From a bacterium (GTDB taxonomy: Bacteria; Vulcanimicrobiota; Xenobia; Xenobiales; JADMJV01): a stretch of 32,197 nt of DNA. How positions within the stretch are numbered: the stretch's first letter is position 1; every line of letters starts with the position of its first letter. The notes below the pieces were generated by a model, which saw only the letters and a list, made by a program, of their open reading frames with translations, was not told the DNA's origin and made no database searches. The position numbers were made by a program, and so were the translations under genes. Location: positions 1 to 32,197 of the forward strand of contig JASBRJ010000201.1 of NCBI GenBank assembly GCA_030149525.1, read 5' to 3'. Below, one piece after another: positions 1-32,197 of this stretch.

Positions 1-340
1 CGAGGCCCGGCAGATTCAGGAGGCCTTCGAGCGTGGTGGGAAAGCCGCCCAGCTCACAGACTTCTTTAATACACCGATGAAGACGACGCGCTCTCTGGTA
101 ATAACCGAGACCACTCCATTGGGCCATGACCTCCTCGGAGCTGGCTGCCGCCAGAGCCGCAGGGGTTGGGAAAACCTCCATCCAGGCTTCATACTTGGGG
201 ACCACGGCCGCTACCGTCGTCTGCTGCAGCATGATTTCGCTCACCAACACGGCATAAGGATCGTTCGAACGGCGCCAGGGAAGGTCTCTCTTCTGGCGCT
301 CATACCAATCCAGCAGTTTTCGAGCGTCAATCTGTCTCAT
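1..340 (-). CDS. mutY: A/G-specific adenine DNA glycosylase MutY (5' part, cut by window edge)
   Basis: The reverse strand encodes about 113 residues with no stop, running off the left edge. MutY removes adenine mispaired with guanine or 8-oxoguanine in base-excision repair. Visible family signatures are RDLPWRRSNDPYAVLVSEIM (residues 18-37), whose Glu35 matches the catalytic glutamate, then LQQTTV (38-43) and WSGLGYYQRARRLH. The last visible residues, LPGL, are where the helix-hairpin-helix LPGVG loop begins. The adenine-specific QQT context and the YYQRAR segment favour MutY over endonuclease III. The [4Fe-4S] cluster and the C-terminal NUDIX-like domain lie outside the window. The ATG at 340 has only a weak purine-rich stretch (AAAAGAG) upstream. 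It is divergent from pilT, with 206 bp between. Confidence 0.93.
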   Translation of the reverse strand, partial: MRQIDARKLLDWYERQKRDLPWRRSNDPYAVLVSEIMLQQTTVAAVVPKYEAWMEVFPTPAALAAASSEEVMAQWSGLGYYQRARRLHRCIKEVCELGGFPTTLEGLLNLPGL

Positions 341-546
341 ACTCTTTTAATTTAGGTGAAAACTTTCATACAAACTAATAGGCGAGAGTGTGCCGGGACA
401 TCCGTGCCGTCTCTCCATGAGCATGATCGACCCTTTCCTTCGCCCCCCCTTTTCCGTTGGGCTCAAACAGGTCCTAACGTTGAGATAGGAGAATAGCGAG
501 AACAGAGGGTGACCCGGACAAGGGACCCTATTGGAGGATATAGTTT
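341..546. promoter_or_regulatory. Divergent intergenic region mutY / pilT
   Basis: These 206 bp separate two divergent genes and must hold both promoters. I see no convincing paired -35/-10 hexamers. A clear Shine-Dalgarno, GGAGG at 533-537, precedes the pilT ATG at 547. No RNA motif was recognised. Confidence 0.4.
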
Positions 547-1644
547 ATGGATGGTTTCGGCGGCGACTCTTCGCTCGACGCAGGCGTACTCTCAATTGAC
601 GACCTGCTCCACCTGATGGTAGAGAGAGGAGCCTCTGACTTACACATCAAGCAAGGCTCCGCACCTATGATTCGAGTCGACGGCGAACTCACGCCGGCGA
701 CCTACGAAATTCTTACAGCCGACGCCGTGCGAGCCATGTGCGAATCGATTCTCACGGACGAGCAAAAAGCGAAATTTATCGCCGAGAAAGAACTCGACCT
801 CGCGTACTCGATACCCGGCCTTTCCCGTTTCCGGGTCAACATCTACCTACAGAGGGGAACCTGGGGCGCCGCGATGCGGGTTATCCCTGCGCGCCCGCTC
901 AGCCTAGACGAGCTCAAGATGCCTCCCATCTTGAAAGACCTCGCTCTCAAGCCACGGGGCCTGGTGCTCGTAACCGGTCCGACCGGTTCCGGCAAATCGA
1001 CCACCCTGGCGGCTATGATCAACCACATCAACGAGAGTAAGCGATCTCACATCGTAACCATCGAAGACCCTATCGAGTTTATCCACAAAGACAAGAACTG
1101 CGTCATCTCACAGCGGGAAGTGGGCTTCGATACCCACTCCTTTGGAGCCGCGCTCAAACACGTATTGCGCCAAGACCCCGACGTCATTCTGGTAGGTGAG
1201 ATGCGTGACCTTGAGACCACCGCTATCGCTATCTCCGCCGCTGAAACGGGTCACATGGTATACGCCACTTTGCACACCAACTCGGCGGCCACGACCGTCG
1301 ACCGGGTCATCGACATCTTCCCGCCTCACCAACAGGCGCAGATTCGAATGCAGCTTTCCGTAACCCTGGAGGGCGTTATGTGTCAAACTCTCATCCCTAA
1401 AGCCAAGGGAGGCGGACGAGTTATGGCCATGGAGCTTATGCCGGTTATCCCCGCGGTACGCAATATTATTCGTGAGGGTAAGTCTCACCAGATTCCGAAC
1501 GCCATTATGTCCGGTAGCCAGTACGGCATGCAGTCCATGGACATGGCACTACGGAATCTCTATCAGCAAGGCCTCATCACCTACGAGGACGCCTGCGGCA
1601 AGGCCACAAGCGTCGAGGAGTTCAACCGTCTGATCGCCGGATAG
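547..1644 (+). CDS. pilT: Type IV pilus retraction ATPase PilT
   Basis: This 365-residue hexameric ATPase of the secretion-ATPase superfamily disassembles pilin at the base of the type IV pilus and so powers twitching. All family motifs are intact: Walker A GPTGSGKST (144-152), Asp box IVTIEDPIEF (169-178), Walker B DVILVGE (212-218) with Glu218, and a His box with His236 and His243 in GHMVYATLHTN. The PilT-diagnostic AIRNLIRE motif appears as AVRNIIRE (303-310). An N-terminal PAS-like domain (about 15-125) is present and the length matches the family. GGAGG lies 9 bases before the ATG. A diverged paralogue follows on the same strand. PilB, PilC and pilins are not in the window. Confidence 0.97.
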   Translation: MDGFGGDSSLDAGVLSIDDLLHLMVERGASDLHIKQGSAPMIRVDGELTPATYEILTADAVRAMCESILTDEQKAKFIAEKELDLAYSIPGLSRFRVNIYLQRGTWGAAMRVIPARPLSLDELKMPPILKDLALKPRGLVLVTGPTGSGKSTTLAAMINHINESKRSHIVTIEDPIEFIHKDKNCVISQREVGFDTHSFGAALKHVLRQDPDVILVGEMRDLETTAIAISAAETGHMVYATLHTNSAATTVDRVIDIFPPHQQAQIRMQLSVTLEGVMCQTLIPKAKGGGRVMAMELMPVIPAVRNIIREGKSHQIPNAIMSGSQYGMQSMDMALRNLYQQGLITYEDACGKATSVEEFNRLIAG

Positions 1645-1689
1645 CCTGCAATCGGGCCGTATAATCAGGTTCAACTCCTGGAAAACTTT

Positions 1690-1719
1690 CCGCACCATCG
1701 GTAATATTCGATGGTGCGG
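1690..1719 (+). repeat. Perfect 11-bp inverted repeat between the two pilT genes
   Basis: CCGCACCATCG (1690-1700) and CGATGGTGCGG (1709-1719) pair perfectly around the 8-nt loop GTAATATT. There is no clean U-tract (TAGGTTTATAG follows). It could be an imperfect or attenuating terminator, or an RNA-stability hairpin between the two cistrons. Confidence 0.7.
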
Positions 1720-1821
1720 TAGGTTTATAGAGGGTCTTGTTCAAAGGTACGACCAGAATCTGTTCACTCTCGGGCCGATTCAACCCAATATAGCGACTAC
1801 CGAAGGAGTCATCATTTCCCT

Positions 1822-2889
1822 ATGAACGTCGAAGAACTCTTCACAACGATGGTTGATAAACGGGCCTCCCATCTGCACCTTGTGCCGGGAAGTCCCATCA
1901 TGATGCGAAGAGGGAGCGTCCTGGAGCCTCTGGACGGACACATTTTGTCCCCTCAGGACACCCGGACGATTTCTGAAACGGTGATGTCCGAAGATCTCTT
2001 GGACGAGTTCGACGAGAAATTGGAGACGGATTTCTCTTTTTCCGTACCGGGCTTGTCCCGCTTTCGAATCGTGTGCTATCAGCAACGTGGTTCCGTGGGC
2101 ATCGTTATGTCCACCAATCCGCCCGCGCCTCCGACCCTGGAAGACGTTATGCCGCCTGAGAGCTTCCTATCCACCCTTCAGAAGGCGCCGAGTGGACTTT
2201 TTCTCCTCACCGGTCCTCGGGGCTCCGGGAAATCCCACACACTAGCAGCTATCATCAAGTATCTCCTGGACAATCAGAACATCAACATCGTCTCCATCGA
2301 AGACCCCATCGACTTCCTTCATAAGAATCGTAAAGGGGTTATTTCCCAGCGAGAAATCGGGACCGACTGCGTCGACTACGATGCCGCCTTCAAGTCGTTG
2401 ACCCACCAGGCCCCCGACCTCGTCGTGGTCACAGGTGTGACTGAATTCAAGGTGATCGACAAGGTCATCAACCTGGCCGCCGCCGGTAACACCGTTATCT
2501 GTACCGCGTCCTCTCCTAACGCTCTGGTCTTTCTAGAGCGGATGATCGAACTTTACCCTCCTCACCTTCACCAGCAGACTCGAACCCTGCTCTCCGTTAT
2601 CCTGAAGGCCGCAGTGGCCCAAACCCTCATGCCAAGAGCCGACGGGGAGGGCCTGGTCGCAGCCTACGAGGTCATGATCGCTATTCCGTCCGTGCAAACA
2701 GCGATTCGAGAAGGCAAAATTCAGTCTGTCTCCGGAATCATGGCTACCAGCGGGCGAGAATACGGAATGAGTTCTCAGGAGATGGCTCTCCGAGCTCTGG
2801 TGAAGAAGAATCTCATTACCGAAGAGGAGGCCTTCCGACGCGCCTCCAACCCGGAAGCCCTCAAGAAGATGATGTCGCTACCCTATTAG
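1822..2889 (+). CDS. Degenerate PilT paralogue (probable pseudo-ATPase)
   Basis: This 355-residue protein is collinear with PilT along its whole length and is probably a pilus ATPase paralogue. Walker A GPRGSGKSH (131-139, Lys137) and the Asp box IVSIEDPIDF (156-165) are kept. The Walker B segment reads PDLVVVTGVTE, which places Gly205 where PilT has its catalytic glutamate. The two His-box histidines align with Asn223 and Ser230 (GNTVICTASSPN). Nucleotide binding may therefore survive while hydrolysis should be lost or severely reduced. The C-terminal region AIPSVQTAIREGK and the YGMSSQEMALRAL tail remain PilT-like. AAGGAG at 1803-1808 is a somewhat distant ribosome site. A regulatory or structural partner of PilT is my inference; PilU-type accessory ATPases normally keep these residues. 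Confidence 0.9.
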   Translation: MNVEELFTTMVDKRASHLHLVPGSPIMMRRGSVLEPLDGHILSPQDTRTISETVMSEDLLDEFDEKLETDFSFSVPGLSRFRIVCYQQRGSVGIVMSTNPPAPPTLEDVMPPESFLSTLQKAPSGLFLLTGPRGSGKSHTLAAIIKYLLDNQNINIVSIEDPIDFLHKNRKGVISQREIGTDCVDYDAAFKSLTHQAPDLVVVTGVTEFKVIDKVINLAAAGNTVICTASSPNALVFLERMIELYPPHLHQQTRTLLSVILKAAVAQTLMPRADGEGLVAAYEVMIAIPSVQTAIREGKIQSVSGIMATSGREYGMSSQEMALRALVKKNLITEEEAFRRASNPEALKKMMSLPY

Positions 2890-2940
2890 AAGGTCTCATC
2901 ATCTCCAACTTATCTAGAAACATTTTTTTGGAAACCGAAT

Positions 2941-4221
2941 ATGCTAGACGTCAAGGTACTTAGAGAACAACCGGATCATCTGAAAGACATGCTCAAAGCG
3001 CGCGGAAGCGACACCTCGGTGGTCGACGTCGCTATTGAAGCAGACGTAAAAAAACGAGAATGCATTGTTGAAGCCGACGCCAAGAAAGCAGAGCGCAACA
3101 AGGTCAGCAAGGAACTCGGGCTTAAGAAAAAGCAGGGCGAAGACATCAGCGGTGAAGCGGCTCGAATGAAAGACGTCTCGGCTGAAATCAAGTCTCTTGA
3201 TCAGGAGATTAACCAACTCGACGAAGCGCTGGTCTCAATCCTCGAACAGCTTCCCAATTTTCCTCACGAATCCGTTCCCGACGGACTCACCGACGAGGAT
3301 AACGTTGAAGTCGGCCGCTGGGGCGATATTCGTCCAGCGAAAGAGTGGGAGCAAGCCCATTGGGATATCGGCCCCAGACTGAACATCATGGACTTCGAAC
3401 GTTCGGCCAAGATATCGGGCTCAAGATTCTGGCTTCTTCGTGGCGCCGGAGCCCGTCTGGAACGAGCCCTCATCAACTTCATGTTGAATCTTCATACGAC
3501 CGAGCACGGATACGAGGAAATTTTGGCCCCCTCGCTAGTCCTCGCCGAGACCCTCTACGGAACGGGCCAGCTTCCCCGCTTCGCCGAGGACCTGTTTCGA
3601 TGTGAAGGGGAGGGGAGAGACCTCTATCTTATCCCCACATCCGAAGTGCCTCTCACCGGTATGCACGGAAACGAGATTCTCTCCGAGGACGAACTCAACA
3701 AACACTATGTAGGATTCAGCCCTTGTTATCGCTCGGAGGCCGGAGCAGCAGGCAAAGACACCAGGGGACTGATCCGGGTTCACCAGTTTCACAAAGTGGA
3801 ACTGGTGAAGTTTGCCAAGCCGGAAGACTCCTATCAGGAACTGGATCACATGGTTCGGCACGCCCAGCGAGTGCTGGAACTCCTGGAGATCCCGTATCGG
3901 ACCGTGAATATCTGCCTGGGAGACCTCGGCTTCACGGCCGCAAAGAAGTTTGATCTTGAGTTCTGGTCTCCGGTACAAGACCGATTTATCGAAATAAGCT
4001 CCTGTTCCAACTGCACCGACTTCCAGGCCCGTCGCGCCAACATTAAGTTCCGCCGAAAAGACGGCAGCAAAGAGTTTGTTCATACCCTGAACGGCTCCGG
4101 ACTGGCTGTTGGACGCACTCTGGTCGCCTTGCTGGAAACGCATCAGCAAGAAGATGGGTCCGTTCGAATCCCCGAGCCGCTCCAGCCCTACTTCGGCTCC
4201 GACAAAATCGAGCCCCGTTGA
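2941..4221 (+). CDS. serS: Seryl-tRNA synthetase
   Basis: This cytoplasmic class II synthetase charges tRNA-Ser. At 426 residues it has the usual length. The N-terminal tRNA-binding arm (about 30-105) is a Lys/Glu-rich coiled coil. The catalytic core shows TSEVPLT (233-239), motif 2 around SPCYRSEAGAAGKDTRGLIR (260-279) followed by VHQFHKVELV, the serine-site stretch EISSCSNCTDFQARR (351-365), and motif 3 GSGLAVGRTLVALLE (385-399). The ATG follows the previous gene by 51 bp, with GGAAA just upstream. Its stop codon overlaps the TTG start of the next gene. Confidence 0.98.
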   Translation: MLDVKVLREQPDHLKDMLKARGSDTSVVDVAIEADVKKRECIVEADAKKAERNKVSKELGLKKKQGEDISGEAARMKDVSAEIKSLDQEINQLDEALVSILEQLPNFPHESVPDGLTDEDNVEVGRWGDIRPAKEWEQAHWDIGPRLNIMDFERSAKISGSRFWLLRGAGARLERALINFMLNLHTTEHGYEEILAPSLVLAETLYGTGQLPRFAEDLFRCEGEGRDLYLIPTSEVPLTGMHGNEILSEDELNKHYVGFSPCYRSEAGAAGKDTRGLIRVHQFHKVELVKFAKPEDSYQELDHMVRHAQRVLELLEIPYRTVNICLGDLGFTAAKKFDLEFWSPVQDRFIEISSCSNCTDFQARRANIKFRRKDGSKEFVHTLNGSGLAVGRTLVALLETHQQEDGSVRIPEPLQPYFGSDKIEPR

Positions 4222-5405
4222 CCGACGAAACCCAGCACGGAGTGGTCTTGATCATAGGCTGCGAGCCCGCAGCCTATGCAGCTTGTCTTGAACTGACACA
4301 GCGAGGCCTCGGTGTTTTGCATGTCTATCCGACTCCTTTGGGTTTAACCGGCTCTCCTCGAGACATCGGTCTGGCTTATCCCGAGCCGGGCGAACCGTTC
4401 GAGAGACTCTCCCACGCCCTGGGTGAGGAGATCGCGGCAGAGTTCTATATTTGGTCACGTTTGGGCGTGCTTGATATCGAACAACATTTCCCCGATCACC
4501 TCAAGCGCGGCTCCAGACTCTGGGTCACCCGAACCGAGTCGGAATCCAAGCTGGCAGCGGCCGACGCCGTCAACCGACAAAACCCACCGGTCAACGATGA
4601 ATGCCGGCTTATGTCGGGCGCGGCCGCTTCCAATTACGCCCCCCTCGACGGAGCCCATCAGGCTTCTTTCGAGACTCACGCAATAGCCTTCGCCCCCCTT
4701 CAACTCCTGGGAGAAATGAAAGCTCGACTTGAAGCTCGGCCCCACTACAGGGCACTTGAAGTCGCCGCCGGATGGGATCAACTCAAAGTACAACGTCGTG
4801 GCGAACGCATTCAAGCCACGCTGGGCGAAGAGGTTCTTGCCGAAGGAGACCTGGCGCTCGTTGCGGCCGGATATGACACCGGCCGAATCCTCGATCGCTT
4901 TGAAAAAATCCTCTTGCCCCAGCCGGCCCAAGCGTTTCGCTCACCACCGTTGAAAGAAAAAGCCCGCTCGTCGGTGGTCGGAATCACTGCCTCCTGGGGA
5001 TTCGAGCGCTACCGATTTGACGATGAATTCCGCCTCCTGGGCTGCGGAATCAACCCCACCTCATCGACAGAAACCCTTGGAGAGGGGGTTGTTGACGAGG
5101 AAACCATGAGGGGACTTCTGGCACGAGCCGCCCAGCTCTTCACGGATTTTGACGGCTCCACCGAGCAGCTTATGCAGTGGGCCGTCCAGTTTGCGGTCAC
5201 CTGCGACGGCTTGCCGCTGCTCGGGCCACTTCCCGGTGAACCGGCCATCCATGTCGCCACAGGTTTTTCGTTCTCGGCTTGGAGCCGAGGATGGCAAGCA
5301 GGAAGAGTGCTGGCGCAGGCCATCGCCAATCCCGACAACGCCCCCAACACAGGGCTCTTAGGGCGATGTTCAACTTTAAGATTCTTACCCCGTCGAGAGG
5401 CTTGA
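4218..5405 (+). CDS. DAO-type FAD-dependent oxidoreductase, unusual glycine motif
   Basis: This 395-residue protein resembles the D-amino-acid/glycine oxidase (DAO) family. The best evidence is the C-terminal flavin segment DGLPLLGPLPG (330-340) followed by VATGFSFSAWSRGWQAGRVL, which matches the family pattern DGLPLIGPLP...GHGGHG...AGRLLA. The N-terminal βαβ segment VLIIGCEPAAYAACLEL has GCEPAA at 14-19 where GxGxxG/A is expected, so the second glycine is Glu16. The acidic residue that normally ends strand β2 is also missing (LHVYP). FAD binding may be altered. The TTG start overlaps the serS TGA (TTGA), implying translational coupling. The substrate is unknown. It converges with the HD-GYP gene. 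Confidence 0.72.
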   Translation: MTDETQHGVVLIIGCEPAAYAACLELTQRGLGVLHVYPTPLGLTGSPRDIGLAYPEPGEPFERLSHALGEEIAAEFYIWSRLGVLDIEQHFPDHLKRGSRLWVTRTESESKLAAADAVNRQNPPVNDECRLMSGAAASNYAPLDGAHQASFETHAIAFAPLQLLGEMKARLEARPHYRALEVAAGWDQLKVQRRGERIQATLGEEVLAEGDLALVAAGYDTGRILDRFEKILLPQPAQAFRSPPLKEKARSSVVGITASWGFERYRFDDEFRLLGCGINPTSSTETLGEGVVDEETMRGLLARAAQLFTDFDGSTEQLMQWAVQFAVTCDGLPLLGPLPGEPAIHVATGFSFSAWSRGWQAGRVLAQAIANPDNAPNTGLLGRCSTLRFLPRREA

Positions 5406-5456
5406 GCGAGCAGCAAGCGTTGGAAAAAGAAGATGGCCGGGCCGCTTCAGGCCTCT
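5396..5456. repeat. Imperfect inverted repeat at the convergent gene junction
   Basis: AGAGGCTTGAGCG (5396-5408) pairs with CGCTTCAGGCCTCT (5443-5456) with one wobble and one bulge. Both arms overlap the ends of the convergent genes. There is no U-tract, so a terminator role is uncertain. Confidence 0.45.
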
Positions 5457-7069
5457 AAGAACTCTTCTTGAACGATAGACTCAAAAATGGGAAAGAGATC
5501 GGGATCGAAATGACCGTCGGCCATCTCTTGCATGATGGACAAAGCCTTTTCAGGGGTGAAGCGGCGTGCTTTTCCATCTTCTCCAAGGCGATAAACTCGA
5601 GGAGTGGTAAGGGCACTCCACACGTCGGCGAGTGTCATCACCCGAGCCAGAAAGGGAATATCTGTGCCGGAGAGCCCATCTGGGTAGCCCTGCCCGTTCC
5701 ACTTTTCGTGATGAGCCCTTACAATGGCGACCAGACTATCCATTCCCGGAACATTTCGGAACAGATCCGCCGACCGAGCGGCGTGAGTTTTCATAATGGA
5801 AAACTCTTCATCGGTGAGTTTTCGAGGAGCATTAAGAATCTCTTCATCGATGAAAATCTTACCAACATCATGAAGCTCGGCTGAGATGCGCATGTATTCT
5901 CGTTGTGCTCTATCCACGCCCAGCCGATCGACAATGCGAAGACTCATATCTCTGACATCCATGGAGTGGCGATAGGTGTAGTTATCCTTGATGTCGAGCG
6001 CCTTCACCATCATCCGCATGACGTTGAGTTGACTCTCTACCCGAACGTCTCGATACATGCGCACGTTCTTTTCAAGTGCCGCCACCACTCTTGGATTGTA
6101 GAGAGTGCCGGAGCCTTCTTTGATTTTTTCCAGAGATTCCTCTATGGTTTTGCGGCGGCAGTGGAAGGAGCTTAACTCCAGATAATCATCGGCGACCTTG
6201 AGAACCTGAGCCTCAAGCGGCATATCTTTATAGTTGTCTCGACCCATTGACCCGATAAAATAGAGGGCCTGGTGAAGATCTCTGTTCGGCTCAAGAATCT
6301 CAACGGCGTGTTGGAAGATTTTATCAAACTTGTCACGCTCTTCTTCCGAGAGTTCGCCCCCTTGTCGCTCGCGCACGATCAACTCTCGTGGCAGAGCCAC
6401 TTTACCGATCTCATGGAGGTAGCCGGCGAAAAGAATCTCTTCGCTGAGCATAGGACAGAGGATCCGACTCATCTCTCTTGCCAGTTGCCCCACTTCATAG
6501 CAGTGCTCCATCTGCTCGGTTCCGCCCGCAGCGACGTTGAGGTCCATGATCAAAGCGAGATCGGCATACTCTAGAGAGAAAGGGCGGTCGGCTCGAAATT
6601 TATGAATCGCTTCGGCGTCGGCGTCCAGGCTTTCCAGCAGGGACACTCGCTCGCCGGCCAGCATGTGCATTTTTGTGGCGAGGCTCGGCAGCGTTCGCAT
6701 GAGCCCTTGAAAATCGTCTTTGGTGAGCTTGAGTGCCGTGACACGCCCGATGGAACGAACCGTGGCCGAACGTGGCTGATCGATGATGAGAGACATCTCT
6801 CCGAAGCCTTCCGCCTGACCGAGTTCCGACAAGACAAGTTCGCTTGAGTCTTCATCGGTTCGCTTAAGAACACGGACTCGCCCCTCTTTAATGAGATAGA
6901 AGCTGTCCCCGATCTCACCCTCAATGACGATATTCTGGCCTGGCTCGAACTCCACCAACTGAACCTTTTCAGCGATAGAGGAGAGGACAGACTCACTCAA
7001 AGAGTAGAAAAGCGGATTAGCCGAAAGAAACGATTCAACAGTCGAACCAGCGTTTAGCGAACTTTCCAT
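5447..7069 (-). CDS. Cyclic-nucleotide-binding / HD-GYP phosphodiesterase-type protein
   Basis: This 540-residue cytoplasmic signalling protein has three parts. Residues 12-130 form a cNMP/CRP-type sensor with the phosphate-binding cassette pattern FGEMSL...PRSATV (89-104; Glu91, Arg100). Residues about 165-320 form an HD-like module reading HE (His219-Glu220, YLHEIGK), without a GYP signature, so probably degenerate. Residues about 355-530 form a canonical HD-GYP domain: His400-Asp401, His429, and HHEKWNGQGYP (453-463). HD-GYP domains hydrolyse c-di-GMP. The expected role is c-di-GMP turnover controlled by a cyclic nucleotide or other ligand. It is last in the minus-strand block, 57 bp after lexA. 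The pili and PilZ genes in the window are plausible downstream targets. Confidence 0.9.
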   Translation of the reverse strand: MESSLNAGSTVESFLSANPLFYSLSESVLSSIAEKVQLVEFEPGQNIVIEGEIGDSFYLIKEGRVRVLKRTDEDSSELVLSELGQAEGFGEMSLIIDQPRSATVRSIGRVTALKLTKDDFQGLMRTLPSLATKMHMLAGERVSLLESLDADAEAIHKFRADRPFSLEYADLALIMDLNVAAGGTEQMEHCYEVGQLAREMSRILCPMLSEEILFAGYLHEIGKVALPRELIVRERQGGELSEEERDKFDKIFQHAVEILEPNRDLHQALYFIGSMGRDNYKDMPLEAQVLKVADDYLELSSFHCRRKTIEESLEKIKEGSGTLYNPRVVAALEKNVRMYRDVRVESQLNVMRMMVKALDIKDNYTYRHSMDVRDMSLRIVDRLGVDRAQREYMRISAELHDVGKIFIDEEILNAPRKLTDEEFSIMKTHAARSADLFRNVPGMDSLVAIVRAHHEKWNGQGYPDGLSGTDIPFLARVMTLADVWSALTTPRVYRLGEDGKARRFTPEKALSIMQEMADGHFDPDLFPIFESIVQEEFLEA

Positions 7070-7126
7070 AGGGAGCCTCGTTCTCTTTGCTCAGCCTGGA
7101 ACCTGCTCTACGGGCCAGGGTGAGCT

Positions 7127-7714
7127 TTATGCGTTGTCAAGCTTTCGAATGACTCCCACGACTCTACCGAGAATAGCAGTAGGATCTTCAGGAGGGGAGG
7201 CCAACCGTCTCAGATCTACCCCCTGCGGTCCTTGAGTGAGAACCATGTCTCCTCGGGCCGCCTCAGCGTCGCGATTCACTATAACCATGTCTCCTGTGAC
7301 GATGGACTCCTGAGAGTAATTCTTCTCTACCGTAAAGAGAAAGCTCTCTCGACTTCCGGCCAGTTCCATGGGAAGAGGCAAGGTCTTTTCGGGTCGCCCT
7401 TCGTCGGGGCCGTTACCCAACTTCAGACTGCCGGGCACCGTGGAGATGGGGAGATCAACCAGACGAGGCCTATTCCCGTTCACATCGAGCAGCTCGATAG
7501 ATCTAGGCTTCGATGGGTTTCGCTTCAAGTATCCTTTGGTTTCCAGCGATCGCAGGTGAGCGTGTACGGTAGAGCTGGAGGACAGTCCAACCGCTTCCCC
7601 TATCTCGCGAATCGAGGGGGGAAATCCCCGCGACTCGACCGACTCTCGGATAAAAAACAATATCTGCTCTTGGCGGCGACTGAGTCGATTTTTTGAGGGT
7701 GGAACCCCTGGCAT
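7127..7714 (-). CDS. lexA: LexA-family repressor with degenerate autocleavage domain
   Basis: The N-terminal winged helix is unmistakably LexA: LSRRQEQILFFI, then REIGEAVGLSSSSTVHAHLR, then SLETKGYLKR and PRSIEL. The C-terminal S24-like domain keeps TGDMVIVNRD and ILGRVVGVIRK but is damaged. The cleavage segment reads ISTVPGSLKLG, without the usual Ala-Gly. The KGDSM nucleophile motif reads EKNYSQ. The catalytic lysine position in TVKRF reads VDLRRL, so no lysine is present. About 16 residues before ILGRV are missing. Self-cleavage is therefore unlikely. I chose the ATG at 7714 because GGAGG sits 5 bases upstream; an in-frame ATG at 7726 would add four residues but lacks a ribosome site. No inverted LexA box was seen upstream. 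Confidence 0.85.
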   Translation of the reverse strand: MPGVPPSKNRLSRRQEQILFFIRESVESRGFPPSIREIGEAVGLSSSSTVHAHLRSLETKGYLKRNPSKPRSIELLDVNGNRPRLVDLPISTVPGSLKLGNGPDEGRPEKTLPLPMELAGSRESFLFTVEKNYSQESIVTGDMVIVNRDAEAARGDMVLTQGPQGVDLRRLASPPEDPTAILGRVVGVIRKLDNA

Positions 7715-7822
7715 AGGTACCTCCATGGCAATAGTATATTAAGGCCTCGAAAGGCACGAAGTCGCTGGGTGAAGAGGGTGAAGTATATCATACCGACCCC
7801 TCGTTTCGCAACGAGATCAGCG

Positions 7823-8623
7823 CTAATCTTTGGCTTTTTGCAAGCGATCCTGATTGGCTAGAGAGAGCGCTTTGCGCATCGTTTCAAGTGACCGCGCTTG
7901 CAGCCTGGAAACATGCATCTGAGAGATATTCAAGACCTTGGCAACCTCGCTCTGGGAGCGATTTTCGAAGAATCTTAAGTACATCAAAAGCCTCTCTCGT
8001 GGGGGCAAAGAACTGAAGGCCCGATGAAGTGCTAATCTGTCTTCAACAAGCTCCAGCTGCATGTCGGCCCGGCCCAGATAATCGAGCAAACTCGACGTTT
8101 TACGACTATCTTCAGACTCAAGCTCGGTGTCGATGGAAAGAAGGTTATAAGACTGCCCAAGCTCTTGGGCTTCCAACACATCTTCCGGACTGACCCCCAG
8201 TTTTTTTGCTAACTCATCAGCTGTAGGAACTCTTCCCAAACTAGCGGTTAGCTCCTCCGTAGTTTTAGCTACAGATGCGTTAAATTCTTGTAATCTTCTT
8301 GGGACCTTAATGGCCCACCCTTTATCGCGGAAGTGACGTTTTATCTCTCCCACGATGGTCGGGGTGGCGTAGGTCGTGAATTCGGTTCCACGTTCCGGGT
8401 CGAAGCGTTCGATAGCCTTAATAAGGCCGAGGCAACCAACCTGGATGAGGTCTTCGAGATTCTCTCCACGGTTGGAAAATTTGCCGGCCAAATAACGCAC
8501 CAGATTGAGGTGTTGGGTTACCAACTCGTCTTTGAGCTTGCTATCCCTTGTTCTGGCGTACTCGACTAGGAGCTTCCGGGCCTTTTCTTTGTCCCATCGG
8601 CCGTCCGAGCGACTTTCACTCAT
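7823..8623 (-). CDS. sigB: SigB/SigF-type alternative sigma factor
   Basis: This 266-residue RNA polymerase sigma factor is of group 3. Region 2 (about 34-104) contains NLEDLIQVGCLGLIKAIERF and TYATPTIVGEIKRHFRDKGW, the SigB/SigF/SigG signature. Region 3 (about 113-190) contains GRVPTADELAKKLG. Region 4 (200-252) contains LPPRERLLMYLRFFE and the recognition helix SQSEVAKVLNISQMHVSRLQ. GGAGAG lies 3 bases before the ATG. The start overlaps the end of the rsbW-like gene by 8 bp, as in classical partner-switching operons. It should direct a stress, envelope or developmental regulon. I cannot tell the SigB and SigF subtypes apart. Confidence 0.94.
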   Translation of the reverse strand: MSESRSDGRWDKEKARKLLVEYARTRDSKLKDELVTQHLNLVRYLAGKFSNRGENLEDLIQVGCLGLIKAIERFDPERGTEFTTYATPTIVGEIKRHFRDKGWAIKVPRRLQEFNASVAKTTEELTASLGRVPTADELAKKLGVSPEDVLEAQELGQSYNLLSIDTELESEDSRKTSSLLDYLGRADMQLELVEDRLALHRAFSSLPPRERLLMYLRFFENRSQSEVAKVLNISQMHVSRLQARSLETMRKALSLANQDRLQKAKD

Positions 8624-9062
8624 CGACTCTCCGAGTTAGCTCTTTGGCAAGGACCAGAGTTCGGCCCTGGTTGAGAGACTCGACCTTATCCATGAGGGCA
8701 TGGATCAGAAAAAGACCAAGATTGTCTTCCGAACTAGGAATGGAAACCTCACCGTCGCCGCACTTTATCTCTACCGTTACCGTCAGTTTATCGTCCGCGC
8801 AGGAAAAGTCGGCCGAAATCGGGTGCCCGTTCGTGGCGTGTTCCAGCAAGAAGCCGCAAGCTTCCGTAACGGCGAGTTTCAGATCATCGGTTCTTTCTAC
8901 GTCGAGCTCTAGTCGGTGACAGATTCCTGCCACCGTCAGGCGCACAATAGCCAGATATTCCGGCTCACTGGGTATGCAAAGTTGAATATTAACTTGAGTA
9001 GACCGCTCTCTTAAGTTATCCGGCCGGAGCCAATACGCTGAGAGCTTCCTCTTCAGAGGCAA
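8616..9062 (-). CDS. rsbW: RsbW/SpoIIAB-like anti-sigma factor lacking key ATP-site residues
   Basis: This is a GHKL-fold anti-sigma protein of up to 148 residues, lying between rsbV and the sigma gene. Family features are LKLAVTEACGFLLEHATN (N box) and NLGLFLIHALMD (114-125). The N-box asparagine of the usual EAxTNAxxHA pattern is Phe71. The Asp of the usual DxGxG box aligns with Lys100 (KCGDG). Both are normally needed for Mg-ATP, so kinase activity is doubtful. The start is uncertain: the longest frame begins with TTG at 9062, overlapping rsbV by 47 bp, and no ATG, GTG or other TTG occurs before the conserved region. The stop overlaps the sigma ATG, so translation is probably coupled. Confidence 0.8.
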   Translation of the reverse strand: MPLKRKLSAYWLRPDNLRERSTQVNIQLCIPSEPEYLAIVRLTVAGICHRLELDVERTDDLKLAVTEACGFLLEHATNGHPISADFSCADDKLTVTVEIKCGDGEVSIPSSEDNLGLFLIHALMDKVESLNQGRTLVLAKELTRRVDE

Positions 9063-9369
9063 AAATCTCGAAAATCTTTACCAAACCAGTGATATTGAAA
9101 ATCTTTTTGATCTGAGGGTTTGTGCAGACAAGCAAGATACGACCGCTGTGTTCGCGGACTTTCTTCAGGGCGCCAATCAGGACACCGAGCCCGGTGCTAT
9201 CGATGTATCGAACCTTCTCCAGGTTAATCAAGAGTTGGTAGTTTTCATTCTCAATCAACTCATTGATCGTCTCTTTGACTCGGGGGGAGGTGTACACATC
9301 GATCTCACCCTGAATTTCGACGGCCTGCGCTTTTCCGTCAAGGTCACGCGTATTGACTTTAATATCCAC
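9016..9369 (-). CDS. rsbV: Anti-sigma factor antagonist (RsbV/SpoIIAA, STAS domain)
   Basis: This 117-residue single STAS-domain protein releases the sigma factor by binding the anti-sigma protein when unphosphorylated. The regulatory phosphosite motif is intact: YIDSTGLGVLIGALKK (55-70) with Ser58. GEIDVYTSPRVKE near the N-terminus is also typical. The GTG start at 9369 has AGGAG 7 bases upstream. It lies 29 bp after the YtxH-type gene and overlaps the rsbW-like gene, so ytxH-rsbV-rsbW-sigB look like one operon. Confidence 0.95.
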   Translation of the reverse strand: MDIKVNTRDLDGKAQAVEIQGEIDVYTSPRVKETINELIENENYQLLINLEKVRYIDSTGLGVLIGALKKVREHSGRILLVCTNPQIKKIFNITGLVKIFEIFASEEEALSVLAPAG

Positions 9370-9398
9370 GAAATTTCTCCTAATTGCAGCGCGTATTT

Positions 9399-9800
9399 CT
9401 ACGCTTCAGCGTCTTCTTGTTTTTCAGATTCTGCAGCGTCTTCGGCTTGTTCTTCAGCCGCCTCGTCAGACGCAGGTTCCGCCTCGGCCTTTGCTTTGGC
9501 TTCTTTTCGAGCATTCTTGGCGCGCTCTAGTAGCTCTTTGCTGTCCTCTTTGAGATCGTTGGCAAAGTCTGATGCTTTATCTTTGGCATCCTTCGCACGG
9601 TGCTTGATGATCTCACGGGTTTCGTCTCCCGATTGGGGAGCCAGAATAATTGCTACCGATGCGCCAACCAGACTACCTACCAGTAGGCCGAAAAAAAATC
9701 CAAAACCTTCTCTTTGAGTCCCCACTAGAGAACCCCCTTTCGCGCTCTCTACGACCGAATTGTCGTAGGATTTATGAGCAACCGGCTTCGACTGGGCCAT
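9399..9800 (-). CDS. YtxH-like single-span membrane protein, acidic tail
   Basis: This 133-residue protein has one hydrophobic segment with glycine spacing, GFFFGLLVGSLVGASVAIIL (about 34-53), followed directly by LAPQSGDETRE, the YtxH/general-stress hallmark. An Ala/Lys/Glu-rich amphipathic helix follows, then a very acidic C-terminus. Members of this family often sit in stress regulons. Its place directly before rsbV and the sigma gene supports control by, or membership of, the SigB-type regulon. Molecular function is unknown. AGAGGAAGG lies 7 bases upstream of the ATG, and 106 bp separate it from the permease, so the four-gene operon probably starts here. Confidence 0.82.
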   Translation of the reverse strand: MAQSKPVAHKSYDNSVVESAKGGSLVGTQREGFGFFFGLLVGSLVGASVAIILAPQSGDETREIIKHRAKDAKDKASDFANDLKEDSKELLERAKNARKEAKAKAEAEPASDEAAEEQAEDAAESEKQEDAEA

Positions 9801-9906
9801 GTCGATTCCTTCCTCTATCCACCGCTCGGAGCAGTCTCAAAATAGGCGACCAAGACCCACTTGCAACATTGCAGTCTGCCATTTATAGGGTAGTTTGCTC
9901 TTCCGG

Positions 9907-11157
9907 TCAAGCCGGTTCGCGAAAGACTTTAGCCGGGTCACACAGGGCCGCCTTGCGCGCAGGGTACCAGCCGGCCACCGTGGTGAGGAGGAAGCAGAAA
10001 AGCGCGGCCAACCCCATCGAGCTTAAAGGAGGAGCGAAAAGTGTCGCTCCGCGGAGGATCTCTTCCGGAATTCGAACGCTCAGGTATTGAGCGATACCAA
10101 AGCCGCAAATATAGGCGGCAACCGTTCCAAACATCAGGCTAATGAGCGCCACGGTAAAGGCGCGCATCAGATAGATCGTGGTGATCTGCAACTTGGTCGC
10201 CCCGAGAGCGCGATAGAGGGCGATGATCTGACGCTCCTTGCTGACCTGCAGCTCCAGAATGGCCGTCAAGGCCACGGCCGTGACGCTTAACACTGCAAGG
10301 GGTAGGAGAGAGGCGAAGAACTTTAGCAAGGCTGCCACTGAAGTGACCCTTCCGGCCATTTCCTGCCGGGGGGCGGAGAGCCCCATCCCTGAGAGTCGAG
10401 TGATCAGTTGCTGAGTTTGAGCCGGATCCGAGAGCTTCAATGTAAGCGCGTGGACCATAGGTTTTCCCTTGGCTAGTCGCAGTCCCGCGTCGTAAGGAAT
10501 GGCCGGCCCGCCTGCACCTATCTGATCGGAGATACCGACGATCACACACTGAACTCGGATTGCCTGGCCGGGACGAAAGGACGACGTGCCGAGGTACAGA
10601 TCGAAATTTTTCCCGATAATCGCCGACTCACTGATGTGCGGGAGGTTCGTGTTGACGGAAATCCCGGAATTGACCAGGTCTAGAATCGCTCGAGGCACCA
10701 TAGCGGGAATAGGCTTGCCCTCACCCGGGTCTTGAAACTGATATCCTGGAGCCACTTCCGATGCCACTTGAGGGGGATCCGCCATCTCCAGAACCAGGTC
10801 GGTGACCAGACCCTCACCGGCATACTTGGCTCGCAGCATACAAGGGTCGGGGAAATGAGCCTGGCGATACACACCCTCTACCTGGGGAAGTTCGGACAAC
10901 TCTTTAATGGTCTGGTCTTCAATATCGCCTCCGAAAGCCAGGGGTCCCATGGAGACCGAGCGCTTGGACACCCGAAGTCGGTCGGGGAGGTCACCCAAGA
11001 TCCTTTCCTTGACCAAAGCCTCTACCGGCACGATGAAACCCCAACTCAAGATGAGAAAGAAAACACCCAGGGCAAGACCCACCGAACAGACGATCCGATC
11101 TCGTAAGCGAAATCGCTTCCCTCCCCGGTCCAATGCGAGATGTCGCCAACGACTCAC
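9907..11157 (-). CDS. ABC transporter permease, FtsX/MacB-like
   Basis: This 416-residue inner-membrane protein has MacB/LolC/FtsX topology. TM1 is at about 22-44, a long extracytoplasmic domain spans about 45-280, and three C-terminal helices lie at about 283-303, 330-356 and 378-398. The coupling segment ELQVSKERQIIALYRALGAT (302-321) and the tail GWYPARKAALCDPAKVFREP are FtsX-domain hallmarks. It has four rather than eight helices, so it should dimerise over two ATPase subunits. Its start overlaps the ATPase stop (ATGA). Family members do mechanotransmission or lipoprotein extraction rather than ordinary solute transport. The substrate is unknown. Confidence 0.88.
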   Translation of the reverse strand: MSRWRHLALDRGGKRFRLRDRIVCSVGLALGVFFLILSWGFIVPVEALVKERILGDLPDRLRVSKRSVSMGPLAFGGDIEDQTIKELSELPQVEGVYRQAHFPDPCMLRAKYAGEGLVTDLVLEMADPPQVASEVAPGYQFQDPGEGKPIPAMVPRAILDLVNSGISVNTNLPHISESAIIGKNFDLYLGTSSFRPGQAIRVQCVIVGISDQIGAGGPAIPYDAGLRLAKGKPMVHALTLKLSDPAQTQQLITRLSGMGLSAPRQEMAGRVTSVAALLKFFASLLPLAVLSVTAVALTAILELQVSKERQIIALYRALGATKLQITTIYLMRAFTVALISLMFGTVAAYICGFGIAQYLSVRIPEEILRGATLFAPPLSSMGLAALFCFLLTTVAGWYPARKAALCDPAKVFREPA

Positions 11158-11939
11158 GGATCAAGCCTCCTCAATTTTCGACCCTGGAAATGATAGCGAA
11201 CAGAGGACTTTTGCAGAACCTGTTGGTTGTGAGTCACACAGAGAAGAGCCATCCCGCCTTCCACTTCCTCGCCCAACAACTCCAAGACGTCCTGAGCAGT
11301 GTCTTCATCCAGGGCTCCGGTGGGCTCATCGGCCAGCAAAAGATCGGGATTGAGAATCAACGAGCGGCAGACCGCCACCCTTTGCCTTTGCCCGCCGGAC
11401 AAGACGCTCACCGGCTTAGCGAGATAAGATTCAAGGCCCAGACGCGACGCCAGAAGCCGCGCTCGCTCCCTAGCATCATGCCATCGGCACTCGGAGAAAT
11501 AGGCCGGCAGAAGTATGTTCTCTTCTACATTTCTGCAGTCGTCGAGTTGATAGTTCTGAAAGATCATCCCCACTCGTTGATTGCGAAGACGGCTAAGATC
11601 ATGATCGCAGAGCGATTGCAGAGACTGACCGAACACCTTGACTTCACCAGTCTGAGGGCTCAGTAAGCCGGCTCCCAGACTCAGAACCGTGGTTTTCCCG
11701 GCCCCGGACGGACCGGTGAGAGAGACCCAGCAACCCTGAGGAATATCCAAGTTGAGATCTTCGACAATGGGAGCGTCGCCGGTTTTCAACGCCTCGGGCG
11801 GCCCCCACGAAACCCCCTGAAAGGAAAGGCAGAGAGAGGTCGAGTCCGGTGGCGGGCTGGTCAGACTATCTGAACGTGAAGAAGTCAGAGTCCGCCAGCC
11901 GACCAGAGATAGAGAAATCCGCTCTGGGAACGAAGCCAT
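11154..11939 (-). CDS. ABC transporter ATP-binding protein, LolD/MacB-like
   Basis: This 261-residue ATPase is the partner of the adjacent permease. Walker A is GPSGAGKTT (76-84), the Q-loop glutamine is 128 (MIFQNYQL), the signature is LSGGQRQRVAV (180-190), Walker B is LLLADEP with Asp204-Glu205 (the usual LADEPTGALD stretch), and the switch histidine is 237. The N-terminal extension of about 37 residues before the usual start (LCLSFQGVSW) is unusual. It is encoded in a 55-bp overlap with the end of sppA, and no ATG, GTG or TTG occurs later before the domain. The overlap therefore looks real and couples the genes. Confidence 0.92.
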   Translation of the reverse strand: MASFPERISLSLVGWRTLTSSRSDSLTSPPPDSTSLCLSFQGVSWGPPEALKTGDAPIVEDLNLDIPQGCWVSLTGPSGAGKTTVLSLGAGLLSPQTGEVKVFGQSLQSLCDHDLSRLRNQRVGMIFQNYQLDDCRNVEENILLPAYFSECRWHDARERARLLASRLGLESYLAKPVSVLSGGQRQRVAVCRSLILNPDLLLADEPTGALDEDTAQDVLELLGEEVEGGMALLCVTHNQQVLQKSSVRYHFQGRKLRRLDP

Positions 11940-12973
11940 TGCCCCACGTGACTCAGGCTATCCAGATCGAACTCCTGGCTCGAAACGGAAAATCCCAGCA
12001 GTTGCGCCAAACCCGGTTCTTTCCGAAAGGAGACGATTTTGGCATCTTCTGCCTGGGCCGCTTTGCGGATTTCAGCATAGGCGTCCTCGGTGTAGCCGAC
12101 AGCATCGACCAACTTGAGTTCAAGGGCCTGCTTGCCCGTAAATACTCGACCATCGGCAAGCTTTCTCACCTGCTCGGCTGTCAGCTTCCCGCGCCGTCCC
12201 TCGGCAACAACGGCGGCAAATCGCTCCCACATCTCGGTGATCAGGTTTTGCAGCAACTCTCGCTCTTCCTCGCGCATAGGCCGATAGGGAGAGCCGATAT
12301 CCTTGAAGGACACCTCGCCTTGTGAGTTGAGGCTCTTCACCACGTTGACCGAGACGCCCACCCGGTCCATGGCCTCGCTAAAATTGAAGAACTTGGAGAT
12401 CACTCCGATGGATCCGGTCACCGTGGTGGGGTGAGCGGTGATATGATCGCAAGCCATGGCCACATAGTAGCCACCGCTTGCGGCTACATCGAGAAAAACG
12501 GCGTGAACGGGCAGTCCCGTCTCTTTCTTGAACTCAAGAAGCTCGTGATAAATCCGATCGCTTGCGGTGACTCCACCGCCGGGAGTGTCCACTACCAGGA
12601 GCACCCCGACGACGTTCTCGTCCTTCTTGATGGCTTTCAGGGTATTCTTCACCTGAGACACGGTTCCAGGACCTGCCCCCATGGATTCCATGATCACCCC
12701 TTGGATCGGTATCGCTGCAATCTTCTTGGTGGTCTCGGCCTTGCCGTCCACCAACTTCTCTTGCAATCCGAAGGACGTCGTTTCTGAGCCGGCGCCACCA
12801 AAGACAGAGCCCAGGAGCAATCCCACTATCCCGGCCGAGAAGGCGACCAATATAACAGTCAAAAGAAACGGCAGAGGCTTAATCCCGCTACTCCGTCTCA
12901 CTCTGGCCCTCTCTATTGATGGTAGATTGTCTTCCATAGATGTTCCATTCCTCGATGTGCGTGGTCGGCCCAC
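11885..12973 (-). CDS. sppA: Signal peptide peptidase SppA (S49 family)
   Basis: This 362-residue membrane serine protease degrades cleaved signal peptides and other membrane peptides. One N-terminal transmembrane segment spans about 33-60. The catalytic serine is in LDVAASGGYYVAMACD (Ser166), and the lysine base fits SFKDIGSPYR (Lys224). The oxyanion/strand motif VDTPGGGV (128-135) and TGSIGVI (186-192) are typical. It is the short single-domain form found in many non-enterobacteria. The GTG at 12973 is preceded by AAAGGG at 6 bases and lies 3 bases after the proline dehydrogenase stop. An ATG at 12937 (12 residues shorter) is an alternative. Confidence 0.93.
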   Translation of the reverse strand: MGRPRTSRNGTSMEDNLPSIERARVRRSSGIKPLPFLLTVILVAFSAGIVGLLLGSVFGGAGSETTSFGLQEKLVDGKAETTKKIAAIPIQGVIMESMGAGPGTVSQVKNTLKAIKKDENVVGVLLVVDTPGGGVTASDRIYHELLEFKKETGLPVHAVFLDVAASGGYYVAMACDHITAHPTTVTGSIGVISKFFNFSEAMDRVGVSVNVVKSLNSQGEVSFKDIGSPYRPMREEERELLQNLITEMWERFAAVVAEGRRGKLTAEQVRKLADGRVFTGKQALELKLVDAVGYTEDAYAEIRKAAQAEDAKIVSFRKEPGLAQLLGFSVSSQEFDLDSLSHVGQWLRSQSGFLYLWSAGGL

Positions 12974-12976
12974 ACC

Positions 12977-13945
12977 TTACCCTTTAAAGAGCGCCGTCGC
13001 AAAAAACTGAAGATTAGCCGGTCGCTCGGCCAGGCGTCTCATGAAATACGGATACCAGGAGCGGCCGTAGGGAACGTAGAGCCGAACTCGCCAACCCTCA
13101 TCCATAAGCGATCTCTGGCGATCCTGACGAATGCCGAAGAGCATTTGAAACTCAAAATCCTCAGGGCCGAGGCCCAGCCTCTCCACAATCTCAAGAATGC
13201 CTTGAATCATGGCCTCATCATGAGTTGCGAAGGCTGGATAGCTCCCGTTGGCCAGGAGATCTTCAGCAAGTCTGAGATAGCTCTCATCCACAGCTTTCTT
13301 CTCTTGGAACGCCACCTGGGGAGATTCCGCATAGGCTCCTTTGCAGAGACGAATAGCGATTTTCTCCTGATTGGCCCGATAAACGTCGTCCACAGTGCGA
13401 AAGAGATAGGCCTGAAGAACGGTGGCCAAGAAATCGTAATCGCGATGAACCGAGGCGACCATGTTCACGGTGGTCTCGGTATACTCCGAACCTTCCATGT
13501 CCACTCTCAGACGAATAGGTCGCGGAGAACCCACTATCTCCTCGGCAATGGTGCGAAGATGGCGCTCAGTGGCATCGTAATCGGCATCCAGTCCCAATTG
13601 AGTCAATTTGACCGATATATTGCATTCAAGCTCTAGTTCTTTGAGGGCTCGAACGGCTTCCAGAACCTCTTCAACCGCCTTTTCGGCTTCTCCCAAGCCG
13701 TCAACATTCTCGCCCAGCAGGTCGAGAGAAACCAGAAAACCTTCACGCCGTAAGCTTTGGACAACCTCGATGGCCTCCGGCAGCGTCTCCCCGGCAACAA
13801 AACGACGCGCCACGCGGCGAGCTACAGGAAGCCGCATAGCAAGATAACGTGCCCAGCCTGCACTGGACAGATACAGCAAAATTTTTCTCAGAATCTTTTC
13901 CACGTGTGTAGTTTTCCAGTTCAGCCCAGAAGGTAAACCCGACAT
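12977..13945 (-). CDS. Proline dehydrogenase (monofunctional, FAD-dependent)
   Basis: This enzyme oxidises proline to pyrroline-5-carboxylate and passes electrons to the quinone pool. It is the short TIM-barrel form without the PutA aldehyde dehydrogenase part. Family signatures are SLDLLGENV, ISVKLTQLGLD, RLRVDMEGSEYTETT, VLQAYLFRT, IRLCKGAYAES, AFATHDEAMI, EFQMLFGIR, RLYVPYG and the C-terminal YPYFMRRLAERPAN flavin/proline-binding helix (RRxxER). I chose the ATG at 13945. A longer frame to 14041 would overlap the divergent lipoprotein gene, and a GTG at 13903 is a further possibility closer to the family start. No P5C dehydrogenase is nearby. Confidence 0.93.
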   Translation of the reverse strand: MSGLPSGLNWKTTHVEKILRKILLYLSSAGWARYLAMRLPVARRVARRFVAGETLPEAIEVVQSLRREGFLVSLDLLGENVDGLGEAEKAVEEVLEAVRALKELELECNISVKLTQLGLDADYDATERHLRTIAEEIVGSPRPIRLRVDMEGSEYTETTVNMVASVHRDYDFLATVLQAYLFRTVDDVYRANQEKIAIRLCKGAYAESPQVAFQEKKAVDESYLRLAEDLLANGSYPAFATHDEAMIQGILEIVERLGLGPEDFEFQMLFGIRQDRQRSLMDEGWRVRLYVPYGRSWYPYFMRRLAERPANLQFFATALFKG

Positions 13946-13963
13946 GGTTACCAAGGCTTCAAA

Positions 13964-14539
13964 ATGATTCTCAAAACAGGATATCGCCACCTGATGGTGG
14001 CCCTTCTGAGCACCGCCTTCCTGGCCGGATGCCAGTCTCAACAGAGCCCCTCTTCGACCTCCTCACAAGCTCAAGCCCCCCCACCGCTGAAGGCCCTAGC
14101 CCTGGTTCCGGGCAAGGTGGAGCCCGGAGTCGGAATTGAAGAGGTCAAATTGGGACAAACTCGCGCCGAGGTTGAAAACAGCCTGGGTTCACCCGATGAG
14201 CAGGACGCCAACGAGTTCGCCAAAGGTCAAACCTATCTTCTCTATCACAAATCTGGGATCGAACTCACCTTGCAAGACGACAAGGTTGAGATGATCACGA
14301 TCCATCCGGAGATCAAGAAATGGTCTGCTTACGCGGGAGCAACGGCAGAAGGGGTAGGAGTCACATCCACCGGCAAAGAGGTCGAAGAGGCTTTAGGACC
14401 TGCTGACGAGGACGCACCACGAGCGTTGCGGTACGCCTCCAAAGGGATCGTTTTTCGCTTCGATAGAAATCGTGAAGGCGACGGCAGCAACGCCCGAGCC
14501 GAGAGCGTCAGCGTAGTGGCTCCAGCTAAGGCTGAATAA
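13964..14539 (+). CDS. Lipoprotein with two BamE/SmpA-like repeats
   Basis: This 191-residue protein has a lipoprotein signal: Arg8/His9, a hydrophobic stretch, then LSTAFLAGCQS with Cys at the LAGC lipobox (residue 23). A Ser/Gln/Pro-rich linker follows. The mature part shows two units resembling the small BamE/OmlA fold. The first is EVKLGQTRAEVENSLGSPDE followed by LLYHKSGIELTLQDDKVEMI. The second is VGVTSTGKEVEEALGPADED followed by a shorter GIVFRF strand. BamE proteins assist outer-membrane protein assembly, but the similarity is by pattern only, so function is not assigned. The gene is monocistronic, 18 bp from the divergent proline dehydrogenase start. Confidence 0.75.
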   Translation: MILKTGYRHLMVALLSTAFLAGCQSQQSPSSTSSQAQAPPPLKALALVPGKVEPGVGIEEVKLGQTRAEVENSLGSPDEQDANEFAKGQTYLLYHKSGIELTLQDDKVEMITIHPEIKKWSAYAGATAEGVGVTSTGKEVEEALGPADEDAPRALRYASKGIVFRFDRNREGDGSNARAESVSVVAPAKAE

Positions 14540-14569
14540 GCGAGAAGCCACGCCCCCCGTTTGACATCG

Positions 14570-16585
14570 CTAACTCTCGGCCCAGAGGGCTTTGGCCCGA
14601 CCCAGGGCCATCAGAGGGAAGTAGTGACGATACATATGGTAGCGAAGCATGAAACCTCGGCTGAGCTCACGCCCTTGTGGAAGAGTTTGACCCGCCTTCA
14701 GATCGGTCTTGGCACCCTGTCCGTAACCGGGAAAGCCTGTTCCGGTGAAAGCCTCTTCGTCCCAGGTTCCTTCTGCTGTTTGCGTACGGTGCAAAAAGTT
14801 GACTCCGCGGGCGATGGCGGCGCGATATCTTTCCAGCTTCGCCCCCTGTGCTACCAGACCCATGAGAGCCCAGGCCGTCTGAGAGGCGGTGCTTTCCCCC
14901 CGGCCCCTTAGAGAATCGTCCATGTAAGAGGCACAGGTTTCTCCCCAGCCTCCGTCTTCATTCTGGTGTTCGACCAACCAATCACACGCTTTTATGATGT
15001 AGTCGGCCTGCATATTTTCGCCGACCTTTTCCAGAGCCGGAAGAACGGCGCCGGTTCCGTAGATATGATTGACCCCCCAGCGGCCGAACCAACTGCCCTC
15101 GTTCTCCTGCTCACTTTGAATATATTGAACGGCTCGACTGACGACAGGGTCGGACAGATCGCGACCCAGATAACCGAGAGCCTCCACCACATGAGCTGTC
15201 ACATCGACACTGGGTGGGTCGAGGGACTCTCCGAAGTCGGAGAAAGGGATGAGCGATATCAGTTCCTCGTTGTTATCTTTATCGAAGGCGGCCCAAGCTC
15301 CATTGGAACAACGCATGCCGAGCACCCATTGGGCGGCCCTCTCAAGGGCCTGCTCAATCTTCTCGTTCTTGACGTCGTCGTAGCAACGGCTGCGGGCCAG
15401 GACAATCATGGCCACGGCAGCGTCGTCGATATCGGGGTAGTAGTCGTTCTCATACTCGAACGCCCATCCACCCGGCTCAAGCTCCGGACACTTCATTTTC
15501 CAATCACCCACGGAGCGAATCTGCTGACCCAAAACCCACTCCAGCGAGCGGTCGTAAAAGTCTTCGCCCGGCCCTCTCCCGCAATCGAGAAGCGCCAGTT
15601 GCGTCAACACTGTGTCCCACACCGGGCTGGTGCAAGCCTGAAGAAAAATCCCCTGTGGCTCTTCCACGGCCCAGGGCTCGTCAAAGCAGCGCCAACCCTT
15701 TTCAAGCACGGGGTGATCGAGAGCGTAGCCTTCAAAGCGAAGAGCCATAAGAGCATAGATCCAAGGAGGCTGAATACCTGCCCAACAGCCGTCGGCTTCC
15801 TGACGGCGCAGAATCCATTCCAGGCACAACTTCACAGAATTTTCTCGACCGGGATTCCAACCCATCTTCTGATAGGCCGTCAGGACCCGGTCGGCCAGGT
15901 AAAGAAACTTTTGTATAGGCTTGCCTCCGGTGGGATAGGGGAGCCGGGTATTGGCCTTCTGTCGCCCGCTTGGAAACAGTTCATCCAACCGAGCCTCAGG
16001 GGGAAAAGGGACCACCGGGCGGCGTGCTGAGATCACCGCCAGAGGCACGATAGTGGCGCGAGCCCAGGAGGCGAAATTGTAGAGATTGAACGGGAACCAG
16101 AGGGGGAAGTGGATGATTTCAGGCGGCAAAGCCGGTGTGCCGTCCCATGGCCACTCCCCACACATGGCAAGCCAAATCTTCGTAAAAACGCGAGTGCCGG
16201 CCACTCCTCCGTGAGCCAGGATGTACTCTCTGGCACGGGTCATGAACTCTTCATCCGGCCCTTTGCCGTGCACCCTCAGGGCAGCGTAAGCCTCCACTGT
16301 GGCGTTGAGGTCACCGGCTTCCGAGCCCTGATAAACCCCCCAGGAACCGTCTTCGCGCTGGGTGTTGAGCAAGCATTTGATCACTCCCTCACGCTTGGGA
16401 TCATAGGAGACTCCGAGCAGATGATAAGCCAGAAGCCACTCCGCTTCCATGCTAGCGTTAGACTCCAAGCGTGCGGCCCAATATCCCTCGGGTTTTTGAG
16501 CCTTCTTGGTCCAGGCGATAGCGGACTCAATACTTTCCAGTGCTTGCGCGAGAACGGTATCTGTCGGTGCGGACGGGTTGGCCAT
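14570..16585 (-). CDS. shc: Squalene-hopene cyclase
   Basis: This 671-residue membrane-associated triterpene cyclase converts squalene to hopene and diplopterol, the precursors of hopanoid membrane lipids. The protonating DxDD motif is DIDD at 385-388 (YYPDIDDAAVAMIVLA), next to the family QW repeats: QREDGSW, QEADGCW, QENEGSW, QNEDGGWGE and QTAEGTWDE. GTGFPG and the C-terminal YHMYRHYFPL segment are also typical. The second motif residue after DD is Ala where Thr is common (DxDDTA). I chose the ATG at 16585 because AGGGAGAG lies 3 bases upstream; an upstream in-frame TTG lacks this. Other hopanoid genes are not in the window. Confidence 0.97.
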   Translation of the reverse strand: MANPSAPTDTVLAQALESIESAIAWTKKAQKPEGYWAARLESNASMEAEWLLAYHLLGVSYDPKREGVIKCLLNTQREDGSWGVYQGSEAGDLNATVEAYAALRVHGKGPDEEFMTRAREYILAHGGVAGTRVFTKIWLAMCGEWPWDGTPALPPEIIHFPLWFPFNLYNFASWARATIVPLAVISARRPVVPFPPEARLDELFPSGRQKANTRLPYPTGGKPIQKFLYLADRVLTAYQKMGWNPGRENSVKLCLEWILRRQEADGCWAGIQPPWIYALMALRFEGYALDHPVLEKGWRCFDEPWAVEEPQGIFLQACTSPVWDTVLTQLALLDCGRGPGEDFYDRSLEWVLGQQIRSVGDWKMKCPELEPGGWAFEYENDYYPDIDDAAVAMIVLARSRCYDDVKNEKIEQALERAAQWVLGMRCSNGAWAAFDKDNNEELISLIPFSDFGESLDPPSVDVTAHVVEALGYLGRDLSDPVVSRAVQYIQSEQENEGSWFGRWGVNHIYGTGAVLPALEKVGENMQADYIIKACDWLVEHQNEDGGWGETCASYMDDSLRGRGESTASQTAWALMGLVAQGAKLERYRAAIARGVNFLHRTQTAEGTWDEEAFTGTGFPGYGQGAKTDLKAGQTLPQGRELSRGFMLRYHMYRHYFPLMALGRAKALWAES

Positions 16586-16748
16586 AAACTCTCCCTGTTT
16601 TTCTCCCAGATCTCCGTGGGCGAGACCTTGCAATGATTATTGGACCACACTTGCCCCATTTGCTGCACAATAAAACGGGGCGGGAACTCTTCCGTTCAAA
16701 ACGAATACCTGACGACAGCATTCAAAGACAGGGGTGGTTGACAACACT

Positions 16749-18128
16749 ATGAGAGTAGCGATCGTTGGAGCGGGGCCGACTGGATTCTTCCTGGCCGCGT
16801 CACTTTTTAAATCGGGGCCGGAAAACCTCACTGTGGACATGTTTGAGAAGACGCCCTTCCCGTTCGGCTTGGTCCGATTCGGCGTTGCCCCGGACCACCC
16901 CAAGATCAAGAACGTCACGCGAGGCTATCAAAAAACCATGGACAGTCCTCGTTTCTCCTTCTTCGGCAACGTCACCCTAACGGAGGATGGAGGCCAGGGG
17001 CACATCACCGCCGACGATCTCCTCAGACATTACGACCGGGTTGCTCTCACCGTCGGTTGCCAGGATGACCGCAAACTTGGCATCCCCTTCGAAGATTCCA
17101 AGAACAGCTACTCGGCCACCCGTTTTGTGGGCTGGTATAACGGTCACCCCGAAGATCGAGAGCTCAATCCAAACTTGAAGATCAAACACGCCACCGTGGT
17201 GGGGGCAGGCAACGTGGCCATCGACGTCTTTCGATTCCTCGCCAGCCCTCACCAGCGAATGGCGATGACCGACGCTTCCGATCACTCTCTAGAGGCGCTC
17301 AAAACCAACACCATTGAGGAGGTCGACGTGCTGGTGAGAAGAGGTGCCTGGGATGTGGCTTTCACGAACCCCGAAGTGAAGGAATTGCTCGATTTCGAAG
17401 ATGTGCAGTTTTGTTTTTACCCTGACTTGCCTCCCCTTGATTCCCCACCGCCGTACGCCGACCGAACCTCGACGAAAAACATGGAGGTGTTCCACGAACT
17501 GGCCGGTCGTCGCATCGAGAACCCCAGAATGACCGTTAATTTCCGATTCCAGGTGTCTCCTAAAGAACTGCGCGTCGACTCGGACGGGCAAGTCAAGGAA
17601 GTGGAAGTCTGCCACAATGAACTGGAGATTGGGGAGACCCGTTCGCAACTCCGCCAGACCGACAAAACCTCAGTCTATCCCTCCCAACTCTTTATCCGCT
17701 CGGTAGGCTACCGGGGCCGCCCTCTAGCCGGGATCCCGTTCCATCAGAAGTGGGGGCTCATACCTTGCGACAAGAAGGGGCGGGTCACGGATCTCGAGGG
17801 AAAGGTTATGGAAGGGCTCTACGTTTCCGGGTGGATGCGCCGCGGCCCCAGCGGTGTTATCGGAACCAACAAAAAAGATGCCACCGAAGTGGGTGAAGTT
17901 ATGCTCCAGGATCAACGCGCCCATCAAGCTACCAGCCGGCGAGAGCTTGAGAGTTGGCATCAGACCCTCCTGGATGGAGGAGCCATCAGCAAGCAAGACT
18001 GGGGGCTGCTCGACGCTTGGGAGACGTCCGAAGGCGAGCAACTGGGCAAACCCAGGCGAAAGCTTGTCACTCTGCTGGAAGTGCAGGAGGCTTTAAACAA
18101 ACTCAAGGCCACCTCCGCCACCGCCTGA
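16749..18128 (+). CDS. fprA: FprA-type (adrenodoxin-reductase-like) ferredoxin-NADP reductase
   Basis: This flavoprotein of about 459 residues transfers electrons between NADPH and ferredoxin. The N-terminal FAD motif is VAIVGAGPTGFFLA and GVAPDHPKIKNV follows, the FprA/adrenodoxin reductase signature. The NADP motif is VVGAGNVAIDVFRFLA. The C-terminal flavin contact GVIGTNKKDATEV is conserved. I prefer the ATG at 16749, with AGGGGTGG 11 bases upstream, over a GTG at 16734 that would overlap that ribosome site. It is divergent from shc with about 160 bp between, and a terminator hairpin follows the stop. The redox partner is unknown. Confidence 0.95.
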   Translation: MRVAIVGAGPTGFFLAASLFKSGPENLTVDMFEKTPFPFGLVRFGVAPDHPKIKNVTRGYQKTMDSPRFSFFGNVTLTEDGGQGHITADDLLRHYDRVALTVGCQDDRKLGIPFEDSKNSYSATRFVGWYNGHPEDRELNPNLKIKHATVVGAGNVAIDVFRFLASPHQRMAMTDASDHSLEALKTNTIEEVDVLVRRGAWDVAFTNPEVKELLDFEDVQFCFYPDLPPLDSPPPYADRTSTKNMEVFHELAGRRIENPRMTVNFRFQVSPKELRVDSDGQVKEVEVCHNELEIGETRSQLRQTDKTSVYPSQLFIRSVGYRGRPLAGIPFHQKWGLIPCDKKGRVTDLEGKVMEGLYVSGWMRRGPSGVIGTNKKDATEVGEVMLQDQRAHQATSRRELESWHQTLLDGGAISKQDWGLLDAWETSEGEQLGKPRRKLVTLLEVQEALNKLKATSATA

Positions 18129-18156
18129 CAAGCGCCTCGACCTGAACAGATTCAAC

Positions 18157-18190
18157 AAAGGGCCACCGCTCCCAAGAGGTGGCCTTTGTC
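18157..18190 (+). terminator. Hairpin terminator after fprA
   Basis: AAAGGGCCACC (18157-18167) pairs with GGTGGCCTTT (18178-18187) with one bulged G and a 10-nt loop. A weak T-rich tail (TTTGTCTTG) follows. It contains the GTG at 18179, which argues against that codon as the thrA start. Confidence 0.75.
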
Positions 18191-18211
18191 TTGAGTCGAA
18201 CGGCTGGGCCC

Positions 18212-20857
18212 ATGCGACCTAGACTGGTAACCAAATTCGGCGGGACCTCCCTGGCCGATAAAGCCGCCTGGCTACAAACCCTCTCCGTACTCGAAAGTAG
18301 AAAAGACAAGAACCCCCTGGTAGTGGTCTCGGCGGTCGGCTCCATCCCCGGTCGGCGAAAAGTCACCGATCTGCTCTTGGATATGATGGACTCGGAGGAC
18401 CCCGAAGAGGCCAGAGTTGCTCTGGAATCCCTCCATCGTTCACTCCTTTCTGACCTTGAACTGCCCTCGGATCTCTTAGACGAGCTTTTTCAGCAACTCA
18501 GAGACGATATCTCGAAGTGCGGCAAGCCACCCACAGCCGAAGACAGGGATCGCGTGGTTCGATACGGCGAATCCTTTTCTGCCACCATGATGAGTCAGAT
18601 GCTGAATCAGCGGGGGTGGACCAGCAAGGTAGGATGGCCCGTCGACCTCGGTATGACCAGTACCGATAAGTTTGGCGACGCGGATCTTTTAGAAGACTCG
18701 CTGGAGCAAATGGCCAAAGCCGTCATCGCCGCCAATTGCGTTTTGGTCGTCCCGGGGTTCATCGCCCAGTCGGAAGACGGGCGCCCCACCACGCTCGGTC
18801 GTGGTGGTTCCGACTACACAGCAGCAGCTTTCGGGGCAGCCCTGAAAAGAGACGTAGAGATCTGGTCCGATGTGGACGGGGTAGCCGCCGCCAACCCTAA
18901 TTTTTTTGACAAACAGCAGCGAGCGGAAGGTCACCCGACGACCATTGAGAGGCTCTCCCATGAAGAAGCCTATCAAATGGCGGCATTCGGTTCCCGAGTG
19001 CTCTATCAGAAATGCCTTTCCGCCGCCATGCTTGCTGCCAAAAAAGGGCGTCACCTCCGCATGCTTCTGGGCAACACCTTCAATCCCGACGGACCTCGCA
19101 CTTTGATAGAAAGCCACAAAGACGACGCCGCGCGCGCCAAAGGGATCACGGCGCTTGAAAAAGTTCAACTGCTCACGGTGTATCTGGCTCGCGATGAGGA
19201 TTACCGGGATCTCTATCAAAAAGTCGTCTCCCTCTCCCAGTCGAACCTCTTGATGGCGTCTTACTCCACCGGTCGAGCGTCCTTTGTTTTTGATACCCTC
19301 ACCGATGAAGTGGAAGCTTTAGAGAGAGACTTCCGGGAAGCCCACCTTTCTCGCGATCAGGTGCTCATCAAGGTGGTGGGCGACGGAATGGCCTCGGACC
19401 ACACCCAACTTGCCAAAATTCACCAGGCCATCGCTTCTCTTGACAATCCGGAGAAGTACGGCGCCCCCCTGGTTCATAAGAGCCCCCAACTCTTGACCTC
19501 CAGCACCTTCGAAGTGATCGCCCTCAAACGAGGAGCCAAAGCGCTTATTCGTCGCCTTTACCGCGATCTTTTCCGAAGCCACGAGATGCAGGTCGCCATG
19601 GTGGGTCTGGGCACGGTCGGCGGGGGAGTGCTGGAATACTCCAAGCGTCTCTTCTCTCAAGGAAAAACGGGCGTCAATTTGGCGTTTCCACTTGCTCTGG
19701 TTCGCGATAAGACCAAAAAGCGTCCTAATTTCGACGGTCGTCTGGTGGAGAACTTTCAGGAACTGCTCAAAGACGAACGGGTGGACGTGGTAGCTGAGCT
19801 CATGGGTGGCCTGGAACCGGCTCGGGAGTTTGTCATGGCGGCTCTGGAATCGGGCAAAGACGTGGTCACGGCCAACAAAGCGTTGATGGCCGAGCACGGT
19901 CGGGAAATTCTCGATCAGGCCAGAAAGTATCGTCGGAACATCGGCTTCGAAGCGGCCGTTTGTGGAGAACTTCCCATTATCGAAGTGGTGAGAAACCTTC
20001 CCTCCGACGCCGATGTCGAAGGCTTTGTGGGCATCTTCAACGGCACATCCAACTACATCATCAGCAAGATGATCGAAGGACGCGACTACTCGGAAGCGTT
20101 GGCAGCCGCCCAGGCGGCCGGGTTTGCCGAAGCCGATCCCACCCTCGACGTCAACGGCTCCGACGCCACTCAAAAACTCGCCATTTTGAGTTCCATTATT
20201 TTTCATACCCCCGTGGAATGGCGCTCCATCTGGCGGCGGGGAATCGAGTCTTTGGAGGGCTCGGACGTGGCCGAATTTGTCAGGGACGGTTTAACCGTTC
20301 GCCCCCTGGCCTCGGCACGATGGACCCCGGAAGGTTTGGAGTTGTGGGCCGGACCGGCCCTTCTCAAAGACCGCCATACCATGGCTGCCGTTGAAGGGGA
20401 GACGGCCGGCGTCGCCCTTCAACTGTTCGGACGGGAAGAGCCCTTCGCTATGACCGGGAAAGGAGCGGGTGGAATTCCCACCGCTCGCTCGGTGGTGCGT
20501 GACCTCTACGAACTGGCACGGAAGGCTCGTCACCGAGTGGTGGAGGTACCCACCTATCACCAAGGCAAACCGTTGCCCACGATCCCAAGACAGGCCTACG
20601 AGTACGACTGGTGGGTTCGCTTCAAAGTGAAGGACCAGCCAGGTGTTTTCGGTAAGGTAGCCAGTGTCCTTGGCGAAGGAAAGCTGAGCATCTCCGAAGC
20701 TTTTCAACGCTCTCATCAGAGCACCGAAGAGTCGGATTGTGCCTCAATCCACCTGCAACTCCAAAAGACGAATTGGGGTTCTGTGGAGACAGCGCTGGAA
20801 CAACTGAACGAATTGCCCTTTATAGTGAGCACCATCGCGCTGCCCATACTAGACTAA
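18212..20857 (+). CDS. thrA: Bifunctional aspartokinase / homoserine dehydrogenase with C-terminal ACT
   Basis: This 881-residue fusion catalyses the first and third steps of the pathway to homoserine, threonine and methionine. The aspartokinase part (1-300) shows KFGGTS (8-13), VVVSAVGS and GRGGSDYTAAAFGAAL (196-211). Residues about 305-455 look like the regulatory ACT-type interface (GITALEKVQLLTVYL, VLIKVVGDGM). Homoserine dehydrogenase follows: VGLGTVGGGV (464-473), TANKALMAEHG, GIFNGTSNYIISKM and DPTLDVNGSDATQKL. A further ACT domain (about 800-881; WWVRFKVKDQPGVFGKVASV) ends the protein, as in monofunctional Hom but not in E. coli ThrA. The ATG at 18212 directly precedes the KFGGTS strand. 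ftsY follows after 16 bp. Confidence 0.95.
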   Translation: MRPRLVTKFGGTSLADKAAWLQTLSVLESRKDKNPLVVVSAVGSIPGRRKVTDLLLDMMDSEDPEEARVALESLHRSLLSDLELPSDLLDELFQQLRDDISKCGKPPTAEDRDRVVRYGESFSATMMSQMLNQRGWTSKVGWPVDLGMTSTDKFGDADLLEDSLEQMAKAVIAANCVLVVPGFIAQSEDGRPTTLGRGGSDYTAAAFGAALKRDVEIWSDVDGVAAANPNFFDKQQRAEGHPTTIERLSHEEAYQMAAFGSRVLYQKCLSAAMLAAKKGRHLRMLLGNTFNPDGPRTLIESHKDDAARAKGITALEKVQLLTVYLARDEDYRDLYQKVVSLSQSNLLMASYSTGRASFVFDTLTDEVEALERDFREAHLSRDQVLIKVVGDGMASDHTQLAKIHQAIASLDNPEKYGAPLVHKSPQLLTSSTFEVIALKRGAKALIRRLYRDLFRSHEMQVAMVGLGTVGGGVLEYSKRLFSQGKTGVNLAFPLALVRDKTKKRPNFDGRLVENFQELLKDERVDVVAELMGGLEPAREFVMAALESGKDVVTANKALMAEHGREILDQARKYRRNIGFEAAVCGELPIIEVVRNLPSDADVEGFVGIFNGTSNYIISKMIEGRDYSEALAAAQAAGFAEADPTLDVNGSDATQKLAILSSIIFHTPVEWRSIWRRGIESLEGSDVAEFVRDGLTVRPLASARWTPEGLELWAGPALLKDRHTMAAVEGETAGVALQLFGREEPFAMTGKGAGGIPTARSVVRDLYELARKARHRVVEVPTYHQGKPLPTIPRQAYEYDWWVRFKVKDQPGVFGKVASVLGEGKLSISEAFQRSHQSTEESDCASIHLQLQKTNWGSVETALEQLNELPFIVSTIALPILD

Positions 20858-20873
20858 GAACGAGAGAAATACC

Positions 20874-22091
20874 GTGGCTCTAAACTGGTTTAAAAAGAAA
20901 CAAAAAGACGAAAGCCTCGACAACGGGTCCACCGAGGTCGATGAAGTTGAGGCGGTCGAAGAAGAATCAGAGGAAAGCGCCGGGGTGGACTCCGATGCCG
21001 TCGAAGATGAGGAACCGGATGGGGGCGAGCTGTCCGAGGTTGCTGAGTCTTCTGAGAGTGAACTCCCAGAAGAGGGAACAGAGCACAAGAAGGGCTTTTT
21101 CAAAGGCGCCTGGGAAGCCACCAAAAAATTGGCTCTCACTCCCGTCGACCCGTTTTTCGAAAATATGGTGGCGGGGCTTGAGCGCACTCGAAAGAGTCTG
21201 CTGGGTCAGATCTCCTCCGTCTTCCGATTACATAAGAAGGTCAACGAAGACTTTTGGGAAGAGCTGGAAGACACCCTGATCACCTCCGACGTAGGAACCT
21301 CGGCCACCGACCGGATCATGGAAGAACTCAGGGAGTATGCCAAGGAGAATAAGATCTCCGAACCGGCCGGGCTGACCGCTCGAATTCGAGAGGTGATCGA
21401 AGAGATTCTTCTCACCGACGAAGAGAAGCGGACGCTCAATATCGAGCAAGGCCGAGTCAATGTCATCATGATGGTCGGCGTCAACGGCGCCGGTAAAACG
21501 ACTTCCACGGCCAAGCTTACTCACTACTTTAAGAATCAGGGATTCTCCGTCCTGCTGGCGGCTGCCGACACCTTCCGAGCTGCTGCTATCGAGCAACTGG
21601 AGAGCTGGGCCAACCGTCTGGATGTCCCTATTATCAAGCATAAAGAGGGCTCCGACCCGGCGGCCGTAGTCTACGACGCCTGCAACGCCGCCAAGGCTCG
21701 CAAGGCGGACATTCTTCTCATCGATACGGCCGGGCGATTGCAGAACAAAAGCAACCTCATGAAAGAGCTTGAGAAGATCCACCGAGTGATCGGTCGAGAG
21801 ATTCCCGATGCTCCCCACGAGGTGCTTCTCGTTCTCGATGCGACCACCGGACAGAACGCTCTCTCCCAAGCCCAGCAGTTCTCTGCCGTGACTCCCATCA
21901 GCGGATTAGTCATGTGTAAACTAGACGGGTCCGCCCGCGGTGGTATCATGGTGGCAGTGGCTCAAGAGTTTGGGATACCGGTCAAATATATTGGAGTAGG
22001 GGAGTCTCCCGACGACCTGAAACCTTTCGTACCGGAGCTATTCATCAAAGCGTTGTTTGGCGAATCTGACTTCAAAAAAAGCGAAAACTGA
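20874..22091 (+). CDS. ftsY: Signal recognition particle receptor FtsY
   Basis: This 405-residue SRP GTPase docks ribosome-nascent-chain complexes at the Sec translocon. An acidic Glu/Ser/Asp-rich A region (about 12-70) follows a short basic start (NWFKKKQK). The N domain (about 95-190) and G domain follow: G1 GVNGAGKTT (202-210), AADTFRAAAIEQLE, DTAGR (284-288), LDATTGQNAL, CKLDGSARGG (348-357; the usual form is TKLDGTAKGG) and GVGESPDDLKPF. The GTG start at 20874 has GAGAGA upstream. It is probably cotranscribed with thrA, 16 bp away. Confidence 0.97.
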   Translation: MALNWFKKKQKDESLDNGSTEVDEVEAVEEESEESAGVDSDAVEDEEPDGGELSEVAESSESELPEEGTEHKKGFFKGAWEATKKLALTPVDPFFENMVAGLERTRKSLLGQISSVFRLHKKVNEDFWEELEDTLITSDVGTSATDRIMEELREYAKENKISEPAGLTARIREVIEEILLTDEEKRTLNIEQGRVNVIMMVGVNGAGKTTSTAKLTHYFKNQGFSVLLAAADTFRAAAIEQLESWANRLDVPIIKHKEGSDPAAVVYDACNAAKARKADILLIDTAGRLQNKSNLMKELEKIHRVIGREIPDAPHEVLLVLDATTGQNALSQAQQFSAVTPISGLVMCKLDGSARGGIMVAVAQEFGIPVKYIGVGESPDDLKPFVPELFIKALFGESDFKKSEN

Positions 22092-22140
22092 TCGAAACTT
22101 GCTTTCCCATCCCGAGAGTTTACATCATGTTTACAACAGA

Positions 22141-22183
22141 TTAACATGCTGTTAATGGATGAATCGGCTCAGTGCCGGATAAT
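22141..22183 (+). promoter_or_regulatory. Candidate operator/promoter before the Arg-rich gene
   Basis: TTAACA-TGC-TGTTAA (22141-22155) is a perfect 6-bp palindrome with a 3-bp spacer. It lies about 22 bp before a -10-like GATAAT (22178-22183). A good -35 is not visible, so activator-dependent initiation is possible. This is inferred from pattern only. Confidence 0.45.
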
Positions 22184-22214
22184 AGACACAAGATATTAGG
22201 AAAGCGAGAGCTAT

Positions 22215-23006
22215 ATGAGCCTCAGAGCACAACTTGTAGGAAATCAAGCAGCCCAGAATCACTTCCCCGCAGCCGGTGGAACCACGGGAGGCACAGGCGG
22301 TACTTCAAAAACACGGAGACGGCGCCGCCTCTCCGCGGAAAAGCGTGCTGAAGAAGCTCGCCTCAACGATCCCTATGGCGATCACGGCGGAGCCAGAGGC
22401 CCGGAGCAGCGTGGTCGTGTTCGTCGCCGAAGCGTCCGAGTTCGCCGTCGCCGAGTAGGCACCCAGGCCAAAGTCGCCCAACAAACGACAGCCGGCAAAT
22501 CGGGTCAGGCCAAGCAAGGCGGACAGGCCGGTAAAGCCGGCGGAGGCTGGGTCCACAGCGGCCCCTCCAATCAGGCCGAATCCCACATGCAAAGGTTCCA
22601 CCAGCAAGGGAACCTGAACCAGATGACCGCCGGCTTCCGAAGTGCCAACTCCGGTCGCCCAAGCGGACCTCAAAGCCCCGTGGGGCAAAAGATGGCCATG
22701 CTGGGCAACCTCCAGAAATATATGGAGAACGATTACAACTGTATGAAGGCCAATGAAGGCGACAAAGCCTTCACCTACCGAACCTCCGAAGCGCGCCAAC
22801 TTTGTGCCACCCTCGGAACCATGGTAGCCAGCGCCAACAACAAAGGGAAGAAGGATAGCAAGACAGAGGATCGTCGTCCTCTCACCCCCGCCGCCTTCGC
22901 CAAGCAGAAAGGTCTCTTGCGCCGGCTCGCCATGATGTCCGAGCCGGATGGACGCATGCCTGAAGGCTTGCCGCCCGACTACCAACCGTTCGAGAGCGTG
23001 GCGTAG
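22215..23006 (+). CDS. Unrecognised Arg-rich, Gly-rich protein
   Basis: I do not recognise this 263-residue protein. A Gly/Thr-rich start (20-30) leads to two arginine clusters, [19 protein letters not shown] (32-50) and [17 protein letters not shown] (66-82). A low-complexity Gln/Gly/Lys stretch (88-112) follows. The more ordinary C-terminal part (about 155-263) contains [20 protein letters not shown] and [20 protein letters not shown]. There is no signal peptide or membrane span. The strong positive charge suggests nucleic-acid or membrane-surface binding, but that is inference. AGGAAAGCGAGAG precedes the ATG, a palindrome and -10-like element lie upstream, and a terminator follows. It is thus a single-gene unit between ftsY and glyA. 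Confidence 0.8.
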
Positions 23007-23029
23007 GAGCTTCCTTCCTCAGTAGAGAA

Positions 23030-23056
23030 GGGTCCCGTACTTCGGGGCTCTTTTTT
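23030..23056 (+). terminator. Rho-independent terminator after the Arg-rich gene
   Basis: GGGTCCCG (23030-23037) pairs with CGGGGCTC (23043-23050) in 8 pairs including two G-U. The loop is TACTT and six T residues follow. Confidence 0.88.
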
Positions 23057-23095
23057 ATTTGTCTCGAAACTTTTGGCCGACTAGATTGGAATTTT

Positions 23096-24373
23096 ATGAC
23101 CTTGAATCTGTGGAATACCGACCCCGACGTGGCTCGAGCCGTCCATCAGGAGACTCGCCGTCAAGTAGAAACCCTGGAGATGATCGCTTCGGAGAATTTT
23201 GTTTCTGAAGCCGTGCTGGAAGCTCAAGGAAGCGTGCTCACCAACAAGTATGCGGAAGGTTATCCCGGCAAGCGTTACTACGGGGGATGCGAACATGTCG
23301 ATGTGACGGAAGAACTGGCGCGACAGCGAGCCTGCAAACTCTTCAAGGCCGACCACGCCAACGTCCAGCCTCACTCCGGTGCCTCGGCAAACATTGCTGC
23401 CTACTACAGTATTATCAAGCACGACGCCAAGTTGATGGCCCTGTCTCTCGATCACGGCGGCCATTTAACTCACGGACACAAAGTCAATTTCTCCGGGAAG
23501 CACTTTCAGGTTGTCCACTATGGAGTCGACCCGAAAACGGAGCGCCTCGACTATAAAGCCATCCAAGACATGGCCAGAGAAGCCAAGCCGGACATTCTGG
23601 TCACCGGCTACTCCGCCTATCCTCGGGCTATCGACTTCGCTCCTTTTCGAGAAATCGCCGATGAGCTCGGCATCAAATTTATGGTCGACATGGCTCACTT
23701 TGCCGGCATTGTGGCGGCCGGTTTACACCAGAACCCTTGCCAGTATGCCGATATCGTGACCACCACCACACACAAGACTTTGCGCGGTCCCCGGGGCGGC
23801 CTGATTCTGTGTAAGGAAGAGTTGGCCAAAGCGATCGACCGATCCATCTTCCCCGGCTTCCAGGGTGGCCCTCTAGAGCATGTTGTCGCAGCTAAAGCCG
23901 TCGCCTTTGGAGAGGCTCTCAAACCGGAGTTCAAGACTTACATTGAACAGGTTCTGAAAAACGCACGAACCCTGGCCGAGGTCCTGGTGGAAGGCGGCCT
24001 TCGACTGGTGAGCGGGGGAACCGACAATCATTTGTTGTTAGTAGACCTGACGCCCAAAGGGTTGACCGGGGCCATCGCCGAGGAGGCTTTGGAAACGGCA
24101 GGAGTCACCTGCAACAAGAACGCTATCCCCTTCGACCCCAAACCTCCGGCAGTCACCTCCGGTATACGGTTGGGGACACCGGCTCTCACCACTCGAGGCA
24201 TGAAAGAGGCGGAGATGAGAACTATCGGGGGGCTGATTCTAGACGTTTTCAAAGCGCCGGAGGATCAAGCCCATCTTCAGAAAATTCGCCAGCAGGTCAA
24301 GGAGTTGACCGATCAGTTTCCTATCTACGCAGATAGACTGGAAAAATCTAGAGCACCGGAGACCGTAGCGTGA
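23096..24373 (+). CDS. glyA: Serine hydroxymethyltransferase
   Basis: This 425-residue cytoplasmic PLP enzyme interconverts serine and glycine and is the main source of one-carbon units on tetrahydrofolate. Family motifs are IASENFVS (30-37), [20 protein letters not shown] (50-69), [13 protein letters not shown] (91-103) and the PLP-lysine segment [15 protein letters not shown] (221-235) with Lys227. The length is normal. The ATG at 23096 has TTGGA upstream. The gene starts 40 bp after the preceding terminator. Its TGA overlaps the GTG start of the PilZ gene (GTGA), tying this housekeeping gene to a c-di-GMP effector gene in one transcript. Confidence 0.98.
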
Positions 24374-25293
24374 GTTCACAAGACGAGGAAAAGGGTGAAA
24401 CCGAGACCCCTGAAGAGTCCGGCACGACCGAGGAAACCGCTGATTCTGAAAATGACGGCCACGACTCGACGGAAGAGAACTCCGCTGAGGAACCTGTGTT
24501 AGAGGCAGCTGAAGAAGGGGAGAAAACGGAAGAGGTGGCCGACGGGGAGTCGGAAGACCGGTCCGAGGCCGTTGCCCCTGAAAGCGAGCGGCGACAATCC
24601 GGTCGAAAAGGCGTTAAACTCAGCCGACTCATCTCCTCGAAAATCATCGATGGGGAGTCGGCGCGAGAGTGCTATCTCCATTTGGTAGATATCTCAGACG
24701 GCGGTTTACGAATCAACTCCGACGATCCGTTTCCTGAGGATAGAGTGTTCTCTCTTGAGATTGTTCTCGCCCCGTTCGGCAACGAGCTTTCCACAAAAAT
24801 TCCCAAGAAGTCTTTCCCCGTGAAAACGGTCTGGTCGAAGAGCCTGGTTGGGGGCATGGTGGTGTCCGGTCTTGCCTTTCAAGAACTCGACGATGAGGGA
24901 AAAGAGATCGTTGCCGCCATTATGGAAGGCGCCTCACCCCAGGGTCGGAGAATGCACTTCCGTCTCAATCGAGTCTTGGGAGTGGAATTGGGCAGAAGCG
25001 AGGAGGAGCAACAGTGGCTCTACCCTCTCACTCTCGACCTTTCCGTTGAGGGCATGAGGATTTGTCTCAGCGAGCCGCTGGAAGTGGGAGCCACGTTCCC
25101 CATCAAAATCTTCCTGGAATTCGAACTGCCCACTGTTCAGGCCAATGCCGAAGTGATGTGGCAGGAAACCATGCCCTCGGGACGAGTTCAGGTGGGTTTG
25201 AAGTTCGACGAGATGTCGGAGCGAGACGCCATGGCTATCAAAACCTACATCGATCAGTGCCTGCGTCAGGATGAGGCTCATCGACGCCTCTAA
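24370..25293 (+). CDS. Tandem PilZ-domain protein with acidic N-terminal region
   Basis: This 307-residue protein begins with about 70 strongly acidic, low-complexity residues. Two PilZ-like β-barrels follow. The first (about 72-185) has RQSGR (75-79, RxxxR pattern) and DISDGG (107-112). The second (about 190-300) has RMHFR (194-198) and DLSVEG (223-228), matching RxxxR and D/NxSxxG. Both motifs are c-di-GMP ligands in known PilZ domains, so each module could bind it. Typical outputs are motility or surface-behaviour control, consistent with PilT and HD-GYP elsewhere in the window. The GTG start overlaps the glyA stop, and the end overlaps the next gene by 23 bp. Confidence 0.88.
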
Positions 25294-26731
25294 CAGACCG
25301 AACTTCGTCTCGGGCCAGCACTCGACATGCTGCCTGACCGCCGAGAACTCCGGTGGAGCGAAGTGGTGCTTTGTCCAACACGGAGATCGCGTCGTGACGG
25401 CCGGTATGCCCTACGGTGCCGCCTCACCTGAAGATGCAGCCTCCAGTCTTTTGTCCTGGTGCGAAGACAACTCTGTCAGCCCGATTGTTTTCGGCTGTGA
25501 AGAGGGCGACCGAAAAGCTTTAGCAGGATGGAGCCTCACCGAAATCGGCCGCCAACCTCTCTTTGAAGCGAGCCCGAACTTCGATCCGGAATTGTCCGGT
25601 CAGGATCAGCCGCCGGCCCATCGTGAATTGAGGCGACAAGCTCGGCGGGCCTTCTCCAAAGGCTTGATCGTTAAGGAGCTGACCGTTGTTGATCTGTGGC
25701 TTCTCTCACAATCCGGAGCGCTAAGCCACATGTTCCATAACCGCTGGAAGCGAAGGGCCCTGGCGGATTTTTCTTTTCTTGTAGAGTTTGATCTCACCGA
25801 GGGGCTGGGCGTTCGGCGAGCCTTCGCCGCCTGTCAGGAAGAGAGCGGAGAAGTGATGGGACTTGCCATGATCGTGCCCTGTCAGCGCGGCTGGCTTTTA
25901 GAGCACCAGATGCTGAGCGAGGGGGCACCCAACGGGACAGGCGAGCTGCTTCTCTGCCGACTCCTGTCCGAGCATCTTCCGCCCAAAACTCTTTTGTCAT
26001 TGGGCATTACACCGCTCTACCGTGAACTGACCGGCACCACCGAGGATCGCAGCGTTCCTGGCATACTCGAATTCTTGCCCTTTTGGCTTCGCTCTCGTCT
26101 GTTAACGACATGGGAGCCGCTCTACGGCTTTCGGAGCCTGCTCGAATTTCGTCAGAAACTGGAACCATCTCGCTGGGAATCGGTCTATTGGGCCGTACCG
26201 CGACGTCGACCGATTTCGGATATCGTGGCAGTTCTTCGAGCCTTTGCCGGGGGTTCTTTCTGGCAGTTCGCGATGGAGACTTTGGAGAAGCAGGTTCAAC
26301 TTCAAGCCCATCGCCTTCGCGACAAAGTCCTTCCGGCACTCAACTGGTTCTACGTTGTCACCCTACTCATCTGGACCCCGATACTTTGGAATCTCGACGG
26401 TGAACAGCTCTTCGGGAATCCGCTGGCTTGCAAAGTGTGGGCTCTCTACGATCTCCTGTTGCTGGGCTGCTTCTACTGGCAACATAAGATTTTGAAGAAC
26501 CGGCGCCCCAGCTATATCACCGACCTCTTATTCGGTCTGGTCACAGCCGATACCGTCCTGGCCTGGCTGCAGACCGGACTCTATCACGGTGGCTTACCAA
26601 CAGAACAGCCGCTGGGGACGTTCATCTTCGTGATCAACACAGCCCCCATATCGGCCGTTTTCTTTCAGCTCATGGTCAAGCTCTCTACCAAACCTCTTCC
26701 TTTCCAGCGAAGGGACGTCGGCGGAACTTGA
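25271..26731 (+). CDS. DUF2156 (MprF C-terminal-like) protein with C-terminal membrane helices
   Basis: This 486-residue protein has a cytoplasmic N-terminal part resembling the GNAT-fold domain of MprF-type aminoacyl-phosphatidylglycerol synthases. Matches include HRELRRQARRAFSKGLIVKE, the central LLEHQMLSEGAPNGTGELLL, and LYGFRSLLEFRQKLEPSRWE followed by YWAVP. Residues about 345-470 form about four transmembrane helices (FYVVTLLIWTPILW, VWALYDLLLLGCFYW, LLFGLVTADTVLAWL, FIFVINTAPISAVFF). In MprF the membrane part precedes the catalytic domain, so the order here is reversed. A lipid-modifying or aminoacyl-transfer role is possible but unproved. The ATG overlaps the PilZ gene, suggesting coupled expression and perhaps functional linkage. 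Confidence 0.75.
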   Translation: MRLIDASNRPNFVSGQHSTCCLTAENSGGAKWCFVQHGDRVVTAGMPYGAASPEDAASSLLSWCEDNSVSPIVFGCEEGDRKALAGWSLTEIGRQPLFEASPNFDPELSGQDQPPAHRELRRQARRAFSKGLIVKELTVVDLWLLSQSGALSHMFHNRWKRRALADFSFLVEFDLTEGLGVRRAFAACQEESGEVMGLAMIVPCQRGWLLEHQMLSEGAPNGTGELLLCRLLSEHLPPKTLLSLGITPLYRELTGTTEDRSVPGILEFLPFWLRSRLLTTWEPLYGFRSLLEFRQKLEPSRWESVYWAVPRRRPISDIVAVLRAFAGGSFWQFAMETLEKQVQLQAHRLRDKVLPALNWFYVVTLLIWTPILWNLDGEQLFGNPLACKVWALYDLLLLGCFYWQHKILKNRRPSYITDLLFGLVTADTVLAWLQTGLYHGGLPTEQPLGTFIFVINTAPISAVFFQLMVKLSTKPLPFQRRDVGGT

Positions 26732-26763
26732 AAATACCTCCACTATAGACTGGAGGTATTTTC
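26730..26763 (+). promoter_or_regulatory. Perfect 12-bp hairpin that contains the next gene's Shine-Dalgarno
   Basis: GAAAATACCTCC (26730-26741) and GGAGGTATTTTC (26752-26763) pair perfectly around a 10-nt loop. The 3' arm carries GGAGGT, 6 bases before the ATG at 26764. As DNA it also resembles an A-stem-T terminator for the upstream operon. It could do both jobs: terminate transcription, and block translation of read-through RNA. Confidence 0.8.
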
Positions 26764-27132
26764 ATGCGAAGTTATCGACTCAGAGCCATCGCTCTCTTTT
26801 GTTTGCTTGGCTTGTTCGTCCTTTCCAGCGATGATTCTTCAGGTCAATTACTCCTTGCATCGGGAGACTATCGCGTTGTGGACGTGGACGCCGAGCACCA
26901 AAGGGTAGGAGTTGCCCTTCTTGAGGCCCAGCCCGACAAACGCCAAAACTGGGTATACTTAACAGCTTCGACAAAGATCAACAAGCGCCACACCAGCGGC
27001 GACGGTTGGTTTCGCGACGAGAAACTATCCTACGAAGGTTTCTTCAATTCTGTCAGATCCGGGGATAAACTCTGGGTTGAGGGAGGTAGACGTTGGGACG
27101 GGGGTATCACGGCTAAGAAAATTAGAATGTGA
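26764..27132 (+). CDS. Small exported protein of unknown function
   Basis: This 122-residue protein starts with a signal peptide: MRSYRLR, a hydrophobic core AIALFCLLGLFVLSS, and likely cleavage near residue 25-30. The mature part is about 95 residues, β-rich and OB-fold-like in feel (YRVVDVDAEHQRVGVALLEA, WVYLTASTKINK, GDKLWVEGGRRWDGGITAKK). The last segment resembles a small DUF/OB module that closes with a metal- or ligand-binding loop, but I cannot name a family. The Shine-Dalgarno GGAGGT lies in the 3' arm of a perfect hairpin. A strong terminator follows 68 bp after the stop. I would not assign a function. Confidence 0.75.
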   Translation: MRSYRLRAIALFCLLGLFVLSSDDSSGQLLLASGDYRVVDVDAEHQRVGVALLEAQPDKRQNWVYLTASTKINKRHTSGDGWFRDEKLSYEGFFNSVRSGDKLWVEGGRRWDGGITAKKIRM

Positions 27133-27200
27133 TCCACCAACGTTTGGGTTTAGAACCTTTTGTCACGTTTGTAGTAGGTTGATAACGTCAGAGGTTCGGA

Positions 27201-27227
27201 AGAGCGGTGAGAGCCGCTCTTTTTTTT
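27201..27227 (+). terminator. Rho-independent terminator before tRNA-Glu
   Basis: AGAGCGG (27201-27207) and CCGCTCT (27214-27220) pair perfectly around TGAGAG, followed by seven more T residues. It ends the upstream transcript and isolates the tRNA promoter. Confidence 0.95.
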
Positions 27228-27243
27228 GTTGGGGAAGCTTGAT

Positions 27244-27272
27244 TTGACGTGCCGGATGCCTTCTTCTATAAT
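27244..27272 (+). promoter_or_regulatory. Sigma-70-type promoter of tRNA-Glu
   Basis: TTGACG (27244-27249) and TATAAT (27267-27272) are separated by 17 bp, with the mature tRNA starting 13 bp after the -10 box. It is the clearest housekeeping promoter in the window. Confidence 0.88.
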
Positions 27273-27285
27273 CGGTAGCGGTCGT

Positions 27286-27362
27286 GCCGCGTTGGTCTAG
27301 TGGCTTAGGACGCCGCCCTCTCACGGCGGAAATCATGGGTTCGAATCCCGTACGCGGTACCA
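27286..27362 (+). tRNA. tRNA-Glu (anticodon CTC)
   Basis: The sequence folds as a full cloverleaf. The acceptor GCCGCGT pairs with ACGCGGT (27352-27358) with a terminal G-U. The D arm has the GTCTAGTGGCTTAGGAC form typical of tRNA-Glu. The anticodon stem CCGCC/GGCGG closes the loop CTCTCAC, giving anticodon CTC, which reads GAG. The T loop is TTCGAAT. Discriminator A and CCA are encoded. Its 3' end from the T loop onward is repeated exactly 278 bp downstream. Confidence 0.96.
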
Positions 27363-27367
27363 AAATA
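27342..27367 (+). repeat. 26-bp direct repeat, copy 1 (3' end of tRNA-Glu; attL-like)
   Basis: This copy runs from the T loop through CCA and five bases beyond. It is identical to 27620-27645. Such tRNA 3'-end duplications are the classic mark of tyrosine-recombinase integration into a tRNA gene. Confidence 0.9.
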
Positions 27368-27389
27368 AACCTGCTGCACTGCGGGTTTT
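27368..27389 (+). terminator. Hairpin terminator directly after tRNA-Glu
   Basis: AACCTGC (27368-27374) pairs with GCGGGTT (27381-27387), including one G-U, around TGCACT. It ends in TTTT. It starts immediately after repeat copy 1. Confidence 0.7.
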
Positions 27390-27419
27390 CGCATAGCTAA
27401 GCGCCAGGGGCGGAAATCA

Positions 27420-27581
27420 GGGTCAAAGAGACTCGACTCGGACCGAGCCTGGCGCCGAGTGCCTTGACTCTAAGGCTTGTGGCAAAGTCCTACATATCGG
27501 GATATATTTAGGAACTTTGACGCGAGCCTTAGAGGCAAGGCATGCAAGCCAGGCGACGGGAGAGTCGGGTTTCTTTGGCCC
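27420..27581 (+). repeat. 162-nt near-continuous hairpin (structured RNA or miniature element)
   Basis: About 62 base pairs form one long stem. GGGTCAAAGAGACTCGACTC (27420-27439) pairs with 27562-27581 at all 20 positions, three as G-U. After a 7x7 internal loop, GCCTGGC (27447-27453) pairs with GCCAGGC (27548-27554). After a 6x5 loop, 27460-27477 pairs with 27525-27542 with one mismatch in 18. CAAAGTCCT (27483-27491) pairs with AGGAACTTTG (27510-27519) with one bulge. A short AT stem closes on CGGGAT. There is no coding potential. It is not a recognised 6S, SRP, RNase P or tmRNA sequence. It lies wholly between the two tRNA-end repeats. Confidence 0.85.
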
Positions 27582-27596
27582 CAAGTGTCCTCACTT

Positions 27597-27608
27597 CGTT
27601 CCGGAACG
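27597..27608. repeat. 12-bp perfect palindrome
   Basis: CGTTCC followed by GGAACG forms a perfect palindrome 11 bp before repeat copy 2. A small hairpin AAGTG-TCCT-CACTT (27583-27596) lies just before it. Both are inside the repeat-flanked island. Confidence 0.6.
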
Positions 27609-27619
27609 GCTGCGCCTTG

Positions 27620-27645
27620 CGAATCCCGTACGCGGTACCAAAATA
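27620..27645 (+). repeat. 26-bp direct repeat, copy 2 (attR-like remnant of tRNA-Glu 3' end)
   Basis: It is identical to 27342-27367, including the encoded CCA. No tRNA 5' half precedes it, so it is not a functional tRNA. Confidence 0.9.
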
Positions 27646-27647
27646 GA

Positions 27648-27680
27648 AAAAGCTCGTGGATGGCGAGCTTTTCTTATTTC
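27648..27680 (+). terminator. Hairpin terminator after repeat copy 2
   Basis: AAAAGCTCG (27648-27656) and CGAGCTTTT (27664-27672) pair perfectly around TGGATGG. A T-rich tail (CTTATTTC) follows. It lies 25 bp before the next start codon, so the downstream gene would need read-through or a promoter inside this region. Confidence 0.8.
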
Positions 27681-27696
27681 TAGAAAGGCCAGGATC

Positions 27697-28767
27697 ATGA
27701 AAAAGACAATCACCTTAACATTAACGGCACTCGGTCTGGCAGGCCTTCTCTGCTGTCAGACATCAGCGCAACCGGTTCAAATTCCGGGACGGGGAAACGA
27801 TGTTATCACCTTTCCAAACGGGGACGCGTCGTGGGCCGATCGGGTCTTTTCCTTCGGCCCGGGCAATCCGGCGGCCGCTCCCGACTATGCTGTCCCCGAG
27901 CAGGCTCTGGGACGCCCGGACGTGCCCGAGAACGGCGGCAAGGCCTCTACCAGCTTGGGGCGTGGGGGTTCCATTGTTTTGGAGTTTGTCGACAACCGTT
28001 TGATCGATGTCGAAGGATACGATCTCTACATTTTTGAGGTTGGTCCCGAGGTGGAAGACACCCTTGTGGAGATAAGCGAGGACGGCACCTCGTGGATAGA
28101 AGTCGGCACAGTCACCGGCAGCACATCCTACGTCGACATCGGACCGGTCACCCAACCTGGCCAGCAGTTTCGCTTCGTCAGGCTCACCGACGACCCCAAT
28201 GAGGGCGGGCGATCGGGTCGCTATGTGGGGGCAGACATCGACGCCATCGGCGCCATTGGCTCCGTCTCCGGCCAAGACATCCAGAGTCCGGACAATCCCT
28301 CCGACGAAACAGCCATGAATCCGCCCAACGACAACCCCGCGTCCCCAGGACCGGAGGGATACTGCGATGCGGTGAGCTTCTATCTTCCCGGCACCGGGGT
28401 CTACACGGTGGGCAACGAATTTCCTCAAAGCGTGGTCGGGTCACCCGATCAGCAACTCATGGGAGGCAACTCTCTTCGACTGGGCGAGGGTGGCAGCGTG
28501 ATCGTCTTGATGTCTAAGTACAGAGCCGTCAATGCTCCCGGCGACGATATTCTGGTCTATGGCGAGATTCGCGGTCCCATCCGGGTAGATGTCAGCGACA
28601 ACCTCACCGACTGGACGACGCTCGGCCACGTGAAACCTAACCAGGGTCGAATCGAACTGGGCGAGATCCATGAGACCCGATACATTCGCCTGGTGGAGGA
28701 GATGGACGGAACTTTCGGTTCGGTCATAGACGCCGTTGGCGTGAGCAAAGTTCGAAGAATTCGCTGA
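27697..28767 (+). CDS. Secreted protein with two related β-sandwich modules
   Basis: This 356-residue protein has a signal peptide (MKK, a hydrophobic core to about residue 20, likely cleavage near TSAQ at 22-25). Two modules resemble each other. Module 1 (about 47-190) contains YAVPEQALGRPD, STSLGRGGSIVLEF, DLYIFEVG, VEISEDGTSWIEVG, FRFVRLTD and ADIDAIGAI. Module 2 (about 221-352) contains NSLRLGEGGSVIVL, DDILVYGE, VDVSDNLTDWTTLG, RYIRLVEE and IDAVGVS. This pattern is discoidin-like and is also seen in surface proteins and the N-terminal parts of some OmpA-family proteins. A linker rich in Pro, Asn and Asp joins them. A ligand is unknown. The ATG at 27697 follows AGGAT. It precedes the M16 pair by 96 bp. 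Confidence 0.8.
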   Translation: MKKTITLTLTALGLAGLLCCQTSAQPVQIPGRGNDVITFPNGDASWADRVFSFGPGNPAAAPDYAVPEQALGRPDVPENGGKASTSLGRGGSIVLEFVDNRLIDVEGYDLYIFEVGPEVEDTLVEISEDGTSWIEVGTVTGSTSYVDIGPVTQPGQQFRFVRLTDDPNEGGRSGRYVGADIDAIGAIGSVSGQDIQSPDNPSDETAMNPPNDNPASPGPEGYCDAVSFYLPGTGVYTVGNEFPQSVVGSPDQQLMGGNSLRLGEGGSVIVLMSKYRAVNAPGDDILVYGEIRGPIRVDVSDNLTDWTTLGHVKPNQGRIELGEIHETRYIRLVEEMDGTFGSVIDAVGVSKVRRIR

Positions 28768-28863
28768 GAACGGCACCCCCCGGAACTTTCCTTGGCAAAA
28801 CCGGTTGGACTGGCCATAAGCTTGAGAGGTCTTCAAGACTTCACGTATAACAACAGAGGCGAC

Positions 28864-30180
28864 ATGGTTAGAAATTTCCTCATAGTATTCTTCTCCTTTG
28901 GACTTCTGGCGGCCCCACTGGTTGCCCAGGAAATGGTCGAAGACGTGCTCGACAACGGTCTGAGGATCGTGACCATGGAGAATCCGGGGTCTCGAACTGT
29001 CTCGGTCAACGTTTTCATTTCTGCGGGCAGTTTGGATGAGTCTCCTCAGACAACGGGCCTGGCTCATTTCTATGAGCACATGTTCTTTCGCGGAACGCCA
29101 ACCCTGAGCGGACTGGCGTTCAAGAAAGCGATTGAGGACAGCGGTGGAATCACCAACGCCACCACGGCCAAAGATATGACCCACTACTTCATTTCTCTAC
29201 CGGCAGACCAAGCCGAGGAGGGTTTGAAACTGCTCGCCGACGCGCTTATCAGAGCAGAACTGTCCCCCGAAGGCATCGATATTGAGCGAGACGTGGTCCT
29301 GGAAGAGTATAGAATCGGGGAGAACAATCCGGGCCGTCTGGCCATTGAAGGGCTCTACTCCATGGCCTACGGAGACCACCCCTACGCCCTCTCCACCATC
29401 GGCACCAAGGAGAGGATCGGCGCCTATAATCGCGCCGATTTCGTGAATTGGCGAAATCGCCACTACGGACCCAGCCGCTGCACCGTAGTCGTGGTGGGCG
29501 ATATCAACGCCCAACGGATGGCTCAGAGAGCCAAGTTCCTGTTCTCATCCTTTAAGGGTAACCCCCTACAAAAAAGAGAGCTTGTTGAACCACCGGCGGC
29601 ACCGGCGGAACCGGTCTATCGGGAAGGCACGGGTCCGGTAGGCTCGGCTGTGGTTATGTTGGGATTCCCCGCTCCCTCGGCTCACGACAAGAAAGACGTC
29701 TATGGAGTCGACGTCCTCAGTTTCATTCTAGGCCAAGGTCGCAAGAGTATGCTTTATCAGGACCTGGTAAAGAAACAAGAGATCGCCGACTCGGTGAGCG
29801 TGAACTACCTCACTCCCAGACAGCGCGGTCTCATGATCGTCACGGCGGTAGGGGAGCCTAAAAAGGCTGAGGAGATTCGAAAAGCGGTCATCGCCCAAGT
29901 GGAAGCCCTCAAGGCGGGAAACTTTACCGAGGAAGACATGCGACGAGCCAAGGCTCAACTTCTCCAGAGCTTCTCCCAGGGCAACGAGACAAACTCGGGA
30001 AAGGCCGACACAATCGGGTTTTATAGCGCTCTGGGAGTTCCAGATTTCTGGAGAACCTACCCTGAGGAAATAGAAGCGGTCAGCAGAGAAGATGTGCTCG
30101 CAGCAGCCCAAAAGTATCTGGGTGGCGGACACTGGGGCTACACCCTCAAGCCGGGTGGACGTTCGAGGGCAGGTCGATGA
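28864..30180 (+). CDS. M16 zinc metallopeptidase, catalytic subunit
   Basis: This 438-residue exported peptidase of the pitrilysin/processing-peptidase type has a signal peptide (MVRNFLIVFFSFGLLAAPLVAQ). The inverted zinc motif HxxEH is HFYEH (His68, Glu71, His72), and the third ligand fits Glu147/Glu148 in RDVVLEEYR. Two M16 domains are present: the N-terminal catalytic one, and a C-terminal one with LGQGRKSMLYQDLVKK. The ATG at 28864 follows AGAGGCG; an upstream TTG is rejected because it would bury the signal peptide. Its TGA overlaps the ATG of the next M16 gene, so the two chains are probably made in equal amounts. It is predicted to be periplasmic. Confidence 0.94.
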   Translation: MVRNFLIVFFSFGLLAAPLVAQEMVEDVLDNGLRIVTMENPGSRTVSVNVFISAGSLDESPQTTGLAHFYEHMFFRGTPTLSGLAFKKAIEDSGGITNATTAKDMTHYFISLPADQAEEGLKLLADALIRAELSPEGIDIERDVVLEEYRIGENNPGRLAIEGLYSMAYGDHPYALSTIGTKERIGAYNRADFVNWRNRHYGPSRCTVVVVGDINAQRMAQRAKFLFSSFKGNPLQKRELVEPPAAPAEPVYREGTGPVGSAVVMLGFPAPSAHDKKDVYGVDVLSFILGQGRKSMLYQDLVKKQEIADSVSVNYLTPRQRGLMIVTAVGEPKKAEEIRKAVIAQVEALKAGNFTEEDMRRAKAQLLQSFSQGNETNSGKADTIGFYSALGVPDFWRTYPEEIEAVSREDVLAAAQKYLGGGHWGYTLKPGGRSRAGR

Positions 30181-31502
30181 AGCGTCTGCTAACGATTTTC
30201 CTCTTCTTGTTGATCCTGCCGGTCCAGGCCGACTCCGAGGCCCCCAACCGCAACGAGGTTCTTGCTGCTAAGGCCACTCCGGCGCGGCGAATATTACTTC
30301 CCAACGGAATGGTTGTCTTGCTTAAAGAAGCTCCCGGTCACGACCTGGTCGCTTTAGAGATGCTCTGTCAGGTGGGCCTGGCCAACGAGGAAACTCCCAC
30401 GGCCGGCCTCATCGCTTTGTGGTCGGAGATTTTGAACGAGCGCTTGGAGGAAGCCACCGAAGAGCACTATCGCATAGTAGACCGTTCCGTTTCCATTGAA
30501 CCGGACTTTCTGAGATTTTCCATTCAGGGCCCGGCCGACGAAGCCGATACAATGCTTGAAGCCCTGGCGGGGTTAGTCGAGAACGACACTTACTCCGAAA
30601 AGTTGGTGAACAAGAAACGCAAAGAGTTGGTGGAAGACATCAAAGCTGGAAGGGCCGGCTCTCAGAACCAACTTTACACCATTTTTCGCCTCCTTTTTTA
30701 TCGTCTTCATCCCTACCGTCGGCAACATACCAGCGGAGAGATGGCCGTTGAACGGATCGATGCCGAACTCATTGCTCAATTTCACAAGCAGTATCTGGTG
30801 CCCGACAGGTTGGTCCTGGCAGCTTGCGGGCGAATCTCTCGTACCGGCTTTGAAGATAAGACCCGCAAGCTCTTTTCCGGCTTTCAACCGGTCAATAAAC
30901 GCGATCTTTCGGTGTCTTGGGAGCCCAAGGCCACTGAGAAAAGGATCGATCTCTCCACTCGAAACGACATCGCCTGGGTCGTTATAGGTTATCCGGCGCC
31001 ACCAGCGGCCTCCGAGGATCATATACCTATGAAGCTTATCAACGCGGTGTTGAGTGAGGGCCTGAGCTCGCGACTGTTCAACGAGATTCGAGAGAAGAAA
31101 GGTCTGGCCTACACCATCAGCTCCGTCCACCCCGCCCTCAAGGGACCCTCTCACTTCCTCACCTATGTGGTCACTCGACCCCACGATGCCGGCAAAGTTC
31201 GTCGAGACGTTCTCCGTCAAGCCAAACTGCTTCAAGACGAGCCGTTGACGCAACGAGAACTCCAAGCAGCCAAGCAAAAGCTGTGGGGTAGCGTTCTGAA
31301 CGAGCGCCAGACCGATCAGGGGAAAGCTTTCCGATTAGCGCGGGCCGAATCTATCGGACTGGGGTTTACCTCCGAGGAGAACTTCGAAAAACGATTGGGA
31401 GAGGTGACGGCTGAGGACGTTCGAAAGGTGGCCCAAACCTACCTGAACGACCCGACCGTTATCATAGCCAGACCCGCGGGCAAGTTATATTGGGATGGCT
31501 AG
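30177..31502 (+). CDS. M16 family non-catalytic partner subunit
   Basis: This 441-residue exported M16-like protein has signal peptide MKRLLTIFLFLLILPVQA. The zinc motif is absent: where its partner has GLAHFYEH, this protein has GLIALWSE (78-85), replacing both histidines and the glutamate. The C-terminal substrate-contact motif is conserved (LSSRLFNEIREKKGLAYTIS), as expected of the inactive half of an M16B heterodimer, like the alpha-type subunit of mitochondrial processing peptidase. The ATG overlaps the stop of the catalytic subunit (ATGA). A joint heterodimer in the envelope is a firm family-based inference; the substrate is unknown. Confidence 0.92.
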   Translation: MKRLLTIFLFLLILPVQADSEAPNRNEVLAAKATPARRILLPNGMVVLLKEAPGHDLVALEMLCQVGLANEETPTAGLIALWSEILNERLEEATEEHYRIVDRSVSIEPDFLRFSIQGPADEADTMLEALAGLVENDTYSEKLVNKKRKELVEDIKAGRAGSQNQLYTIFRLLFYRLHPYRRQHTSGEMAVERIDAELIAQFHKQYLVPDRLVLAACGRISRTGFEDKTRKLFSGFQPVNKRDLSVSWEPKATEKRIDLSTRNDIAWVVIGYPAPPAASEDHIPMKLINAVLSEGLSSRLFNEIREKKGLAYTISSVHPALKGPSHFLTYVVTRPHDAGKVRRDVLRQAKLLQDEPLTQRELQAAKQKLWGSVLNERQTDQGKAFRLARAESIGLGFTSEENFEKRLGEVTAEDVRKVAQTYLNDPTVIIARPAGKLYWDG

Positions 31503-31515
31503 AAAGGCCCTATTC

Positions 31516-32197
31516 ATGCAAGGGGACGTCAACTCCCAAAAATTTAGTCTCGCCATCGACGGCACCGCAGCCAGTGGCAAGTCCACGGTAGCAAAGCTCC
31601 TGGCCGAGCGCCTCAACTGCAGCTATCTCGATACAGGAAAGCTCTATCGCGCGGTGGCGCTCTGGTTTCTTCAACATCTCGGGAGCCAGCCGGAATCCTG
31701 GGGTACCGATCACCATCTGGAGGAGACGCTCCATCAAATGTCTTTAAGGATGGAAGCTCCGCCCCGTGGCGAGTGCCGCATCCTGCTTCATGATGCCGAC
31801 GTGAATGAGCGTCTTTGCGATCTCCATGTTGAGCGAGCCACCCCCTTTGCCGCTCGAATCCCTCTAGTCCGTAAGCACCTTCTCGATGTCCAACGCGACC
31901 TAGCCAAGACGAGTTCCGTAGTTATGGCCGGGCGAGATATCGGGACCGTGGTCTTGCCGAACGCCACTCTGAAGGTTTTTATCGAAGCCGATCTGACCGA
32001 AAGAGCCCGACGACGTCTCAGTCAGCATAAAGACACCTTCACCGAGGACGAGCTTAAGAAAGCTGCCGATGCTCTCGGTGCGAGAGATGCCAGTGACGCC
32101 AACCGAAAACATGCTCCTATGAGAGCGGCCACCGACTCGCTCCAACTCGACTCGACCCAGAGAACTCCCCAGCAGTTAGTGGATGAGATCGCCCACG
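31516..32197 (+). CDS. cmk: Cytidylate kinase (3' end cut by window edge)
   Basis: This cytoplasmic enzyme phosphorylates CMP and dCMP. About 227 residues are visible with no stop; the family is about 220-230 long, so nearly all of it is present. The P-loop is IDGTAASGKSTVAKLLAERL, where the usual form is DGPAGSGKST. LDTGKLYRAVALW follows. The lid and substrate parts are MAGRDIGTVVLPNATLKVFI and TERARRRL. I chose the ATG at 31516, with AAAGG 8 bases upstream; an in-frame ATG at 31495 overlaps the M16 gene and lacks a ribosome site. It follows the M16 pair closely on the same strand. Confidence 0.95.
   Translation, partial: MQGDVNSQKFSLAIDGTAASGKSTVAKLLAERLNCSYLDTGKLYRAVALWFLQHLGSQPESWGTDHHLEETLHQMSLRMEAPPRGECRILLHDADVNERLCDLHVERATPFAARIPLVRKHLLDVQRDLAKTSSVVMAGRDIGTVVLPNATLKVFIEADLTERARRRLSQHKDTFTEDELKKAADALGARDASDANRKHAPMRAATDSLQLDSTQRTPQQLVDEIAH

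Follow-up and report, generated by a model that had tools for sequence, protein, structure and literature searches.

The tRNA-Glu Locus

The window considered here is an entire 32,197-nucleotide stretch of DNA from a draft genome that is 97% complete and shows 4.5% contamination, and for which gene content raises a suspicion of Acidobacteriota. At 27286 to 27362 of its plus strand is a tRNA-Glu(CTC) gene, as called by ARAGORN and matched by Rfam RF00005 at 62.6 bits, with an orthologue that follows the same upstream gene in a sister genus. Preceding it, at 27244 to 27272 (+), is a sigma-70-like promoter, TTGACG-17-TATAAT, identified as a consensus match only (11 of 12 positions), which presumably serves also what lies beyond the tRNA.

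The 3' end of this gene is found twice. That is, CGAATCCCGTACGCGGTACCAAAATA occurs as an exact direct repeat of 26 bp at 27342 to 27367 and again at 27620 to 27645, both on the plus strand and with a spacing of 278 bp, so that the repeat reported in the preliminary description, running from T loop to beyond CCA, was recovered at both of its positions. Each copy consists of 21 nt of tRNA, beginning at the T-loop C, plus 5 nt of trailer. As this is the sole direct repeat of at least 16 bp in the 32-kb window, the pair is not a matter of chance. A terminator had been described as following each copy, and this holds for the second one, with T2 at 27648 to 27672 (+) passing a terminator scan and occupying the position of the native terminator of empty sites (see below). 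What follows the first copy instead is a weak hairpin of 7 bp with four T (AACCTGC..GCGGGTTTT), which the scan did not report. This segment, 27368 to 27393 (+), may be a poor terminator or, alternatively, the left arm of a pairing with the second repeat copy, as duplex and fold calculations suggest.

Between the copies are 252 bp which indeed hold no gene, as originally stated. What can be distinguished there, all read on the plus strand, are, first, GGCGGAAATCAGGG at 27409 to 27422, a degenerate remnant of a tRNA anticodon arm and variable region that agrees at 13 of 14 positions with 27325 to 27338; second, a long imperfect hairpin, 27420 to 27581; and, third, a short G+C-rich element, 27588 to 27619, that is directly 5' of the second copy. 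The latter was recognized as a match to a profile which includes its own sequence and, among the inserts compared, it resembles elements occupying the same place behind Thr, Ala, and Arg tRNA genes as well as elements found in arrays of small-RNA-like units.

A direct repeat that starts in the T loop and runs past CCA is what a tyrosine recombinase acting at that loop would leave behind, and the locus accordingly had been viewed as a place where a miniature integrative element had inserted into the tRNA gene, or as the scar of a deleted island. The T loop is reportedly one of the sublocations used by integrative elements at tRNA genes (Williams, 2002), and in common with such elements there is here a restored tRNA 3' end along with a direct repeat. 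Different from them, however, are the lack of a recombinase, a length of only 278 bp, and, as considered next, a like use of 5S rRNA. Overall, this origin is very improbable.

Recurrence Within the Genome

The tRNA-Glu arrangement can be described as an RNA gene followed by a hairpin or terminator, a structured insert, the RNA's 3' end copied exactly, and then a terminator. In a screen of the 42 distinct tRNA genes found in this genome, the same layout recurs behind Ala-TGC, Phe-GAA, and Thr-TGT, the last with two units in tandem. Reading of the Pro-TGG flank brought out an Arg remnant on the opposite strand, and of the two 5S genes one likewise displays a copy of its RNA's tail. At the tRNA units it is the 3' end (6 to 21 nt) plus trailer that recurs, 90 to 280 bp downstream, with Arg copying the whole terminator, and a short, G+C-rich hairpin sequence is located directly 5' of each copied tRNA tail.

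This recurrence at five other RNA genes, 5S included and with differing inserts, speaks against an attachment site. The starts of the repeats vary by locus, at Arg reaching only 6 nt into the acceptor, and the inserts possess neither common end sequences nor copies elsewhere. A search for the same payload behind additional tRNA genes had been proposed, and no copies are present in this genome or in 58 relatives. In a whole-genome search the inserts gave no match away from such sites except within arrays of RNA plus terminator on two contigs. The repeat furthermore has no counterpart in IMG/VR, and phage and plasmid records contain nothing that matches the payload. A tyrosine recombinase, a search for which had been suggested, does exist elsewhere in the genome and adjoins the Arg locus (PF00589, E 1e-23), but it has its own, longer attachment repeat. 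At that place (locus L193 on contig C182, 6308 to 6997 and about 6080 to 6300) the recombinase gene is beside a roughly 44-bp 3'-terminal tRNA-Arg(ACG) fragment, and the two probably represent one end of a truly integrated element. Behind this fragment in turn comes a TLR-like unit (for TLRs, see below) that is convergent with tRNA-Pro(TGG).

From a different perspective, these structures might be viewed as neutral by-products. Where RNA genes are rich in hairpins and strongly transcribed, repeated slippage or template switching would give rise to partial tandem copies with palindromic fill-in, which would have no function and would persist for a time since a second terminator is harmless. This is the main live rival to the interpretation preferred here, even if it is judged unlikely. 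It would account for inserts that differ among the RNA genes of this genome and indeed across lineages, for the tandem reiteration seen in the Thr and Ala units, for degenerate tRNA remnants inside second copies, and for inverted T-arm pieces, which are found in the Phe unit here and also in E. coli lysV and in units of a rumen bacterium.

The possibility of a dispersed palindromic repeat family (REP/BIME-like) was also considered, and was rejected, as profile matches in 726 kb, a sample biased to tRNA contigs, occur only at the units and in the small-RNA-like arrays.

Empty Sites

Four sister-genus genomes (loci L007 to L010) have an orthologous 122-aa upstream gene, 43 to 47% identical between the genera, with tRNA-Glu behind it and the terminator directly after that. 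As tRNA and terminator abut there, the 278 bp sit exactly between the tRNA and its native terminator. The empty counterpart that the preliminary description had called for consequently exists, with the 278 bp being a lineage-specific difference, present in one lineage only relative to the four sister-genus genomes. Empty sites alone fit both a gain here and a loss in the sister genus. As for function, conservation would be the main sign of it, and none of the close relatives carries the Glu unit.

A second pair is found within the genome itself, where two 5S rRNA genes (L328 and L329, on contigs C250 and C286) have identical sequences and identical T2 flanks and differ by exactly 142 bp, one of them being filled by an insert with a 27-bp repeat, ACACTGCCAGGTTTTTATTCAAAGCCC, and the other being empty. 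Such exact filled and empty pairs are consistent with an integrative element, though an empty site in relatives is equally expected given a TLR.

Folding of the Insert

The 252 bp fold strongly, with z of -8.9 as DNA and of -10.4 as RNA. The core of this fold is an imperfect inverted repeat of roughly 160 nt, at about 27420 to 27581, and its arms, read as plus strand, combine 55 Watson-Crick pairs with 5 G-U, 5 A-G, 0 A-C, and 0 C-U. These one-sided mismatches, 10 to 0, fit an RNA that is read in the tRNA sense. The asymmetry could also stem, however, from transcription-linked, strand-biased mutation. So stable a fold, with mismatches of one kind, nonetheless counts against a purely neutral by-product.

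The left arm, 27368 to 27393, can form a duplex of -34.8 kcal/mol with 27608 to 27641, equalled in 2 of 1000 shuffles, and the same pairs between left arm and second copy appear also in computed folds of the Glu unit. Rfam, at gathering as well as at permissive thresholds, returned only the tRNA and meaningless eukaryotic miRNA look-alikes, with no match to RtT.

Likeness to E. coli tRNA-Linked Repeats

The tRNA-linked repeats (TLRs) of E. coli are said to have been found in 1978, with Egan and Landy reportedly describing 178-bp repeats at tyrT (rtT), and were treated further, it is said, by Rudd in 1999, and then by Stenum et al. in 2021 (PMC8144298). In MG1655 the tail-copy layout was re-derived at tyrT/tyrV, argQ/Z/V, lysV, rrfB, and rrfF. 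There are 22 such repeats in ten loci, each terminating in 18 to 19 bp that match the 3' end of the preceding RNA exactly, a copied tail which has been proposed to be a processing signal (PMC8144298). Three of them, RrA, RrB, and RrF, are located downstream of 5S genes, flanked by T1 and T2, and are known as read-through transcripts which are processed and which bind Hfq and CsrA (PMC8144298). A role as stable decoy or small RNA has been proposed for RrB. Apart from these three rRNA-linked ones TLRs were without known function as of 2021 (PMC8144298). Conservation of the units at rrn operons extends over 31 species and is reported only from within Enterobacterales (PMC8144298).

The units described here share with E. 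coli TLRs a position directly 3' of a tRNA or 5S gene and in the same direction, a terminal segment in which that RNA's 3' end is copied exactly (about 18 nt there versus, at Glu, 21 nt of tRNA and 5 nt of trailer), a non-coding nature with G+C-rich hairpins ahead of the copy, a presence at several loci in each genome, at tRNA and 5S genes alike and only at some rrn operons, and, at the 5S and lysV units, two terminators. The 5S unit here indeed reproduces the RrA/RrB/RrF design element for element. The differences are a host from outside Enterobacterales, where TLRs were described, a longer repeat (26 bp), and, at the Glu unit, a hairpin of about 160 nt.

Reciprocal profile searches between these inserts and those of E. 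coli TLRs gave no match at units in either direction. The term 'TLR-type' is used here because the stated hallmarks are present while a sequence relation to the E. coli inserts is absent, such a relation being outside of the stated definition of a TLR. The units are accordingly regarded as a variant from outside Enterobacterales, which may descend from the same ancestor as the E. coli TLRs or may have arisen independently. A 15-mer, CGAGCGAAGCGAGTC, does occur directly before the tail copy both in E. coli lysV (at about 3529 to 3701 of that locus, L292) and in the Ala unit (L026). It is not counted as homology as such mini-hairpins can converge, and the inserts otherwise are unrelated.

This likeness is relevant to both alternatives. 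E. coli TLRs are not known as attachment sites, so that the layout matches something other than an integrative element, and the conservation in 31 species and processing of the rrn-linked units (PMC8144298) are not what would be expected of functionless by-products. The preliminary description had itself allowed that the second repeat might be part of a functional RNA rather than a duplicated attachment site, and in architecture this is largely what is seen, with a function for the RNA being no more than suggested by it. A more distant comparison is with 3'ETS-leuZ, an sRNA that is cut from a tRNA trailer (PMC8144298) and which therefore is likewise a non-coding RNA from sequence behind a tRNA, but it is without a repeated tRNA 3' end and its layout is another one.

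Units in Other Genomes

Exact matching across 104 tRNA genes of the sister genus gave no partial copies with this layout, and allowing mismatches revealed one weak partial copy. Among 58 tRNA genes from four other genomes of the phylum there was one simple tandem copy. In one genome (G026) tRNA-Phe has been partially duplicated in simple tandem fashion, which shows that events of the sort postulated for a neutral by-product do happen. No copies were associated with any of 29 5S loci sampled in further genomes of the phylum, nor were such units found in samples from Neobacillus and Granulicella. The tRNA samples from other genomes are partial.

The richest TLR-type case seen is a rumen proteobacterium MAG (the genome of CADBEI010000018.1), with TLR-type units at 8 of the 31 tRNA genes tested (L274, L382, L391 to L393, L395, L396, and L402), in most of which the tRNA tail is repeated in inverted form behind T1. 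If its class falls near Enterobacterales, then this MAG is weaker evidence of a wide spread.

Over 15 units from three lineages the copied tRNA piece is 14 to 21 nt long (mean 18.7, sd 1.8), as compiled by hand and leaving out the Arg remnant (6 nt) along with the 5S units. A segment so nearly constant in length and in start across three lineages argues against pure accident, without proving function. The left part of a unit also pairs better with its own RNA's tail than with the tails of others, i.e., a result reached in 4 of 20000 permutations over 20 units from three lineages. By set, the signal comes mainly from the rumen genome (p 0.0004). E. coli gives a suggestive value (0.07), and there is no signal in this genome (0.87), where pairing between left arm and 3' end is significant for Glu alone, in a dedicated test.

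Proposed Nature of the Unit

The segment from 27363 to 27645 is probably a TLR-type unit, one which is likely transcribed past a weak hairpin and into an RNA with a tRNA-like 3' end. I infer transcription, processing, and function of the Glu unit from layout and fold together with the E. coli precedent. RNA polymerase would start at the tRNA promoter, TTGACG-17-TATAAT, continue past the weak first hairpin so as to transcribe the unit, and stop at T2. The tail copy, which ends in CCA and would be paired with the left arm, would then be cut by the nucleases that mature tRNA and 5S 3' ends, thereby freeing a structured RNA of about 280 nt, the amount of which should track tRNA-Glu transcription. 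By analogy with what has been proposed for RrB, the most likely role of this putative RNA is as a stable decoy or small RNA. As to origin, local duplication or template switching at an RNA gene may be suggested rather than an integrase, because the inserts vary by site, 5S genes are used, and some units contain inverted copies of tRNA arms.

Previously TLRs have been known from E. coli and close relatives, and their layout is now seen at several RNA genes in a bacterium unrelated to these. It is conceivable, if somewhat doubtful, that TLRs are a widespread class linked to stable RNAs, arising recurrently behind tRNA and 5S genes and supplying unrelated bacteria with growth-rate-coupled small RNAs which bear a 3'-tail processing tag. 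Should that be the case, then the tail copy, often paired with an inverted copy, would be a tRNA-like minihelix ending in CCA. A filled and an empty 5S gene within one genome, plus a rumen MAG with units at about one quarter of the tRNA genes tested, make possible comparative tests of constraint, i.e., on the 3'-tail copy, on its pairing partner, and on the two terminators, which Enterobacterales alone do not allow. There is also a warning here, that a duplicated tRNA 3' end without an integrase does not by itself equate with an attachment-site scar.

Additional Observations

The small-RNA-like arrays are tandem ones, located at 2242 to 2889 of locus L188 (contig C306) and at 3187 to 3788 of locus L187 (contig C268), each consisting of an RNA-like segment (..GAGCATAG/TGGACCGCC) plus terminator in units of 129 to 421 bp. 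The RNA-like segment has no Rfam match. Some copies are broken by a 33-nt element, GACTCCGCTTCGCTTCGTAACGCCTTCGGCTTG, that is related to the G+C-rich elements, and one array reaches the contig end. Within the window itself, positions 547 to 2889 appear, judging from translations, to hold two tandem genes for PilT/PilU-like ATPases.
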